This document shows, piece after piece, positions 1 to 64,000 of a stretch of 64,000 bases of DNA. The DNA is from Psychrobacillus sp. FSL K6-4046. GTDB lineage: Bacteria > Bacillota > Bacilli > Bacillales_A > Planococcaceae. The DNA is taken from positions 3,155,312 through 3,219,311 of the forward strand of contig NZ_CP152020.1 in the NCBI RefSeq assembly GCF_038624605.1, written 5' to 3'. Every line of letters begins with the position of its first letter. Positions within the stretch are counted from its first letter, which is position 1. Under the pieces are notes generated by a model that was not told the origin of the DNA, ran no database searches, and saw only the letters and a list, made by a program, of their open reading frames with translations. Position numbers and translations under genes: made by a program.

Positions 1-865
1 TGTATTCTTCATAATACTTTTCGTGCTGAGGCTTTGCAAAAATAATACCGTTTACCTCTTGTAGTATTCCTTGGGTTCCGTAATTTCTTAGCCAATATTC
101 AATGTTAGCTGGAATAGGAAGATCCTCTGACGTTTCGAAAAACAATATGGAATCCTTAAAATATGCTTTATCTGGCCAAAGTGAGGTACCTTTCGCAAAC
201 TCCAACACTTCAATACATCCACCAATTAGTCTTCCTTGTGCAATGCCTTTTCCCTGTAGCAATTCATATCCTTTATTATCTTCATTCATTTCTCGGCTGA
301 TGTGCTTATTTTCAATAACCCATTCTAATCTTTGACTAGTCCAGACTGGTGACGGTTTAATTTCACCAATCACTTCATTAGAGAAAAGTGTTTTTTTAAT
401 CGACTCCACGGTATACTCATGCATCTGCACATTCTCTGCAAAGTCAGTTAGAATAGCTGGGCCATAAAAGGAAGAAATACCAGCCTTATGGCAAAACAAA
501 TGCGTAATAGTAGCATCTGAAAACCCTATAAAAACTTTAGGATTCTCGCGGATTACATCAAAGTCTATGTAAGGGAGTAATCGTATGCTCTCACTACCTC
601 CAATATTGGATACTATCCCCTTAATAGAAGGATCCTTAAAGGCATTCATCAAATCCTCAGCTCGAGCCTGAGGGTTTTCATATAAATAAGCTGCTCCCTT
701 TAAGCTATTTGGCATAGCTACTATCTCTAAACCAAATACATTTTTTAATCTTTCCACCCCTTGCTCATATCTCCACCTTAATTCAGGCTCACCTGCTCCG
801 CCCCACGACAAACTAATTGTTGCGACTTTATCTCCACGTTGAAGCATTTTAGGTTTTGTTAACAT
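1..865 (-). CDS. S66 family peptidase (LD-carboxypeptidase / MccF-like), partial
   Basis: The reverse strand is open from an ATG at 865 to the left edge, giving about 288 residues of a family normally 310-350 long, so the C-terminus lies outside the window. The start follows a strong AGGAGGGGGGA site. The N-terminus (MLTKPKMLQRGDKVATISLS) and the GFSDAT segment carrying the nucleophile Ser match S66 serine peptidases, which cleave murein L,D-peptide bonds or, in MccF, detoxify microcin C-type peptide-nucleotides. The catalytic His expected near the C-terminus is not in view. It diverges from the metallopeptidase gene. The family is clear; whether it recycles murein or confers immunity cannot be told here. 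Confidence 0.85.
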   Translation of the reverse strand, partial: MLTKPKMLQRGDKVATISLSWGGAGEPELRWRYEQGVERLKNVFGLEIVAMPNSLKGAAYLYENPQARAEDLMNAFKDPSIKGIVSNIGGSESIRLLPYIDFDVIRENPKVFIGFSDATITHLFCHKAGISSFYGPAILTDFAENVQMHEYTVESIKKTLFSNEVIGEIKPSPVWTSQRLEWVIENKHISREMNEDNKGYELLQGKGIAQGRLIGGCIEVLEFAKGTSLWPDKAYFKDSILFFETSEDLPIPANIEYWLRNYGTQGILQEVNGIIFAKPQHEKYYEEY

Positions 866-976
866 GATCCTATCCCCCCTTCCTTTATTATAATTCAAAC
901 CCCATCATTTGGATGCCTATTCTTTTTGCTAAATGGGTATAAGAAGATAGAAGACATGAAATAGGTGGTGAGGAGC

Positions 977-1828
977 ATGAAATATAAAAGTCGTGCACGT
1001 AGTTCAAACGTAGAAGATCGTCGAGGTATGAGTGGCGGTAAAGCAATAGCTGGTGTTGGTGGCGGATTTGGTTTAATCATTATACTTTTAGTTACGCTGC
1101 TCGGAGGAAATCCCGAGGAGCTCTTAGGAAGTTTAAATGGAAATGAAGCAACTACTAGCTCTGTCCCTTATGAGGAAACGGCAGAGGAACAAGAACTCGT
1201 CGAATTTGTTTCGGTCGTTTTAGCAGACACAGAAAAGGTGTGGACGAAAATTTTTCAAGAAAATGGACTTACATATGAGGAACCAACACTTGTTTTATAC
1301 ACAAATAGTGTAAATTCTGCATGTGGTACAGCTGGTGCTTCTGTAGGACCGTTTTACTGTCCAGGAGATCAAAAGCTTTACATAGACTTGAGTTTTTATA
1401 AGGAGCTCCAAACACAGTTCGAGGCTCCAGGGGATTTTGCTATGGCATACGTCATAGCTCATGAGGTTGGTCATCATGTACAAACCCTATTAGGAAAAAG
1501 CAACGAGTTAGCTTCCCTAAGACAACAGTTAAGCGAAGAGGAATACAATCAATATTCTGTTCGCTTTGAGCTACAAGCTGATTATTATTCTGGAGTTTGG
1601 GCAAAGCATGCGCAAGGAATGGACTTATTGGAGGAAGGTGACTTAGAGGAAGCACTAACAGCTGCAAGTGCTGTTGGAGACGACACTATTCAAAAGAAAG
1701 CCCGAGGCTATGTGGTACCGGAAAGCTTTACTCACGGTACGTCGGAACAACGGAAGCAATGGTTTTATAAAGGCTTTGAAAACGGAACTATTAAAGGCGG
1801 AGACACATTTAATATTAAAAACCCATAA
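977..1828 (+). CDS. Neutral zinc metallopeptidase (YpfJ-like)
   Basis: This 283-residue membrane-anchored peptidase has a Gly-rich N-terminus, one hydrophobic segment at about residues 31-43, and a HEVGHH zinc site at about 162-167. A downstream ELQADYYSG segment holds the third zinc ligand. This order is typical of the neutral zinc metallopeptidase family (PF04228), whose substrates are poorly known. A GTG at 965 is also in frame, but AGGTGGTG lies 8 nt before the ATG at 977, which is therefore preferred. The gene stands alone and ends at a stem-loop terminator. The family is secure and the biological role is not. Confidence 0.88.
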   Translation: MKYKSRARSSNVEDRRGMSGGKAIAGVGGGFGLIIILLVTLLGGNPEELLGSLNGNEATTSSVPYEETAEEQELVEFVSVVLADTEKVWTKIFQENGLTYEEPTLVLYTNSVNSACGTAGASVGPFYCPGDQKLYIDLSFYKELQTQFEAPGDFAMAYVIAHEVGHHVQTLLGKSNELASLRQQLSEEEYNQYSVRFELQADYYSGVWAKHAQGMDLLEEGDLEEALTAASAVGDDTIQKKARGYVVPESFTHGTSEQRKQWFYKGFENGTIKGGDTFNIKNP

Positions 1829-1839
1829 ATAACTACCTA

Positions 1840-1870
1840 AGCCCAATAGCTATGATGCATTGGGTTTTTA
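1840..1870 (+). terminator. Rho-independent terminator after the metallopeptidase gene
   Basis: CCCAAT and ATTGGG form a 6-bp stem followed by five T residues, 14 nt after the stop codon. Confidence 0.75.
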
Positions 1871-1921
1871 TTTGTAAAGAAAAGCATTATAAAAATATGT
1901 TGACACTATTTAGAATATTTA

Positions 1922-1950
1922 TTGACCACCTTTCTCCCTAATTCTATAAT
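1922..1950 (+). promoter_or_regulatory. SigA-type promoter of dapF
   Basis: TTGACC and a perfect TATAAT are separated by exactly 17 nt, about 35 nt before the dapF start. Confidence 0.7.
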
Positions 1951-1985
1951 AAAACAAATTGCCAAATGGAAGAAGGTTAAGAAAA

Positions 1986-2834
1986 ATGATGATACCTTTT
2001 ACGAAAATGCATGGCTGTGGAAACGATTATATTTATATCAATTGCTTTGAGAATGAAATAGAAAATCCTGAATTGTTAAGCAAGAAAGTATCCGACCGTC
2101 ATTTCGGTATTGGTGGAGACGGTATTGTTTTAATCTGTCCTTCTGAAGTGGCTGATGCTAAAATGCGAATGTTTAATATAGATGGAAGTGAAGGAAAAAT
2201 GTGCGGTAATGCCATTCGCTGTGTAGCTAAATATATATATGACAACGACATTGTCCCAAAAGAGATTTTAAAAATAGAAACACTAAGCGGGGTTAAAATA
2301 ATTGAATTGCATATAGAAAATGGTGTGATGCATTCTGCCACTGTGGATATGGGGCAAGCAATATTGGACCCTGCTGAAATCCCTGTGGATCTACGCGGTA
2401 ACCAATCTGAAGGGTTTGTGTTCCCTCTTACTATCGATAATGAGACCTATGCTATTACCCCAGTATCTATGGGTAATCCACATGGAGTAATATTTACTAA
2501 TGACGTCCTTTCATTAGATCTTCCCACTATTGGGCCTAAATTCGAGCATCATCCTATGTTTCCAGCCGGTGTAAATACGGAATTCATTGAAATTGAAAAT
2601 AGGAATTCACTTAAAATGCGTGTTTGGGAACGAGGAAGCGGTGAAACATTGGCTTGTGGAACCGGAGCTTGTGCTGCAGTGGTTGCCTCCGTATTAAATG
2701 GTTACTGCGAGAAGAATACCGATGTGATTGTAAAGCTCCTTGGTGGAGAGCTCATCATTCGCTATACAGAGGACACAGTTTATATGACAGGTCCTGCGAC
2801 TACCGTCTTTACAGGTCTTATAGAACTCTCATAG
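1986..2834 (+). CDS. dapF: Diaminopimelate epimerase
   Basis: DapF interconverts LL- and meso-diaminopimelate in the lysine and peptidoglycan precursor pathway in the cytosol. The 282-residue protein begins MMIPFTKMHGCGNDYIYI and carries both catalytic cysteines, Cys73 in KMCGNAIRC and Cys224 in ACGTGACA. GNPH and ERGSGET substrate-binding segments are also present. An in-frame TTG at 1959 would add nine residues, but AGAAGG lies 9 nt before the ATG at 1986 and the family begins at that Met. It has its own promoter and is not in an operon with other lysine genes here. The identification is very secure. Confidence 0.97.
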   Translation: MMIPFTKMHGCGNDYIYINCFENEIENPELLSKKVSDRHFGIGGDGIVLICPSEVADAKMRMFNIDGSEGKMCGNAIRCVAKYIYDNDIVPKEILKIETLSGVKIIELHIENGVMHSATVDMGQAILDPAEIPVDLRGNQSEGFVFPLTIDNETYAITPVSMGNPHGVIFTNDVLSLDLPTIGPKFEHHPMFPAGVNTEFIEIENRNSLKMRVWERGSGETLACGTGACAAVVASVLNGYCEKNTDVIVKLLGGELIIRYTEDTVYMTGPATTVFTGLIELS

Positions 2835-3014
2835 CCACAACATACTATATATAAATTAGTAAAAAATAGACTTATAACCTAATAAGTTTCATCTAACCAC
2901 GAAATTTAACAGAAAATACTGTCAATTGTAACGATAATGGAAATTCATTGTAATCAACCTGTAACATTTAACTGCTACTATATGTTTAGACTAAATAGCA
3001 GGGGGATAGTGTAT

Positions 3015-3572
3015 TTGAAGAGAATCTTAGGAACACTTATCATAACGATTGTACTATTGGTCAGCGGAGTAAATGTTGCTTTTGCCGCAACCACGACTCA
3101 CTCAGTAAAAAAAGGAGAAACTTTATATACGATTTCTAAAACGTACAAAGTTTCCGTTAACAACTTAAAAACATGGAATAAATTAACTACAGATAAGATT
3201 AAACCTAATCAAAAACTAACTATTGCTGCTCCAGCAAAAAAAGAAAAATCTAAAACACCATCTAGATCTAACGACAAAGTAACAAAAGAAATTACCGTTT
3301 CAGCAAGTGCATTTACTGCAAACTGTAATGGCTGCTCTGGTATCACTAGCTCTGGTATTAATCTAAAGAAAAATCCAGATGTAAAAGTAATAGCTGTTGA
3401 CCCAAGTATTATTCCAATTGGGACAAAAGTACACGTAGAAGGTTACGGTTATGCAATCGCAGGCGATACGGGAGGAGCAATTAAAGGCAACAAAATTGAT
3501 GTATTTTTCCCTACTAAGAACGAGGCTTACAAATGGGGACGCAAAAATGTAACGGTTAAAATATTGGAATAG
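3015..3572 (+). CDS. LysM and 3D-domain cell wall protein (YocH-like)
   Basis: This 185-residue secreted protein has a signal peptide ending near AFAA, one LysM repeat (HSVKKGETLYTISKTYKVS) and a C-terminal 3D domain containing the Asp residues of DTGGAIKGNKIDVFF. The 3D domain resembles the MltA lytic transglycosylase core, so it is probably a muralytic enzyme involved in wall turnover. The chosen start is TTG at 3015, with AGGGGG 9 nt upstream. The longer open frame from 2937 would put extra residues ahead of the signal peptide. It is related to B. subtilis YocH, but orthology is not shown. A strong terminator follows. Confidence 0.88.
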   Translation: MKRILGTLIITIVLLVSGVNVAFAATTTHSVKKGETLYTISKTYKVSVNNLKTWNKLTTDKIKPNQKLTIAAPAKKEKSKTPSRSNDKVTKEITVSASAFTANCNGCSGITSSGINLKKNPDVKVIAVDPSIIPIGTKVHVEGYGYAIAGDTGGAIKGNKIDVFFPTKNEAYKWGRKNVTVKILE

Positions 3573-3596
3573 GATTTAAAAAGCATTGAATAGCGT

Positions 3597-3646
3597 TGAC
3601 TACAGACACTCAAAGAGATTTGAACGTGTTTGTAGTCTTTTTTTAT
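3597..3646 (+). terminator. Rho-independent terminator after the 3D-domain gene
   Basis: GACTACAGACAC pairs with GTGTTTGTAGTC, with one mismatch, and is followed by a run of seven T residues. Confidence 0.85.
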
Positions 3647-3899
3647 TTATCCTTTATTTCAAGTTGCTGTCGATTATAATATTTATTCGTTTCACTGGTA
3701 CCGCCTTTTTTCGGTTGCTTCTGTCATTGTGAACAATAAAATTTATTTATTACTGAATTCCCTAAATATACTAATTCTAAATTTATTATTCTACACTAGA
3801 AATTGTTTGTAACATCTCTTTTATCGACTTAATATGGTTATACTAGGAGAGTATATACTACTTGATTTTTATAAATACATAGATAAGGAGTCACAATAA

Positions 3900-4451
3900 A
3901 TGAATAGTAAAGATATAGGAAAAAAAATTAAAAGTGTTCGTTCTAAAAGGAAACTAACTCAGCAAGTATTAGCAGATCTTGCCGGAATTACAAAAAGTCA
4001 TATTTCAAAGATTGAAAATGGCTTGACTACCCCTACTCTAGTAACTCTTTCAAAAATTGCTAAGGCTCTTGATAGCCCTACATCTTGGTTTATAGAACAA
4101 GAAGAACATGGAGAACTCTCCATTGTTCGAAAGGATAATCGTGAAGCAATTGAAGAGAAAAATGAAATTGGATACGAATATGAATTATTAGCAAATAAAA
4201 AGAATATGAGTTTAATCACTCCTACTATAGTTAGTGTTTTACCTGGCGCTGAAACTGTAGATCCATATATACATGAAAATGATGAGTTTATTCTTATACT
4301 GACAGGATCCATTATTCTTTCTTACGATGGGAAAAAATATGAAATGAATATTGGAGATTCTGCATACTTTTCTGGTAAAAAACCTCACATTTTTTTATCC
4401 AATAGCCAACAACATACCACTGTTTTAACAATCTATATAGATAATAATTAA
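3900..4451 (+). CDS. XRE-family regulator with C-terminal cupin domain
   Basis: The 183-residue protein has an N-terminal helix-turn-helix (about residues 8-62, with QQVLADLAGITKSHISKIE) and a C-terminal cupin sensor domain (about 110-180). Such regulators usually bind a small carboxylate or amine in the cupin and control a neighbouring catabolic or uptake operon. AAGGAG precedes the ATG at 3900. It lies 115 bp before the HMG-CoA reductase gene on the same strand, and that gap holds a perfect palindrome, so it probably regulates the downstream operon. The effector is unknown; mevalonate or another branched hydroxy acid would fit the context. Confidence 0.85.
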   Translation: MNSKDIGKKIKSVRSKRKLTQQVLADLAGITKSHISKIENGLTTPTLVTLSKIAKALDSPTSWFIEQEEHGELSIVRKDNREAIEEKNEIGYEYELLANKKNMSLITPTIVSVLPGAETVDPYIHENDEFILILTGSIILSYDGKKYEMNIGDSAYFSGKKPHIFLSNSQQHTTVLTIYIDNN

Positions 4452-4478
4452 AAAATTCTAAATAAATAGCATATTAAC

Positions 4479-4536
4479 TTTACAAACAATATATAATATT
4501 ATACATTGAGTATAATGTTATTCAACTTTGTTGAAT
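4479..4536 (+). promoter_or_regulatory. Promoter and palindromic operator of the HMG-CoA reductase operon
   Basis: TTTACA at 4479 and TACATT at 4502 are 17 nt apart and resemble a SigA promoter. A better TATAAT at 4511 lacks a -35 at proper distance. The perfect palindrome ATTCAACTTTGTTGAAT at 4520-4536 would overlap the start of transcription, a typical repressor position. The XRE-cupin protein encoded just upstream is the obvious candidate ligand. This is inference from position and symmetry. Confidence 0.5.
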
Positions 4537-4566
4537 CACAGTTTATTTGTTGAAAGGGGAGTTTAT

Positions 4567-5832
4567 ATGTCTAGTTCTAGAATTAAAGGTTTTTATCACC
4601 TTAGTCTTGAAGACAGAGTAAATATTGTAACTCAAGATAAAGGATTAACTGCTGAAGAGAAAAATATCCTTACAGGAGAAACAATATTTCCAATGTCACT
4701 TGCAGATTCTATGGTCGAAAATGTCATTGGACAATTTAGTATACCAATTGGGGTTGCTGCTAATTTTAAGGTAAACGGAAATGATGTATTTATACCTATG
4801 GCCACAGAAGAGCCCTCAGTCATTGCAGCAGCTAGCAATGCTGCCCGAGCTGCTTACGATTTAGGTGGATTTTATACTTCTTCCACAGGAACAATCATGA
4901 GAGGGCAAATTCAAGTGTTGGAGATATCTGATCCACATGGAGCTAAGGCAAGAATATTTGAGAATAAGGATGAAATACTAGCAAATTGTAATTTAAAAGA
5001 TCCTACGTTAGTAAAACTAGGTGGCGGGGCTAAAGATTTAGAAGTCCACTTAATAAATACTGTCAGAGAAACAATGTTAGTCGTTCACCTACTGGTAGAT
5101 ACAAAGGATGCAATGGGAGCTAATGCTGTTAATACAATGGCTGAAGGAGTTTCCCCCCTTATTGAAAAGATAACAGGTGGAAGGGTTGTACTAAGAATCA
5201 TAACTAATCTTGCAGACAAACGATTAATTAGATCTAGAGGTGTATTCTCTGCTCAAGCACTTGGGGGGCCTGAAGTTGTAAAGAATATTGTAAGCGCTTA
5301 CGAGTTTGCTGATGCTGACCCATATAGGGCGGCTACCCATAACAAAGGAGTGATGAATGGGATTACATCCGTAGTACTAGCAACAGGAAATGATACAAGA
5401 GCTGTAGAGGCTGGAGCGCATGCTTATGCTTCAAGAACTGGGAGATATCGTTCTTTAACCACATGGGAGATAAATGAAGATGGAAATCTAGTAGGTTCTA
5501 TCGAGCTTCCAATGGCTGTTGGAATAATTGGAGGTGCTACTAAGACACATCCTGTAGCAAAAGCTTCACTCAAAATAATGAATATTACATCAGCTGTAGA
5601 GTTAGCTGGAATCATTGCATCAGTTGGTTTAGCAGAAAACGCGGCTAGTCTAAGAGCTTTAGCTGCAGAAGGCATTCAGTCTGGTCATATGCGCCTTCAT
5701 GCAAAGAACCTTGCTGTAATGGCAGGTGCGAAAAAGGAAAATATAGATTTAATTGTTCAAAAAGCTATACATGAAAAAGATTTACGCTACGACAGAATCT
5801 TGCAATTAACTAAAGAAGTTCAGGAGGGCTAG
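4567..5832 (+). CDS. Hydroxymethylglutaryl-CoA reductase, class II
   Basis: This enzyme interconverts mevalonate plus CoA and HMG-CoA using a nicotinamide cofactor. The 421-residue length and motifs match class II reductases (Pseudomonas mevalonii, staphylococci). The catalytic set is complete: TEEPS with Glu81/82, HNKG with Lys260, GNDTRAVE with Asp276, and GHMRLHA with His374/His378. DAMGAN forms the cofactor loop. The start is ATG 4567 after AAAGGGGAG. No other mevalonate-pathway gene is adjacent. Instead it is followed, 1 nt after its stop, by a small membrane protein and a TctA-type permease. This suggests oxidation of imported mevalonate rather than isoprenoid synthesis, though direction and cofactor cannot be read from sequence. 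Confidence 0.93.
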   Translation: MSSSRIKGFYHLSLEDRVNIVTQDKGLTAEEKNILTGETIFPMSLADSMVENVIGQFSIPIGVAANFKVNGNDVFIPMATEEPSVIAAASNAARAAYDLGGFYTSSTGTIMRGQIQVLEISDPHGAKARIFENKDEILANCNLKDPTLVKLGGGAKDLEVHLINTVRETMLVVHLLVDTKDAMGANAVNTMAEGVSPLIEKITGGRVVLRIITNLADKRLIRSRGVFSAQALGGPEVVKNIVSAYEFADADPYRAATHNKGVMNGITSVVLATGNDTRAVEAGAHAYASRTGRYRSLTTWEINEDGNLVGSIELPMAVGIIGGATKTHPVAKASLKIMNITSAVELAGIIASVGLAENAASLRALAAEGIQSGHMRLHAKNLAVMAGAKKENIDLIVQKAIHEKDLRYDRILQLTKEVQEG

Positions 5833-5833
5833 A

Positions 5834-6280
5834 ATGGAGGAAAAGTTGAATAAACATAGTTTAGTAGACAAAGCTAAAAATGAAAGCTTTGTAGAAATAT
5901 TGGGGGACACCATTTCTGGAAAACAACTTATTTTCTCTATTTTACTTAGCGTTTTTGTTAGTATAGGCGGGTATAAATTAGGCCAGTTTATTTTTCCTAA
6001 AATTGCAGAAGCACAAATGGTTAACTCTTATTCTCTTTTACTAGGTATTGCTGGAACTGTTACCATATTAATCGTTAATTCTATAGCTTTTAAACCAAAG
6101 AGAATTCTTGTCGAAGATGAGATTTCTTCAGAAAATATGGCTGAAATTTATGAAGACTTGCAGCTTGATTATGAAGAAGAAATTAGTTTAATAGAAAATG
6201 ATCCTATTACAAGAAAAGAGCTTGAAGACTTAGGAGTACTTTCAAATTTTAACCTTCCTCAAAAGGGGGCTAATAAATGA
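5834..6280 (+). CDS. Small two-span membrane protein, possible TctB-like subunit
   Basis: The 148-residue protein has a polar N-terminus, two hydrophobic segments (about residues 30-52 and 63-86) and an acidic cytoplasmic-type tail. It starts 1 nt after the reductase stop and its TGA overlaps the ATG of the permease gene (ATGA), so the three genes are translationally coupled. Tripartite tricarboxylate transporters normally have a small TctB membrane subunit of about this size with four spans. This one has only two and no recognised sequence match, so the equivalence rests on position and size. Confidence 0.6.
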   Translation: MEEKLNKHSLVDKAKNESFVEILGDTISGKQLIFSILLSVFVSIGGYKLGQFIFPKIAEAQMVNSYSLLLGIAGTVTILIVNSIAFKPKRILVEDEISSENMAEIYEDLQLDYEEEISLIENDPITRKELEDLGVLSNFNLPQKGANK

Positions 6281-7632
6281 GTATTTATTTAGTTGCCCTG
6301 TTGTTTGCTTTACTTGGAGCAATTGTCTTTTCTTTAATCGGGCTCATTTCAGGAACTGATGAAACAGCTATTATGGTCCCCCTTACCTTACTGGTAATTC
6401 TTTTAGGAGCCCCGCCTGAAGGTGTATTTGCCTTTTTCATGGCAGCAGTTTTAGCAAAACATTTAACACACGCTGTTCCTACAGCATTAATGGGTATTCC
6501 GGGTGATACTACAGCAGTCCCTTTAATTGATCATGCCAATACATTGAGACGAATGGGCATGCCTCATATAGCTTTAAGAAAAATGATTTCAGGCGGAATC
6601 ATTGGAGCGTTTATTGCATTACCTACTGCAGTTTTACTTGGACAGTTTTTAGGGCAATTCGCAGATTTTTTCAAATCATCTTCAGGTCTTATTTTTACAT
6701 TAGCTGCATTTTTAATTGCTTACTTCTCAAAAGGAAGATGGGCCAGTGTTCTATTAATTATTCCGTTTGCATTTTTTATAAAAAGTCTAGATACATTAAG
6801 CTTTTCAATTTTAGACAAACATTTATCAATCACTTTCTTTCTTGGAATTGCAATAGGTCCCATGTTATCTGATATATTAATCGCTGCTTCTTCTAGTGCA
6901 AGGAAAAGTGTTTTAAGAAACAAAGCGAACGAATATCATTTAGCTCCAGAAACAAAATCTTGGAAAGGGTATTTTCCTAATCCATTTAAAATTCTAACTG
7001 GAAGACAGACAATCTTTACTTCGATAACTACATTTATATCATCTCTTACGTTTGTATTTAGTCCAGTTGGGATGACTTCTCTCATGGGAGAAATCGTAGG
7101 GTCTAGAACAAAGGGGGCTTATAAAAAATCTACTACTAGCTTAACGGTTATGAATGGGGTAACAGAATCTACTTATATTGCAGAAGCAATTATTCCACTT
7201 ATAGCCTTTGGAATTCCGTTAAGCCCAGTTGCTCTGGGACCAGCTTCTCCTTTGTTTAATGCTCCACCCGTTTTTACAGTAGAACCAATAAATAATCTAC
7301 ACACCTATTTAACGTCGTGGGATTTCTTTATTTTTGGTTTAATTGGAATTACAGTTGCTTCTTTAATTGCATATCCATTTTCGATGAACTATGCTCGTAA
7401 AGCATCAGTCCTAGTCTTAAAATACGTTAGTCAAGAAGCAATTATTGCAATGTTTATAGGGCTAGCATGTTTATTAGCTTATCATGAAGCTCAGCTTGTT
7501 GGGATAGTGTTGACACTTACAGTTGCTACAGTAGGCGGCCTTTTAAATCGCATTTTAGGTATCGGAGCTGGTGTTCAGTTTATGGTATTTTACGCATCAA
7601 GCTGGATTATTCTGCAACTATTTGGTTTTTAA
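6277..7632 (+). CDS. TctA-type tripartite tricarboxylate transporter permease
   Basis: The 451-residue protein is almost wholly hydrophobic with about ten or more membrane spans. Its N-terminal region contains a GIPGDTTAVPLIDHA segment like the conserved Gly/Pro loop of TctA permeases, with a related loop in the second half (GIPLSPVALGPASP). TctA proteins drive secondary uptake of carboxylates with a periplasmic-type binding protein. No binding-protein gene is present in this cluster, which is unusual. The last gene of the operon, it is followed by a strong terminator. Operon partners suggest a mevalonate-like or short hydroxy-acid substrate. Confidence 0.8.
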   Translation: MSIYLVALLFALLGAIVFSLIGLISGTDETAIMVPLTLLVILLGAPPEGVFAFFMAAVLAKHLTHAVPTALMGIPGDTTAVPLIDHANTLRRMGMPHIALRKMISGGIIGAFIALPTAVLLGQFLGQFADFFKSSSGLIFTLAAFLIAYFSKGRWASVLLIIPFAFFIKSLDTLSFSILDKHLSITFFLGIAIGPMLSDILIAASSSARKSVLRNKANEYHLAPETKSWKGYFPNPFKILTGRQTIFTSITTFISSLTFVFSPVGMTSLMGEIVGSRTKGAYKKSTTSLTVMNGVTESTYIAEAIIPLIAFGIPLSPVALGPASPLFNAPPVFTVEPINNLHTYLTSWDFFIFGLIGITVASLIAYPFSMNYARKASVLVLKYVSQEAIIAMFIGLACLLAYHEAQLVGIVLTLTVATVGGLLNRILGIGAGVQFMVFYASSWIILQLFGF

Positions 7633-7672
7633 GATTCTAAAAGGATAGACAATACTAGTAAATAAATTAAAT

Positions 7673-7710
7673 CAACGTGAAATCAGAAAAAATTGATTTC
7701 ACGTTGTTTC
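7673..7710 (+). terminator. Terminator of the HMG-CoA reductase operon
   Basis: CAACGTGAAATCA and TGATTTCACGTTG form a perfect 13-bp stem followed by TTT, 40 nt after the permease stop. Confidence 0.8.
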
Positions 7711-7756
7711 TGCTTTATACGCCAGCTGTTTTCTTGTAAGACTCTCTACGTTCCTA

Positions 7757-7868
7757 TTGTTTCGACTCCAGGTCGAACAAGCTAGCGCAAAAGCCTACGC
7801 AGGAGCAAAGTGACGAGGAGATTGAAGTCCATGCCTTGCAGAAAGCGTCCGTCGTAACGGAAAACAAC
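7757..7868 (-). repeat. Dispersed GC-rich intergenic repeat, copy 1
   Basis: Read on the minus strand, this stretch starts TTTTCCGTTACGACGGACGC and runs to a GACCTGGAGTCG-like end. It is GC-rich, non-coding and resembles the other copies in the window (20282-20419, and 49295-49399 with 51163-51190), sharing the CGGACGCTTTC core. Such elements are widespread between genes in Bacillales. The ends are approximate. Confidence 0.55.
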
Positions 7869-7913
7869 TATTTTTTATTTTGAGGAGAGTTATGTCCCGT
7901 CCTCCTTTATAAT

Positions 7914-8540
7914 TCATTCAGTAACCCTTAGCTTTTCCTCTATTCTCTCTAGAACTTTTTCAAAATAATCTAATGGATGAGGCACAAAGTTGCCCTTACC
8001 TACATTTTTTTCTATACTACACCTTACTCCTTGCTCGTTGATCAATATTCCTTCTATCTTAATAGATTCTACGTTACCTTTCCATAACCCCATAAAAGAA
8101 GAAAACTCAGTTCTAACAATTCCAGCTACCTCTTCTGTTTGTAATGTAAATGCATCCCATGTGGGAGTAGCTTTATAAACAAAGTTATGAGCAAACTCCT
8201 TATCGATTAACTCCTCTGAGATAATCGTGTAGCCTATTACCCCTAAGGACTCCAGCTCCCTAAAAGCCACTTCGATCCCTAGTTCCTCTTCTACCTCTCT
8301 TACCCCGTCTTCTACTGATTCTATTGATAACAGATGACCAGCTGCCGTAATATCCAATAAGCTTGGGTAATCTTTTTTCTTATCACTCCTTAGCTGGAGA
8401 TAGATGTAATCCACTCCTTCTTCTCTACAGACAATCCAGCAATGAAAGGTTTCATGCCAAAGTCCTAACCTATGTATTTCCTCACGAGTAGCCACTCCCG
8501 TAACATTTCCTCTATGGTCGAACGTTTTCAGCATTTCCAT
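7914..8540 (-). CDS. Nudix hydrolase, isopentenyl-isomerase-like subfamily
   Basis: The 208-residue protein has a Nudix domain with the box GHLLSIESVEDGVREVEEELG at about residues 67-87. The spacing between the first Glu and the REVEEELG core is one residue shorter than the classical Nudix pattern. The N-terminal layout (LKTFDHRGNVTG, then HRLGLWHETFHCWIV) resembles the IDI-like Nudix proteins of Bacillus. The likely role is hydrolysis of a nucleoside-diphosphate-linked metabolite; the substrate is unknown. ATG 8540 follows AAAGGGG at good spacing. The gene is monocistronic and divergent from the deacetylase gene. Confidence 0.82.
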   Translation of the reverse strand: MEMLKTFDHRGNVTGVATREEIHRLGLWHETFHCWIVCREEGVDYIYLQLRSDKKKDYPSLLDITAAGHLLSIESVEDGVREVEEELGIEVAFRELESLGVIGYTIISEELIDKEFAHNFVYKATPTWDAFTLQTEEVAGIVRTEFSSFMGLWKGNVESIKIEGILINEQGVRCSIEKNVGKGNFVPHPLDYFEKVLERIEEKLRVTE

Positions 8541-8652
8541 GTGAAGACCCCTTTTAAAATAATCATTTTTTATTCTATATGGTGTTTGAGTTGAATATAT
8601 TTAAATATTGCAGTCATATAAAACTCGTAGAAAGAAAATAGGTGATTCCAAT

Positions 8653-9462
8653 ATGATAAAGCTTCTATTATCCTTCAGTCTGACATTACTAGTTTTTATT
8701 CTACCATTTCCATCGGTTAGTCTCGCCACTGAAAGCAATTCATCTGTGGATCATACAGTTGTAGAAAAACATATTAACAGATTATTAAATATGAAAATAG
8801 AAGATAGCCGTCCTCCCGTCCCACCCTCACCAAAGAAAGCTAACGTTTACTTAACCTTTGATGATGGGCCAAATAAGTTTACAACTATTAACCTTCAAAC
8901 CCTTAAGCAATACGAGGTTAGTGGCACATTCTTTTTTTTAGGAAAGCATATGAAGGAACATGAATCCATTGTGAAAGCTGTAGCAAAAAATGGGCATTAT
9001 ATTGGGACTCATAGCATGACGCATGACAAGACTAAGGTTTACAAAAACGCAGAAGCCTTTATACAAGAAATTAATAGCGGGGTTAGCCTGATTGAGCAGA
9101 TGACGGGGCACAATCCAAGGCTGATTCGTGTACCTTACGGAAGCAAGCCACATGTAACAACAGCCATGCAGGATAAACTTATAAAACAAAACTATAAGCT
9201 TTGGGATTGGGATGTGGACTCTAACGACTGGAGATACACTGATAAGCAGTATAAAGAAATTGTTAAAAACGTTCAGTTGGAAACAGAGAAAGCGTACAAA
9301 TCGGGTGACAAAGACATTATTATACTCCTTCATGATAGAAGCCAAACTACTAAGGCACTCCCTCTTATTATTGAATGGCTACAAGAGGAAGGCTACACAC
9401 TTAAAACATATGAAGAAGAAAAGCATATAGTTCAAAATTTCCTTCGTGACAAATCATTATAA
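8653..9462 (+). CDS. Polysaccharide deacetylase family protein (NodB homology domain)
   Basis: This 269-residue secreted protein has a signal peptide (about residues 1-25) followed by a NodB domain. Visible motifs are TFDDGP (catalytic base and metal Asp), HSMTHD (HxxxxH metal ligands), RVPYGS and the C-terminal LHD. It should remove N-acetyl groups from peptidoglycan or another glycan at the cell surface. The start is ATG 8653 with AGGTGA upstream; the longer open frame from 8608 would precede the signal peptide with charged residues. It stands alone. The PdaA/YheN-type subfamily cannot be settled by eye. Confidence 0.9.
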   Translation: MIKLLLSFSLTLLVFILPFPSVSLATESNSSVDHTVVEKHINRLLNMKIEDSRPPVPPSPKKANVYLTFDDGPNKFTTINLQTLKQYEVSGTFFFLGKHMKEHESIVKAVAKNGHYIGTHSMTHDKTKVYKNAEAFIQEINSGVSLIEQMTGHNPRLIRVPYGSKPHVTTAMQDKLIKQNYKLWDWDVDSNDWRYTDKQYKEIVKNVQLETEKAYKSGDKDIIILLHDRSQTTKALPLIIEWLQEEGYTLKTYEEEKHIVQNFLRDKSL

Positions 9463-9472
9463 AAGACAACTT

Positions 9473-9510
9473 AAACCATGAGTGGTCCCAGCCTATTCCT
9501 GGTTTTTTTT
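9473..9510 (+). terminator. Probable terminator after the deacetylase gene
   Basis: Short AACCA/TGGTT arms close just before a run of eight or more T residues, 11 nt after the stop. The stem is weak but the T-run is convincing. Confidence 0.5.
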
Positions 9511-9553
9511 ATTTCCCATGCTAATCTTTAAATTACCTTTATGTTGGAACTTC

Positions 9554-9582
9554 TTGACATCCTACCTCTATTAGCCTATTAT
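9554..9582 (+). promoter_or_regulatory. SigA-type promoter of queT
   Basis: A perfect TTGACA is 17 nt from TATTAT, placing the transcript start about 15 nt before the riboswitch. Confidence 0.7.
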
Positions 9583-9603
9583 TATGGATTGTTCGATAAA
9601 TTA

Positions 9604-9642
9604 ACGTGGTTCGAGAACCTCCCACGGTAAAAAACTAAGGAG
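9604..9642 (+). promoter_or_regulatory. preQ1-I riboswitch
   Basis: The RNA has a 5-bp stem (CGTGG with CCACG), a 12-nt loop ending in CCTC, and the invariant A-rich tail AAAAAACTAAGGAG that folds back as a pseudoknot. This is the preQ1 class I aptamer. The tail contains the ribosome-binding site AAGGAG (9637-9642), so ligand binding would directly hide it, giving translational control of queT. Both structure and gene context agree. Confidence 0.9.
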
Positions 9643-9650
9643 AAATGAAT

Positions 9651-10163
9651 ATGAACATAAAAACGATGGCTACGAGCGGGATTATTGCAGCTTTATATGT
9701 GGCTGTATCTATGCTAGTGGCACCCTTTGCATTCGGTGCTTTTCAGTTTCGGATATCCGAGATGTTTAATCACCTAATAGTATTTAACAAAAAGTATTTC
9801 TTTGGTATTGTGATTGGAGTATTTATTACCAACCTGTTTTCCACTTTGGGGCTTTACGATTTAACCTTTGGTGTAGGTCATTCCATCATCACTTTATCTA
9901 TTAGTATACTCATAGGGAAATTTGTAAAAAATAAGCTATGGCATATGATTTTAAACACCATTTTATTTACATTTACTATGTTTATCATCGCAATCGAGCT
10001 GCATCTTGCATTCAATATTGAACTATATTTTGATTTCGATATTGCTAATCCTTTTTATTACACTTGGTATACAGTCGCTTTAGGTGAATTTGTAGTTATG
10101 GCAGTAGGTATTCCATTAATGCTTGCCTTAAATAAACGCTTAAAATTTAAGGAACTCATATAA
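9651..10163 (+). CDS. queT: Queuosine precursor transporter QueT
   Basis: This 170-residue hydrophobic protein with about five or six membrane segments belongs to the QueT family, the S component of an ECF-type importer for a queuosine precursor such as preQ1. MATSGIIAALYVAVSMLVAPFAFG at the N-terminus and FRISEMFNHL are family hallmarks. ATG 9651 is preferred over ATG 9645 because the AAGGAG at 9637-9642 lies 8 nt from the former and only 2 nt from the latter. A preQ1-I riboswitch overlaps the ribosome site. The energising ECF module is not in the window. Confidence 0.93.
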   Translation: MNIKTMATSGIIAALYVAVSMLVAPFAFGAFQFRISEMFNHLIVFNKKYFFGIVIGVFITNLFSTLGLYDLTFGVGHSIITLSISILIGKFVKNKLWHMILNTILFTFTMFIIAIELHLAFNIELYFDFDIANPFYYTWYTVALGEFVVMAVGIPLMLALNKRLKFKELI

Positions 10164-10165
10164 AA

Positions 10166-10200
10166 AGTAGAGCCCTCCATTATGGAGGGCTCTTACTTTA
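10166..10200. terminator. Bidirectional terminator between queT and the dioxygenase gene
   Basis: AGAGCCCTCCA and TGGAGGGCTCT form a perfect stem flanked by AAAGT and ACTTT, serving two convergent genes. Confidence 0.85.
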
Positions 10201-11175
10201 TTCCTTTACAAACTCAATCGTGCTTCTTACTGTATCTATAGGTCTCACTAAGCCTTCGATTTGAGCACGTTTCGACTCTAAAAATGGTGGCAAGGAAAGC
10301 TTTTCTCCTAAAGTTTCATAGGGCTCGTCACCCATGAATCCAGGACCGTCAGTCGCAAACTCAAATAATATTCCATTTGCCACTCTCGCATATAGGGATT
10401 GGAAGAAAAAGCGATCTACGAATCCCGATGTATTGAATCCAAAGCTTTCCATTCGCTCTGTCCACTCATCTAAAACCGCTCTGTCTTCTACGCGGAATGC
10501 CGCATGATGCACTGTTCCGAAGCCTTGACGACCAGGTGGAAGAACAACATTCTTTTCTACAATCACCTGTGCTCCGTTTCCACCTTCTCCAACCTCAAAC
10601 AAGTGAAAATCTCCATCCTGGGCAATCTCTTTAAACAGTAATACCTTTTCTAAAACTTCTTTCATATAGTCAAACTGTGCAATTCGAATGTGGATCGGTC
10701 CTAGTCCAGTAATGGCATGCTCTAAAGGGATAGGCCCTTTTTGCCAAGGTGTTCCTGATTCCACTCCTGTATTATACTCATCAGAAATTAATTGATATTG
10801 CTGGTCGTCAAAGTCAACAAAAGAGAGAACCTTCACTCCGAACTGCTCCTGTATACCACTGTGTTTAACGTTCAAGCGATCAAATCGTTTAACCCAGTAA
10901 TGGAGGGAATCATCCGTCGGAACGCGAAATGACGTTTTGAATATTTCATCCGTTCCATGTGTACCTTTTGGAATTCCCGGAAAATCAAAAAATGTCATGT
11001 CTGTCCCTGCTCCACCAACATCATCTGCAAAAAACAAATGATACGTTTGAATATCGTCTTGATTCACCGTCTTCTTTACTAATCGCATTCCTAATACGTA
11101 TGTGAAAAATCGATAGTTTTCTTCTGCACTGCTCGTAATTGCCGTTACATGGTGTAATCCCTTTAAATGATTCAT
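10198..11175 (-). CDS. Ring-cleaving dioxygenase, VOC superfamily (MhqO-like)
   Basis: The 325-residue protein has two tandem vicinal-oxygen-chelate halves. Metal-ligand positions are visible in LHHVTAIT near the N-terminus, TVHHAAFRV in the second half and GILFEFATDGPG near the end. The family (MhqO/MhqA/MhqE of Bacillus) cleaves hydroquinones and catechols and protects against quinone stress. The start ATG 11175 follows AGGAGGTTTACC. Upstream lies an inverted repeat closely matching the MhqR operator, which supports control by quinones. Which Mhq paralogue this is cannot be decided without a tree. Confidence 0.9.
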   Translation of the reverse strand: MNHLKGLHHVTAITSSAEENYRFFTYVLGMRLVKKTVNQDDIQTYHLFFADDVGGAGTDMTFFDFPGIPKGTHGTDEIFKTSFRVPTDDSLHYWVKRFDRLNVKHSGIQEQFGVKVLSFVDFDDQQYQLISDEYNTGVESGTPWQKGPIPLEHAITGLGPIHIRIAQFDYMKEVLEKVLLFKEIAQDGDFHLFEVGEGGNGAQVIVEKNVVLPPGRQGFGTVHHAAFRVEDRAVLDEWTERMESFGFNTSGFVDRFFFQSLYARVANGILFEFATDGPGFMGDEPYETLGEKLSLPPFLESKRAQIEGLVRPIDTVRSTIEFVKE

Positions 11176-11210
11176 ATATGGTAAACCTCCTGTTTTATCT
11201 CTAATTTAAA

Positions 11211-11228
11211 TATCTTTAATTCGAGATA
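11211..11228 (-). promoter_or_regulatory. MhqR-type operator
   Basis: TATCTTTAATTCGAGATA is an imperfect inverted repeat 36 nt before the dioxygenase start. From memory, the B. subtilis MhqR operator is an inverted repeat of the form TATCTcgaATTCgAGATA; the match is close. A second, weaker TATCT half-site lies at 11197. No mhqR gene is in the window. Confidence 0.65.
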
Positions 11229-11260
11229 ATTTTATCATGTAAAAAAATAGAAGTCAATCA

Positions 11261-11690
11261 GAAAAGCATAGGCGCCTATCCCTGCCCCGACAGGCTAATG
11301 GGGAAAAGCGAGGAGGCAGGTCCTCAGCCACCGCAGCTTTTTTCCATTTGACCCCGAGGGGCAAGGCGCCGGAGCTAGACAATCAGAAAAGCGTAGGCGC
11401 CTATCCCTGCCCCGACAGGCTAATGGGGAAAAGCGAGGAGGCAGGTCCTCAGCCACCGCAGCTTTTTTCCATTTGACCCCGAGGGGCAAGGCGCCGGAGC
11501 TAGACAATCAGAAAAGCGTAGGCGCCTATCCCTGCCCCGACAGGCAAATGGGAAAAAGCGAGGAGGCAGGTCCTCAGCCACCGCAGCTTTTTTCCATTTG
11601 ACCCCGAGGGGCAAGGCGCCGGAGCTAGACAATCAGAAAAGCGCAGGCGCCTATCCCTGCCCCGACAGGCTAATGGGGAAAAGCGCAAGG
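11261..11690. repeat. Tandem array of a 125-bp GC-rich unit, about 3.4 copies
   Basis: Units begin at 11261, 11386, 11511 and 11636, exactly 125 bp apart; the last stops after about 55 bp. Each starts GAAAAGCGTAGGCGCCTATC and ends GGCGCCGGAGCTAGACAATCA. Copies differ at only a few positions, so the array is young. The open frames crossing it (11295-11694, minus) repeat the same peptide with no ribosome sites and are artefacts. The unit resembles intergenic repeats of Bacillales containing GGAGCTAGACAATCAGAAAAGC. The array fills the gap between two minus-strand genes. Confidence 0.95.
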
Positions 11691-11739
11691 ACATATGTCT
11701 ACCAAGTTTCAGAATTTTTATAGTTTCCTACACAATTAA

Positions 11740-11777
11740 AAAAGGCCGAACAGCTAGTTTGCTACTCGGCCCCTTTT
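11740..11777. terminator. Terminator of the OCD-family gene
   Basis: GGCCGA and TCGGCC close a loop with AAAAAA on one side and TTTTTT on the other. It lies immediately after the minus-strand stop codon and could act in both directions. Confidence 0.8.
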
Positions 11778-12761
11778 TTATACATCTATTTCTGTACCAA
11801 TTCTCTGTTCCCTTGCCTTTACAAAAACACCCTTTGCAACTGCTAAATCATAGTACGCTGCTCCGACAGATTTGAATAAAGTGATTTCCTCTTCATGCTG
11901 TCGACCTTCCACTGTTCCAGTAACAAGTTCTCCAATTTCTCCATGGATTTTATCGAAGGACCATTCGCCAATTTCAGAAGCATGCATGAGTTCCCCTGCC
12001 TCACCTTTAACTCCAGCCAAATCGTCTACTACAATTTTAGAAGACTTGGTTATCGTCGCTACATCCATTTCAAGCATGTGGGGTAAATAAGAGCCAACTC
12101 CATTAATATGAGTCCCCGCCTTTAAGTCCTTCCCATTAAAAACAGGCTCGTTAGATCTCGTTGCACAGCAGATAATATCTGACTCTCGCACTGCGGCTGA
12201 AACGTCCTTAAACACCTCATAAGGAATAGTAATCCCAAACTCTACTAGTTTTTGTCCAAATTGCTCTGCTTTTGAAGAAGTTCTATTAACTAGCAAAATT
12301 CGTTCGATATCTCGTACAGCTAGCACTGCAAGCACCTGCTCAAATGCCATTGCTCCTGTTCCGATTATGGTCAACACCTTCGAATCCTTTTTTGCTAGAT
12401 AATCTGTAGCAACACCACTAAGTGCTCCAGTTCTTAGCCTGGTTAAATAGGAGGCATTTAACATGGCCAAATGCTCTCCGTTTTTTGCATCCGATAGTAA
12501 AACGACGCCTTGTGTAGTTGGCTTTCCTTGTGACGGATTGTTCGGGAAAATGGTCACTACCTTTACAGCTGTAACCTCCCCTATTAAATCAGCACTTGGC
12601 ATATACAATGCAGATGCTTCATGCTTTGGAAATTCAATTACTGTTCTATGTGGACTCGCTAATTTCCCTGCTGCCTTTGCTTTTAATATCCCTTTGACAT
12701 CCTCTATTGCATCTTTCATCTTATATGTACACATAATCTCCTGTTCATTAACTACTAGCAT
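11778..12761 (-). CDS. Ornithine cyclodeaminase / mu-crystallin family protein
   Basis: The 327-residue protein has a substrate domain and a Rossmann domain with GTGAMA at about residues 130-135, typical of OCD/mu-crystallin enzymes. Members act as ornithine cyclodeaminases, alanine dehydrogenases or 1-pyrroline-2-carboxylate reductases on small amino or imino acids. The active-site HRTVIEFPKHEASALYMPS region and VDD segment are present. GGAGGG lies 9 nt before ATG 12761. It is downstream of an MHS transporter on the same strand, with a stem-loop in the 74-bp gap. The precise reaction is not decidable by eye. Confidence 0.85.
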   Translation of the reverse strand: MLVVNEQEIMCTYKMKDAIEDVKGILKAKAAGKLASPHRTVIEFPKHEASALYMPSADLIGEVTAVKVVTIFPNNPSQGKPTTQGVVLLSDAKNGEHLAMLNASYLTRLRTGALSGVATDYLAKKDSKVLTIIGTGAMAFEQVLAVLAVRDIERILLVNRTSSKAEQFGQKLVEFGITIPYEVFKDVSAAVRESDIICCATRSNEPVFNGKDLKAGTHINGVGSYLPHMLEMDVATITKSSKIVVDDLAGVKGEAGELMHASEIGEWSFDKIHGEIGELVTGTVEGRQHEEEITLFKSVGAAYYDLAVAKGVFVKAREQRIGTEIDV

Positions 12762-12784
12762 TATTTAAAACCCTCCCTAAAAAT

Positions 12785-12825
12785 AAAAGCTCGTCTTGCC
12801 TTAAGTAGCGTAAGACGAACTTTAT
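12785..12825 (-). terminator. Stem-loop between the MHS transporter and the OCD-family gene
   Basis: GTTCGTCTTAC and GCAAGACGAGC form a hairpin followed by TTTTATTTTT on the minus strand. It may end the transporter transcript or only attenuate read-through into the enzyme gene. Confidence 0.65.
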
Positions 12826-12835
12826 GTTTACATCA

Positions 12836-14173
12836 TTATACTTTACTAAGTTCTTTTTCTGCCTTTGCTAATGACTCATCTTTTTTAACTGCAGTCACCT
12901 CATCCAGGTTTTGTTGGCTTCTATCTTTAACAGCCCAGATTGCCAATAAAGAAATGACCGCTGTGAAGATAATATAGAATGCAACTGGAACATAGGATCC
13001 ATCAAATTGTAGCATTAGACTCGTAGCTATTAATGGTGCTGTTCCACCTGCTAAGGCCGCTCCAATTTGGTAGCCTAGCGTGATTCCTGTATAGCGAACC
13101 TTAGCGTCAAAAATCTCTGAAAACATCGTTCCTAGCACGGCCGTGATCGGTGCCCAAATGATTCCCAGCCCAATAATGGTTGCAATTACAAGTAACGCAA
13201 GCGACTGTTGCTGAAGCATCCAAAAGTAAGGGAAGGCGAACAAAATCATCCCAACGGTTCCAGCCACGTAAACCTTTTTACGTCCGATTTTATCTGATAG
13301 ACTTCCCATTATAGGTATAAGAATAGTCGTCACTATTGTTGCTACCATCACTGTATTTAATACAGCAGTACGTGAGAATCCTAGCTCAGCAGTAGCGTAA
13401 GAAACAACAAAAGTACCAAAAATATAGAAAGGTGCCGTTTCAACTACCTTAGCCCCTACTGCAATGATAACTTCTTTCCAATGATACTTTAACGTATCCG
13501 CGATAGGGAGCTTTGGAATCTCACCTGACTCTTGTACTCTTTTAAAGGAAGGTGTTTCTTCAATTCCCTTACGAATCCACAAGCCAAAAATAACAAGCAA
13601 GGCACTCATGATAAATGGAACACGCCAGCCCCATGTCATAAAAGAACCTTCAGGTAATAGAGTCATAATAGATAAAGCAACTGTCCCCATTACCATCCCA
13701 ATTGTTACACCCATTTGTGGGATTGCTCCGTACAAACCTCGTTTTTCCTTTGGTGCATATTCAACTGCCAGTAATAGTGCTCCTCCCCACTCTCCGCCGA
13801 TACCCAGTCCTTGGATTAAGCGCAGCGTAATTAATAGAATAGGAGCCCATACTCCAATCGCTTGATAAGTAGGCAGTAGCCCCATACCAAAAGTAGCAAC
13901 CCCCATTAGACTTAATGTTATAACTAATGTTTTCTTTCTACCAATCCTGTCACCGATATGACTAAATATGATTCCACCGAATGGTCGGATAAAAAATGCT
14001 AATGCGAAGGATGCATATGAAAGCAGTAACCCTACTGTTGGCTCCTCTGTCACAAAGAATATTTGATTAAAAACAAGTGCAGCAACTGTTCCATATAAAA
14101 AGTAATCAAACCATTCAATAGAGCTCCCTACTAAGCTAGCAATCCAGACCTTCCTCATTTGTTTTTGGTCCAT
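12836..14173 (-). CDS. MFS transporter, metabolite:H+ symporter (MHS) type
   Basis: The 445-residue protein has twelve predicted membrane segments. The N-terminal SSIEWFDYFLYGT and the loop GDRIGRKK after the second span are hallmarks of the MHS family (ShiA, ProP, KgtP). It should import an organic acid, amino acid or betaine-like compound by proton symport. A good GGGAGAGGGAAG site precedes ATG 14173. The XRE-cupin regulator is divergent 164 bp away and the OCD-family enzyme is downstream, suggesting uptake and processing of an amino-acid-like substrate. Confidence 0.9.
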   Translation of the reverse strand: MDQKQMRKVWIASLVGSSIEWFDYFLYGTVAALVFNQIFFVTEEPTVGLLLSYASFALAFFIRPFGGIIFSHIGDRIGRKKTLVITLSLMGVATFGMGLLPTYQAIGVWAPILLITLRLIQGLGIGGEWGGALLLAVEYAPKEKRGLYGAIPQMGVTIGMVMGTVALSIMTLLPEGSFMTWGWRVPFIMSALLVIFGLWIRKGIEETPSFKRVQESGEIPKLPIADTLKYHWKEVIIAVGAKVVETAPFYIFGTFVVSYATAELGFSRTAVLNTVMVATIVTTILIPIMGSLSDKIGRKKVYVAGTVGMILFAFPYFWMLQQQSLALLVIATIIGLGIIWAPITAVLGTMFSEIFDAKVRYTGITLGYQIGAALAGGTAPLIATSLMLQFDGSYVPVAFYIIFTAVISLLAIWAVKDRSQQNLDEVTAVKKDESLAKAEKELSKV

Positions 14174-14337
14174 CTTCCCTCTCCCCTTTCAAAATTGAAG
14201 TACCACTTTAATTTCTCCCTAGACTTTATTTTAGATAGTTTTTAATTTTCTGTCAACGGGTATTTGATAGGAATCGTTGAGCGATGCCTCATTAGTAGGT
14301 ATGATAACTAATAGATAAGAAAAAGGAGAGATACATA

Positions 14338-14850
14338 TTGTCTTCAAATTTAATAGGATCTATTCTAAAAAATTTAAGAAAAGAACGTAAGCTCACTCTA
14401 AAGGAACTTGCAGAGATGACTAATGTATCAATTAGCTTCCTCTCACAAGTCGAAAGAGGAAAGTCTAGTGTAACGTTAGAATCTCTCAAAAAAATAGCAG
14501 ATGCACTGAAAGTCAACCCGACCGTTTTCTTTCCGGATGTAACTTCACATGATGAATTGGCTGAAATTAGACAACAGTTTTATTACAAAAATTTATCCAA
14601 TGGCATCCAGGATGCTGCCTATACACCTATACTCGTTACACTTCAATCTGGAGAAAACAAAGGAAATGCTTTTTCCCATAGCGGTCATGAGTTTCTATTT
14701 GTAGTAGAAGGAACCTTAACCGTAGTAGTCGATGGTAAAGAGATGGAACTGAAGGAACAGCAATCGACGATGTTTGACGCAAATCTATTACATTACTGGT
14801 ATAACTTAACGGACAAGCCTGTTCGCTTCCTAGTAGTATCTTCCCGATAA
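14338..14850 (+). CDS. XRE-family regulator with cupin domain
   Basis: The 170-residue protein has a helix-turn-helix at about residues 8-62 (LKELAEMTNVSISFLSQVE) and a cupin domain at about 100-168 with the HSGHEFLFVVEGTLTV core. The start is TTG 14338, the only in-frame start with an AAGGAG at suitable distance. It is divergent from the MHS transporter gene and probably controls it. It is a paralogue of the regulator at 3900, sharing architecture but with modest sequence similarity. The ligand is unknown. Confidence 0.85.
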   Translation: MSSNLIGSILKNLRKERKLTLKELAEMTNVSISFLSQVERGKSSVTLESLKKIADALKVNPTVFFPDVTSHDELAEIRQQFYYKNLSNGIQDAAYTPILVTLQSGENKGNAFSHSGHEFLFVVEGTLTVVVDGKEMELKEQQSTMFDANLLHYWYNLTDKPVRFLVVSSR

Positions 14851-15022
14851 TGGTTAATAGAAGACAACCAGGAGAAGTCCTAAGGATAGAGATATCGACT
14901 CATCTGAACAAAATGAAAAATAAAATCCCCGATCATTTCTTACCACTATTTGGATTATTCTTTTTTCTGTGAATTCATAGTAAATTTAAATGGATGGGAA
15001 AACAATGTAAGGGGATGAAGAA

Positions 15023-15406
15023 ATGAATCAACAAACACACATCAAAGAATTACAAGTAACAATTTCAATTACAGAAGAGACTATTGAAAATATTATGAGC
15101 GCATTGTTAGAGGATGAGAAATGGTCCATACATCAGGAAGATGACCAGTCTATCTGGAGTAACAAGCCTTTAGGAATCTATCAAGACGAATGGGCAACTA
15201 ACCTCCTGCTTCACGGAGAAACGCTTATGTTGACTGACAAAAGGAATAAAAACTCTTTATACTCGATGACTTTAGAAGACTTATATGATGGTATTTTCTT
15301 TAGCTTAAAGGGTGGTAATAATAGTCTGTTTCAAAACGTTACTAATGAAACTGCCGATACAATTATTCAATATTCCATATTCAAAAGACTTCTCTACTTA
15401 TCTTAA
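15023..15406 (+). CDS. Hypothetical protein
   Basis: The 127-residue soluble acidic protein is not recognised. AAGGGGATGAAGAA gives a ribosome site before ATG 15023 and a strong terminator follows its stop, so it is probably a real single gene. There are no membrane segments or signal peptide. Its N-terminal part (TIEDEW-like ITEETIENIMSALLEDEKW) looks like a small alpha/beta protein. Confidence 0.65.
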   Translation: MNQQTHIKELQVTISITEETIENIMSALLEDEKWSIHQEDDQSIWSNKPLGIYQDEWATNLLLHGETLMLTDKRNKNSLYSMTLEDLYDGIFFSLKGGNNSLFQNVTNETADTIIQYSIFKRLLYLS

Positions 15407-15420
15407 ACTTCAATTCACTT

Positions 15421-15448
15421 AGCAGTCCTTTTTTTAGACTGCTTTTTT
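15421..15448 (+). terminator. Rho-independent terminator
   Basis: AGCAGTC and GACTGCT pair around a T-rich loop and are followed by seven T residues. Confidence 0.85.
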
Positions 15449-15550
15449 TAGTGATTTTAAAAAATAAAAATTGGACAGCTAGGTGCTTGTATTTGTTCGT
15501 AAATCAACACAGGAATACCCTATAAACATGAAGGATAAGGGGGTGTTAGT

Positions 15551-15847
15551 TTGCAACAAAGAAGAAATAACAAACGTGGCTTTTGTCTTCCAGGCTATAA
15601 TTGGTGCGGACCTGGATGCAGCGGTCCGGGAGCTCCAGTTAATGAGGTAGATGCTGCCTGTATGATGCATGACCTTTGTTATGATAGTGGTAGAGGTCCG
15701 TGTATCTGCGATCGTGAATTCCTCGAAAGACTTCGCCCTTTAGTGAATCGTTATACCGAGTCCGGTAGACATGCTGGTTTAATACAAAATTATATGCGAA
15801 TTCGAACCAACCTTAAATGTGGATCCCCTCGACATGAATCCTATTAA
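15551..15847 (+). CDS. Phospholipase A2-like small protein
   Basis: The 98-residue protein carries a WCGPGCSGPG calcium-loop-like segment (about residues 18-27) and a DAACMMHDLCYD segment (about 34-45) with the His-Asp catalytic pair of secreted PLA2. This arrangement resembles the short PLA2-like domain also found in parvovirus VP1. No signal peptide is evident, the N-terminus being basic. The start is TTG 15551 after AAGGGGGTG. Proteins of this type occur in other Bacillales. The fold call is good; enzymatic activity and location are inference. Confidence 0.75.
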   Translation: MQQRRNNKRGFCLPGYNWCGPGCSGPGAPVNEVDAACMMHDLCYDSGRGPCICDREFLERLRPLVNRYTESGRHAGLIQNYMRIRTNLKCGSPRHESY

Positions 15848-16082
15848 TTCATACGCCTACATCTAACACTCCCAGAGTGAAGTATCTATTCTTGTACTAT
15901 ACAATACAATGATGATTCTACCCTATCTATTATTGATGATCTTTTATAGCATTTTTAGTCACTGTCTACATCCCTTTCTTCAAAAACTTAGCAATAGATT
16001 AGCAAAAAGTAAAGATTCTGCTCTTTCTTGGATTGTATGAATTGCTGGGTTACTTTTACTATTCTAAAGCTTAGACTATCTT

Positions 16083-16123
16083 TAAATAAGACCCCAAAGC
16101 TATCAAGCGATGGGGTCTTATTT
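16083..16123. terminator. Bidirectional terminator
   Basis: AAATAAGACCCCA and TGGGGTCTTATTT form a 13-bp stem directly after the minus-strand acyl-CoA ligase stop. The preceding 235 bp after the PLA2-like gene hold no supported gene. Confidence 0.85.
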
Positions 16124-17713
16124 TTAATTTACTTTCTTTGGTCCGTTCCAATACATTTCTCGTAGACGGAATTTTTGTAGCTTACCAGTAGCGGTTTTAG
16201 GAAGTGCCTCTACAAAATCAACTGCTTTTGGAGCTTTAAAGTGAGCCATTTTAGAGCGACAATAATCAATTAGCTCTTGTTCTGTAATGCTACTTTCCGG
16301 CTGAAGTACGACAACTGCCTTTGGTACCTCACCCCACTTTTCATCAGGTACCGCAATGACAGCTACTTCTAATATATCTGGATGCTTATAAAGCACACCT
16401 TCTATTTCAGTAGAAGAAATATTCTCTCCTCCTGAAATGATCATATCCTTAATACGATCTTGTATCTCAATATATCCATCTGGATAGGTAACTGCTAAAT
16501 CACCTGTATAAAACCAACCATCTTTAATCGCTTCGGCAGTTTTTTCCGGGTCCTTATAATATCCTTCCATTACTACGTTGCCACGTGTAATAATTTCTCC
16601 TAGCTCCTTACCGTTCCATTCAACCTCCTTGCCATCCTCCTGATTAACGACCTTTGTTTCTCCATTAAACGCTAACTCGATTCCTTGTCTCGCCTTAACA
16701 GTAGATTGTTCATCTACAGTTAGATCATTAAATTCTTTTTTCCATTCGCAATATAGAATGAATGGAGATGTTTCCGTTAGACCGTATACATGCATCATAT
16801 TAAGTCCAAGGATTGATTGCGCTTTTGCGATTAACGCCGCGGCAGGCGGAGCCCCTGCAGTAGCCATACGCGGATTAGTTGTGATTTTCACATCTTTTGC
16901 CTTCGGTTCATTAACAAGCATATTAACAACGGTTGGAGCACCGCATAATAAAGATATTTTATGCTTTTCAAATAAATCTAGTATTAACGGAGGATCTACT
17001 TTTCGCAAACAAATATGGGTAGCCCCTACTGCTGTGAGTGCCCAGACTCCTCCCCAGCCATTTGCATGAAACATAGGTAAAGTATGAAGATACACATCAT
17101 CGTGATTTACATTTAAATGATACATAAAGTTTGCTGCGTTCAAATAATTTCCTCGATGTGTCAGCATAACCCCTTTTGGCTTAGAGGTCGTTCCACTTGT
17201 ATAGTTTAAGGTAAGCAGCTGATTTTCATCTATCTCTGGGAATTCTATTACCTCTTTCCCTGCTGTGATAAAGTCCTCATAATCCTTTGCTTTCAATGTA
17301 TGACTATGTCCGGCAACAGCCACTACTACGATTTGGTCAAAAGGTAGATCTTCCGCTATCTTCTCAATCGGGCCTGTAAACTCTGCATCTACTATCAACA
17401 TCTTAGAGTCGCTATGCTTGATAATATACTCAATATCCTCCGCATTAAGACGGTAATTTAATGGTACCATTACTGCTCCCAGCTGACAGATCCCATAAAA
17501 GCACTCCAGCATATAATGAGTGTTAGGAAGCATAACTGCTACATGATTCCCTTTTCGAATACCTGCCTTGTATAAAGAATAGGATAGCTGGTCAGCACGC
17601 TGTGAAAATTGCTTATATGTAAATTCCTTTTCTCCATCAATTACAGCTACTTTTTCCGGATAATACTTAACTGCTCTTCGTTTCCAATCTAACGGCGTTA
17701 ACGGTGAGAACAT
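16124..17713 (-). CDS. Acyl-CoA synthetase (AMP-binding, class I adenylate-forming)
   Basis: The 529-residue protein has the complete adenylation-ligase motif set: YTSGTTSKPKGVMLTH (about residue 167), YGLTE, the YTGDL segment and the C-terminal lysine in KTATGKLQKFRLR. It activates a carboxylic acid to its CoA thioester through an acyl-adenylate. Size and motifs fit medium or long-chain fatty acyl-CoA ligases. GGAGCTGG precedes ATG 17713. It lies 50 bp downstream of the racemase gene on the same strand, so the pair probably activates and epimerises a branched or 2-methyl acyl substrate. Chain-length preference is unknown. Confidence 0.92.
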   Translation of the reverse strand: MFSPLTPLDWKRRAVKYYPEKVAVIDGEKEFTYKQFSQRADQLSYSLYKAGIRKGNHVAVMLPNTHYMLECFYGICQLGAVMVPLNYRLNAEDIEYIIKHSDSKMLIVDAEFTGPIEKIAEDLPFDQIVVVAVAGHSHTLKAKDYEDFITAGKEVIEFPEIDENQLLTLNYTSGTTSKPKGVMLTHRGNYLNAANFMYHLNVNHDDVYLHTLPMFHANGWGGVWALTAVGATHICLRKVDPPLILDLFEKHKISLLCGAPTVVNMLVNEPKAKDVKITTNPRMATAGAPPAAALIAKAQSILGLNMMHVYGLTETSPFILYCEWKKEFNDLTVDEQSTVKARQGIELAFNGETKVVNQEDGKEVEWNGKELGEIITRGNVVMEGYYKDPEKTAEAIKDGWFYTGDLAVTYPDGYIEIQDRIKDMIISGGENISSTEIEGVLYKHPDILEVAVIAVPDEKWGEVPKAVVVLQPESSITEQELIDYCRSKMAHFKAPKAVDFVEALPKTATGKLQKFRLREMYWNGPKKVN

Positions 17714-17763
17714 AATTACCAGCTCCTTTTCTTTGCTTTTATTTTATTTGAGTAGATTCATTC

Positions 17764-18957
17764 TTATGCTTTGATTTCTCCAAAAACACCCTTTTCGGCA
17801 AGGGACTGAATCTCTGGCAAGTCCATTCCTAAACTCTTCAATATTTCCTGAGTATGCTTACCTGTTGAAACACCTGCAAAGCGGTACTCTGGCCTACTTG
17901 CTGAGAATTTTATAGGGAAAGCAATTTGCTGTTGCTCTCCTCCTTCACTTTTCGGCACAGTGGTCACCATATTTCTAGCCAGTATTTGAGGGTGCTGAAC
18001 TGCTTCGCCAAAGCTTAATACTGGCTCTACACAGCCATCAAAATCATCCCCAAGAATACTAATCCATTCGTCAAAGTTTCTTGCCTTAAATTCCTTTGTC
18101 ACGATTTCTTTGAATGCCTGCTGGTCTTCCATATTATTGCTGTTGCTAAGCTTTATAAGATTTCTATCTCCTAATAGCTCACAAAGTTTTTGCTGAAACT
18201 TCGGCTCTAAACTTCCAACTGAAAAATAACGACTATCTTTTGTCTCATAGTAATCATAAAAGGTTCCGCCATTTAACAGCATTTCCTCTTCCTTCGGATT
18301 TTCCCCGCCAACTAGAAAATTCGGTCCATACATAGCGTTCAAGGAAAAAGCAACATCTGTGAGGCTTACATCAATATGCTGTCCTTCTCCAGTACTATGT
18401 CGATGATAAACAGCTGCAAGGATTCCAATGACAGCTGGCATGGATCCTCCAGCTAGATCTGCCACTTGAATACCTCCAGGAACAGGTGCCTGATTTTTTC
18501 GAGCAGAGTAGCTAGCTACTCCAGCTATAGATAAATAGTTGATATCGTGTCCTGCTCTATTTCGAAGAGGACCAGTTTGTCCATATCCTGTAATGGAACA
18601 GAAAATGATCTTAGGGTTTATTTCCTTTAACTTTTCATAGCCAATCCCGAGCTTATCCATAACACCGGGGCGAAACTGCTCAATGACAATGTCATATTCC
18701 TCTATTAGCCTATAGATAATATCCTTCGATTCTGCTAGTTTTAAATCTATTGCTAGCGATCGCTTAGAGCGGTTTAGATGAGCAAATGTTGCAGAAACCT
18801 CACCATCCTTAGGCTCAATATGCTTTAAAAAATCCTCTCGATTTGGAGCCTCGATTTTAATGACATCTGCTCCCATGTCGGCTAACATCATCGTGGCAAA
18901 AGGTCCCGGCAGAAGAGTAGAGAAATCTAAAATCTTTAACCCATTCAATATCCCCAT
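17764..18957 (-). CDS. Alpha-methylacyl-CoA racemase-like class III CoA-transferase family protein
   Basis: The 397-residue protein belongs to the CaiB/BaiF fold. The residues used for proton transfer by alpha-methylacyl-CoA racemase appear to be present: His137 in GHDINYLS, Asp167 in VADLAGG and Glu251 in SLEPKF, at spacings matching the mycobacterial enzyme. This favours racemase over CoA-transferase. It would interconvert 2R and 2S methyl-branched acyl-CoAs before beta-oxidation. It is the first gene of a two-gene operon with the acyl-CoA ligase. Confidence 0.82.
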   Translation of the reverse strand: MGILNGLKILDFSTLLPGPFATMMLADMGADVIKIEAPNREDFLKHIEPKDGEVSATFAHLNRSKRSLAIDLKLAESKDIIYRLIEEYDIVIEQFRPGVMDKLGIGYEKLKEINPKIIFCSITGYGQTGPLRNRAGHDINYLSIAGVASYSARKNQAPVPGGIQVADLAGGSMPAVIGILAAVYHRHSTGEGQHIDVSLTDVAFSLNAMYGPNFLVGGENPKEEEMLLNGGTFYDYYETKDSRYFSVGSLEPKFQQKLCELLGDRNLIKLSNSNNMEDQQAFKEIVTKEFKARNFDEWISILGDDFDGCVEPVLSFGEAVQHPQILARNMVTTVPKSEGGEQQQIAFPIKFSASRPEYRFAGVSTGKHTQEILKSLGMDLPEIQSLAEKGVFGEIKA

Positions 18958-18993
18958 TGTCTCACCTCTCTATTAAACTAATTTGGTGAAAGC

Positions 18994-19015
18994 ACTTACA
19001 AGTTTAATTGTAAGT
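18994..19015. promoter_or_regulatory. Inverted repeat upstream of the racemase-ligase operon
   Basis: ACTTACA and TGTAAGT are perfect 7-bp arms around 8 nt, 37 nt before the racemase start. A TetR- or GntR-type regulator site is plausible; no regulator gene is adjacent. The rest of the 403-bp gap up to 19360 is AT-rich with two small hairpins and a decayed repeat. Confidence 0.4.
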
Positions 19016-19179
19016 ATTAATTTAAATATTTTCAATAGTCTAACTAATTTCAACGTAGATAACCAACTTACAAATAATTAAATTATTTTTAAATAAAATG
19101 GATATTTATGTTAAAATTAACTTAAATAAGTCAAATGAATAAATAGCAGTTTATTATAAAACTGCTCCTACAATCAACA

Positions 19180-19222
19180 TGATGCTGTTATAAAAAGCAT
19201 CCGCCAGAGTGAAATCAATTCT
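19180..19222 (-). repeat. Decayed copy of the dispersed intergenic repeat
   Basis: On the minus strand the sequence AGAATTGATTTCACTCTGGC followed by GGATGCTTTT recalls the left end of the repeat at 20282 and 49295. It is short and degenerate. Confidence 0.35.
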
Positions 19223-19360
19223 ACTGTATTCCACAAATACCCTTCTAAATGTGCTAGTTTTTTTAAAATAAGAAATCATAAATTAATTAAAACTTATAAA
19301 ATCATCCAAGAGCCGGTTTAGTCACACGAATTACAAGTTAAACAACAAGGAGGGGAAAAG

Positions 19361-19813
19361 TTGGCATACAATGCAAAAGTCCAGCGAGGAATTATGTTTT
19401 TTTTATTTGTAATGACGGTGGGTTTATTACTTTCAAATATTATAGGGAATAATTTTTCCAAAGGATTGTTATATTTTCATATTATTATTCTTTTATTTTC
19501 ACTGTTTTCATTTTTTATTCAATATAAACTGGAAATAAAGGATGGTTATCTGACGTATCAATTCCTATTCATCAAAATGCCTCTTTATAAACGAGTCATA
19601 CACCCCTACCAAATAATAAATATTAAATTTGTCCGTTTTGGTTGGTCTACTAAAGGTGCTATTATACAAATCAATAAGGGCCTCAATATTCGTGTTTTTA
19701 ACTTCGAGCCTAACAACGTATTCTTAGATTTACTCGATTTTGCAAATCAAAATTCTATATCAATCCAAAAAACTAAAGATTATCAAATTTTAGAACGAAT
19801 GAAGGAAACTTAG
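19361..19813 (+). CDS. Membrane protein with PH-like domain, two spans
   Basis: The 150-residue protein has two hydrophobic segments (about residues 10-30 and 35-55), then a beta-rich cytoplasmic region (YKLEIKDGYLTYQFLF, then YQIINIKFVRFGWST). This layout matches small bacterial PH-domain membrane proteins. The function is unknown. The start is TTG 19361 after a strong AAGGAGGGG. It is followed 55 bp later by a small lipoprotein gene on the same strand. Confidence 0.65.
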   Translation: MAYNAKVQRGIMFFLFVMTVGLLLSNIIGNNFSKGLLYFHIIILLFSLFSFFIQYKLEIKDGYLTYQFLFIKMPLYKRVIHPYQIINIKFVRFGWSTKGAIIQINKGLNIRVFNFEPNNVFLDLLDFANQNSISIQKTKDYQILERMKET

Positions 19814-19868
19814 TCAATAGTCTCTCTGAATCTTTACATATGATGAATCTAACGAGGGAGCGTTTGTG

Positions 19869-20186
19869 TTGAAAATTAAAATTACAATAAGTTTTATATC
19901 ATTGATTTGTTTATTTTTGGCTGGTTGTGCTGATGATTACCAAGAAAGTTTTACTTTCTCAGGAACTGTCGAGGAATTAGACGCTCAAGAAGAGATATTA
20001 GTTATTAAAGAACACAACAACATTTATAAGGGCACACGAGGAGGAAATGTATACGAAATACCTGTTGGTGATGTGAAGAGGTATAATATTGGTCAAAATG
20101 TCGAAGTAACTGTCTTTTCTAATACGGATGAAGATGTTTGGGATGTAAATCATATGAATTTTGATATAAATATAGTCAAAGAATAA
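19869..20186 (+). CDS. Small lipoprotein of unknown function
   Basis: About 105 residues, with a signal peptide ending in the lipobox LFLAGC, so the mature protein should be tethered to the outer face of the membrane. The mature part (SGTVEELDAQEEILVIKE, then GQNVEVTVF) looks like a small OB-type beta-barrel, as in several Bacillus DUF lipoproteins. GAGGGAG lies 8 nt before TTG 19869; a GTG at 19866 is an equally near alternative. Confidence 0.65.
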   Translation: MKIKITISFISLICLFLAGCADDYQESFTFSGTVEELDAQEEILVIKEHNNIYKGTRGGNVYEIPVGDVKRYNIGQNVEVTVFSNTDEDVWDVNHMNFDINIVKE

Positions 20187-20281
20187 CCATGAGCTAGGAG
20201 ATACTTTTCTATTTTTTTGTTTGGCTATGTTAAAGAGTAGAGTTGATTTATGATGCAAAGAAATCTATAGAACAGAAATTA

Positions 20282-20419
20282 GAATTGATTTTTCGCACCA
20301 GCTGGACGCTTTCCTCTGGGTAAGCGATAAGCCATCACCCATCGCTTACGCGTGTGGTTGTGATGTCTTATCTGTCTCACTCATCCCGTAGGAGTCGCCG
20401 TCTTGCACTCCAATCAATA
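20282..20419 (+). repeat. Dispersed GC-rich intergenic repeat, intact copy
   Basis: This roughly 138-bp element begins GAATTGATTTTTCGCACCAG, contains GGACGCTTTCC and ends in GGAGTCGCCG followed by CTCCAATCAA. Its ends form an imperfect inverted repeat (TTGATT/AATCAA). An internal hairpin (TAAGCGAT/ATCGCTTA) is unique to this copy. It matches the repeat split by the IS110 element. The flanking DNA up to 20630 shows no gene. Confidence 0.8.
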
Positions 20420-20630
20420 AATGGGAACAGCTTTAATGCAACGATAAGTACTAATAAATTTACTCGCATAAACAACGCCGAAAAACTGTACCCAATCCCA
20501 ATTTCATAATCTATTTATAATCTTAATAATCATTTGAATGTCCCTTTTATAATGTTTACAGTCACTATAAAAAAGAATTTTCTTCACTAATGAGGGAAGT
20601 AGCTATGGTACACCACTTCTCTTTTAGTCT

Positions 20631-21407
20631 TTAGTGTAAATAGCGAAATGCCCTACTCAAAACCGTAGGCACCACTGAGGCATGGTTTTCATCCTGTGCT
20701 ATAAATATTTCCGTTTCTATACTTTCATGTAACACCCTATATAGATGTTTTGCATCCTCACACATAAAGCCTTCTTTGCTACCAACTGATATAAACAGTT
20801 TTTTATGTTGAAGATTGGTTTGCAAACGCACAAAATTTTCTGCTTCCTTATATAGCTCGTATTCATTCCACCATACAGAAGGACTTATCGGTAGGTAGCA
20901 GGAAAATAAGGCTGGTTGTTTAAATAATGTCCACAGAACAAAAAGGCCACTTAAGGAGTGACCAAAAAGTGCCTGATTCTGTTGGTTAACTGGATAATGC
21001 TTGTGTACATTCGGCATTAGCTCATCCTTTAAAAACGCTAGGAACTTCTCTGATCCACCATGCTCTCCTAATTCCTTCCCCTTTAAACGCTTTGGATAGA
21101 TATATGCTTCTGCCTTGGGAGTAAAATCAAAAAATCTTCTTTTGCGAGCATCCTCTTCCTTACCAGAATGTCCAATCCCAACCACAATGGAAGGAGAAAT
21201 ACGTGTTTTAAGGGGATTTTTCGATTGCAGCTTCACTACATCTCTTGCAAGCTGGAAATACCAGTTTCCATCTAGCACATAGTAGACAGGAAAACCCTCC
21301 TTAGGAGGCTCCACATTTGGGATTGAAACTTTTATATCATACAAATAGTTTGTGTGCTCGGAATCGATTTGAAAATGCTCTGTATTTTCTAACAGTACCT
21401 TATCCAT
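20631..21407 (-). CDS. Siderophore esterase-like alpha/beta hydrolase (BesA/IroE family)
   Basis: The 258-residue protein has the nucleophile elbow GHSLSG at about residues 150-155, a YYVLDGNWYF segment near the N-terminus and a late His in ENHASV. It belongs to the esterase D/Fes-like family that hydrolyses trilactone siderophores such as bacillibactin or enterobactin to free iron in the cytoplasm. It is the last gene of the Fur-controlled siderophore uptake operon, 3 nt after the ATPase stop, which strongly supports this role. Confidence 0.85.
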   Translation of the reverse strand: MDKVLLENTEHFQIDSEHTNYLYDIKVSIPNVEPPKEGFPVYYVLDGNWYFQLARDVVKLQSKNPLKTRISPSIVVGIGHSGKEEDARKRRFFDFTPKAEAYIYPKRLKGKELGEHGGSEKFLAFLKDELMPNVHKHYPVNQQNQALFGHSLSGLFVLWTLFKQPALFSCYLPISPSVWWNEYELYKEAENFVRLQTNLQHKKLFISVGSKEGFMCEDAKHLYRVLHESIETEIFIAQDENHASVVPTVLSRAFRYLH

Positions 21408-21410
21408 CTA

Positions 21411-22208
21411 TTAAACCTCCTCTAAAGTTTCGTATCCATAGCAAACAGGTGCCTCTGTTTCTTCATCGAACATAATCTTTGCATCTATTTGGAACACCTT
21501 TTTCATAACTTCCTTTGTTAATATTTCCTTAGGAGTACCCGTTGTAATAATCTCTCCGCCTCGCATTGCGATAAGCTCATCCGAAAAGCGAGCAGCATGG
21601 TTAATATCATGCAATACCATCACTACTGTACATTGATGCTTCTTATTTAGCTGCTCCACAATTTTCAACATCTCTAGCTGATGGGCCATATCTAGGTATG
21701 TGGTTGGTTCATCGAGCAGGAGAATTTCTGTTTCCTGTGCGAGTGCCATCGCAAGCCATACCTTTTGACGCTGACCACCTGATAGCTGGTTAATTTCCCT
21801 ATTGCGATATTCGATTGTTTTGGTGACAGTCATTGCCCATTCAATTACTTCCATATCTTTTTTTGATAGTGTTCCAATGTTTTTTCGATGTGGAAACCTT
21901 CCATAAGAGATTAACTCATCTACCTTTAATTGAGCAGGAGCTACAGGGCTTTGAGAAAGCAGAGTAAGCCTTTTCGCAATAGCCTTTGTAGGCATCGACA
22001 TCATATCTTCCCCATGTAAATAAACTTTTCCGTTCTTTTGCTGAAGAATACGTCCGATTGTTTTTAATAGAGTTGATTTTCCACATCCATTGGGACCAAT
22101 AATGGTCGTTATTTTCCCCTTTTGAATGGACGTATTTAAATTTGTAAACACTGTTTCTTTGTCATAGCCAGAGCTAAGCGCTTCAACGCGTAATATACTC
22201 TCTATCAT
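21411..22208 (-). CDS. Iron-siderophore ABC transporter ATP-binding protein
   Basis: This 265-residue FecE/FhuC-type ATPase has Walker A GPNGCGKST (about residue 38), signature LSGGQRQK (about 142), Walker B ILLLDEPT and the switch His in VLHDINH. It powers import through the two FecCD permeases encoded directly upstream. ATG 22208 follows AGGAGGATACC. It is related to YusV of B. subtilis, which energises several catechol siderophore systems. Confidence 0.94.
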   Translation of the reverse strand: MIESILRVEALSSGYDKETVFTNLNTSIQKGKITTIIGPNGCGKSTLLKTIGRILQQKNGKVYLHGEDMMSMPTKAIAKRLTLLSQSPVAPAQLKVDELISYGRFPHRKNIGTLSKKDMEVIEWAMTVTKTIEYRNREINQLSGGQRQKVWLAMALAQETEILLLDEPTTYLDMAHQLEMLKIVEQLNKKHQCTVVMVLHDINHAARFSDELIAMRGGEIITTGTPKEILTKEVMKKVFQIDAKIMFDEETEAPVCYGYETLEEV

Positions 22209-22218
22209 AGGTATCCTC

Positions 22219-23250
22219 CTATGCCTTCGTTTTGATTAATAAATATAAAAAGTAGGGAATTCCAATTATAGAAACAACGATTCCTACCGGCAGCTCGGAA
22301 GGCTCAAAAACAGTCTTAGCAATGTAATCTGAGAGTACCAATAGGAACATTCCGATTGCAGCACTCATGGGCACGACGAATCTATGCTTGATGCCAACTA
22401 ACCTTTTAGCAATATGTGGTGCCATCAACCCTATGAATCCAATCCCACCGGACACCGATACACAGGCACTGACAAGTCCTATACTACATAGTAATAGGAT
22501 GGATTTCTCTTTTTCTACTGAAATTCCAAGACTCTTCACATTAGCATCCTCTAACTGGAGATAATCTAACAAGTGACTCTTCCTATAAATCACAGAACTA
22601 AGGATAAGCACCCAAGGGAGGATGGATAAAACGAAAGCCCAGTTAGCATTATAAATACTCCCGGAAATCCAAACTGCGGCCATCTCATAGTCACTTGCAT
22701 TCATCTTAAGTGATACATATAAGGATAAGGCTCCGAAGCCACTACCTATTGCAATACCCGTGAGGATCAATCTTTGCATATCCAAAATTCCATTTTTCCA
22801 AGAAAAGATGAAAATAATTGAAGCTGCAAGCGCACCTCCCACAAAGCCAAAGAGTGGCATTAGAAAAATCGTATACCAGCCATCTTCCACAAAATTGGAA
22901 GCAGACATTTGAAAGAAGAACATAAAAATCACAATAGAAGCCCCTGCTCCAGCATTTATACCTAATATGCCTGGATCCGCTAAGCCGTTCCTTGTCACTC
23001 CTTGTATAACAGTTCCTGAAATCCCAAGACCGATTCCTACTAAGGCTGCAATGACAATCCTTGGTAATCTAAATTCAAATATAACCAAATCGTGTTTGTC
23101 ATTTGGATCAATTCGCAAAAAAGTTTTGAGAACCTCCAGGATCGTCATATCAAAGACGCCATTAGTAATGTGAAAATAGAAAGCGATAAGAGTCAACCCA
23201 ACAAAGATAGACAGCATCGTGATGAAACGTATAAACGGACCTTTATGCAC
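22219..23250 (-). CDS. Iron-siderophore ABC transporter permease (FecCD family)
   Basis: This 343-residue permease has nine or ten membrane segments and the FecCD signature region (RLPRIVIAALVGIGLGISG, and SGGIGFIGLMAPHIAKRLVG, which contacts the ATPase). The start is GTG 23250 and the gene overlaps the end of the preceding permease gene by 8 bp. It pairs with that permease as a heterodimer. Confidence 0.93.
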   Translation of the reverse strand: MHKGPFIRFITMLSIFVGLTLIAFYFHITNGVFDMTILEVLKTFLRIDPNDKHDLVIFEFRLPRIVIAALVGIGLGISGTVIQGVTRNGLADPGILGINAGAGASIVIFMFFFQMSASNFVEDGWYTIFLMPLFGFVGGALAASIIFIFSWKNGILDMQRLILTGIAIGSGFGALSLYVSLKMNASDYEMAAVWISGSIYNANWAFVLSILPWVLILSSVIYRKSHLLDYLQLEDANVKSLGISVEKEKSILLLCSIGLVSACVSVSGGIGFIGLMAPHIAKRLVGIKHRFVVPMSAAIGMFLLVLSDYIAKTVFEPSELPVGIVVSIIGIPYFLYLLIKTKA

Positions 23251-24250
23251 GCTGTCCTCCCCCTCTCGTCCGAATTAGATAAAGGAAGAAAGGAACACCA
23301 ATAATAGCCGTTACTACACCAACGGGAGTCTCAAATGGAAAGTTGATAAAGCGACTAATTACATCACAAAAAGCTAAAAACAACGCTCCGATTGCTGCAG
23401 AGCATGGAATTAGAACTCTGTAGTCAACCCCTACAAGAAATCGAGTAATATGAGGAATTATTAATCCAACAAACCCTATCTTTCCTACTAAGGCAACTGC
23501 CGTACCAGTCAGGCAAACTACCGCAAGAATACTAATGATTTTGACCATTTTTGTTCGTTGCCCTAAACCTACTGCAATGTCATCACCTAACGAGGCAATG
23601 GTAATTGACTTCGAAATCCCTAATGCTAGCATTAACCCGATTAGACCAAAAGGAATGGACAGCCATAGCATATCAGGATTTACTATATGTAATTTTGCGT
23701 TATACCAAACACTAACGCTTTGAGACACTTGAAAGTACATCGCAATAGCAGAAGCTATACTGCTTAAAAATGTTCCAATGACTGTTCCAATAATGGCCAA
23801 TCGAACAGGTGATAAACCACCCTTTATCAAGGAGCCAAAACCAAAGACAAGACCTGCACCAATAGCAGAGCCAATCATCGAAAGAATAATCATTTGATAG
23901 TTAGGAAGCCCCGGGAAAAAGACCATTGCTATTGTAATAACAAATGCCGATCCATCGTTTACTCCCATTATAGAAGGAGATGCCAAATAATTTTGTGTAA
24001 TCCCTTGCATAATTGCCCCAGCAACAGCTAGAAAAGCTCCAACCAATAAAGCAGCGATTACGCGTGGTAATCGTGATGTCATAATAATGTTATGGTCCAC
24101 ATTATTTCCATCGAATTGCGTAATCGCCTGCCAAACTGTTAATAGACTAATATCTTTAGCACCATATAAAATAGATAAAGCTATTGCTAGTACGATGAAC
24201 AGTGGAGAAACTATTAAAATGATGACAGCTAACGTATTTTTGTTTTTCAT
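23243..24250 (-). CDS. Iron-siderophore ABC transporter permease (FecCD family)
   Basis: This 335-residue FecCD permease has an N-terminal span, TSRLPRVIAALLVGAFLAVAG and GKIGFVGLIIPHITRFLVG, the latter being the coupling-helix region. It is the first permease of the operon, 18 nt after the binding-protein stop. Two distinct permease genes in tandem are the norm for Bacillus siderophore systems such as Feu and YfiZ-YfhA. Confidence 0.93.
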   Translation of the reverse strand: MKNKNTLAVIILIVSPLFIVLAIALSILYGAKDISLLTVWQAITQFDGNNVDHNIIMTSRLPRVIAALLVGAFLAVAGAIMQGITQNYLASPSIMGVNDGSAFVITIAMVFFPGLPNYQMIILSMIGSAIGAGLVFGFGSLIKGGLSPVRLAIIGTVIGTFLSSIASAIAMYFQVSQSVSVWYNAKLHIVNPDMLWLSIPFGLIGLMLALGISKSITIASLGDDIAVGLGQRTKMVKIISILAVVCLTGTAVALVGKIGFVGLIIPHITRFLVGVDYRVLIPCSAAIGALFLAFCDVISRFINFPFETPVGVVTAIIGVPFFLYLIRTRGGGQRA

Positions 24251-24268
24251 AATTCATCGCACCTAACT

Positions 24269-25252
24269 TTACTTCGATAAATTCTCTATCGCTGCATCTA
24301 AGAATTTCACTTTAGACCAAGCAGTACCACCTTGCGCTAAAGGGTCTACTACGTTTACAAACACCTGTTCATTTTTCGCTGCTTCTATGCTACCGAAAAT
24401 CGGATTGGCTAAAAGCTCATCTAAAGCTGCTGCATTATCTGTATTTTCACTAGTTTCGAATTGAAGAAAAATGTAATCTGGGTTCGATTCAGCTAAAGCC
24501 TCAAGAGATAATTCTGATTGCGCCTCTGCTTTTGCAACTACATCTGGAACCTTCAGTCCTAAATCATTATAAAGAACTGGGTTAAAGTAAATAGATTCAG
24601 GATAAGCATTAATACTTCCTTTGCGTATACGTAATACAAGTGCTTCCTTATCCTTCAATGCTTCACCTAATTCAGCTTTAGCTTGTCCAGCTTTTTCCTC
24701 ATAGTCTGTGATAATTTTTTCTGCCTCTGCTTCTTTATCGCCTAATTGTCCTAAGAGAGTAAGATTTTCTTTCCAGTTCGTAGATACATGCGAATAAGGA
24801 ATCATCGTTTGAATTTTATTTAATGCTGTAACAACTTCTTTTCCATGCTTGGAAGAACCTAAAATAACATCGGGATTTAAATTTAGGATTGCCTCATTAT
24901 TGGGGGCAAACTTATCTCCAACCAGTGCTGCTCCTTCTAGCTCATCCGCTAAATAGGTAGGGATGGCATCTGCAATTGCAAGCACTCCTACTGGCTTAAT
25001 ACCTAAAATAGCCGCATCTTCCATGGACTCCAAGCTCGCTGCTACAATATTATTTACTTTGGAGGGTACTACATAGTCTTCCCCTAAATATGTAATTGTT
25101 TGTTCTGTATCTAACCCATCAGCTGAAGCTTCTGTTGATTCCGCTTCAACTTCAGCTTTTTCTGTAGAGCCTTTTTCCTTATCTCCACAAGCAGCTAAAC
25201 TTAGAGCTAGCACTGCTGTCGCGCCTAACATCCAATACTTTTTCATACTCAA
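24269..25252 (-). CDS. Iron-siderophore substrate-binding lipoprotein
   Basis: About 327 residues with a lipobox LSLAACG, an acidic linker and a PeripBP-type iron-complex binding domain (IVAASLESMEDAAILGIKPVG, then NLNPDVILG). It captures a ferric siderophore outside the membrane. AGGAG lies 9 nt before TTG 25252, preferred here. ATG 25261 is too close to that site and ATG 25246 is rather far, so the start is uncertain by a few codons. It heads the operon directly behind a Fur box. Siderophore specificity (catecholate likely, from the esterase) is inferred. Confidence 0.9.
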   Translation of the reverse strand: MSMKKYWMLGATAVLALSLAACGDKEKGSTEKAEVEAESTEASADGLDTEQTITYLGEDYVVPSKVNNIVAASLESMEDAAILGIKPVGVLAIADAIPTYLADELEGAALVGDKFAPNNEAILNLNPDVILGSSKHGKEVVTALNKIQTMIPYSHVSTNWKENLTLLGQLGDKEAEAEKIITDYEEKAGQAKAELGEALKDKEALVLRIRKGSINAYPESIYFNPVLYNDLGLKVPDVVAKAEAQSELSLEALAESNPDYIFLQFETSENTDNAAALDELLANPIFGSIEAAKNEQVFVNVVDPLAQGGTAWSKVKFLDAAIENLSK

Positions 25253-25277
25253 TAGTTTCATCTCCTACATTTTTAAT

Positions 25278-25305
25278 TGATAACGATTATCATTATCATG
25301 ATAAC
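25278..25305 (-). promoter_or_regulatory. Fur box
   Basis: GATAACGATTATCATTATC, with a further ATGATAACG, matches overlapping Fur 7-1-7 repeats of the form TGATAATNATTATCA. It lies just upstream of the siderophore operon, whose expression should be iron-repressed. Confidence 0.9.
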
Positions 25306-25449
25306 GTAAACTTTACTTTATTACAATAGTGATTTTAAAAACATATAATAATTAAATAATTGTACATATTTGATGGATTAGTAGTTTTGCTGACTACTAA
25401 TATGGGAATATTATATTTAAAATAGAAGTTTTATAGGAGGAGTTTTCTC

Positions 25450-26904
25450 ATGGCTAAAAAAACTAAAAAGCCATGGAGCAAAAAAAAGCGCATTATAGTC
25501 TCCTTAATAGGCGTGTTTGCTCTTATTTACATAATCGTTATTGCTTGGCATACATTTAAACCGCTTCCCCAAGGAGTTTCCTTTGCAGGTGAGTTACATA
25601 AGACGAATAACATTCAACTTTTAACGGATTTGACCTTTGCACAAGATCAAAAAGGTACAAATACCATTCATGAAAATCATATTTTTGATGAGGTATATCG
25701 AACGATTGAAGAAGCTGAGGAATTTGTGGTGTTAGATTTCTTTTTGATGGATGGCTATTATGATGAAGATGAGGACTTCCCTAATATAGCAGAGACACTT
25801 TCCTCCACTGTCGCAAAAAAGAAGAAGGCTAACCCTGACATGCCAATCGTTTTTATTACCGATCCACTTAATCGAGGGTATGGATCTTACGAAAGTGAAT
25901 GGTTTAAAAAAATGCGTGATGCGGGTGTTGAAATTGTATATACAGATTTAGATGAGCTAAGGGATTCTACACCTGTTTATTCTGGTATTTATCGTATTTT
26001 CTTTCAATGGTTCGATATTGGTGGAAAAGGTTGGATTGCTAATGCTATGGCAAGTGACGCGCCTAAAATGACTATAGCTTCCTATATGACTCTATTGAAT
26101 GTAAAGGCAAACCATCGGAAGGCTTTGGTAACAGAGAAGGCCGCTATAATAACAACCTCTAATCCCCACGATGCCAGTGGCTTTCACGGCAATATTGCTT
26201 TGAAGTTAGATGGACCAATCATTAATGATATTTTAGAAGCAGAAGAGGCAGTTTCTCTTTTTTCCGGAGGTCCTAAGCTTCCTAGAATAAAAACGGAGAA
26301 CGCAGAAGGTGAGTATCAAGCCCAATACTTAACAGAGAAAAAAATATTGGATGCATTGCTAAACGATATAAATGATACTAAAAAAGGAGATACCATTTGG
26401 CTAGGCATGTTCTTTGTAGCCGAACGGAGTATAGTCAATACATTAGTGGAGGCTGCAAATCGAGGGGTAGAAGTAAATCTTATATTAGATCCGAACGAAA
26501 ACTCCTTTGGTCGAGAAAAGTCTGGACTACCAAATCGCCCAGTCGTACAAGAACTAGTGGAGGATACGAATGAGAAGATTAATATACGATGGTATAATAC
26601 CGTAATCGGTCAGTATCACACAAAGACTATATGGATTCAAACACCAGAGCATACAGTGATTTCAAGCGGTGCAGCAAATTATACAGAACGTGCTTTAGAA
26701 AATTATAACCTAGAAAGTAACGTAAGAATCATTGCCCCCAATGAGAGTGAATTAGCCTTAGAGATGGAGCAATATTTTCATAGATTATGGAACAATGAGG
26801 ATGCTATGTATACTGTAGAGGTAGATGAATATCAAAGCAATTTCACTTGGTGGCAGCGTTGGATTTATGCTTTCCAAACCTATACTAAAATTACAACTTA
26901 TTAA
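25450..26904 (+). CDS. Phospholipase D-like (cardiolipin synthase-related) membrane protein
   Basis: The 484-residue protein has one N-terminal membrane span (about residues 15-33) and two PLD halves. The active-site motifs are atypical. The first reads HRKALVTE and the second HTKTIWIQ, so the Asp of HxKxxxxD is replaced by Glu and Gln. The following Ser/Asn positions (ITTSNPHD and SSGAANYT) are kept. It is likely a phosphatidyl transferase or hydrolase at the membrane, or a divergent relative. AGGAGGAG precedes ATG 25450. The gene is single, divergent from the iron operon, and ends in a strong terminator. Confidence 0.8.
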   Translation: MAKKTKKPWSKKKRIIVSLIGVFALIYIIVIAWHTFKPLPQGVSFAGELHKTNNIQLLTDLTFAQDQKGTNTIHENHIFDEVYRTIEEAEEFVVLDFFLMDGYYDEDEDFPNIAETLSSTVAKKKKANPDMPIVFITDPLNRGYGSYESEWFKKMRDAGVEIVYTDLDELRDSTPVYSGIYRIFFQWFDIGGKGWIANAMASDAPKMTIASYMTLLNVKANHRKALVTEKAAIITTSNPHDASGFHGNIALKLDGPIINDILEAEEAVSLFSGGPKLPRIKTENAEGEYQAQYLTEKKILDALLNDINDTKKGDTIWLGMFFVAERSIVNTLVEAANRGVEVNLILDPNENSFGREKSGLPNRPVVQELVEDTNEKINIRWYNTVIGQYHTKTIWIQTPEHTVISSGAANYTERALENYNLESNVRIIAPNESELALEMEQYFHRLWNNEDAMYTVEVDEYQSNFTWWQRWIYAFQTYTKITTY

Positions 26905-26915
26905 TACTCATTGTG

Positions 26916-26958
26916 AAAGTACAGCTAGTGATGCTTACACTAGCTGTACTTTTTTTTC
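26916..26958 (+). terminator. Terminator of the PLD-like gene
   Basis: AAAGTACAGCTAGTG and CACTAGCTGTACTTT form a near-perfect 15-bp stem followed by T residues. Confidence 0.9.
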
Positions 26959-27006
26959 ACGTTTATGAACGTGTGATTAGGTGAGTATTAATAGACATTA
27001 GATAAG

Positions 27007-27159
27007 TTACTTCGGTTCAAACGTTTTACAATCTGTTTCATCACTGTTGGAAGCTTGGTTCCCTTTACGACTAACTACATAAATAGCTTTTGCATTACAT
27101 TTGTTCCCTTGTCTCCAAAATTTACAGTTGTTCACTTCACAAAGTACATCTTTAGCCAT
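27007..27159 (-). CDS. DUF1540 Cys-rich small protein
   Basis: This 50-residue gene begins MAKDVLCEVNNCKFWRQGN and ends CKTFEPK. It has four cysteines in the DUF1540 order (C-x4-C-x8-C and a distant Cys), a pattern suggesting metal or disulfide binding. An excellent GAGGAGGTGTG site precedes ATG 27159. DUF1540 proteins are common in spore-forming Firmicutes and their function is unknown. Confidence 0.85.
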   Translation of the reverse strand: MAKDVLCEVNNCKFWRQGNKCNAKAIYVVSRKGNQASNSDETDCKTFEPK

Positions 27160-27231
27160 TAGTATCACACCTCCTCGTTACTAGCATGAACTTTTTTGAG
27201 AAAAGTCATACTATATAAAACGATTTACACG

Positions 27232-27708
27232 CTATTTAGTCTCTACTAAATGAGTAATCTGCTGTGGCAAGTCGTAACACTTTTCTTTTAGAAATAAAGG
27301 ATAGACATTGAGCTTTTGTAATTCATCAAAAGTTTTCCAATAGTATGTATGAATTTTTCCATTTTCATTTTCCATAAAAGGATTGCCCTTGCTTAATAAA
27401 TCTTTATTTTTTAAAGAGAGAAGGTAGAAAAAACATATTTCATGAAATCTTTCTTTGGAAACTTCCTCTTCAAAAAAATTTTCATTCACCCATAACAGTC
27501 GATCAACGGAAATTTCAGTCGAGAGTTCTTCTTTAATTTCTCTGTGAATGGCATCCTCACTCTTTTCATGTAGGCTAACCCTTCCTCCAGGAACGTAATA
27601 ATAAGGAGACCTTTCATCCTTCATAATTAATATTTTCCCATCGTTTATAATTAATCCTGCAACACGATAATTAAACCTACCCTCGTCTGTTTTAAATGAT
27701 AAATCCAT
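27232..27708 (-). CDS. Nudix hydrolase
   Basis: The 158-residue protein has the Nudix box GGRVSLHEKSEDAIHREIKEEL at about residues 41-62, with the catalytic Glu residues intact; the usual Gly after the EEL is Ser. The substrate is unknown. ATG 27708 is preferred over the longer frame to 27738 because GGAGGTG lies 6 nt before it. It is monocistronic, downstream on the minus strand of the IS remnant region. Confidence 0.82.
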   Translation of the reverse strand: MDLSFKTDEGRFNYRVAGLIINDGKILIMKDERSPYYYVPGGRVSLHEKSEDAIHREIKEELSTEISVDRLLWVNENFFEEEVSKERFHEICFFYLLSLKNKDLLSKGNPFMENENGKIHTYYWKTFDELQKLNVYPLFLKEKCYDLPQQITHLVETK

Positions 27709-27796
27709 TTTGCACCTCCACTTTTCATTTCCCCACACTTTACAAATATTTATTAATTCTAACTTTTTTATATCAACTAGTAAATAGCTTGAGTAT

Positions 27797-27837
27797 GTTG
27801 ATTTCCACTGGAGTCGCTGCTCTCCTCTCCAATCAAC
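27797..27837 (+). repeat. Short form of the dispersed intergenic repeat
   Basis: The 41-bp element begins GTTGATTTCC and ends CCAATCAAC, which are inverted repeats. Its centre, GGAGTCGCTGCTCTCC, corresponds to the right end of the longer copies. It lies directly in front of an IS1182 transposase remnant, just as the right half at 51163-51190 lies in front of the intact IS1182 gene. Confidence 0.7.
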
Positions 27838-27839
27838 TC

Positions 27840-28030
27840 ATTGCTCCTGTTAATGAATATATTAAAAATCAAATCCAACAACGCGAACATTTAATCAACG
27901 TTGGGAGAACCAGCATAAGCCTTGTAGTAATGTTCAAGATAACAATCATCCCATTTAGTATCCGTTCCATGACTCAGACAACCAAGGAAATTGAAACGTA
28001 TTTGGCATAAGTTTGTTTCTCCTTTCTGGC
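27840..28030 (+). pseudogene. IS1182-family transposase remnant
   Basis: The end of a small open frame here reads GRTSISLVVMFKITIIPFS and then IRSMTQTTKEIETYLA, clearly related to GRPSIDPVVLIKMTFIQYT and IRSMRQTIKEIETNMA in the intact transposase at 51206. The preceding AAAATCAAATCCAACAACGC matches its 5' coding start, so about 115 bp between the two pieces are deleted, and nothing remains after about 28030. The element is dead. Confidence 0.75.
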
Positions 28031-28174
28031 CAAGAGGATGTATACTCCGTGTTAATATTTGTCATTTAAAGTCATTTAAATACCCCATGTGTATAATCTT
28101 TTGTATAATAAAAAGGGAAGAAAATTTCGTATATAAACTTAGATTGGCTTTATTAGCTACAGGGGGAAAAAGCG

Positions 28175-29311
28175 ATGACAATTTTACTGGTAGATGACAA
28201 CACGGTCAATCTATTTGTAATAGAAAAAATGTTAGATAGTGCTGGTTATAAAGATACAGTATCTCTTAAATCAGCCCAGGAGCTATTTGACTATTTACAG
28301 ATCAATGAGCAGAATCCAACCTGTAATTCGGTAGATTTAATTTTACTAGATATTATGATGCCTGAAATAGATGGACTTGAAGCTTGTAGACAAATTAAAC
28401 AGCAAGAAAGATATAAGGATATCCAAATAATTTTTGTAACAGCCTTAGAGGATAAGAAGAAATTAGCAGAGGCATTGGATGTCGGTGGCAGTGATTATAT
28501 AACGAAGCCGATCAACAAAGTAGAGCTATTAGCTAGAATTAGAGTAGCCCTTCGTTTAAAAGCAGAGTTAGATTGGCATAAGCAGCATGAAAACAAAATC
28601 CAGTATGAATTGGATTTGGCCACTCATGTGCAAAGAAGCCTTTTAAGCCCTCCTCTAAAAAGAGATGATATTCAAATCGAAGTGTCCTACCTCCCTTCCT
28701 TTAATTTAGCCGGAGATATGTATTATTGGCATAAAATAAGTGACAATCGATATGCTGTTATATTACTAGATATGATGGGGCATGGTATATCTGCTTCCCT
28801 AGTATGTATGTTCATATCCTCTGTTTTAAGAGAGGCCATTAAACAATTAGTAGAGCCAGAGCTTGTAATTAAAGAGCTAAATCGCTATATGGTTTTGATA
28901 CATAATGAAAAGGTGGGCATACCATATTATTTTACAGCTGTTTATATGGTAGTAGATACGGATCAAAAAACGATAGAATACGTCAATGCCGGGCATCCAC
29001 CTGGATTTGCTTTAATTGATGATGAAAAGGTTGTGCCTATAAGTAAAAGCTGCTGTGCAGTTGGCTTCTTTGATGAAATTGAAGTGAAGAAAGAAGTCAT
29101 TACCTATGAAAAGGATATTCAAATTGTTTTATACACAGATGGAGTTCTAGAAGGAATGGGACCAGATGAGATAGAGTCTGAAAAGCAAATTGAAATATTA
29201 ACATCTAAAAAATGGGATCATTCTCATGCTTTAATTGATAATCTATTACCGAAGGAAAAACAACAGGATCAACCGGATGACATGTGTGTCTTAATGATTC
29301 AGTGTAAATAA
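28175..29311 (+). CDS. rsbY: Response regulator with PP2C phosphatase domain (RsbY-type SigB activator)
   Basis: The 378-residue protein has an N-terminal receiver domain (about residues 1-120, phospho-acceptor Asp59 in LLDIMMPEIDG, conserved KP) and a C-terminal SpoIIE/RsbU-type PP2C domain (about 150-378, metal Asp residues in LAGDMYYW and LLDMMGHG). In B. cereus the equivalent RsbY dephosphorylates RsbV when activated by the hybrid kinase RsbK, freeing SigB. The kinase and methyltransferase genes lie next door in convergent orientation, supporting the assignment. ATG 28175 follows AGGGGGAAAAAGCG. rsbV, rsbW and sigB are not in the window. Confidence 0.85.
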   Translation: MTILLVDDNTVNLFVIEKMLDSAGYKDTVSLKSAQELFDYLQINEQNPTCNSVDLILLDIMMPEIDGLEACRQIKQQERYKDIQIIFVTALEDKKKLAEALDVGGSDYITKPINKVELLARIRVALRLKAELDWHKQHENKIQYELDLATHVQRSLLSPPLKRDDIQIEVSYLPSFNLAGDMYYWHKISDNRYAVILLDMMGHGISASLVCMFISSVLREAIKQLVEPELVIKELNRYMVLIHNEKVGIPYYFTAVYMVVDTDQKTIEYVNAGHPPGFALIDDEKVVPISKSCCAVGFFDEIEVKKEVITYEKDIQIVLYTDGVLEGMGPDEIESEKQIEILTSKKWDHSHALIDNLLPKEKQQDQPDDMCVLMIQCK

Positions 29312-29314
29312 AAT

Positions 29315-29361
29315 GAGAAGCTTCGAAGATTAAAAAAAATAAATCTTCGAAGCTTTTTTAA
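29315..29361 (+). terminator. Terminator of rsbY
   Basis: GAAGCTTCGAAGATT and AATCTTCGAAGCTTTT form a perfect long stem with a following T-run. Confidence 0.9.
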
Positions 29362-29416
29362 TGTTACTTTTTTAATATCGACAAAAATTAGCTATGTGAT
29401 AAGATCTTTTAACTTC

Positions 29417-29456
29417 AAAAAAAGTGAAATCAAATATCTTGATTTCACTTTTTCCT
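29417..29456. terminator. Terminator of the rsbK-rsbM transcript
   Basis: AAAAAGTGAAATCAA pairs with TTGATTTCACTTTTT, directly after the rsbM stop on the minus strand. Confidence 0.85.
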
Positions 29457-29460
29457 CTTT

Positions 29461-30318
29461 TTATTTAAATCGTTGATAGATTCTTTCGCTACCAACTAAT
29501 TCTTGATAGTTTTCCATTACACGCGAAAACTTCAAGGTTTCTTTATCACCTAAGCCTAAAACTCCTGCGGGACTTAAGCTTTGATAAAACAATTCCTGCA
29601 CTTGCTCCTGTAATTCAGAGTTAAAGTAAATGAGTACATTCCGGCAAATGATTACATGAAATTCATTGAATGACTGATCAGTTACTAGATTATGCTGGGC
29701 AAAGATAATATTTTCTAAAAGTGATGGATGAAAGTAAGCATGTTGATAGTCTGCCTTATAGTATTCAGAAAAGGCTTTGCTCCCACCGGCAAGCATATAG
29801 TTTTTCGTATATGCTTGCATCTTTTGAATTGGGAAAATCCCCTTGCTAGCCTTTTCTAACACTTGCTCGTTCATATCAGTGGCATAAATAACTGCTTTAT
29901 CCTTCAGACCTTCTTCTTCTAATAAGATAGCCATCGAGTATACCTCTTCCCCAGTTGCACAACCTGCATGCCATATGCGGATTTCAGGGTATTCTCTTAG
30001 AATTGGAACTACTTCTTCTCTAAACGCCTTAAAAAAGCTTGGATTACGGAACATTTCTGTTACATTAATCGAAAAGTCATTCAACAACTGATCTAAGTAA
30101 CCCTCTTCATGGATAACTTTTTCTAGCAAGCCCGTTATTGTAGAAATGCCATTTATTTTCATTCGATTGTGTATTCGACGTGAAATAGAAGATTTATTGT
30201 ACTGTCTAAAATCAAATCCTGATAACCGATATATAGCTTCTAGAAGGAAATCTACTTCCATTTCCTCATACTGAATATTAACTCCCTCGAGCTCACCATT
30301 TTCATAATAATTGTCCAT
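29461..30318 (-). CDS. rsbM: CheR-type methyltransferase (RsbM-type)
   Basis: The 285-residue protein has a CheR N-terminal domain and a SAM-binding domain with WHAGCATGEEVYSMAILL at about residues 115-132, plus CRNVLIYF. In B. cereus RsbM methylates the adjacent sensor kinase RsbK and dampens SigB activation. The gene follows rsbK with 12 nt between them, so they form one operon. No chemotaxis genes are nearby, which favours the SigB role over chemoreceptor methylation. Confidence 0.82.
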   Translation of the reverse strand: MDNYYENGELEGVNIQYEEMEVDFLLEAIYRLSGFDFRQYNKSSISRRIHNRMKINGISTITGLLEKVIHEEGYLDQLLNDFSINVTEMFRNPSFFKAFREEVVPILREYPEIRIWHAGCATGEEVYSMAILLEEEGLKDKAVIYATDMNEQVLEKASKGIFPIQKMQAYTKNYMLAGGSKAFSEYYKADYQHAYFHPSLLENIIFAQHNLVTDQSFNEFHVIICRNVLIYFNSELQEQVQELFYQSLSPAGVLGLGDKETLKFSRVMENYQELVGSERIYQRFK

Positions 30319-30330
30319 ATCATTACTCCC

Positions 30331-33135
30331 TTAAGATGCTAACCAAACTCGAAGAACTGAGAATAATTGATCTAGATTTAATGGTTTACTAATGTAATCA
30401 GAAGCTCCTGCTTCTAGACATTTATCTCTATCATTTTTCATCGCTTTTGCAGTCAATGCGATAATCGGTAATTCCGTTAGAGATAGTTCATTTCTAATTC
30501 TAGACATTGTCTCATATCCATCCATATTAGGCATCATGATATCCATGAGTACCACATCTATTTCTGAGTTACTTTGAACTATATCTAAGCATTCTAAGCC
30601 GTCTTTCGCAACAAGAATATTAATACCTCTTCTTTCTAAAGCTGTTTTCAGTGCATAAATGTTTCTGTAATCATCGTCTACTATTAATACGTTTTTATTT
30701 GAGAATACATTTGCGTCCTCAGGTAGAGACTCCAGCTTTTCTTCTTGGGCTTTTATCTTCTGTTCTTGCTCTTCCAGTGTTGGATGTTCCTCCACTACTT
30801 CTTGGACTTCTTCCACAGAATGGTCTGTAAGAGCTACTTCTTCTAGACCTAAGTGTATCTGCTCCATAATAGGACCATTAGGAAGACTTGGTACAACTAG
30901 AGTAAAGGTACTACCTAACCCTTCCTCGCTTTGAAGAGTAATCCAACCTCCAAGGAGATTAGCAAACTCTCTACAAATAGATAATCCTAAACCAGTTCCT
31001 CCATATTTGCGGACTGTTGCCCCGTCAGCTTGCTGGAATGATTCAAAGATTAGGTCATGCTTATCTTTAGGAATACCTATTCCAGTATCAGTGATGGAAA
31101 TCTCAATCCATTCTTTACTGATTTCTTGCATTTGTTTAGTTTGTTTTTTAGCTTCCAATTGCTTGATTGATAAATCTACGGACCCTTTTTCAGTAAACTT
31201 AAATGCATTTGATAATAAATTTTTAATAATTTGTTGGAATCGTTTTTCATCTGTGAAGAAAATATCCGGTACATCTTGTTCCTTCGTAACATGGAACTCT
31301 AGGTTTTTCTTTTGTGCAACCGGTGAGAATATATGATCCATTTGAGTCGGAAGCTCGCTTAAATTAACTTCCTCAAATAATACGTCAATCTTCCCTGCTT
31401 CTACTTTGGAAAGATCTAAAATATCATTGATCAAGGATAGAAGATCTTCACCAGACGAATGAATAACTCTCGCAAACTCTACCTCGTCTTCAGTTAAGTT
31501 CTCTTTTCCGTTTTCTGAAAGCATTTCTGACAGTATTAAAATACTGTTCAATGGTGTTCGTAATTCATGTGACATATTTGCTAGAAACTCTGATTTATAA
31601 TTGGAATGAAGTGTTAACTGTTCTGCTTTATCTTCCAATTCTTGACGAATCTTTTCTAGTTCCTCTGTTTTAGCCTCTGCATCCTTTGTTCGTTCTTCTA
31701 ACTGTTCATTTATTTGAGTTAGTTCTTCTGTTTGCATTTGAAGCTCTTCCGATTGTGTTTGAAGCTCCTCAGATTGAGTTTGTAGTTCTTCTGATTGTGC
31801 TTGTAATTCTTCTGTCATGGCTCTAGATTCGTTTAGAAGTCGTACAATTTCCATACGGCCCATTACACTGTTAACAGATAAACCAAACGTTTCGACTATC
31901 TGTGTTACAAGCTGTTGCTGAAGTTTGTCATACTGAGACATAGTGGCTAGTTCTAGCACTGCTATTACTTCACCCTCAAACAAAATTGGAACTATAAATA
32001 TACTTTTTGGTGGTACTTCCCCAAGTCCAGTAGAAATGAAACGATAATCGTTTGGAATTTCATTGAAAACAAATGCCTTGCTCTCAAGGGCACATTGTCC
32101 AACTAATCCTTGTCCTAAACGGAAGCTTTCTCTTCCAATCTCTTTTTCTGGATTAGAATCAGCAAAAGCAGCTTTCTTCACAAAACGTGTTTCTTGCTCG
32201 TTAGACTCTCTCACGTAAAATGCTCCATAAGAAGAATTGGTCAGTTTAGATATCTCGGACATAAATACACGAGCAAGCTTATCAATGGATCCTACTCCTT
32301 GATATTTCGTTACTGTTTCTGCAAGACTTGTTTGTAGCCATTCTCTATCTTCTAGATTATCTAATAATTCATTTGTTGCATCTGCTAAGTCTCTAATCTC
32401 GTCATTTGTAGTAACAACTATTCTCTCTTTACGGTCTCCGTTCTCGGATGCTATCTTTTTAATTGTGTCCGTAACATCTTTAACCGTTTTGACGATTGAT
32501 TTAGAAATCTGACTAGCCATCGTTATCGCAATAGCTGATACAAATAATAAAATACCGAATAACGCTATAGTCAGCATATTATTTCGATCATCTAATTTCT
32601 GAGCATCATTTTGTGCCGAGTCTCTTTCAATCTCTCTAAACTCATTGAACTGGTTTCGAATAGATTGCATATATTCTCTACCGCGATCATTTGCGTAGAA
32701 CTGCTGAATTGATTCGTCATCGTTATTTCTTTTAAATACGATGGCGCGTTCGCCTGCTTCTGCCATCCATACTTCAATGGTCCCTTTAACCTCTGCTAGC
32801 TTTTCTTGCTGATTTGGCTTGTCCTTTAATAAGTTATAGAGCTGATCAAACTCTAACTGCCATTGCTCTTCAGCCTTATAGTATGGCTCCAAATAACTTT
32901 CATTACCTGTGATGATGAACCCTCGCTGACCAGCTTGCATATCCATAACATATTTTTCTACATTATTTGTCAATGTTTCAACTTCAGTATTATATTTTAT
33001 TAAATTATTTCTCTCTTGTTGGAGTGAACGAATTTGACTGTTTAATATGATAACGGAAGCAAATAAACATACAATAATAATAATGTAGCCGACAGTAATT
33101 TTAGAACGTAGGCCGAGCTTTAATTTATCCCCCAT
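30331..33135 (-). CDS. rsbK: Hybrid sensor histidine kinase (RsbK-type)
   Basis: The 934-residue protein has, in order, a membrane span (about 12-31), an extracytoplasmic CHASE3 domain (about 35-185), a second span (188-208), HAMP (about 210-265), GAF (about 280-420), a coiled coil of EELQTQS heptads (about 442-505), HisKA with phospho-acceptor His523 in SHELRTPLN, HATPase_c and a C-terminal receiver domain (LMDIMMPNMDG). This matches RsbK of B. cereus, which senses stress and signals to RsbY. The heptad coiled coil carries the methylation-type Glu/Gln pairs expected for an RsbM substrate. Confidence 0.85.
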   Translation of the reverse strand: MGDKLKLGLRSKITVGYIIIIVCLFASVIILNSQIRSLQQERNNLIKYNTEVETLTNNVEKYVMDMQAGQRGFIITGNESYLEPYYKAEEQWQLEFDQLYNLLKDKPNQQEKLAEVKGTIEVWMAEAGERAIVFKRNNDDESIQQFYANDRGREYMQSIRNQFNEFREIERDSAQNDAQKLDDRNNMLTIALFGILLFVSAIAITMASQISKSIVKTVKDVTDTIKKIASENGDRKERIVVTTNDEIRDLADATNELLDNLEDREWLQTSLAETVTKYQGVGSIDKLARVFMSEISKLTNSSYGAFYVRESNEQETRFVKKAAFADSNPEKEIGRESFRLGQGLVGQCALESKAFVFNEIPNDYRFISTGLGEVPPKSIFIVPILFEGEVIAVLELATMSQYDKLQQQLVTQIVETFGLSVNSVMGRMEIVRLLNESRAMTEELQAQSEELQTQSEELQTQSEELQMQTEELTQINEQLEERTKDAEAKTEELEKIRQELEDKAEQLTLHSNYKSEFLANMSHELRTPLNSILILSEMLSENGKENLTEDEVEFARVIHSSGEDLLSLINDILDLSKVEAGKIDVLFEEVNLSELPTQMDHIFSPVAQKKNLEFHVTKEQDVPDIFFTDEKRFQQIIKNLLSNAFKFTEKGSVDLSIKQLEAKKQTKQMQEISKEWIEISITDTGIGIPKDKHDLIFESFQQADGATVRKYGGTGLGLSICREFANLLGGWITLQSEEGLGSTFTLVVPSLPNGPIMEQIHLGLEEVALTDHSVEEVQEVVEEHPTLEEQEQKIKAQEEKLESLPEDANVFSNKNVLIVDDDYRNIYALKTALERRGINILVAKDGLECLDIVQSNSEIDVVLMDIMMPNMDGYETMSRIRNELSLTELPIIALTAKAMKNDRDKCLEAGASDYISKPLNLDQLFSVLRVWLAS

Positions 33136-33377
33136 GTTTAATTCCTACCTTTTTATAGTTTTTCACTCTATTAATAGTATATGAAATGGATATAAAATAA
33201 CAGTTTTTCCCCTTATTATTTATTTACTAATTAACTATATTTATGTATGTGAGATTTGAAATGGAAATAGGCTTGGATACTAGGTAATTTTGTTCAGCAC
33301 AACGCACTATATATATAAAAGAATACGTTAAAGGGTAGTTTATTTTCCATAAGATTGTTTGTTTTGAAATGTTACAC

Positions 33378-33404
33378 TTCAACTAAAGATGCAATTTAGT
33401 TGAA
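33378..33404. repeat. Inverted repeat in the rsbK-Nudix intergenic region
   Basis: TTCAACTAAA and TTTAGTTGAA are perfect 10-bp arms around 7 nt. Related half-sites (CAACTAACAGGGTA) occur at 34198 and a similar hairpin at 33915-33948. It may be a terminator or attenuator for transcripts entering 33462. The rest of the 326-bp gap is AT-rich with nothing else recognised. Confidence 0.5.
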
Positions 33405-33461
33405 AGGGTTTTTGAATAGAGAGGTAGAAGGTGAATATACAACAATTAAGGAGCTGGTTAT

Positions 33462-33905
33462 GTGAATCTGCCTTTGTTAAGGGCTGAAGGGATTATCGTT
33501 AATGAAGATAAGACGGAAATTCTTGTGCAATGTGATTTTGTTGAAAGTTTTTACCGTCTTCCAGGTGGAAGTATAGAATTCGGTGAAACAGCAGGTGAAG
33601 CTATAAAAAGGGAGCTAATTGAAGAATTTGATTTAGCTTTGAATATTGGCCAACTTGCTTGTATTTGTGAAAGTATTATTCTGTATGATGGGAAGAGAAG
33701 GCATGATTGCACCTTAATCCATTGGTGTTCAAGTAATAATACAATGAATTATCTTTTGCATAAAGAAGTACCAAGTATCAAGCTTGTTTGGCGTACAATT
33801 TCTCAAATAAGCGAAAGACCATTCTATCCGGAAGGAATTTTGGATATTATTGTTTCAGGTGATAATTTTATTAAACATATCAAAAGAGAAAAGACTTATG
33901 AGTGA
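33462..33905 (+). CDS. Nudix hydrolase
   Basis: The 147-residue protein has the Nudix box GGSIEFGETAGEAIKRELIEEF at about residues 38-59. The usual Gly near the end of the box is Asp (EEFDL), but the metal-binding Glu residues are retained. The substrate is unknown. GTG 33462 is preceded by AAGGAG at 8 nt. It lies in a run of small plus-strand genes separated by related hairpin-rich spacers. Confidence 0.82.
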   Translation: MNLPLLRAEGIIVNEDKTEILVQCDFVESFYRLPGGSIEFGETAGEAIKRELIEEFDLALNIGQLACICESIILYDGKRRHDCTLIHWCSSNNTMNYLLHKEVPSIKLVWRTISQISERPFYPEGILDIIVSGDNFIKHIKREKTYE

Positions 33906-33990
33906 TTCCTTATTAAACTACCGGGTACTTTCCTTCAAGAAGTAGTTCAGTTAAATGCAATAAAATATTTTAGGTATGGGAGGAATATTA

Positions 33991-34185
33991 ATGGACGCAT
34001 TTTTCTATTTTAATATGTTTAGAAATATAATTTCTAAATTTTTCTTAGATGGTATCTGGGTAGTCGGATTTTTTTACTTGTTAACCAAGACATATGAAAG
34101 TGATAGACTTAAACAGGTTTCCAAATATGTAATGGGAACTGCTTTGGCATTATTATTTATTTATTCCGTAATGGGAAGTATATAA
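33991..34185 (+). CDS. Small membrane protein
   Basis: A 64-residue protein with two hydrophobic segments (about residues 20-36 and 47-63). ATG 33991 has GGGAGG 7 nt upstream; the ATG at 33976 does not. Not recognised. Confidence 0.55.
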   Translation: MDAFFYFNMFRNIISKFFLDGIWVVGFFYLLTKTYESDRLKQVSKYVMGTALALLFIYSVMGSI

Positions 34186-34327
34186 AATATTTCCTTTTCA
34201 ACTAACAGGGTATCTTTACTTCAATTAGGAGTAAGGACTTTAATAAACTAGACTTGTAATTAAGTTGAGAAGGAATAATTTTTAAAGTTAGAATAGTAAA
34301 TAGAGATATAAAACTGGGGGAAAATAA

Positions 34328-34588
34328 ATGGAGGAAAAGGATAGAGGCACTTTATATTTTAATATGGCTATTGGTACACTAGGACTTCTCGTTATTTTAG
34401 TAGGATTATTCAAATATGTTGAAACCGTCGGTGGGAATGCTTCATTTGCATTGGTAGGTTTTCCTTTAACAATGATTTACTTAAATTATCTTGAAGGGAA
34501 AGCTGGTATAAGTAAAAAAATATTATGGATTAAATCTATCATAGCGATTTCCTTGCTGATTATAATTTACATCTTCATTTTTAACTAA
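34328..34588 (+). CDS. Small membrane protein
   Basis: An 86-residue protein with three hydrophobic segments (about residues 11-27, 37-52 and 66-86) and a charged N-terminus MEEKDRG. CTGGGGGAAAATAA precedes the ATG. Not recognised. It is followed by a bidirectional terminator shared with the rbs operon. Confidence 0.6.
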   Translation: MEEKDRGTLYFNMAIGTLGLLVILVGLFKYVETVGGNASFALVGFPLTMIYLNYLEGKAGISKKILWIKSIIAISLLIIIYIFIFN

Positions 34589-34631
34589 TGAGGGAGGCTT
34601 TTAAATCAACATCTACCTTTATCATATACAT

Positions 34632-34685
34632 AAAAAAACTGCATACACGCCTCAAATTTCTTTGAGTGGGTATGCAGTCTTTTAC
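34632..34685. terminator. Bidirectional terminator at the end of the rbs operon
   Basis: ACTGCATAC and GTATGCAGT enclose an inner CTCAAA/TTTGAG stem, with A and T tracts on either side. It ends rbsB on the minus strand. Confidence 0.85.
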
Positions 34686-34688
34686 ATA

Positions 34689-35615
34689 TTATTTTTTGAT
34701 TAACTCTAAGTCAACCGGGATAGAAGCTTCCACTTCTTCTCCTTTTAATGCTTTGATAGCTGCTTCCATTGCCTTTTCACCAATTTGTTCTGGCTTTTGT
34801 GCAATTGTACCAGCAAGCTTACCATTTTCTACAGATTTTACAGCATCATCAGTAGCATCAAAACCGATGACAATAATGTCTTTTCCTGCAGATTCGATTG
34901 CTTCTAAAGCTCCTAGTGCCATTTCATCATTGTGAGCAAATACACCTTTGATGTCTGGATTAGCTTGAAGAATGTTTTCCATTACCGTTAAGCCTTCTGC
35001 ACGGTTAAAGTTAGCAGTTTGCTTTGCTACTACGTCTAATTTACCATCGGCAACATTGTTAAATCCTTCTCCGCGGTCACGAGCAGCAGAAGATCCTGCA
35101 ACACCTTCTAATTCAACTACAGCTGAACCTTCTCCAACTAATTCAAGTAAGTATTCACCTGCAAGCTCTCCACCTGCAACGTTATCTGATGCGATATGAG
35201 CTACAATTTCTCCACCCTCTGAGCTACGGTCAACTGTTACTACCGGAATATTAGCTGCATTTGCAGATTCCACAGATGAAACTACCGCTTGAGAGTCAAC
35301 TGGATTAATAATAATCAAGTCTACTCCTTGTTGGATTAAATCCTCTACATCACTTGCTTGTTTAGAAGCATTATCCTGTGCATCTACTACCGTTACGGCT
35401 GCACCCAATTCCTTAGCCTTCGCTTCTGCTCCATCACTTAATGTTACGAAAAATGGATTGTTTAAAGTTGAAACAGATAAACCAATTTTGTAATCACCCT
35501 CTGAACCAGTGGATCCTTTTTCAGAATCAGATTTCTCAGAGCCAGGTGAATCCAATGAACATGCTGCTAGAAACATTGATACGATTAACAGTAAAGCAAA
35601 ATAAAGTTTTTTCAT
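34689..35615 (-). CDS. rbsB: D-ribose-binding lipoprotein RbsB
   Basis: The 308-residue lipoprotein has lipobox FLAACS and a type I periplasmic binding fold (IGLSVSTLNNPFFVTLSDGAE, DVEDLIQQGVDLIIINPVDS, and GVFAHNDEMALGALEA). It delivers ribose to RbsAC. It is the last gene of rbsRKDACB, with AGGAGAAAT before ATG 35615. Confidence 0.95.
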   Translation of the reverse strand: MKKLYFALLLIVSMFLAACSLDSPGSEKSDSEKGSTGSEGDYKIGLSVSTLNNPFFVTLSDGAEAKAKELGAAVTVVDAQDNASKQASDVEDLIQQGVDLIIINPVDSQAVVSSVESANAANIPVVTVDRSSEGGEIVAHIASDNVAGGELAGEYLLELVGEGSAVVELEGVAGSSAARDRGEGFNNVADGKLDVVAKQTANFNRAEGLTVMENILQANPDIKGVFAHNDEMALGALEAIESAGKDIIVIGFDATDDAVKSVENGKLAGTIAQKPEQIGEKAMEAAIKALKGEEVEASIPVDLELIKK

Positions 35616-35630
35616 GAAGTTATTTCTCCT

Positions 35631-36572
35631 TTATGCTGTTTTTTTACGATCGATTAATACTGCTAATAATATAACTGCACCCTTCACCACTTGCTGGAAG
35701 AAGGAGGATACCCCAATTAAATTTAGACCATTATTCAAGACACCGATTATAAGTGCCCCGATTAAAGTACCAACAATCCAACCACGACCACCTGTTAAGC
35801 TTGTACCACCAAGTACTACCGCTGCAATGGCATCTAGTTCAAACATGTTACCTGCAGTAGGCTGAGCTGAATTCAAACGAGACGTTAAAATAAGAGAAGC
35901 AAGTGCTGCTAGTGCACCTGTTAATGCGTAAACATATATTTTAATACGGCCAACCTTAATACCAGAAAGACGAGAAGCCTCCTCGTTACCTCCTACCGCA
36001 TAAACTCGACGACCAAATGTCGTCTTTTTCAAGATAAAATATAGAACTCCAAATGCAACAGCCATTGTTACGACTGGTACAGGTATTCCTAAGAAATATC
36101 CTTTCCCAATCATTTGAAAAGATACAGAATCGCCTAAACCTGATATTGGTCTACCTTCTGTGTAAACTAATGTCAATCCTCGGTATATAGTCATTGTTGC
36201 TAAAGTAGCGATAAATGGAGCAACATTTCCTTTAGAGATAATAATTCCGTTAATTGCTCCTAGAACAGCTCCCAAAATAAGACCTATTAGCATAGCTAAA
36301 ATTGGATCCATTCCACTAGCAAGTAATCCTGCTGTAACTGCTCCTGTCAGAGCTAAAATTGATCCAACTGATAAATCAATCCCTCCAGTTAAAATAACGA
36401 AGGTCATCCCAAACGCGATAAGCGCATTAATAGAAACCTGTCTAAGTACATTCATTAAGTTATTTACGGTTAAAAAATTTGGGCTTAATATAGTGATGAT
36501 GACCACTAGTAAGATAAGTCCTAGCAACGGTCCTAATTTTTGTAGTACTGATTGTGAACTAGATTTTAGCAA
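35631..36572 (-). CDS. rbsC: Ribose ABC transporter permease RbsC
   Basis: The 313-residue inner-membrane permease has about eight or more spans and the BPD_transp_2 family motif region [14 protein letters not shown]. The start is TTG 36572, with GGAGGGG 6 nt upstream inside the end of rbsA; the genes overlap by 14 bp, showing translational coupling. Confidence 0.95.
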
Positions 36573-38055
36573 CTTTGTCCCCTCCGGTAGCGTAATGCAT
36601 TATTTTTTCTTGTGTCATTTCTTCTTTGGTAACTTCACCGGTTAACTTTCCTTCATGCATCACGAGCACTCGATCGACCATTCCAATGATTTCAGGAAGC
36701 TCGGAGGATACCATAATGATAGATACTCCATTTTCTGCAAGTGTGTTAACAATGGAGTAAATTTCTTTTTTCGCGCCTACGTCTACACCGCGTGTCGGTT
36801 CATCCAATATTAAGATGTCTGGCTCAATACCTAGCCATTTGGCAATGACTATCTTCTGTTGATTCCCTCCACTTAATGATTTAACGGTTTGATCTGGACC
36901 AGAAGTACGTACACCTAGTCTTTTTACCATGGAATCATAGAGGCTTTTTTCTTTTTGCGTATTCACAACACCATTTTTAGATATTTTACTAAAATTTGTA
37001 ATACCTAAATTTTCTTTTACGGAGAAATCTAAAATCAATCCTTCAGATTTTCTATCCTCTGTTACGAAGCCGAAACCGAGCTTTATCGCATCTTGCGGAG
37101 TATTTATTTTCACTTGTTTACCATCAAGTATTAGCTCTCCACTATCGAGCTTTTTATAACCAAATAGGGATTGAACTACCTCTGTTCTTCCTGCACCCAT
37201 TAGGCCAGCGATACCAAGTATTTCTCCTTTTCGTAACTCAAACGAAATATCCTCGAAGTAACCTTTTCTAGTTAAGTTTTTTGCTACTAGCTTTACATCC
37301 CCAATTTTAGATTCTCTATCTGGAAAACGTCCGCCTAGCTCTCTCCCAACCATCATTTGTACAATTTCATCAAAGTTTGTTTCTTTTATATTTCTAACAC
37401 CTACATAGCTTCCGTCACGTAGAATAGTGATGCGGTCACATATAGCAAAGATTTCTTCCATTCGATGGGAAATATAGACGAAGGATACACCTTTCGCCTG
37501 CAATGCTCTAATAGTCTCAAAAAGTGTCTCTATTTCTCTATCGGTTAATGCTGCGGTCGGCTCGTCCATGATGATGACCTCTGCATTAGAAGAAATGGCC
37601 TTTGCAATTTCAACTATTTGCTGCTTACCAACTGAAAGATTTCTTGCAGTCGTCTTTACGTCTATATCTAAGCCCAGACTTAGTAGCACCTCTCTAGCAG
37701 CCTTGTTCATTTCTTTTGTTTTTAAAATACCCGATCTACCAAGGGTTTTTTCGTTCCCAAGAAATAAGTTTTCAGCCACTGATAGATCTGGAAGAATATT
37801 AAGCTCTTGGTGGATTACAGCTATCCCAGCCTGCTCTGCTTCCTTTGGGTTTTTAAATTCAACAGGTTTTCCTTTAATAGTGATTTCACCAGAATCTTTT
37901 GTATAGATACCTGTAAGAATCTTCATCAAGGTAGACTTACCTGCACCGTTCTCTCCCATTAGCGCATGAATTTCTCCTGGTGCTATTTCGAATTCCACAT
38001 TATTTAACACCGTATTTCCATTAAAGGCCTTTGTAATACCAGTCATCTGAATCAT
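36559..38055 (-). CDS. rbsA: Ribose ABC transporter ATP-binding protein RbsA
   Basis: The 498-residue protein has two nucleotide-binding domains. The first has [10 protein letters not shown] and [14 protein letters not shown]; the second lacks a canonical Walker A, as usual in this family, but has [15 protein letters not shown] and [16 protein letters not shown] 38055 is preferred over the GTG at 38067 because AAGGTGGTGG lies just upstream. Confidence 0.95.
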
Positions 38056-38069
38056 TGCTTCCACCACCT

Positions 38070-38459
38070 TTAAAATATGACACCAGCTTGTAAGATTATA
38101 TTTGCATAAGGACTAGCCTCACCAGTCCTTATAATAACTTTAGATTGTCTAGTCATTGCTTTAAATTCCTCATGTGAGACTTCAGAAATTTGTTCAATGG
38201 ATTTATTCACTACATAGTGCATTTTTGCATTAGCGGTCTTCATCTCAGCTGCAACATACGCCTTTTCCACTACTAAATCGTCTAACACAACTGCTAAAAT
38301 TTCATCGAATGATGGTTTCCCAAGGATATAAGATAAATCGATGCACGTAACGCCATCAGGGATTGGTAACCCACAATCGCTTATTGTAATTTGATCGGTA
38401 TGTCCTAGCTTTGCAAAAATTCCAGCTAAATCACGATTTAATATGCCATGTTTTTTCAA
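38070..38459 (-). CDS. rbsD: D-ribose pyranase RbsD
   Basis: The 129-residue mutarotase converts beta-pyranose to beta-furanose ribose for the kinase. It shows [22 protein letters not shown] with the catalytic His, and the C-terminal [13 protein letters not shown] motif. Its ATG overlaps the rbsK stop (ATGA). Confidence 0.96.
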
Positions 38460-39340
38460 TTGCTAACACCCTCTAATCTTTTTACTACTTCCGTATGGCT
38501 TGGCATACCGCCTTGAGCACCAAATTTTTCTACAGACAAAGAGGCAGATGCATTTGCGTAACGAACCGCTTCTTCTAAACTTAAACTTTGTCCAAGTGCA
38601 TGAGCGAGTGCTCCGTTAAATGTATCACCTGCACCCGTCGTATCTACTGCAGTTGTTTTAAATCCGGGTACGAGTATATGTTTCGTTCCATCAAAATATC
38701 TAGCACCCTCACTACCTAACGTCACAATTAGCTTGTTTGGATATTTCTCTAAAGTTGCTTCCATATTTTGACCAAATATTAGCTCACACTCCGTTTCATT
38801 TGGTGTTAAATAGGCAACATAGTCCATAAATTCTAGCTGAAAACCACTAGCTGGCGCAGGGTTAAGCAATACAGGAACGTTTAACTCTCGGCAAAGCTCT
38901 AGCGTGTATTTCACCACAGGAATTGGAATTTCTAGCTGCATGATCACAAACTTGCTTTGCTGAATTGTTTCTTTCATCCTTTTGATGTTTGCCTCAGTTA
39001 ACAAATAGTTTGCTCCAGGGACGACGATAATTCTGTTATCGCCTTCGGATAATAAAATATTAGCGATTCCAGTTGCAGCCTCCTCTGTTTGCATAACTGA
39101 ATCGGTATTTACTCCATTTGCTTTCAGGTCCTCTAATAATTCTCTTCCAAAGCTATCTGTTCCAACGCTAGCAAGCATATGTACATTGCTTCCTAAGCGT
39201 GCTGCAGCAACAGCCTGGTTTGCTCCTTTGCCTCCGGGGATAGTCGTAAAGAGTTGTCCTAAAACCGTTTCCCCTTGGACGGGAAAGTTGTCTGTTTGTA
39301 CTACAATGTCCATATTCATGCTGCCTATAACTGTAATCAT
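38456..39340 (-). CDS. rbsK: Ribokinase RbsK
   Basis: This 294-residue PfkB-family kinase has the N-terminal PGGKGANQAVAAARLG and the C-terminal DTTGAGDTFNGALAHAL with the catalytic Asp and anion hole. It phosphorylates ribose at O5. The start overlaps the rbsR stop by 4 bp. It should not be confused with the SigB sensor kinase of the same symbol at 30331. Confidence 0.96.
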   Translation of the reverse strand: MITVIGSMNMDIVVQTDNFPVQGETVLGQLFTTIPGGKGANQAVAAARLGSNVHMLASVGTDSFGRELLEDLKANGVNTDSVMQTEEAATGIANILLSEGDNRIIVVPGANYLLTEANIKRMKETIQQSKFVIMQLEIPIPVVKYTLELCRELNVPVLLNPAPASGFQLEFMDYVAYLTPNETECELIFGQNMEATLEKYPNKLIVTLGSEGARYFDGTKHILVPGFKTTAVDTTGAGDTFNGALAHALGQSLSLEEAVRYANASASLSVEKFGAQGGMPSHTEVVKRLEGVSN

Positions 39341-40320
39341 CGTTGTCCACTCCTTGTCGTTCCTCGTTCCACTAGCTCTACAGGTACTTGAATTACTCTT
39401 TCTTCTATTTCAATTTCTTCAATAATTTTAATAAGTATACGGGTTGCCAAAGCACCCATTTTGTAAATGTCTTGGGCTACCGTTGTCAGTCCTGGAGTCA
39501 ACATTCCTCCAAGTGAAATTCCATCAAACCCCATAATTTGTAGCTGATCAGGAACGCTAATGCCTAATGAATGTGCAGCCTTCAAAGCACCGGCAGCAGA
39601 AACATCCGTGCTTGCAAATATGCCATCTACACCTTTGATATTTGTTAAGAATGTCCTTGCAATCTTCTCGGATTCTTCAAAGTGAAAGGGACTTTCGATA
39701 ATATGAGTTTGCACCTTTTTTCCTTCTACAGCCTTAAGAAATCCAGTGAGTCGATCATCAGCAGGACCGAGACCTTTAGGACCTCGCATAAATACGATAT
39801 TTTGACAGCCTTTTTCTAACAAGTAGTTGGTACCCATACACGCTCCGTCAATATTATTAGAAGAAACGGTCGGAATAGATTCATGTATCATGCGATCTAA
39901 CGCCACAAGTGGTACTTTTAAATCTTCATAGTGGCTTGCACGTAGCTGGTTCGTCGTTACGATAAACCCTGCTACATATTTTTGCTTTAAAGTATCTATA
40001 TAATGTATTTCTTTTTCAGATTTTTCATCTGAATTACACAAAACTACTGTGTATCCATAGGATAATGCGATATCCTCCACTGCTCGAGCAAGCTCTGGAA
40101 AGAATGGATTCATAATATCAGGAACGATTAACCCTATAAAGTTTGTTTGTTTTGTCGTTAGAGATCTTGCTACTTGGTTTGGTATATATTCTAATTTATC
40201 GATTGCTCTTTTAATCTTGAGCTTTGTATCTTCACTGATATACCCTTTTCTATTTAAATAACGGGATACAGAAGCAACGGAAACACCAGCTTCTTTTGCT
40301 ACGTCTCTAATGTTTGCCAT
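39337..40320 (-). CDS. rbsR: LacI-family ribose operon repressor RbsR
   Basis: This 327-residue LacI/GalR repressor has the N-terminal HTH (IRDVAKEAGVSVASVSRYLN), hinge region and a ribose-binding-like core. It is the first gene of rbsRKDACB, with a perfect 18-bp palindromic operator 24 nt upstream, so the operon is presumably autoregulated and induced by ribose. Confidence 0.95.
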   Translation of the reverse strand: MANIRDVAKEAGVSVASVSRYLNRKGYISEDTKLKIKRAIDKLEYIPNQVARSLTTKQTNFIGLIVPDIMNPFFPELARAVEDIALSYGYTVVLCNSDEKSEKEIHYIDTLKQKYVAGFIVTTNQLRASHYEDLKVPLVALDRMIHESIPTVSSNNIDGACMGTNYLLEKGCQNIVFMRGPKGLGPADDRLTGFLKAVEGKKVQTHIIESPFHFEESEKIARTFLTNIKGVDGIFASTDVSAAGALKAAHSLGISVPDQLQIMGFDGISLGGMLTPGLTTVAQDIYKMGALATRILIKIIEEIEIEERVIQVPVELVERGTTRSGQR

Positions 40321-40343
40321 CTGTTTTCCCCTTCTCTTTTAAA

Positions 40344-40361
40344 TGTGTAACCGGTTACACA
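40344..40361. promoter_or_regulatory. RbsR operator
   Basis: TGTGTAACCGGTTACACA is a perfect 18-bp palindrome with the central CG of LacI-family sites. It differs from the cre consensus at the two positions flanking the CG, so RbsR is the likelier ligand. Confidence 0.85.
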
Positions 40362-40526
40362 CAATATAACAAGGAGTTTTCAAACTGTCAATAAAAAATT
40401 GTACTATACTTTCCCTACCGCACCTTTTTGTTGTATAACAGTGGGTTTTCTAGCCTTCAAGGAACTTAAAGACCATTTATTCGTAATATTCATTGAATAT
40501 AAAAATAAAACTAAAGGATGAAACCT

Positions 40527-41489
40527 ATGATTTATAAGATATGGAAGATTACGAAGCGTATTGTTTTAGGAGCGGTTGCTCTATTTGTTCTATGGTTTGT
40601 TGGTCATCAGCTAATGTCTTTATATGAAAAAAACAAATATGAGGCAATCGGCCAACACGTTGAGGTAGATGGAAAAGAAATGCATGTATATGAAAAAGGA
40701 GCAGGAGATAACACCATTGTTTTATTAACAGGACTCGGAACTGCTGCCCCTGCCCTTGACTTCGAGCCACTAGTGAAAGAACTATCAGTAGACAATAGAG
40801 TTATTGTTGTAGAGCCATTTGGATACGGTTGGAGTGAGAAAACTGATAAAAAACGTAGCGTGGAAAACATCACAGAGGAAATAAGGACTGCTATATTACA
40901 GTTAGATATTCAAGAACCATATATTCTCATGCCACATTCTATTTCCGGTGTTTATAGCATGTATTATGCGAACAAGTACCCTGAAGAGATAAAAGCAATT
41001 ATAGGCATTGATCCAACCTTGCCCCAGGCTCTTGAGTACTTTGAAGAAGACGCTCCCACCATGCCAAAGGCTTTAAGCATTATTGCTCCTAGTGGGTTGG
41101 CGCGATTGGCTATGTACATTACCCCTGATAGTTTTTTACCTATAGCAGCGGAAAATACATATTCTAAAGAGAACTTAAAAATGACTAAGCTTATTTCATC
41201 CTGGAGTGGATATAACCGAAATGTCATTAATGAAACCAACCTTATCCAAGAAAATATGGAGTTAACCAAGAAACTTACCTTTCCTCCAGATTTGCCTGTC
41301 ATGATATTTACGAGTGACGCCGAAAAGACAAATGAGGACGGTAAATCGAATATTACCTTTTATGAAACCCAATTAAAAAACAGCACTTTAAGTAAGCTTG
41401 TTCCTTTAGAGGGTCATCATTATTTACATTGGACTCAATCAGAAACCATGAGTGATGAGGTGAGGGGATTTATAAAGAGGATGGATTAG
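40527..41489 (+). CDS. Membrane-anchored alpha/beta hydrolase
   Basis: The 320-residue protein has an N-terminal span (about residues 8-26), an oxyanion loop LLTGLGTAAP, a nucleophile-elbow region MPHSISGVY (Ser at about 138), and a late His in LEGHHYLHWTQ. The substrate is unknown. ATG 40527 has AAAGG 9 nt upstream; ATG 40518 overlaps that site. It diverges from the rbs operon. Confidence 0.82.
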   Translation: MIYKIWKITKRIVLGAVALFVLWFVGHQLMSLYEKNKYEAIGQHVEVDGKEMHVYEKGAGDNTIVLLTGLGTAAPALDFEPLVKELSVDNRVIVVEPFGYGWSEKTDKKRSVENITEEIRTAILQLDIQEPYILMPHSISGVYSMYYANKYPEEIKAIIGIDPTLPQALEYFEEDAPTMPKALSIIAPSGLARLAMYITPDSFLPIAAENTYSKENLKMTKLISSWSGYNRNVINETNLIQENMELTKKLTFPPDLPVMIFTSDAEKTNEDGKSNITFYETQLKNSTLSKLVPLEGHHYLHWTQSETMSDEVRGFIKRMD

Positions 41490-41542
41490 CTTTTAGATAA
41501 CGCCGGTAATGTAAAAGGTAAGAGTTTTTTAGGAGGAGTAAC

Positions 41543-41854
41543 TTGAATAAGAAAAAATTGATGTACAGTATATTGGTTGAAATAAATAATGGGAGCATAC
41601 CTAATCATATAGATTACAATTTAGAATTATTTATGTGGGCTGAAATTATGGAAGCGATTGATGATGTAGGATATCTAAAGGGGATTTCTATTTATTACTA
41701 TGGTGATGATGAGTGGTTTGATGAAACAATTCACTCGGTTGAACTTAAACTGCCACAACTTACTAATGCAGGAGTTGAATTCTTAAAAGAACACATTGCT
41801 TGGAATAAAACATATTGTGGCATGACTAATGTGAATGAATGGCTTGAAATTTAA
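41543..41854 (+). CDS. YjcQ-like small protein
   Basis: The 103-residue protein begins MNKKKLMYSILVEINNG and contains DVGYLKGISIYYYG and GVEFLKEH, a winged-helix layout resembling YjcQ-family proteins, often linked with phage or plasmid genes. The family call is tentative. TTG 41543 follows TAGGAGGAG. Confidence 0.6.
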   Translation: MNKKKLMYSILVEINNGSIPNHIDYNLELFMWAEIMEAIDDVGYLKGISIYYYGDDEWFDETIHSVELKLPQLTNAGVEFLKEHIAWNKTYCGMTNVNEWLEI

Positions 41855-41964
41855 ATACACATTTTTCAACTTACAGGACTTTATACAAGAATCCCTCTCC
41901 CTAAAACTAGTTGAATATTATGTTAATATTAATTTGAAAGAAGTTAAGGAGGAAATTCACAAAT

Positions 41965-42555
41965 ATGATAAAAATTATTGGACAAAAAGTTGAATTGAAA
42001 GAGGCTAACCAACAAGATATTGATGACTTATATTATTGGAAGTATGAAGATAAAAAACAAGAAGCTAAGAAATGGAATGGCCCTTACATACCTGAGACTA
42101 AAATAACAAAAGAAGAGTTTAAAATAAATTGGGATAAAGACTATGAAATTGCACCCAACACTCCCAATTCACTAATCATTTTTGTAGGAGATAAACTAAT
42201 TGGAACGGTAGGCTCTTATTGGGTAGATCAAAACACGAATTGGTTAGAAACCGGAATAGTCATTTATGATAACAATTACTGGAATGGTGGCTATGGAACT
42301 GAGGCTTATAAACTCTGGATAGACTTTTTATTTAGTTCTACTGATTTACATCGGTTAGGAATGTCAACGTGGTCAGGCAATGTAAGGATGATGAAGGTAG
42401 CAGAAAGAATTGGGATGAAAGAAGAAGCACGAATAAGAAATGCTAGAATAGTTGACGGTGAATATTTTGATGCAATTAAAATGGGTATATTGCGTGCAGA
42501 ATGGGAAGAAAAACAGATAATAAATACATCTAAAGAAACCTCTCTATTGCACTAA
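41965..42555 (+). CDS. GNAT N-acetyltransferase (RimJ/RimL-type)
   Basis: The 196-residue GNAT protein has the acetyl-CoA loop region YWNGGYGTEAYKLW at about residues 109-122 and LHRLGMSTWSGNVRMMKVAERIGMKEEARIR, typical of the RimL/SpeG subgroup. The acceptor is unknown. AAGGAGG lies before the ATG. Confidence 0.86.
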   Translation: MIKIIGQKVELKEANQQDIDDLYYWKYEDKKQEAKKWNGPYIPETKITKEEFKINWDKDYEIAPNTPNSLIIFVGDKLIGTVGSYWVDQNTNWLETGIVIYDNNYWNGGYGTEAYKLWIDFLFSSTDLHRLGMSTWSGNVRMMKVAERIGMKEEARIRNARIVDGEYFDAIKMGILRAEWEEKQIINTSKETSLLH

Positions 42556-42638
42556 CGCTTAGAGAAAATAGCAGCAAAGTAAATTGAGCTTGGGGATATG
42601 TATGCAAGCTCTGCCTCTTCCCTTACCCACAAAACAAA

Positions 42639-42677
42639 AAACACTTGGTTGCTATTTCAAGCTACCAAGTGTTTTCT
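42639..42677. terminator. Bidirectional terminator
   Basis: AACACTTGGT and ACCAAGTGTT form a stem flanked by A- and T-rich ends, serving the minus-strand lipoprotein gene and the GNAT gene. Confidence 0.8.
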
Positions 42678-42680
42678 TTA

Positions 42681-43148
42681 TTACGGAGTATATTTTTCAG
42701 AGACCTTCACTACAACTCCATCTTCTAAAGTTATATCATATGGCCCTTTAACAACTGCTAAATAAGAAACGAATTCCTTTTCCTCTACTTGCTTTGGTTT
42801 GGCTGTATCGTCTTGATTAACCAAATAGAACTCAGCATCTTCAGCTAGCTTTAAGCTTTCTGCCTTTTGTGATTCATCGTAAATCATAAATCCTGTAGCT
42901 AAATCCTTTTCCGTATCTAGCCCTAGTTCCTTGATACGATCCGTATCGGATTCCTCAATCCACTCTACTTCATCAATGATTAGACTTTTATTTGGTAGAT
43001 CGAAGTCTCTTACGTAGGCTAGCATTTCTTTTTTCTCTTCCTTTGCCTCTTCTTCCTTCGGCTCGTCGCTACAAGCACCTAACAGTAAAAGTGCTCCTAA
43101 AGTTGTAAGGAGAAGCATAGACATTTTATTTGATAGTAGTTGTTTCAT
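42681..43148 (-). CDS. Lipoprotein of unknown function
   Basis: The 155-residue lipoprotein has lipobox LLLGACS and a Lys/Glu-rich linker. The mature part (YVRDFDLPNKSLIIDEVEWIEESDTDRI) resembles lipoproteins of the same kind common in Bacillus. ATG 43148 has AAAGGA upstream at 9-10 nt. Confidence 0.75.
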   Translation of the reverse strand: MKQLLSNKMSMLLLTTLGALLLLGACSDEPKEEEAKEEKKEMLAYVRDFDLPNKSLIIDEVEWIEESDTDRIKELGLDTEKDLATGFMIYDESQKAESLKLAEDAEFYLVNQDDTAKPKQVEEKEFVSYLAVVKGPYDITLEDGVVVKVSEKYTP

Positions 43149-43244
43149 ATACAATCATCCTTTCCTGGTAAGTGATTAGACGGAAAAACAAGTAAAAGGT
43201 TCTACCTATTTTAAAAATTCCAACTTCCAAGATATAAGTTTAAT

Positions 43245-43925
43245 TTACTTTTTCTTAAAAAGAAACCATAAAAATATGAATATTATAAATGCAACAAACT
43301 CTAATGATAGAATATAGAACGGATATGGCCCAAGGAAATCCAACAAACTTCCTCCAGTTGGCTTCCTTTGTAGAAACATATAGTTTCCGTCCACCAGCGA
43401 GTTAATCCAAAAAACAAATGGCAGCAAAATATTTAAAGCAAGCATCGTTGCAAGAATTCCCTTAAATGTCGGTCGATATCCTTTCACCCAAGTAAAGTAG
43501 AGCGCTGTCAGTATAATCCCCGCATGTGTATAAAAAAAATGAAAATATCTAAAGTGCGGGTAATTCATATCCAATACAGGAGTAATCATGGCTTGTATTG
43601 CACCACCTATGCCTGCATAAAAAACAAACTGGTAAACGAAACGGTTACCCGTCCATAGTAGAACGATTGTCAGTAGAAGGCTAATACTGCATAGTTCAAG
43701 AGGCAGTGAATTCCTTAGCTCCCATCGGTCTGTTTGAATGAGCCAAATATGATATACAATATCCATCCCTAATAACGACAATCCAAATAGACGTTCCACA
43801 CGAAGAAGTCCTTTCTCCGATTTTAGCCATCGATCCCTTGTGAAAAAAAGAATAAGTATGAAAAGAATAAATGCAGCTATCGCACTCCAATGCTCTACCG
43901 AAAGCATGATAAATCGCTCTTCCAA
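43245..43925 (-). CDS. YwaF/TMEM164-type membrane protein (TIGR02206 family)
   Basis: The 226-residue protein has about seven membrane segments. The segments LPLELCSISLLL and YFHFFYTHAGIIL are typical of the YwaF family, whose eukaryotic relative TMEM164 is a lipid acyltransferase. Function in bacteria is unestablished. Confidence 0.8.
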   Translation of the reverse strand: MEERFIMLSVEHWSAIAAFILFILILFFTRDRWLKSEKGLLRVERLFGLSLLGMDIVYHIWLIQTDRWELRNSLPLELCSISLLLTIVLLWTGNRFVYQFVFYAGIGGAIQAMITPVLDMNYPHFRYFHFFYTHAGIILTALYFTWVKGYRPTFKGILATMLALNILLPFVFWINSLVDGNYMFLQRKPTGGSLLDFLGPYPFYILSLEFVAFIIFIFLWFLFKKK

Positions 43926-44020
43926 CTAGCTCACCACCCGTTTTTATTACTATAATACTATTCGGGTTAGCTGGATGATTTTCCTTTTATCTATTTGGTG
44001 AGGATTGATATTTTATGGGC

Positions 44021-44119
44021 ACCGACCGATTATTCGTGTGAACCGACCGATTATTTGCCGGAACCGACCGATTTTGCGGAAAAACCGACCGATTATTGGC
44101 AACAACCGACCGATTCCTA
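44021..44119. repeat. Tandem repeat with exact 21-nt period, five copies
   Basis: ACCGACCGATT begins at 44021, 44042, 44063, 44084 and 44105, always 21 nt apart, with variable 7-10 nt between. One frame would encode repeating PTDY heptapeptides, but no ribosome site or convincing start exists. It lies in the 297-bp gap between two minus-strand genes. Confidence 0.95.
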
Positions 44120-44181
44120 ATTTTTGATGTGCTGTTTTATGGTAGCTACGATTATTTTTATAAATATATCATGTTAATAAT

Positions 44182-44216
44182 AAAAAAAGAGCATCGCTTA
44201 ATAGCGATGCTCTCCT
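44182..44216 (-). terminator. Terminator of the SDR gene
   Basis: AGAGCATCGCT and AGCGATGCTCT form a perfect hairpin followed by TTTTTTT on the minus strand, just after the stop. Confidence 0.9.
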
Positions 44217-44222
44217 CTTGAA

Positions 44223-45008
44223 CTAGACTTCTAGTTCCCAGCGTTCTTGTTCATCTTTTTTCATTTTCTCTTCGATTTCTTTTGGCCATGTAGTACGGTA
44301 TTTGTGGTTATCTGCCGGGATGATCTCAATCATTTTATCAATCATGTCCCCTGGGTCATATTGATCCTTCAAGGATTCTTCCTGCTCTTTCATGTCTTCC
44401 TTCTTCGTGAAATGTTGTTCTTCGTTAAACCATTTATATTTTTCCTCTGCACTTCGATCGTTAAAGCCTGTATCGTACGGGCCAGGATTGATTGTGGCTA
44501 CCTGTACACCGAATTCTTTAAGCTCCTGCTGCATTGTTTTCGCAATTGCTTCCACTGTATGCTTAGTTGCCGTATATGGTCCTACATATGGAGTAGCCGA
44601 TAGACCTGCTACTGAGCTAAGGAAAACAATTTTACCGCTCCCTTTTTTCACTAGCTTACGTGCTGCAATTTGTGCCGTTTCTAAGGTAGCAAACACATTT
44701 ACCTCGAACAATGCACGAAAACGATCCATTGGCACCTCTGCAAGTGGTCCACCTTCATTAATAGCGGCATTTGCTACAAATATATCAAAGTCGTAGTCTT
44801 CCATTTGAGCCCGATCTCTAGCATTCGTTATATCTAATTTAAAAATTTCCATTTCTAAGCCTAGATCTCTAGCTTCTCTAAGTAAATCCGTTTTTTGGGA
44901 AGTTGTTTCGGTGGTTGCAATTAAGCGATGCCCTTTTTTAGCTAGTCCTATAGCAGTACCTCTTCCAAGGCCACTTCCGGCTCCAGTGATAAAAATTGTT
45001 TTACTCAA
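44223..45008 (-). CDS. Short-chain dehydrogenase/reductase
   Basis: The 261-residue classical SDR begins MSKTIFITGAGSGLGRG with the TGxxxGxG cofactor motif, NAA at about residue 83, the catalytic Ser in FLSSVAGL and YTATK with Tyr/Lys. The substrate is unknown. TTG 45008 is chosen because GGAGG lies 7 nt upstream. Confidence 0.88.
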   Translation of the reverse strand: MSKTIFITGAGSGLGRGTAIGLAKKGHRLIATTETTSQKTDLLREARDLGLEMEIFKLDITNARDRAQMEDYDFDIFVANAAINEGGPLAEVPMDRFRALFEVNVFATLETAQIAARKLVKKGSGKIVFLSSVAGLSATPYVGPYTATKHTVEAIAKTMQQELKEFGVQVATINPGPYDTGFNDRSAEEKYKWFNEEQHFTKKEDMKEQEESLKDQYDPGDMIDKMIEIIPADNHKYRTTWPKEIEEKMKKDEQERWELEV

Positions 45009-45109
45009 TTGTATTCCTCCTAACAAAATAGTAGTCTATTTCTTTTCTTCCCTTTACAGACTAACTAAAACATATATACATATCAGCTACCGACCTGAAC
45101 CAATTCCTC

Positions 45110-45799
45110 TTAACTCCATTTATTCACCATCACTCGGTCATACTGATAACGTCTAATAATAATGCTTAACTTTTGATGCCATTCATTACAAACTCCCTTA
45201 GCCTCTTCGTATTCCTCATATTCCTTGTACTCTTCTTTATAATCTTCCAAGTAGGTAAAGTAGTGAATCGGCTGCGATAAATCATCCGTGACGATTTTAA
45301 AGCAAAGATTGAATTCTAGCTCCTCTTCCTCGTCTTCTTCCTCATACTCTTCTTCTAGTTCTTCATTTTCCTCCTTATCCTCTAACTTAATAGGACTACT
45401 AAGTATCCCCTCTTTAGGGAATACGGAAATCGTTTTTCCGTCTTCTATTAAGGCTGCCTCTAATACTTTATTAAAAGATATATCTTTTATTTCAAAATCA
45501 CTTCCTAGCTCGTCTCTACTAGCTATATAGAGAATTTCCGTGACCTCATTTATGAGTAAAGCATTGAGATTATTTGGTGACACTAGTTTCTGAGTATGTG
45601 GAATTTCGTCTAGAATCTCTTCTGTGATTCTTCTATTCACTTCATTAATCTCTTCATTTCTCCTCTTCCATTCCCAAGTCCCCCAGAAAAACAAGGCAAC
45701 TGAAATAATTAAATATAAACCTATCGATCGCATATGATCCATTGAAAAAGACAGGAAAAAGTAAATAGCGCTAAGTAGATAAATTACGAAAATTTTCAT
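45110..45799 (-). CDS. Membrane protein with highly acidic segment
   Basis: The 229-residue protein has two N-terminal spans (about residues 3-18 and 25-42) and a long cytosolic part with a Glu-rich run (about residues 145-165, EELEEEYEEEDEEEELEF) and a second acidic stretch near 195-205. Not recognised. AGGGG lies 8 nt before ATG 45799; GTG 45805 is also possible. Confidence 0.65.
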   Translation of the reverse strand: MKIFVIYLLSAIYFFLSFSMDHMRSIGLYLIISVALFFWGTWEWKRRNEEINEVNRRITEEILDEIPHTQKLVSPNNLNALLINEVTEILYIASRDELGSDFEIKDISFNKVLEAALIEDGKTISVFPKEGILSSPIKLEDKEENEELEEEYEEEDEEEELEFNLCFKIVTDDLSQPIHYFTYLEDYKEEYKEYEEYEEAKGVCNEWHQKLSIIIRRYQYDRVMVNKWS

Positions 45800-45956
45800 A
45801 TGCACTGCCCCTTATTTTTAAACTTCTTATATAGACTTTATTCGATAGATTATCAATTTATACTTCTAATCTCATAGTTAATGTTACAAAGAGACAAAGT
45901 GATACAATTTATGTAAAATTAAGGAATAAATATTTTTTTGCAAAGGGGATATCACG

Positions 45957-46514
45957 ATGAAGGAGCTTGTAGTTTATCAAAGTAAAGGAAAACAATTAAA
46001 GTTTGTTTTTCTTGCAATAGTCATGGTTGCAGCTAGTTTACTAGTCTTCCTGACGGGAATTGGGAGCCAAGATTCAAGGAACATCATTTTTATCGCTATT
46101 GGTATATTAGGAATACTATTTTTCGGTTTCTGTCTTTTGTATATAATTAAAGATTTCATTGTTGGAAAGAAAATACTTGTTGTGAATGAAAAGGGGTTTT
46201 ATGATTATTCCTCGGCAATTGCTAGTAAGGATTTTATCGGATGGGAGCGTGTCCAGGAATTAGGTACATACACGATACAAGGACAAGTATTTATAACTGT
46301 CTTTTTATTCGATGGTGATGAGTTTATAAAATCTCTACCCGCCATGAAGAGGACGGCGATCAAGGCTAATATAAAACTAGGTGCTGGTCATATTAACATC
46401 AATACACAAGCAGCAAAAGGAATTTCTAGGGAAGAAATCCTACATGAGATGAGCATTTATTTTGATGAATATTTAAGAAAATCTTCCATAGTGATTGAGG
46501 AAATTAGCATTTAG
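45957..46514 (+). CDS. Membrane protein with PH-like domain (STM3941-like)
   Basis: The 185-residue protein has two membrane spans (about 17-35 and 44-64) followed by a PH-like region (VNEKGFYDYSSA, DFIGWERVQEL). The layout matches STM3941-family proteins; the function is unknown. CAAAGGGG precedes the ATG. Confidence 0.6.
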   Translation: MKELVVYQSKGKQLKFVFLAIVMVAASLLVFLTGIGSQDSRNIIFIAIGILGILFFGFCLLYIIKDFIVGKKILVVNEKGFYDYSSAIASKDFIGWERVQELGTYTIQGQVFITVFLFDGDEFIKSLPAMKRTAIKANIKLGAGHININTQAAKGISREEILHEMSIYFDEYLRKSSIVIEEISI

Positions 46515-46544
46515 TAAAGCATATGTTTTTCATAGATAAAATTA

Positions 46545-46581
46545 AAAGGCATCCTTTGATTTTCTAGGGATGCCTTTCATT
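46545..46581. terminator. Bidirectional terminator
   Basis: AAAGGCATCC and GGGATGCCTTT form a stem flanked by A- and T-rich DNA between convergent genes. Confidence 0.8.
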
Positions 46582-46616
46582 TTGCTTTATAAGTATTTAG
46601 ACATTGTACAACAATT

Positions 46617-48995
46617 CTAATGTTCGCGATTGATAAGATAGTTTAAAAAGTGTTTTAAGAAGGTTGTATCTATAGAAACGTTTTGAAGAGAATCCATAGC
46701 TAGACAGTAGTTCTCCCACATTTCTATAGCGGCACCCTCCTGACCCATAATAGAAACGAATGTCGTGCTATTGTTTTCTGCATCTCTACCTAACCCTTTT
46801 CCTAGTAGCTCTGCATCTCCTTCCACATCGAGCAGGTCATCCTTAATCTGAAAGGCGATGCCAGCATAACGAGCAAATTTCTTTAGAGCAGCAATCTCCT
46901 CTTCATTTGCTTTGGCCAAAATTGCAGGCATTACCAAGGCGGCTTCAAATCCTATTCCTGTCTTATAAAAACATAAGGTATTTAACTGCTCCCTCGTAAG
47001 TGTTCTATTTTTAGAGTCCAAGTCCATCGCCTGACCTTTACACATTTCAGCTATTGTGTGGGAAGAATATTGAATCATCTGTAGCACAGTATTTGCATCA
47101 AATTGTTTTAAGTTAGTTTGCTCCTCAATAGCTTTTTGAGTGAGGAAAAGACCTGTCAATTCCGCAACAGCTACGTTATAAACTTCATGAAGAGTAGAGC
47201 GTCCGCGTCTTATTGGAGCATTATCCTGAGCTGGTAAATCGTCAAATATAAGAGAGGCAGTATGAAGATATTCCAATGATTTTAGTAGTGGAGCAATAGA
47301 TGCTTCATCTAACTTGTAAATCTTCACTCCCATAAACCATGCTACGATCGGTCTTAGCCTTTTACCATCTCCTTCTAAGCTGTAATTGGACGCTTCAGTT
47401 ATAGAGTCTTCGAAATCGGTATTGTTAGAAGAAGTAATAGACAATGTCTCGTTAATTTCATTACGAACTACTTTTATCGTATTAGAGAAATCCTCTCTTT
47501 CTTTACTTTCACTCTTTAATACTGTAATCATATGATCTCTTAGTAATTTATCAAAGAAGTCCACATCATCTGCTTTTCGAACCATCTTTTGTAGGAGCTT
47601 ATTAAAACCTGGTGTCCCGAAACGAAAGAGATCCATAATTTCTTTGTATTTACTTTTGCCTACCCGCTTCTTTAAGCGTTTAAGTCCATTAATAGCTCGA
47701 TCTAATATTACTTCTCGTGTTTGTTGGTCGGAATGATAGACATTATGAATTAAATTACTAATAACAGCCCAATACAATTCAAAAGGATTGATCAGGTCTG
47801 AACGTTCTTTATGATACTTTAAATAATACGTATAAGGAGTCACTGCTCCGTCCTTCATATCTTCGAACATATCAGCGAAATCATCTGAGAGCTGATTATA
47901 AATACCATAAAAAAATGTACGGTTATCCATCTCTTGATTGTCAGAAGTACTAAGGACTGAACGAACAATTTGCCTTGATGAGGAGGCTTTTAATATAACC
48001 GGTATATAAAGCTCCTGATTAGTATAGCTCGAATCCATTAAACTCTTATCACGATCCACTTCCTGCGAATGAAAAAACACATACGCTTGCTCAAAGAATT
48101 TTTTCCTTGTCTCAGGTCGCTGATTTTGCTCAATATACTGAAAAGCCTCTCCAAGCTCTTGGTGTATATAAGTTATCAACTCTGCATTTTCGCCAAGCCA
48201 CTCTCCAAGTACAGGCACAATACCCGTAGTGAGTGTTGTTCTTATTAAATTGGCATATTGTTTTTCCTCTTCGTTCGAAAGTATTTTGGCATCTAGCAAA
48301 TCATCAATAAATGGATAGGTCAATCCATAGGAATAACCCAGTCTGATTGCCTTGTCGAGCCTCTTAGAACGCTCTTCAGGAGATACATCGCTGTCCATCT
48401 CTTCAATCTCTTGCATGATAACCCCTGCTATAATTTTAACAAGTTTTCGCTGTGCGTGTGCTGCATCCATTCCTTTTGGGATATGTTTGGATACTTGCTT
48501 TAGCTTGTTTAATAACCAAATATACGTTAACTCTACATTTTCCTTTTTAGCCATACGGTATAATTCGACGACATTAAACGCTTGTGCTTCCTTGTCTTCC
48601 CCGCTTGAATTCGTCAGCTTATCCTTTAAGCTACTTACTACATCCGAAATCCTGTCTTGAGTTTCATGAGAATCAAGGGATTTTCCTAAATCACGGAGAA
48701 AAATGTATGAAATGCTTCGATTTAAGTAACTGTCTAGCTTACCTCTGTAATTTAAATACTGTATGTAATGGTTAAAATCCTTCGTATCAGCGTTTCCTTT
48801 TGTTTTTGTAAAAAGGGATAGGATGGGATTATTAACATGATTAGATTTCCAAATCCTTATATCTTCCGTTAAAAGGGGGATATAGTTTTTTTCCTTAACC
48901 TGTATATGAAGCTCATCAAAATATTGGGCGGCTTTCTGATTGGCTTGCCTATAGCATTCATCGGCATTTATTATTGAGTTTAATTGAATATTCAT
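46617..48995 (-). CDS. Large isoprenoid synthase: long N-terminal half plus polyprenyl synthase domain
   Basis: The 792-residue protein is more than twice the length of a normal polyprenyl diphosphate synthase. Residues about 535-792 form a trans-prenyltransferase domain with GKRLRP (544-549), first Asp-rich motif DDLPAQD (585-591), RRGR, KTG (678-680), GQAMDL and second Asp-rich motif DDLLD (719-723). The N-terminal half is all-helical with its own FIDDLLD (DDLLD at 231-235) and SDDFADMFED (371-379), suggesting a second class I terpenoid-synthase-like fold. No partner genes adjoin. It may make a prenyl diphosphate and then cyclise or transfer it, but no activity can be assigned by eye. Confidence 0.8.
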   Translation of the reverse strand: MNIQLNSIINADECYRQANQKAAQYFDELHIQVKEKNYIPLLTEDIRIWKSNHVNNPILSLFTKTKGNADTKDFNHYIQYLNYRGKLDSYLNRSISYIFLRDLGKSLDSHETQDRISDVVSSLKDKLTNSSGEDKEAQAFNVVELYRMAKKENVELTYIWLLNKLKQVSKHIPKGMDAAHAQRKLVKIIAGVIMQEIEEMDSDVSPEERSKRLDKAIRLGYSYGLTYPFIDDLLDAKILSNEEEKQYANLIRTTLTTGIVPVLGEWLGENAELITYIHQELGEAFQYIEQNQRPETRKKFFEQAYVFFHSQEVDRDKSLMDSSYTNQELYIPVILKASSSRQIVRSVLSTSDNQEMDNRTFFYGIYNQLSDDFADMFEDMKDGAVTPYTYYLKYHKERSDLINPFELYWAVISNLIHNVYHSDQQTREVILDRAINGLKRLKKRVGKSKYKEIMDLFRFGTPGFNKLLQKMVRKADDVDFFDKLLRDHMITVLKSESKEREDFSNTIKVVRNEINETLSITSSNNTDFEDSITEASNYSLEGDGKRLRPIVAWFMGVKIYKLDEASIAPLLKSLEYLHTASLIFDDLPAQDNAPIRRGRSTLHEVYNVAVAELTGLFLTQKAIEEQTNLKQFDANTVLQMIQYSSHTIAEMCKGQAMDLDSKNRTLTREQLNTLCFYKTGIGFEAALVMPAILAKANEEEIAALKKFARYAGIAFQIKDDLLDVEGDAELLGKGLGRDAENNSTTFVSIMGQEGAAIEMWENYCLAMDSLQNVSIDTTFLKHFLNYLINREH

Positions 48996-49127
48996 CTGTC
49001 ACCTTCATTTACTTTTTTTATGATTTCCTAGTAATTATAACCTATATTTCATTCTCAGTTTTCATCTAGTTACTTACAATTTATTCTTAAGGTTAACCCC
49101 AAATGCCTAATTTCAGGAATGATAAAA

Positions 49128-49170
49128 AATAAGAAGGCAGCTACCTCTAGGGTTGCTACCTTCCTTCCCC
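49128..49170 (+). other. Hairpin upstream of the IS block
   Basis: AAGGCAGCTACC and GGTTGCTACCTT form an imperfect stem followed by a C/T-rich tract. The flanking DNA from 48996 to 49194 has no gene. Confidence 0.4.
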
Positions 49171-49194
49171 CCCTTACTTAACAATAAAAAAAAT

Positions 49195-49267
49195 CCATCT
49201 AGCATAAGCTAGATGACAGACTGTAGACAAACTCCAAAAATTTTGGAGTTTGCCTACAGTCTTTTTT
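49195..49267 (+). terminator. Palindrome plus long stem-loop terminator, left flank of the IS block
   Basis: CATCTAGC and GCTAGATG form a palindrome (49196-49215), followed by GACTGTAGACAAACTCC pairing with GGAGTTTGCCTACAGTC (49219-49261) and a T-run. The same palindrome recurs in inverted orientation at 52691-52712. Confidence 0.75.
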
Positions 49268-49294
49268 CTTTTAAAATAGAAGTAACGCGAGGAA

Positions 49295-49399
49295 GAATTG
49301 ATTTCCGCTACGAACGGACGCTTTCCGCGGGCACGGCTTCAGCCGCTTCCCTCGCTGCGCTCAGTCCAGGGTCTTCAGCTCGCGCTGTTCCCGCTGGAG
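49295..49399 (+). repeat. Dispersed intergenic repeat, left half (split by IS110)
   Basis: Starts GAATTGATTTCCGCTACG, contains GGACGCTTTCCGCGGGCACG and stops at CCCGCTGGAG, where the IS110 element begins. The remaining right end is at 51163-51190. Joined, the two halves equal about 133 bp, like the intact copy at 20282. Confidence 0.85.
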
Positions 49400-49510
49400 C
49401 ATTCCTGTATGATTACTTTACAGGCTCTTGAAAAAAAAAGAACCCTCTTATATGATGCTAGAGTAACAACAACCAATTGAATACTCAAAACATATATAGG
49501 AGGGCCTCTT

Positions 49511-50788
49511 ATGAATAATAGTACGAATCATAAAATTAATCAAGTGAGTGAAAAGACGTTGGTCATTGGGATCGATATCGCCAAGCGCAAACATTACGCA
49601 TGTGCTGTAGACGACCGTGGACGAGTATTGCATAAGTCATTCCCTATCAGACAGTCGGCAGAAGGATTTACGACCTTCTATGAACAGCTACTCGCATTAA
49701 AAAACAAACACGAGAAATCAGAAATCCTTGTTGGGTTCGAACCAACGGGACACTACTGGATGAACCTAGCGGCCCATTTAACAGCGCATGGCATCCGCTA
49801 TGTGCTTGTGAATCCTAGTCACGTGAAGAAATCCAAAGAATTGGATGACAATCTACAGACAAAGAACGATGTGAAGGATGCGATGGTCATCGCCAAGCTA
49901 ATCCGCGATGGGCGGTTCAGCTTCCCACGCATTTTAGAAGGCATCGAAGCGGAACTGCGCAATGGTGCATCCCATCGCGCCTCGCTTCAGAAAGAGCTTG
50001 GCATCATTACCAATCGAATCATTCGATGGACAGATCGGTTCTTCCCAGAATTCCAACATGTCTTTAAAGACATCGGGAAAACCGCCCTGGCAGTGCTGGA
50101 GAAAACACCATTACCAGAGGACCTTCGAGAAAAAGAAGTGGCGGAGCTACTCCCTTTCTACAAAGAGGTTGCTGGGTTAAAGTGTGTCTCTTCTCCCAAA
50201 ATAGTTAAACTCAAGGAAGCCGCTGAAATCTCGATCGGGTTGACCGAAGGCCTGGAGATGGCTCGATTTGAGATTCATACCTTGGTTATGCAATATAGAC
50301 TCGTTCAACAACAGTATGAATTACTGGCAGAACGGTTACAAGAAATCGCTCAGAATATGCCCGATTATCTCTTTTTGATATCTATCGAGGGGGTCGGCCC
50401 CAATACAGCCGTCGAGCTGTTATCAGAGGTAGGGCCGTTCACTAACTTTCATAGTCCACGCCAAATTATCAAACTAGCGGGACTGACATTACGGGAGAAC
50501 TCCTCGGGTGAACAAAAGGGACAAAAGAAGATTTCTAAACGAGGACGCAGAAAATTGCGTGCAGCCCTCTTCCGAGCCATCTTGCCTATGATTCGTTACA
50601 ATCCTGCCTTTAAGGCACTGTATCATTATTATATTGAACGCCCAGTAAACCCTTTAAGAAAGAAAGAAGCCATGGTGGTCTTATGTGGCAAACTATTAAA
50701 AATCGCACATGGCCTCTGTACGAAGAAACAGATGTTTCAGTCAGAACGCATGATACAAGACCTGACTGTTCTTCAAACGGCAGCGTGA
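49511..50788 (+). CDS. IS110-family transposase (DEDD recombinase)
   Basis: The 425-residue protein has an N-terminal DEDD/RuvC-like domain (VIGIDIAKRKHYACAVDD, GFEPTGHYWMNL, and a DVKDAMVIAKLI segment with the late acidic residues) and a C-terminal Tnp20 domain (ISIEGVGPNTAVELLSEVG, and LAGLTLRENSSGEQKG with the serine). It appears intact. TATAGGAGGGCC precedes ATG 49511. These enzymes use a structured bridge RNA from the element's non-coding end to pick donor and target sequences. Confidence 0.95.
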   Translation: MNNSTNHKINQVSEKTLVIGIDIAKRKHYACAVDDRGRVLHKSFPIRQSAEGFTTFYEQLLALKNKHEKSEILVGFEPTGHYWMNLAAHLTAHGIRYVLVNPSHVKKSKELDDNLQTKNDVKDAMVIAKLIRDGRFSFPRILEGIEAELRNGASHRASLQKELGIITNRIIRWTDRFFPEFQHVFKDIGKTALAVLEKTPLPEDLREKEVAELLPFYKEVAGLKCVSSPKIVKLKEAAEISIGLTEGLEMARFEIHTLVMQYRLVQQQYELLAERLQEIAQNMPDYLFLISIEGVGPNTAVELLSEVGPFTNFHSPRQIIKLAGLTLRENSSGEQKGQKKISKRGRRKLRAALFRAILPMIRYNPAFKALYHYYIERPVNPLRKKEAMVVLCGKLLKIAHGLCTKKQMFQSERMIQDLTVLQTAA

Positions 50789-51162
50789 ACCATTTCATTA
50801 GTTGTTTAACTTAGTTGGATGACATAGAGAGCTGGCACAACCGCGACATTCGACTTCAAGTCCCTGCTGGAGCATAGCCGGCCTCTGCCTTATGACTAGA
50901 CCGAACGAAGGAATGTATGCGTGCGACGCAAAGAGATATGGGAGGGTACGTCATCATAAGTTCTGCAGAGAAACAGAGTGCATCCAAGAATAGTATATTT
51001 ATGGAATTTTTAACCAAGATTTTTAGCGGAGCACAGCCTTCGTTTCCAATATTTTTAATAAGTGGTTTAATAAGGGCGCAAAAGATCAGTTAGACGAGTT
51101 AAAAAAAATTTTTTCACTTTAAAATACGTAATGAAACCATTGGTACGACTACATTTTAAGAG
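50789..51162 (+). ncRNA. IS110 right-end non-coding region, candidate bridge RNA locus
   Basis: The 374 bp between the transposase stop and the element end have no gene. The first part (about 50810-50990) is richer in GC and contains CCCTGCTGGAGCATAG, close to the target's GTTCCCGCTGGAG. A bridge-RNA target loop would carry such a match. The rest is AT-rich. The RNA was not folded here; existence and ends are inference from family knowledge. Confidence 0.4.
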
Positions 51163-51190
51163 GGAGTCGCCGTTCTTCGCTCCAATCAAC
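51163..51190 (+). repeat. Dispersed intergenic repeat, right half
   Basis: GGAGTCGCCGTTCTTCGCTC then CAATCAAC completes the repeat interrupted at 49399. It ends 15 nt before the first ATG of the IS1182 transposase. Confidence 0.8.
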
Positions 51191-51205
51191 GGGGCCTTCT
51201 AAAAA

Positions 51206-52582
51206 ATGAATGAGGTGATGGATATGATGACGAAAAATCAAACCAATGAACGCGAACAATTAGAAATCTTGACTATTGAACAGTTGGTACCACAAGACCA
51301 CCTTGTTCGTAAGTTAGATGAGGCAATTGATTTTTCCTTTATCTATCCATTGGTTGAAAATCTTTATTCGACAATAGGGAGACCTAGTATCGACCCAGTG
51401 GTACTTATCAAGATGACTTTTATCCAATATACCTTTGGTATACGGTCCATGCGCCAAACCATTAAAGAGATTGAAACCAACATGGCATACCGATGGTTTC
51501 TAGGCTTTGGTTTCCATACCGAGGTTCCCCATTTCTCAACTTTCGGGAAAAACTATGTCCGTCGTTTTGCAGACACAGATCTATTTGAGCAGATTTTCTA
51601 CAGAGTATTAAAGGAGGTCGCAGATCGTGGGCTCCTAAGCCCGGATCATGTCTTTATTGATTCGACCCATGTGAAAGCTAGTGCGAATAAGAGAAAGTTT
51701 GAGAAGAAGGTTGTTCGTAAAGAGACGCGGGCTTATGAAAAGAGGCTCCAGGAGGAGCTCAACCTCGACCGGGAAAAGCATGGGAAGAAACCATTCCCAC
51801 CTGAAAAGTTTGAAAAGGAAGAGTACAAGGAGATTAAGGAATCGACAACAGATCCTGAAAGTGGTTACTACGTAAAAGATGAACGGACAAAGCAGTTCGC
51901 CTATTCTTTTCATGCTGCAACAGACGAGAAGGGTTTTGTGCTTGCAAACATTGTCACACCTGGAAATGTTCACGACAGCCATATGCTTGAACCACTGGTT
52001 CAGAAGGTCATCGACCGGGTGGGACGCCCAGTCGTTGTTGCCGCTGATGCAGCCTACAAGACACCAGCTATTGCGAATTTCCTTTTAGAGAATCATGTCC
52101 TTCCTGCACTTCCGTACAAACGACCAATGACAAAAGAAGACTTCTTTAAAAAACACGAGTATGTTTATGACGAACATTATGACTGCTATCTCTGTCCCGA
52201 AGGACAGGTTCTTAACTACCGAACAACAACGAAGGAAGGTTATCGCCAGTATGCCTCAACTCCTTCTATTTGTGCCACGTGTCCAGTGATTGACCAATGC
52301 ACGCAGAGTAAGAATAAACAAAAGATGATTCAACGTCATATCTGGCAAGATTATTTGGATGTAGCTGAGGACTTACGTCATAACTATGAAATGAAAGAAA
52401 TTTATGGGAAGCGTAAAGAGACGATCGAGCGTGTCTTTGCCGATGCCAAAGAAAAGCATGGTATGCGATGGACAACCTTAAAGGGTCTTAAAAAATTGTC
52501 CATGCAGGCGATGCTAACTTTTGCTGCCTTAAATCTTAAGAAGTTGGCCAGCTGGACCTGGAAAATGCCAAAAATGGCGTAA
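51206..52582 (+). CDS. IS1182-family transposase
   Basis: The 458-residue protein has the IS1182/IS5-like N-terminal domain and a DDE catalytic core: first Asp in VFIDSTHVKASANK, second in VVAADAAYKTPAI, Glu in ETIERVFADAKEKHG. A Cys-rich strip (CYLCPEGQ, CATCPVIDQC) precedes the last block. It is apparently intact. Starts at 51206, 51224 and 51227 are all possible; GAGGTG favours 51224. Element ends were not resolved. Confidence 0.93.
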   Translation: MNEVMDMMTKNQTNEREQLEILTIEQLVPQDHLVRKLDEAIDFSFIYPLVENLYSTIGRPSIDPVVLIKMTFIQYTFGIRSMRQTIKEIETNMAYRWFLGFGFHTEVPHFSTFGKNYVRRFADTDLFEQIFYRVLKEVADRGLLSPDHVFIDSTHVKASANKRKFEKKVVRKETRAYEKRLQEELNLDREKHGKKPFPPEKFEKEEYKEIKESTTDPESGYYVKDERTKQFAYSFHAATDEKGFVLANIVTPGNVHDSHMLEPLVQKVIDRVGRPVVVAADAAYKTPAIANFLLENHVLPALPYKRPMTKEDFFKKHEYVYDEHYDCYLCPEGQVLNYRTTTKEGYRQYASTPSICATCPVIDQCTQSKNKQKMIQRHIWQDYLDVAEDLRHNYEMKEIYGKRKETIERVFADAKEKHGMRWTTLKGLKKLSMQAMLTFAALNLKKLASWTWKMPKMA

Positions 52583-52641
52583 AACAAAAAAATCGAGAGT
52601 TGAATTAGCTCTTTTTCCAGAATGTAAACTGTGATAATAGC

Positions 52642-52678
52642 AAAAGGGTTGGAAATCGTTTCGATTTCCAACCCTTTT
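52642..52678. terminator. Long hairpin after the IS1182 transposase
   Basis: AAAAGGGTTGGAAATCG and CGATTTCCAACCCTTTT are perfect 17-bp arms around three T residues, followed by GTCTACACTCTG. Confidence 0.8.
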
Positions 52679-52690
52679 GTCTACACTCTG

Positions 52691-52712
52691 CCATCTAGCA
52701 TAAGCTAGATGA
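52691..52712. repeat. Palindromic module, right flank of the IS block
   Basis: The palindrome CATCTAGC/GCTAGATG is identical to that at 49196-49215. Here GTCTACACTCTG precedes it, the near reverse complement of the CAGACTGTAGAC that follows the left copy, so the two modules are inverted. Confidence 0.75.
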
Positions 52713-52718
52713 ATTTTT

Positions 52719-53096
52719 CTATTCTTTATTAAACCAAAGCTCTTCTTGGTCATCCTCGTCACCATTATAATTAATGAAAATCTCTTCTCCAGCTTTTATG
52801 TCGGTATACGCATAAAAGTCGAATGTCTCGTTTTTAAAATTAATCTCGTAGGTAGCATTTGGCTCGTACGAATGATTAAACAGCATCCCATAACCGAGAA
52901 GGATAGCTGATCTTCCGATACCGTATTCAAAGGCATAATCACCTAGTGTAGTTTTTTCTATATACTTATGTTGCTCGTTAGGATAAGAAATGACCGGGGC
53001 TTCATGTAAAAGCTCACCTTTTTTAATATCTCTAGTTGCAAATAATCCTCTGTTAAATTCGCCATCACTTACTTCAGACTTTTTTACTTCAATCAT
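52719..53096 (-). CDS. SET domain protein
   Basis: The 125-residue protein is almost entirely a SET domain: RGLFATRDIKKGELL, then FNHSYEPNATYEINF, then GEEIFINYNGD. These are the SAM and substrate motifs of protein lysine methyltransferases. Short stand-alone SET proteins occur in Bacillales; their targets are unknown. Confidence 0.85.
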   Translation of the reverse strand: MIEVKKSEVSDGEFNRGLFATRDIKKGELLHEAPVISYPNEQHKYIEKTTLGDYAFEYGIGRSAILLGYGMLFNHSYEPNATYEINFKNETFDFYAYTDIKAGEEIFINYNGDEDDQEELWFNKE

Positions 53097-53264
53097 GTAG
53101 TTCTCCTATTCACGTTAAAATTTACTTATTAAGGATACCATTAAACAGCCTTTCTTGCTCTAATAATGATTGATTATCTTAATTCGTAAATAACACTCGA
53201 TACAGGTTACGTCACTTAGGATAGATTAGATGCTCTTGTGGAATATATTTATTATGACTAAAAA

Positions 53265-53302
53265 GGATGCTCTCATCAGTCATAGTGACCTTGAGAGCAT
53301 CC
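53265..53302. terminator. Bidirectional terminator
   Basis: GGATGCTCTC and GAGAGCATCC form a perfect 10-bp stem with A/T tracts on both sides. The 168 bp between it and the SET gene show no gene. Confidence 0.85.
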
Positions 53303-53312
53303 TTTTATTCGC

Positions 53313-53441
53313 TTATCCTACTGTAATTACGTTAGGAGCTTTCTTGCTTCTAAGATGATTAATAATAAAAATCGCCGCTACAATAATTATCCCAATTACC
53401 GTTGAATATGTCTCTGGAATAATCATGCCTAATGAGGCTGC
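53313..53441 (-). pseudogene. Fragment of a membrane protein C-terminus
   Basis: A reverse-strand frame reads AASLGMIIPETYSTVIGIII and continues with a short basic tail to a stop at 53313. It holds one clear membrane segment but is closed by a stop just upstream and has no ribosome site before its only Met (53426). It looks like the end of a lost gene; a tiny membrane protein is the alternative. Confidence 0.3.
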
Positions 53442-53456
53442 ATGTTTTTATACTTT

Positions 53457-54308
53457 CTACTTTTCTATCCCTGCAATTCCAAATCCTCCAGGTCCAGCAT
53501 GGGTAGAAATCATGGCGCCGGCCTGCATCCATGTTATATTTCTAAAGCCTGCTTCCTTGGCCATTTCATCTATTCGACTCTTAATACTTTCATCGAGTCC
53601 GATAGAGTAAATCAGGTATAGCTGCTTTCGATCAATATCATATTGGTTCAAATAATCTTCTATGAGCTTTTCCGCCACTTTGCTCATATTCCCACGGTAT
53701 TTTCTAGTTGAAACAAGCTTTCCTTCTTTTAATTCAATGCATGGCTTTATTTTTAGCAAAGACCCTCCAATGTAAGCCATGTTACTTACCCGTCCACCTG
53801 ATCTTAGAAAGTCTAAGCTACCAGGGATAAAAGCCAGCTTTGTTTTTGGAACCACAGTTTCTATTTTTTCTATGAGGCTAACATGATCTATGTTAGGCTC
53901 CTCCTCTAGTAAGGCGGCCGCATACAACACCACTGCGCCTAGACCTCCTGTGACATTTAGCGTATCGACCAGGTAAAGGTTTTCAAAATCCTCTGCTGCA
54001 ATTAGTGCACTTTGAAAGGACGCAGATGCTTTTGACGTATATCCAATATGAATAATGATACTCTCAGGAAAGTTTGTTCTAATTTTTGTAAACAACTCTT
54101 GATACTCATGTACATTCGTTGCTGTTGTAGATGGAATTTTTTTTGTGCGACTATGATAATCGAAGACATCCTCTACAGGCAGCTCCCCATCCAAATAATC
54201 TTTCCCATCCATGACGACATGCATTGGTACCACTTGAATTTGATATTTTTCTACCAGGTCCTCCGGTAGATCCGCTCCACTCTCTGTCGATAAGATAATT
54301 TTTCTCAT
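53457..54308 (-). CDS. DegV family fatty-acid-binding protein
   Basis: The 283-residue protein begins MRKIILSTESGADLPEDLVE and has the fatty-acid pocket motifs TTATNVHEY (Thr/Ser) and FLRSGGRVSNMA, typical of DegV/FakB proteins that present fatty acids to the kinase FakA. No fakA is nearby. ATG 54308 follows AAAGGAATG. Confidence 0.92.
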   Translation of the reverse strand: MRKIILSTESGADLPEDLVEKYQIQVVPMHVVMDGKDYLDGELPVEDVFDYHSRTKKIPSTTATNVHEYQELFTKIRTNFPESIIIHIGYTSKASASFQSALIAAEDFENLYLVDTLNVTGGLGAVVLYAAALLEEEPNIDHVSLIEKIETVVPKTKLAFIPGSLDFLRSGGRVSNMAYIGGSLLKIKPCIELKEGKLVSTRKYRGNMSKVAEKLIEDYLNQYDIDRKQLYLIYSIGLDESIKSRIDEMAKEAGFRNITWMQAGAMISTHAGPGGFGIAGIEK

Positions 54309-54412
54309 AATACATTCCTTTCAACTAAAGTAGTCCTTACAGCGTACTTATTATTTTTCACTTAACCTAAATATACACTAAAAGGGTAAATTATACAGTT
54401 AAATAATCAGAA

Positions 54413-54450
54413 AATTTTAGACGATATTTCGATCTATTTTGTCTAAAATT
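54413..54450. repeat. Long inverted repeat upstream of degV-type gene
   Basis: AATTTTAGAC and GTCTAAAATT are perfect 10-bp arms around an 18-nt spacer, about 105 bp before the DegV start. It may be an operator or a weak hairpin. Confidence 0.4.
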
Positions 54451-54491
54451 CATCTATGATACTATCTTGTACCCATTTGACCATAAAGATA

Positions 54492-54545
54492 AAAGCAGAT
54501 CGTCTAGATATGCATTTTAGCACTTCTAGACGATCTGCTTTTTCT
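54492..54545. terminator. Bidirectional terminator
   Basis: AAAGCAGATCGTCTAGA and TCTAGACGATCTGCTTT are perfect 17-bp arms, with TTTTT following. Confidence 0.9.
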
Positions 54546-54611
54546 ATATCTTTTAAAGTATACGTAACTTCTGAAATGCTCCTTTACCACCAGCAAAACC
54601 TGTAACCTTCA

Positions 54612-55715
54612 CTATTTAATAGTTATAATACTGCTGTTATAAATTCTTTCGTCCAATTCAACAACGGAAATCTTTTTGCCTGAAGGACTCCATTTGGTTT
54701 TCACATTTCCAATGTCTTGAACAATTTGTATGGATGCATCCGTTGATACCTCATATAGGTATAGTCCACTAACTTCTTCACCGTTTATGACAGAGTTTGA
54801 CTGATATACAATCATTTGCTGATTCGGAGACCAGGACGCACCTGTCACATCAGAGCCTTCCGCAATTGTACTTTGTATATTTCCATCAGTATCCGCAATT
54901 ATTAGCTTTTTCGTATTCCCTGTTATCTGCGTAACAAGTAATTGATTTCCATCCGGAGAAAGTGTGATTCTTTCTGCATTTTCCAATGGAAGCTTCTTTT
55001 CTTCTTTGGTCTTCAAATCCATCTTATATACTTGAAAGGAAGGGTTTTCTGTTGTTATATAGTAGATTTTTTCTTGCATTTTATGAACATTAAACAACTG
55101 CTCCTCCTGAAGCTCGGCAATCGGAGTTACATTCCCCTCCGTATCAGCCATAACTGCACCACCCGCATAGGAAGCACCGATTACCTGGTTCTCGTCAGTC
55201 CACTCAGCGGTATAGACACTACCAATAATATCCTCGGTAACAAGCGTTTTCTCCCCTTCCCCTAAACTCATCATATAATAGGCGATATCTCCAATAGAGT
55301 TTTCATAATATAAGAGGTGTTTTTTATCCGGAGACAAAGTTGCCCCACCGAGAAACATATCTTTTTGAGCTTTAATCGTTTTAAATTCCTTTGTGTCCAA
55401 ATTGTACGTATATATACTTCTAGGATAGAACTCTGCATTTTCTAACAAACTCATTTTTTCAAATTCCTGGTTTTCTTTTGCAAGAACAACAGTATGCTCA
55501 TCGATCCAGTCGGTAATTTCCATTCCCTCATAATTTTCAATTTTTCCAATGGAAATTGGATCTACTTCGTTTTCGTTGCTTTCGTTTTCACTATCGATAA
55601 TACCTTCCCCTGGCTCTTCTATGTCTGTTTTGTTTTCCTCCTGTTCGTCACTGCAAGCATAAAGAGTTAATAAGACTAGTAAGAGCGTGATAGTGCAAAG
55701 TATTAATTTTTTCAT
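54612..55715 (-). CDS. Lipoprotein with TolB-like beta-propeller
   Basis: The 367-residue lipoprotein has a lipobox region ending YACS, an acidic linker and repeated SPDK/SPDG/SPNQ/SPSG blade motifs (ATLSPDKKHLLYYE, ERITLSPDGNQLLVTQ, GASWSPNQQMIVYQ, KWSPSGKKISVVE), typical of WD40-like TolB propellers. The role is unknown. ATG 55715 is chosen over the open frame to 55874 because AAGGAG lies 9 nt upstream and the signal peptide starts there. Confidence 0.85.
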   Translation of the reverse strand: MKKLILCTITLLLVLLTLYACSDEQEENKTDIEEPGEGIIDSENESNENEVDPISIGKIENYEGMEITDWIDEHTVVLAKENQEFEKMSLLENAEFYPRSIYTYNLDTKEFKTIKAQKDMFLGGATLSPDKKHLLYYENSIGDIAYYMMSLGEGEKTLVTEDIIGSVYTAEWTDENQVIGASYAGGAVMADTEGNVTPIAELQEEQLFNVHKMQEKIYYITTENPSFQVYKMDLKTKEEKKLPLENAERITLSPDGNQLLVTQITGNTKKLIIADTDGNIQSTIAEGSDVTGASWSPNQQMIVYQSNSVINGEEVSGLYLYEVSTDASIQIVQDIGNVKTKWSPSGKKISVVELDERIYNSSIITIK

Positions 55716-55908
55716 TTGAATCATCTCCTTAACTATTATCCTATGCAACAACCATTCACTATCTACAAAAGTCTCATTAAAATAATGTAACTTTACACAA
55801 TAAACAAACTTTCTGTAAACTGCCATTTTAGCAACTTTTTTTGACATTATATGGTAATTAATAAGAAATGTCAATTTTACATTCTCCGCCCAACCTTTTC
55901 TCTAAACC

Positions 55909-55944
55909 AAAAAGACGACCCTTCAACTGTCGGGGTCATCTTTT
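55909..55944. terminator. Hairpin between the lipoprotein and the GNAT remnant
   Basis: AAAAGACGACCC and GGGTCATCTTTT form a stem with one mismatch and T/A ends. The rest of 55716-56053 has no gene. Confidence 0.6.
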
Positions 55945-56053
55945 GGATGTTCTTTTCGTATTAACAAATAGTAATACTAAAATTATTCTTTACCATGTAC
56001 TACCTGTCCTATTCTCATTTTTCGATGTTTAAATACTCGTCTTTTAATATTAT

Positions 56054-56236
56054 CTAATGATATATACTATCTACTAGTTCTCCTTTTATCATTTCCCTTT
56101 TACGAAGGATTCCTTCACATGTCATGCCTAAACGACTAAATACTTTTCCAGAAGCACTATTCTTAACCTCGTATCCAACATACACTCGCTCTAAACCAAG
56201 TACTTCGAAGGCTAATTTTAGGATTAGTTTCCCCAT
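56054..56236 (-). pseudogene. GNAT acetyltransferase C-terminal fragment
   Basis: The 60-residue frame (LAFEVLGLERVYVGYEVKNS, then SRLGMTCEGILRKREMIKGEL) is the C-terminal third of a RimJ/RimL-type acetyltransferase. The N-terminal two-thirds, including the acetyl-CoA loop, are missing, and it abuts the end of the next gene. It is a truncated relic. Confidence 0.75.
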
Positions 56237-56252
56237 TCAATGAAGTAAAAGC

Positions 56253-57089
56253 TCAATCTTCGTCAATCGCATCAATCCATATGCTGCCACCGCTTACAGT
56301 AACAAGATAGTTTCTTTCGACACCGGCAGTGTTTTCAAAGCGGATAAAAGTAGTGCCATCGTGTATTGCTGACATCGTCACATGGTTCCCTTCTACAATC
56401 TCCACAGTTACAACTGATTTATCCTCAGCCGAGAAGGTCCATTTTCCCTCGTCAAGGTACATTTCCATAGTGTCATCTATTTTGGTGAAGGCAAAAACTG
56501 CAATAAAAACGGCAGCTATAATAGCAAGGGCAGTGATGCGATGCTTCTTCTTATCCAGCAAAATAAAAACAAAAAAAACTGCCAGAGCAAGGCAGAATAC
56601 GGCGCTTAACAGATGATTCGGGAAATTGGCCTGTGCAGCTCTGAAATAGTGCACGCTTGCCCAAGAAAGATACCCAGTAGCCACAGACAAAACTAAAACG
56701 CTGATCCAGTTCTTCTTTTTAAGTTGGAATGCTATTGCAGCACCAGGTAAGGTCAGGACGGTAATTTTAAACCAATAATCATAATAACGGAATATGTCCC
56801 AACCGTATGCATAAAACGGAACCTCAATCAAATAAATGAGGGGCTGGCTGACAAGGAAGAACACGAAACATTTAAGCGAGGCTTCCCACCACTTTTTGCA
56901 GTTAACAATGATAAATATAGCAAATAGAAACCACCAGTCAGGATAAACGGCTATGTCCTGAAAGGAGGTGTCTTGTAAAAATGAAACCTGATTGATCAAT
57001 GCAGTATATAATGCTGTAATAACAGCTAAAATGATAACTTTTGGCCATGTCATATTAAATTCGCCAAAGTATTTTTTAATCGTTTGCAT
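56253..57089 (-). CDS. Membrane protein of unknown function
   Basis: The 278-residue protein has about seven membrane segments up to residue 200 and an outer C-terminal domain (about 205-278) that looks like a small beta sandwich. Not recognised. Base composition appears slightly richer in GC than its neighbours, and it sits next to a truncated gene, so recent arrival is possible. Confidence 0.65.
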   Translation of the reverse strand: MQTIKKYFGEFNMTWPKVIILAVITALYTALINQVSFLQDTSFQDIAVYPDWWFLFAIFIIVNCKKWWEASLKCFVFFLVSQPLIYLIEVPFYAYGWDIFRYYDYWFKITVLTLPGAAIAFQLKKKNWISVLVLSVATGYLSWASVHYFRAAQANFPNHLLSAVFCLALAVFFVFILLDKKKHRITALAIIAAVFIAVFAFTKIDDTMEMYLDEGKWTFSAEDKSVVTVEIVEGNHVTMSAIHDGTTFIRFENTAGVERNYLVTVSGGSIWIDAIDED

Positions 57090-57527
57090 GTTTTCTCCTT
57101 TTAATAAACCTTGTTTAAAGATAATTTTAACAGGCTTGAATTTTTCTCTATATTTTATCTAGAACAAACTTTACATTGTCTGTTTTCTTATTGGTTTGGG
57201 CCACTCATAAGCAATGCCATATCGGATGGTCAAAGACGATTTTATTAACTACCTAGCTAGTATAGTATATCAATATAATTTCTCACATGTGTGGAGTAGT
57301 TCTATGTTTTTTTACTCAGAAAAGTTCAACAAAGGATGCTAACATTATCCCCTAACAATAGCTATCTAATCGTTTCTTCACAATATCTGGAGTCGTTCAT
57401 GAAGTAAAATAATTGTTTTTACAGCAAGATATGGATAGTGGAAAAAGTACTGCAGTGATAAATTTAGATCAATGGATTTGGCCAATTCAAACAGAATCAT
57501 ATAAATTGTGATTATCATCAATCCAAA
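57090..57527. other. Intergenic region without a supported gene
   Basis: This 438-bp AT-rich stretch contains a 32-codon plus-strand frame (57413-57511) that begins with TTG and reads DMDSGKSTAVINLDQWIWP. It has no ribosome site and looks like a gene scrap. No terminator is clear. Confidence 0.4.
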
Positions 57528-58397
57528 TTAATAATTTGAATCAATCGGCAGCTTTTTAATAGGAGTAAATATATGATAGTCCGAATCAGGATGATGAACG
57601 CCTCTAAAAACTTGAATTAGTTCAATATCTGATTGTTCTCTTTCTTGCTTTGCAATTTTTAAAAATCTTGCGAAGTCGGTTTTAAACACATCCCCTACAT
57701 CAAGAAGGTCACCAGAGTATTGGAACTTAGCACAAAATATTGGGGGCACATCTACGTTGAAGTAGAACGGTTTATCTATTTGTACGTCACATGGAATGCC
57801 AAACAAAGCATTGAAACGAGTTGAATTTGGATGGCAATTGGAATAGACCATAAAACAAGGTCCAGATATGGTCTCATCTATTGTATCTAATAGCATTTTC
57901 GAATGAGCGTGAATCTGTGCTTTGTAATCTTCACATGCCAAATCAACTTCAAATGCGATGCCCGTCAATCTGATAGCGTCGAATTCCGTTAAGGTAAATT
58001 CTGTTACTACATCACCATTAATGTTTTTTAAAGGGCGTTTAACGACTGAAGGTATAGGTTCTGGAGATATGTCGGTATCTTCTTCTTTCAGTGAGCTAGG
58101 AGGTAGTTTAAATTGGCGTTTAAAAGCACGAGTGAATGAGGATTGTGATCCAAAGTTTAACTGATAGGCAATCTCCGTCAATGATAATCGATCTTCTTGT
58201 ATTAATTTAACCGCGCTATTTAACCGTCTCGACAATATGTATTGGTTCAAGGAACAACCCATAATTGCGGAAAAAAGTCTATGAAAATAAAATTTCGACA
58301 TGTTGAAATTTTTAGATACAGACTCCACTGACAAAGGTTCCTCCATATGATCTTCAATAAAAGTTAACGAGTTTTCAATAATTTTATAATGATCCAT
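57528..58397 (-). CDS. AraC-family regulator with GyrI-like ligand domain
   Basis: The 289-residue protein has two AraC helix-turn-helix motifs in the N-terminal 110 residues (LSVESVSKNFNMSKFYFHRLF and LSLTEIAYQLNFGSQSSFTRAFK) and a C-terminal GyrI-like effector domain. Such regulators sense small hydrophobic or cationic drugs. ATG 58397 follows GGAAGGAACC. It diverges from the DUF4386 gene, which it may control. Confidence 0.88.
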   Translation of the reverse strand: MDHYKIIENSLTFIEDHMEEPLSVESVSKNFNMSKFYFHRLFSAIMGCSLNQYILSRRLNSAVKLIQEDRLSLTEIAYQLNFGSQSSFTRAFKRQFKLPPSSLKEEDTDISPEPIPSVVKRPLKNINGDVVTEFTLTEFDAIRLTGIAFEVDLACEDYKAQIHAHSKMLLDTIDETISGPCFMVYSNCHPNSTRFNALFGIPCDVQIDKPFYFNVDVPPIFCAKFQYSGDLLDVGDVFKTDFARFLKIAKQEREQSDIELIQVFRGVHHPDSDYHIFTPIKKLPIDSNY

Positions 58398-58475
58398 AAG
58401 GGTTCCTTCCCTTCCTAGGTTATTCAGAATATAACGTTGCAAATAAGGAGAAATCATTTCAAGGAGGTAAACGTA

Positions 58476-59189
58476 GTGAAAAAGGATAGAGTGAATGGAA
58501 TATTAATCGGTATATTTTATATCGTGGCTGCAGCCAGTGCTGTTATTGCTGTACTATTGTATCAGCCGTTACTATCAGGAGATTGGTATATGGCTGTGGT
58601 GAATGGTTCGAAAACAGCCATTTTGGTTGGTGTAATGAATGACATCTTGCTCATTGTGACGGCAGTTGGAACCGCTGTTATGTTATTTCCGTATGTACGA
58701 TTATGGAATGAACATTCCGCATTGGCTTATCTTTGTTTTCGATTTATGGAGGCTGTATTTATAGCGATGGGCGTAGTGAGTATATTAGGTTTGCTAGGTC
58801 TTAGTTCTGATTACGGAGTTGGACAATTTGTTAATGAAGGAGCATATCATCAAATAGGAAGCGTTCTTCAATCATTTCATGCTTGGACTGCTATATTGGG
58901 ACCAAACTTGATGCTCGGCTTGAATACACTCTTGTACAGTTATTTATTAAATAAAACGGAAATCATACCAAAACGACTAGCGATATTCGGAATGTTGACG
59001 GCTGTTATGGTATTCCTTGCCGGATTACTCGATATGTTTGGTATCATTGGCTCATTCTCTACTATAAAGGGAATTATCGCCTTGCCAATCGCTATCTATG
59101 AGTTAAGTTTGGCAACATGGTTAATCATAAAAGGCTTTAATACAAAGAAATTAGAGATATTAAGAGGAAGCAAGAGCTATGCTGAGTAA
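58476..59189 (+). CDS. DUF4386 family membrane protein
   Basis: The 237-residue protein has about six membrane segments with the DUF4386 layout (GILIGIFYIVAAASAVI, then YLCFRFMEAVFIAMGV, then LYSYLLNKTEIIPKRLAIFG). The function is unknown. GTG 58476 has AAGGAGG at good distance; the open frame back to 58437 lacks one. It starts 78 nt from the divergent AraC gene. Confidence 0.85.
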   Translation: MKKDRVNGILIGIFYIVAAASAVIAVLLYQPLLSGDWYMAVVNGSKTAILVGVMNDILLIVTAVGTAVMLFPYVRLWNEHSALAYLCFRFMEAVFIAMGVVSILGLLGLSSDYGVGQFVNEGAYHQIGSVLQSFHAWTAILGPNLMLGLNTLLYSYLLNKTEIIPKRLAIFGMLTAVMVFLAGLLDMFGIIGSFSTIKGIIALPIAIYELSLATWLIIKGFNTKKLEILRGSKSYAE

Positions 59190-59297
59190 TGCACAAGAGA
59201 AAAAATTTACAATTTTCAATTCCATTCCTTTCAAAAAAATTGAAACCACATTATATACTGTTTACTTGACACCTTCTTGATAAATCCACTCAGTAAT

Positions 59298-60056
59298 TTA
59301 ATTCAGTTTATTCCTTAGATATTCCTCAAAAGTAATTATTCCTTTTCTCTGCAGAGGATTTGTATTTTTCCCTTCAATTAAAGAATTATATAGTTTTCCT
59401 GAGAAAGGAATTCTTAAAACATCATTGGTTACATTGTTCACCTTAATTTTTAACTCCGCCATTTCTCTTAATGTCATTATCTCTGGTCCACAAAAATCAT
59501 CTAATTTACCTTGTGGACCTTCATTAACTAAATCGATTAAATATCTAGCGAATTCATTAACATCGACACTTTGAAATTTCACCCTTCCAGGGATTATATA
59601 TCTTTTAAAGAAAGGTTTTGATAAGAGTAAATCCTCAACAAAGCTATGAAACTGAGTTGCACGAGCAATTGTATAGGGTACAGAACTATTTTTTAATAAT
59701 TCTTCTGCTTTGTATTTAAGTCTATAATATTGGAAGAGGATTTCCTCAATTCCTACAATGGATGGATAAATAAAAAGTTGTATATGATTCAGCTTGCTTA
59801 ATAATTTTTCTAGCCCAGCAACCTCAATGCTTTTAGAATTTTTTATCGGACTAGTTGCTGCGTGAATAATGACATCAACATCTTTTACTGCTTCTTCTAA
59901 ACCTTTACCTGATAATAAATCACTGTAAACCCATGTGAAGTCTTCTCCTTCTGGTTTTCTTCTCGAAGTTATTTTTACCTGATAATCTAAATCTTTTAAC
60001 TGCTTTAACAAAGCCGACCCTAATTTTCCGGTTGAACCAGTTACAAGGATTCTCAA
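59298..60056 (-). CDS. NAD(P)-binding atypical SDR (NmrA/HSCARG-like)
   Basis: The 252-residue protein has the N-terminal ILVTGSTGKLGSALLKQL Rossmann motif with TGxxGxxG and SYTIARATQFHSF-like central region (PYTIARATQFHSF). It lacks a clear YxxxK, as in NmrA-type atypical SDRs. The start is uncertain among TTG 60056, TTG 60062 and GTG 60065; GGGAG sits 10 nt before the first. Confidence 0.8.
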   Translation of the reverse strand: MRILVTGSTGKLGSALLKQLKDLDYQVKITSRRKPEGEDFTWVYSDLLSGKGLEEAVKDVDVIIHAATSPIKNSKSIEVAGLEKLLSKLNHIQLFIYPSIVGIEEILFQYYRLKYKAEELLKNSSVPYTIARATQFHSFVEDLLLSKPFFKRYIIPGRVKFQSVDVNEFARYLIDLVNEGPQGKLDDFCGPEIMTLREMAELKIKVNNVTNDVLRIPFSGKLYNSLIEGKNTNPLQRKGIITFEEYLRNKLN

Positions 60057-60150
60057 GTACAACACTCCCGTTCGAATGGAATATCTTCCTATTTAATATT
60101 CAAAAGTTGATTACTTTATTCTAATAACCTCCTAACTAGTTAAGGGAATT

Positions 60151-60277
60151 GGTGTTAGTAAAGGTTCATTCAGCTTCTTTAAACTATGGCAACTTAGTTC
60201 TTTTGAAGGCAAACCCTTCTTAGCCCGATTTGCGTTCGGACTAACGAAACCAGAATACCCCATCCCCGGAGATGACA
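60151..60277 (+). pseudogene. Decayed partial copy of the quinone oxidoreductase gene
   Basis: TTAGTAAAGGTTCATTCAGC and the following DNA, including TTGCGTTCGGACTAACGAAA, match the oxidoreductase gene at about 61549-61675 nearly base for base, with a one-base deletion (GAAGGCAAA for GAAGGGCAAA) and a damaged end. The start, the rest of the gene and the ribosome site are absent. Confidence 0.85.
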
Positions 60278-60324
60278 AGCACACGGACAATACCCTTCTA
60301 AACAGTCTGCTTTTTGGCTTTATT

Positions 60325-60395
60325 TACTATTAAACTAACTCCAACCAAGCAACCGCTTCATAATGTGTGGAATGTATGTGGCAACACATTGATGC
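60325..60395 (-). pseudogene. Decayed copy of the rlmCD 3' end
   Basis: CTAACTCCAACCAAGCAACC followed by CACAT-rich DNA matches the last about 65 bases of the minus-strand rlmCD gene at 62523-62590, with several substitutions that break the frame. It follows the oxidoreductase fragment in the same order and orientation as the intact genes. Confidence 0.7.
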
Positions 60396-60413
60396 TGGTA
60401 GGTTTAAGTAATT

Positions 60414-60449
60414 GGCTAGGTCCTACAATCATAGAACCTAGCCCTTTTA
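60414..60449 (+). terminator. Terminator-like stem-loop
   Basis: GGCTAGGT and ACCTAGCC form an 8-bp stem followed by CTTTTAAT. No gene is assigned to the plus-strand frame around it (60314-60541), which spans the gene scraps. Confidence 0.6.
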
Positions 60450-60654
60450 ATATGCCTAAATTTTTATTTTGGAATGTTATAAGACTAATTTTTATATGCT
60501 TTATTATAAATCCTTTCTTTACTAAAGCATCCGTTAATTGAATAGTAAAAGAGATACTATTTCGATTGTGTTTCTATCTAAAAAGGTAAAACGGTTAAAG
60601 GTATTGAAATGATAAGATACATTTAAATTGCCTTAATTAGAAAGGAGAGAATAC

Positions 60655-61242
60655 ATGATGGATATACTATTAAAATATATGTCTGACTTTACTTTAATCA
60701 GCGAAGATGAACAGCGGGCAATCTCAGAAAGTTTACGAATTGATGAATATAAAAAAGGACAATATCTTCTTAGACAAGGAGAACTTTCTGCTATTAAATG
60801 TTATTTCGTATTAATAGGGTGTGTTAGGCAGTTTTTTATAGATGAATCAGGTAAAGAAGTAACATCAAATTTTTTTACTGAAGAACAAGCTATTCCAATT
60901 ATCAACGAAAAGACTCAAGGTGACTTATCAAAGTATTCATTAGTCTGTGTTGAAGATTGCAGATTAGTTGTTGGTGATATTGATTCTGAAAATACGATGT
61001 TAAACAAATACCCACAACTTGAAATAATGATCCGTAAAATGATGGAAATAAACGTTGGTGAAATACAAGATCAATTCGGTGAATTTATTGGTTCTTCTCC
61101 AGAGGAACGATACGAATCCATTTTAAGGAAACGCCCCGAGTTAATTGAACGTGTACCACAACATCAATTAGCTAGTTATCTTGGAATTACTCCTGAATCG
61201 TTAAGTAGAATAAAAAAACGTATTAAAAAAAATACATTATAA
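60655..61242 (+). CDS. Crp/Fnr-family transcriptional regulator
   Basis: The 195-residue protein has an N-terminal cyclic-nucleotide-binding-like beta roll (about residues 1-120, YLLRQGELSAIKCYFVLIG) and a C-terminal winged helix (VPQHQLASYLGITPESLSRIKKR). The Fnr cysteine set is absent. Ligand unknown. AAGGAGAG precedes ATG 60655 (or 60658). It is followed by the oxidoreductase gene on the same strand, which it may regulate. Confidence 0.86.
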   Translation: MMDILLKYMSDFTLISEDEQRAISESLRIDEYKKGQYLLRQGELSAIKCYFVLIGCVRQFFIDESGKEVTSNFFTEEQAIPIINEKTQGDLSKYSLVCVEDCRLVVGDIDSENTMLNKYPQLEIMIRKMMEINVGEIQDQFGEFIGSSPEERYESILRKRPELIERVPQHQLASYLGITPESLSRIKKRIKKNTL

Positions 61243-61462
61243 AAAAAATTCCATCCCACCAATTATCCTCCTTCAAAGTAGCAACTAAGCACCGAAGACT
61301 GACTTACCAAATATCATTGAACTATATATCACCCTTACCTTTTGTGTTTACAAATAAAAAATTTATAAAGTATCTAGAAATTAACTTAAGTCAATGAACG
61401 GTTTTTATCCTCTTGTTATTATTAAAATTAATCAAAGATATTAACATTTGGAGGAGATTTTT

Positions 61463-62431
61463 ATGAAGGCGATAGTTTGTGATCAATATGGTTCGCCCGA
61501 TGTGCTTGTATTAAAAGAGATTAAAAAACCTTTCCCTACTGAGAACCAAGTATTGGTAAAGGTTCATTCAGCATCTTTAAATTTTGGCAACTTAGTTCTT
61601 TTGAAGGGCAAACCCTTCTTAGCCCGATTTGCGTTCGGACTAACGAAACCAAAATACTCCATTCCAGGAGGTGACGTAGCTGGTACAGTTGAAGCGGTTG
61701 GAGAAAACGTTTCGTTATTTAAAGTAGGTGATGAAGTATTTGGTGACCTCTCTGGTTGTGGCTGGGGTGGTTTTGCTGAATATGTAACGGCCCCCGAGTA
61801 TGCTTTAGCCTTAAAGCCAACCAATATCTCCTTTGAGGAAGCTGCTGCGAGTCCTATGGCAGGAGTGACTGCCTTACAAGGCCTACGAGATAAAGGTGGG
61901 ATTCAATCGGGGCATAAAGTATTAATCTATGGCGCATCTGGAGGCGTTGGTACTTTTGCGGTACAAATCGCTAAATCATTCGGTGCTGAAGTAACTGGCG
62001 TATGCAGTTCACGAAACGTTGAAATATTGCGTTCTATAGGAGCAGATCATATCATCGATTATACAAAAGAGGATTTCTCACAACATAAGGAATCCTATGA
62101 TTTAGTTCTCGGCGTCAATGGGTCTAATTCCCTTTCAGCTTATAAAAAGGTTCTAAAACCAAATGGGAAATTTGTTCACGTAGGAGGTTCTGAGTCTCAG
62201 CTTTATCAAACGTTAATTCTTGGGAATTTTATTTCAATGACTGGAAGCAGGAAAATGAGTAGCCTATTACAGAGAGCAAATCAAAATGACTTAAATGATG
62301 TAAAAGAGTTACTTCAAAGTGGAAAAGTAAAACCTATAATTGATAAACGGTTTAAGTTAAGTGAAATAACGGAGGCATTCAAATATTTCCAGGAAGGTCA
62401 CGCTCAAGGTAAAGTGGTGATCACTTTATAA
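61463..62431 (+). CDS. Zinc-independent quinone oxidoreductase (MDR superfamily)
   Basis: The 322-residue protein belongs to the NADPH:quinone oxidoreductase branch of medium-chain dehydrogenases. It has SASLNFGNLVL, GGDVAGTVEAVG, AASPMAGVTALQGL and the cofactor loop YGASGGVGTFAVQIAK at about residues 152-167. The zinc ligands of alcohol dehydrogenases are not evident. It likely reduces quinones or enones. ATG 61463 is chosen over 61448 because GGAGGAG lies 6-9 nt upstream. It is paired with the Crp-like regulator. Confidence 0.88.
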   Translation: MKAIVCDQYGSPDVLVLKEIKKPFPTENQVLVKVHSASLNFGNLVLLKGKPFLARFAFGLTKPKYSIPGGDVAGTVEAVGENVSLFKVGDEVFGDLSGCGWGGFAEYVTAPEYALALKPTNISFEEAAASPMAGVTALQGLRDKGGIQSGHKVLIYGASGGVGTFAVQIAKSFGAEVTGVCSSRNVEILRSIGADHIIDYTKEDFSQHKESYDLVLGVNGSNSLSAYKKVLKPNGKFVHVGGSESQLYQTLILGNFISMTGSRKMSSLLQRANQNDLNDVKELLQSGKVKPIIDKRFKLSEITEAFKYFQEGHAQGKVVITL

Positions 62432-62460
62432 TAAGTGCCTTGCTTCATTCATAAATAAAA

Positions 62461-62512
62461 AGCAGACGGAACTTAGAAGTGCGATACCAACACCTCTAAC
62501 CCGTCTGCTATT
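62461..62512. terminator. Bidirectional terminator
   Basis: AGCAGACGG and CCGTCTGCT are 9-bp perfect arms around a long loop, flanked by AAAAA and ATTTAA, between convergent oxidoreductase and rlmCD genes. Confidence 0.7.
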
Positions 62513-62522
62513 TAATTCACTA

Positions 62523-63884
62523 TTACACTAACTCCAACCAAGTAACAACTTCACAGTGTGTCGTCTGCGGGAACATGTCCACTGGCTGAATCTCTTGTGT
62601 TTTATAGCCACCGTCTTCTAAGATGCGAAGATCACGCGCTAAAGTTGCTGGATTACAGGAAACGTATACAACACGTTTCGGGCGTTGTTCGATGATTGTT
62701 GTTAGTAGTGCCTCATCGCAGCCTTTTCTTGGCGGGTCAACAACTAATACATCTGCTGTTTTCCCTTCCTTGTACCAGCGTGGAATGACTTCCTCTGCTG
62801 GGCCTGCTTCAAAGAACGTGTTCGTAAAGCCGTTCAACTCCGCGTTTCTTTTTGCATCCTCAATTGCTTGGGGAACAATCTCCACACCAAGTACTTGCTT
62901 CGCTTTTTGAGCAAGGAACAAAGAAATTGTGCCAATACCGCAATAGGCATCGATGACCGTCTCGCCACCTGAAAGTTGTGCATAATCAAGCGCCTGCTGG
63001 TATAACACTTCTGTTTGCTCTGGATTCACCTGATAGAAGGAACGAGCGGATATTTCGAAGCGTACATCTCCGATTAGATCCTCAATCGTTGGTTTTCCCC
63101 ACAATAGGTTAGTTTGATCACCAAAGATCACATTTGTATTTTTGGAGTTTATATTTTGCATAATGGAGGTCACTTTTGGCTCTACCTCTCTAATAAGCTC
63201 AATAATAGCTTCCATTTTGAAAAGCTTAGGATGTCTCGTCACTAGGACGACCATTACCTCACCAGTAGCTCGGCCTTTGCGTACTACTAAGTGGCGTAGC
63301 TGACCTTTTTTTGTATCTTCATTGTAAGGGACTAAATCTAGTTTTAAGGCACTTTCCTTAAATGCTCTCATCAATCGGTCTGCTTCATCGGATTGAATTA
63401 GACAAGTCGGTGTGTCTGCAATGCGGTGTGATTTAGCCTGATAGAACCCTGCAATCACCTTTCCATCGACTAAGCCAAATGGAATTTGAGATTTATTGCG
63501 ATATTCCCAAGGATTGTTCATTCCTTTTACCGGTAGTACTGGTGCATCAATCTTACCTAGTCTTTGCATGACATTTCGAACCATATTTTCCTTCCATTTC
63601 AACTGACCTTCATAATTAATGTGCTGAAGCTGACAGCCACCACACTCATAAAATACTGGACATGGTGCTTCCACACGGAAAGGAGAAGGCTCTACAATAT
63701 GAAGTAATTTAGCAAAGCCATAGTTTTTTAATGTTTTTACAACACGTACCTCGGCTTTTTCATCAGGAAGACCCCCGTGGATAAACAGTGGGTAGCCATC
63801 GACCTTTGCTACTCCTGACCCATCATGTGTCAAATCCTCTATATAAACTGTTAACTGATCATTCTTATTTACTGGTGTGTTCAC
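62523..63884 (-). CDS. rlmCD: 23S rRNA (uracil-5)-methyltransferase, RlmCD/RumA type
   Basis: The 453-residue protein has an N-terminal TRAM domain (about residues 8-66), the cluster cysteines [13 protein letters not shown] plus CLIQ, a SAM-binding region ([19 protein letters not shown]), the motif [10 protein letters not shown] and the catalytic Cys in [13 protein letters not shown]. Gram-positive members (RlmCD) methylate both U747 and U1939 of 23S rRNA. The start is GTG 63884 after GGAGATTTAAC. The single-gene unit is convergent with the oxidoreductase gene. Which uracil is modified is inferred from phylogeny of the family. Confidence 0.93.
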
Positions 63885-64000
63885 GTTAAATCTCCGTTCT
63901 TGTGTAATGGATATTATTATATCAAATAACGGCGTCCAATAGTATTAGGTAGCTTATGTATAAAAATTTCCAACTAATTTTAGACACAAAAAAAGTAAGG

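Follow-up and report, generated by a model that had tools for sequence, protein, structure and literature searches.

What does a bacterial gene make when it joins a polyprenyl synthase to a second, helical half with Asp motifs of its own? The question is raised by a single open reading frame of 792 codons in the window, the stretch of 64,000 nucleotides that we analyzed, which comes from a Psychrobacillus-like genome of 3.89 Mb in one contig. A sequence-only reading of this DNA had placed a 792-residue protein at 46617-48995 without naming a strand. The protein is there, on the minus strand (the frame is read from 48995 down to 46617); the plus-strand reading of the same interval has stops throughout. 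The motif positions given in that reading (D231-D235, D371-D379, D585-D591, K678-G680, and D719-D723) were likewise found to be right. The gene and its parts are as follows.

46617..48995, minus strand: whole fusion gene, 792 codons plus stop; both halves are present in 111/111 loci
49000..49006, minus strand: GAAGGTG, probable ribosome-binding site, in the sequence just 5' of the ATG
48546..48995, minus strand: residues 1-150, helical N-terminal extension (predicted model; 72% identity to homologous locus L035)
47661..48545, minus strand: residues 151-445, class I terpenoid-synthase-like domain (predicted fold, weak PF00348, dN/dS 0.059)
48291..48305, minus strand: DDLLD, residues 231-235, first Asp motif of the N domain; DDxLD is invariant
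47961..47990, minus strand: KxxxSRxIxR, residues 336-345, candidate diphosphate-binding site (putative role); Lys/Arg invariant
47859..47885, minus strand: DDFADMFED, residues 371-379, second Asp motif of the N domain; D371, D372, D375, and D379 invariant
47496..47660, minus strand: residues 446-500, helical linker with conserved DDVDFFDKLLRD (predicted model, alignment)
46620..47495, minus strand: residues 501-792, trans-isoprenyl diphosphate synthase domain (Pfam, NCBIfam, PDB sequence match, fold)
47349..47366, minus strand: GKRLRP, residues 544-549, the IPP/diphosphate-binding motif; K545, R546, R548, and P549 invariant
47223..47243, minus strand: DDLPAQD, residues 585-591, first Asp-rich motif of the prenyl synthase, with A580 five residues upstream of D585
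46956..46964, minus strand: KTG, residues 678-680, invariant
46827..46841, minus strand: DDLLD, residues 719-723, second Asp-rich motif of the prenyl synthase (alignment)

The C-terminal half had been read as a trans-prenyl synthase, and database and structure searches bear this out. PF00348 (polyprenyl_synt) matches residues 531-753 with E 2.8e-50 and 171.3 bits against a Pfam cut-off of 27, and the best fold match, which covers model residues 498-792, is the FPP synthase 1rqi_A (Z 37.3, rmsd 1.8, 289 residues), with Z running from 30.7 to 37.3 across the best 50 matches listed. By sequence, the closest PDB matches are the GGPP synthases 7my1 and 7mxz (E about 1e-38). We aligned the window protein with 48 homologues, each 60-69% identical to it; loci L003-L005 and loci at least 80% identical to a kept one were left out, and L034 was replaced by the window protein. 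In these 49 rows GKRLRP, DDLPxxD, RRG, KTG, and QxxDDxLD are invariant or at least 90% conserved. The C half thus has all the attributes of a trans-isoprenyl diphosphate synthase: the PF00348 profile, two Asp-rich motifs, the KT motif, GKRxRP, and the fold. It shares GKRLRP, DDxxxxD, RRG, KTG, and DDxxD with type II CrtE and with IspA FPP synthase; in contrast to these enzymes, it is fused to a second class I domain, has Ala at -5, and falls below the NCBIfam cut-offs of both.

The length of the chain that this half makes may be judged from the residues around its first Asp-rich motif. A580, five residues before the first Asp (D585), is identical in 49/49 rows. Ala at this position combined with a DDxxxxD motif is typical of GGPP synthases, and under this chain-length rule the product would be about C20. 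The NCBIfam comparison speaks against a GGPP-type product, since the C half scores higher with the FPP synthase model (207.5 bits, cut-off 275) than with the CrtE GGPP synthase model (155 bits, cut-off 460), failing both cut-offs. The genome encodes two further PF00348 proteins, and so the prenyl synthase of the fusion is probably not the housekeeping enzyme. One of the two appears IspA-like by eye, because HTYSLIHDDLPSMD stands at its first Asp motif and its locus also has a dxs-like frame; it has Tyr at the position five before the first Asp, where the fusion has Ala. The remaining one is HepT-like by eye.

The N half is where the question becomes harder. Its Asp clusters had been likened to class I metal sites, a comparison that depended on their conservation among homologues. 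Indeed, D231, D232, D235, N367, Q368, D371, D372, D375, and D379 are identical in 49/49 rows, as are the basic residues R183, K184, K187, R315, K336, R341, and R345. The two Asp motifs are separated by 140 residues in the N half and by 134 in the C half. D371, D375, and D379 are spaced i, i+4, i+8 as in the NSE/DTE triad, yet each of them is an Asp in every one of the 49 rows. Short Asp-rich motifs are easily found in acidic helices, and the N half passes no family cut-off, both of which would suit a polyprenyl synthase of the ordinary kind, whose helical extension is unrelated and whose Asp clusters arose by chance. We regard this explanation as very improbable: it is opposed by the invariance of the motifs, by the predicted class I fold, and by a relation to stand-alone class I-like proteins, which are described below. 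Judged from the alignment, the invariant Asp motifs of the N half are more than chance.

Substitution rates were compared as well. Against the 82%-identical locus L035, whose values are shared by L006 and were counted once, dN/dS was 0.059 in residues 150-445, 0.093 in the prenyl synthase, and 0.136 in residues 1-150; the corresponding identities are 87% for 150-445 versus 72% for 1-150. Six further pairs gave 0.068-0.129 for the class I segment and 0.100-0.138 for the prenyl synthase; these pairs share members, and all the ratios are rough, since most segments have a dS near 1 or higher. The class I segment had the lower ratio in four of the six pairs and the higher one in two (0.107 versus 0.105; 0.129 versus 0.107). 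On these values the N domain is clearly under purifying selection.

The same data bear on the idea that the N domain does no catalysis itself and instead controls chain length or oligomer form, as the small subunit does in the known heterodimeric prenyl diphosphate synthases. Heterodimer entries 3aqb and 9kp1 do occur among the PDB matches, through chains B and D only; however, we take these chains to be the catalytic subunit. Regulatory subunits lose their Asp motifs, whereas both motifs of the N domain are intact in 49/49 rows, and against L035 and in 4/6 further pairs the constraint on residues 150-445 equals or exceeds that on the prenyl synthase. The invariant Asp pairs and the selection seen in the sequences speak against an inert regulatory half, which we consider quite unlikely.

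If the N half is catalytic, what kind of enzyme would it be? Profiles give a mixed answer. Matches to class I families had been proposed as a check, and no Pfam or NCBIfam family reached its cut-off with the window's N half. When the N halves of the 49 sequences were scanned singly, the commonest Pfam match was a weak one to PF00348 (22/49, best E 3.4e-4, among the 25 of 46 matched families listed). The terpene synthase C family, PF19086, matched 1/49 N halves with E 0.015. AvrM-A, an unrelated helical family, matched 11/49 (best E 7e-4), which we take as chance, so that weak Pfam matches of N halves mean little alone. When the N-half profile was searched against PDB sequences, three weak matches were found, none of them a terpenoid enzyme by name. 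A duplication of the C half as the origin of the N half was considered and dropped: hhalign of the N and C profiles covered only 21 columns at E 0.14, and hence we do not claim a recent duplication.

AlphaFold2 gave a full-length model with pLDDT 84.0 and pTM 0.80 and a model of residues 1-500 with pLDDT 82.8 and pTM 0.83; the latter was used for the N-half fold searches and is nearly all helical, as the sequence-only reading had it. With VIA-align, the titles of the best 50 of 741 chains with Z of at least 8 all name class I terpene synthases or prenyl diphosphate synthases. The top match was the diterpene cyclase BjKS (4xlx_B; Z 14.6, rmsd 4.2, 247 residues, model residues 157-433), the ent-kaurene synthase of Bradyrhizobium japonicum, which is a single-domain protein with 9% identity to the N half. 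All 50 Foldseek matches listed belong to the class I terpenoid-synthase superfamily, with IDS structures ranking first; none has E <0.001, the best being 6.8e-3. A Z of about 14 also occurs for helical models without a clear relative, and helical bundles can reach such values by chance, so that the fold call rests on the whole list together with motif order and profile evidence. We conclude that the N half is predicted to have the all-helical class I terpenoid-synthase fold, with the Foldseek matches all at E of 0.001 or above. The fold comparison, which could have spoken against the sequence-only reading, thus came out on its side.

The family resemblance leaves two catalytic roles to be weighed. 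In the rival that we take most seriously, the N domain is an active class I enzyme that transfers or couples the prenyl chain coming from the C domain, the acceptor being another diphosphate, a small molecule, or a peptide. The prenyl synthase family PF00348 is itself the commonest Pfam match (22/49 N halves), IDS structures come first in the Foldseek ranking, the invariant K336 and the residues R183/K184/K187 before the first Asp motif recall IDS Lys/Arg sites, and conservation is high (75% mean column identity). From K336 and the best Pfam match, the N domain looks as IDS-like as cyclase-like. However, an RRG after the first Asp motif is a feature of IPP-condensing enzymes, and residues 228-247 of the N domain hold none; SQS_PSY is matched neither by the window's N half nor among the 25 of 46 families listed for the 49 N halves; among frames of at least 70 aa there is no widely shared neighbour to serve as acceptor or precursor; and VIA-align puts terpene cyclases first. 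We hold transfer or coupling to be possible but unlikely, if better placed than a regulatory role.

To see where the two halves occur, we searched a genome collection with the N half, obtained 187 related loci, and analyzed the best 80 of them. Both halves lie in one frame in 111/111 loci, a count that includes the window gene and near-copies and has the window's own gene twice, as L003 (cut at 762 aa) and L004; the homologues are 770-815 aa long in all 111 but L003. Among the best 80 of the 187 loci, the nearest named record is Psychrobacillus sp. BL-248-WT-3 (98% in the N half), and the titles include Psychrobacillus, Neobacillus, Cytobacillus, Sporosarcina, Metabacillus, Mesobacillus, Oceanobacillus, Virgibacillus, Lederbergia, Paenibacillus, Clostridium, and a few others. 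The sole actinobacterial title among these 80, Arthrobacter beigongshangensis REN13 (L094), is possibly a mislabelled Bacillus. In the window's own family, the fusion is present in 69/261 genomes (with six stops in one of them and as a partial copy in another), including 18/19 genomes of its own genus; within genera the distribution is patchy. The copy with six in-frame stops (G224:C1:542671-545013) comes from a genome of 83% completeness and 9% contamination and is either a decayed gene or a product of poor assembly.

Searched against 398 genomes of the phylum, the N profile gave eight strong matches, the window's own genome included, and three weak ones. The best of the weak matches, L122 (E 2.7e-5 for one genome, 23.6 bits), is a stand-alone class I-like protein from another Bacillota lineage whose two Asp motifs line up, in the same order, with those of the N half; hhalign gave a probability of 96 with 28% over 151 columns, and 94.7 with its relative L127. 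The other two, L123 (with spore-germination-like frames by eye) and L124, were judged chance and dropped; the next score after L122 was 17.9 bits, so that L122 stands only 6 bits above a match judged chance, which counts against our preferred reading. L122:3-1193 (minus strand) and L127:1495-2751 (plus strand) encode proteins of about 400 aa, 48% identical, with the motifs NxLDD and DDLQDVxED. They share with the N half both Asp motifs, the Lys motif (in L122 the Lys of EKGGTS is the aligned counterpart of K336), and a downstream EDxxxGxxT, and differ in being without a prenyl synthase half. No Pfam or NCBIfam family matches L122, and by eye no prenyl synthase gene was seen among the frames of at least 120 aa in the 18 kb surrounding L127.

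The surroundings of the fusion gene were compared between the window and 80 loci, some of them cut by contig ends. With neighbours clustered at 38% identity and 70% coverage (frames of at least 70 aa), no gene family occurred within 1.5 kb in more than eight loci; looser clustering produced one large mixed ABC-transporter cluster, present within 2 kb in 12 loci. Shared neighbours are confined to close relatives. The constant presence of both halves (111/111 loci) and the lack of a widely shared neighbour fit a one-gene product. In the window, two transposase genes, of the IS110 type (49511-50788, plus strand) and the DDE/DUF772 type (51206-52582, plus strand), lie directly upstream of the fusion gene; these insertions may be recent, since the near-identical locus L034 has a different gene ending <200 bases upstream. 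Elsewhere in the window are ribose uptake operon-like genes at 36559-40320 on the minus strand (by eye, an ATP-binding transporter and RbsD-, kinase-, and LacI-like frames) and a TMEM164-family bacterial membrane protein at 43245-43925, also on the minus strand (PF14808, E 4e-57).

We also looked for signs of a link with sporulation. In the regions upstream of the fusion gene in 109 loci, patterns for sigma E, K, G, and F were not clearly above those in shuffled regions. A sigma H-like pattern was present in 11/109, against a mean of 2.3 and a maximum of 8 in 100 mononucleotide shuffles, many of the loci being close relatives. All 69 fusion-bearing genomes of the family are among the 197 that have SpoIVA, and 0/64 of the others carry the fusion (n=261); this co-occurrence follows genera and hence is not independent evidence of such a link.

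How does the fusion compare with described enzymes? Fungal PTTS are the nearest in layout: single chains of about 700-800 aa with a class I half and a trans-prenyl synthase half and with DDxxD in both. Their class I half precedes the prenyl synthase half, the same order as here, and they make GGPP or GFPP and cyclise it. The fusion has this layout, a TS-like half and a PT half in one chain. In contrast to PTTS, whose second TS motif is NSE/DTE, it has DDxxDxxxD; the NSE/DTE motif is absent from the TS-like half in 49/49 rows, and PF19086, as noted, matches a single N half. Because the second metal motif is Asp-rich, we do not file the fusion as a PTTS: by its sequence it is PTTS-like in anatomy and is not classed as a member. 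Chimeric PTTS have been described as confined to fungi (PMC8307374). In the open-licence PMC literature we recognised no description of a bacterial fusion of this kind, which does not prove its absence from print.

The class I large-terpene synthase of Bacillota, YtpB, is the tetraprenyl-beta-curcumene synthase (DUF2600, PF10776). It differs from the fusion in being a separate, single-domain protein. As a relative of the N half it was rejected, the profile comparison being not significant (E 0.14, probability 0.4); for the YtpB profile, 10/13 loci were aligned, and two without a frame and one with a wrong-looking frame were left out. PF10776 had no match in any of the 37 own-family genomes searched, the window's own included, and YtpB and the fusion occur together in G282, a Paenibacillaceae-like genome. 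The title of one paper links YtpB to B. subtilis spores (PMC11708026).

Taken together, the gene encodes two domains in a single frame, with the full set of prenyl-synthase motifs, invariant Asp pairs, and purifying selection on both halves, and its N half is predicted to adopt a class I fold. The reading that we favour, and consider reasonably probable, is a single-chain bifunctional terpene synthase in which the C domain builds a chain of about C20 and the N domain ionises and cyclises it. The C domain would condense IPP with an allylic starter to a chain such as GGPP, the length being that indicated by A580, and the intermediate would pass from the C domain to the N domain. There, within about residues 150-445, D231/D232/D235 and D371/D375/D379 would bind the diphosphate through Mg2+, and ionisation would yield a cyclic or rearranged terpene hydrocarbon or alcohol. 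The sequence-only reading had proposed a bacterial fusion that could build a prenyl chain and cyclise or transfer it; the predicted fold and the invariant Asp residues support this, and we infer the building and cyclising of the chain, along with its length, metal binding, and transfer between the domains.

Since no Pfam or NCBIfam model reaches its cut-off with the N half, profile-based mining would label the fusion only as a polyprenyl synthase. The case seems to us evenly balanced for a further step: that the fusion is a bacterial counterpart of the fungal chimeras, of independent origin, in which an undescribed IDS-like class I domain has been joined to a prenyl synthase, so that a single gene would suffice to make a whole terpene, of C20 or another length, from IPP and DMAPP in Bacillus-like Bacillota. 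If true, this would mean a second origin of the chimeric layout and a new family of terpene enzymes, and would give a large bacterial group a terpene whose existence can be tested.
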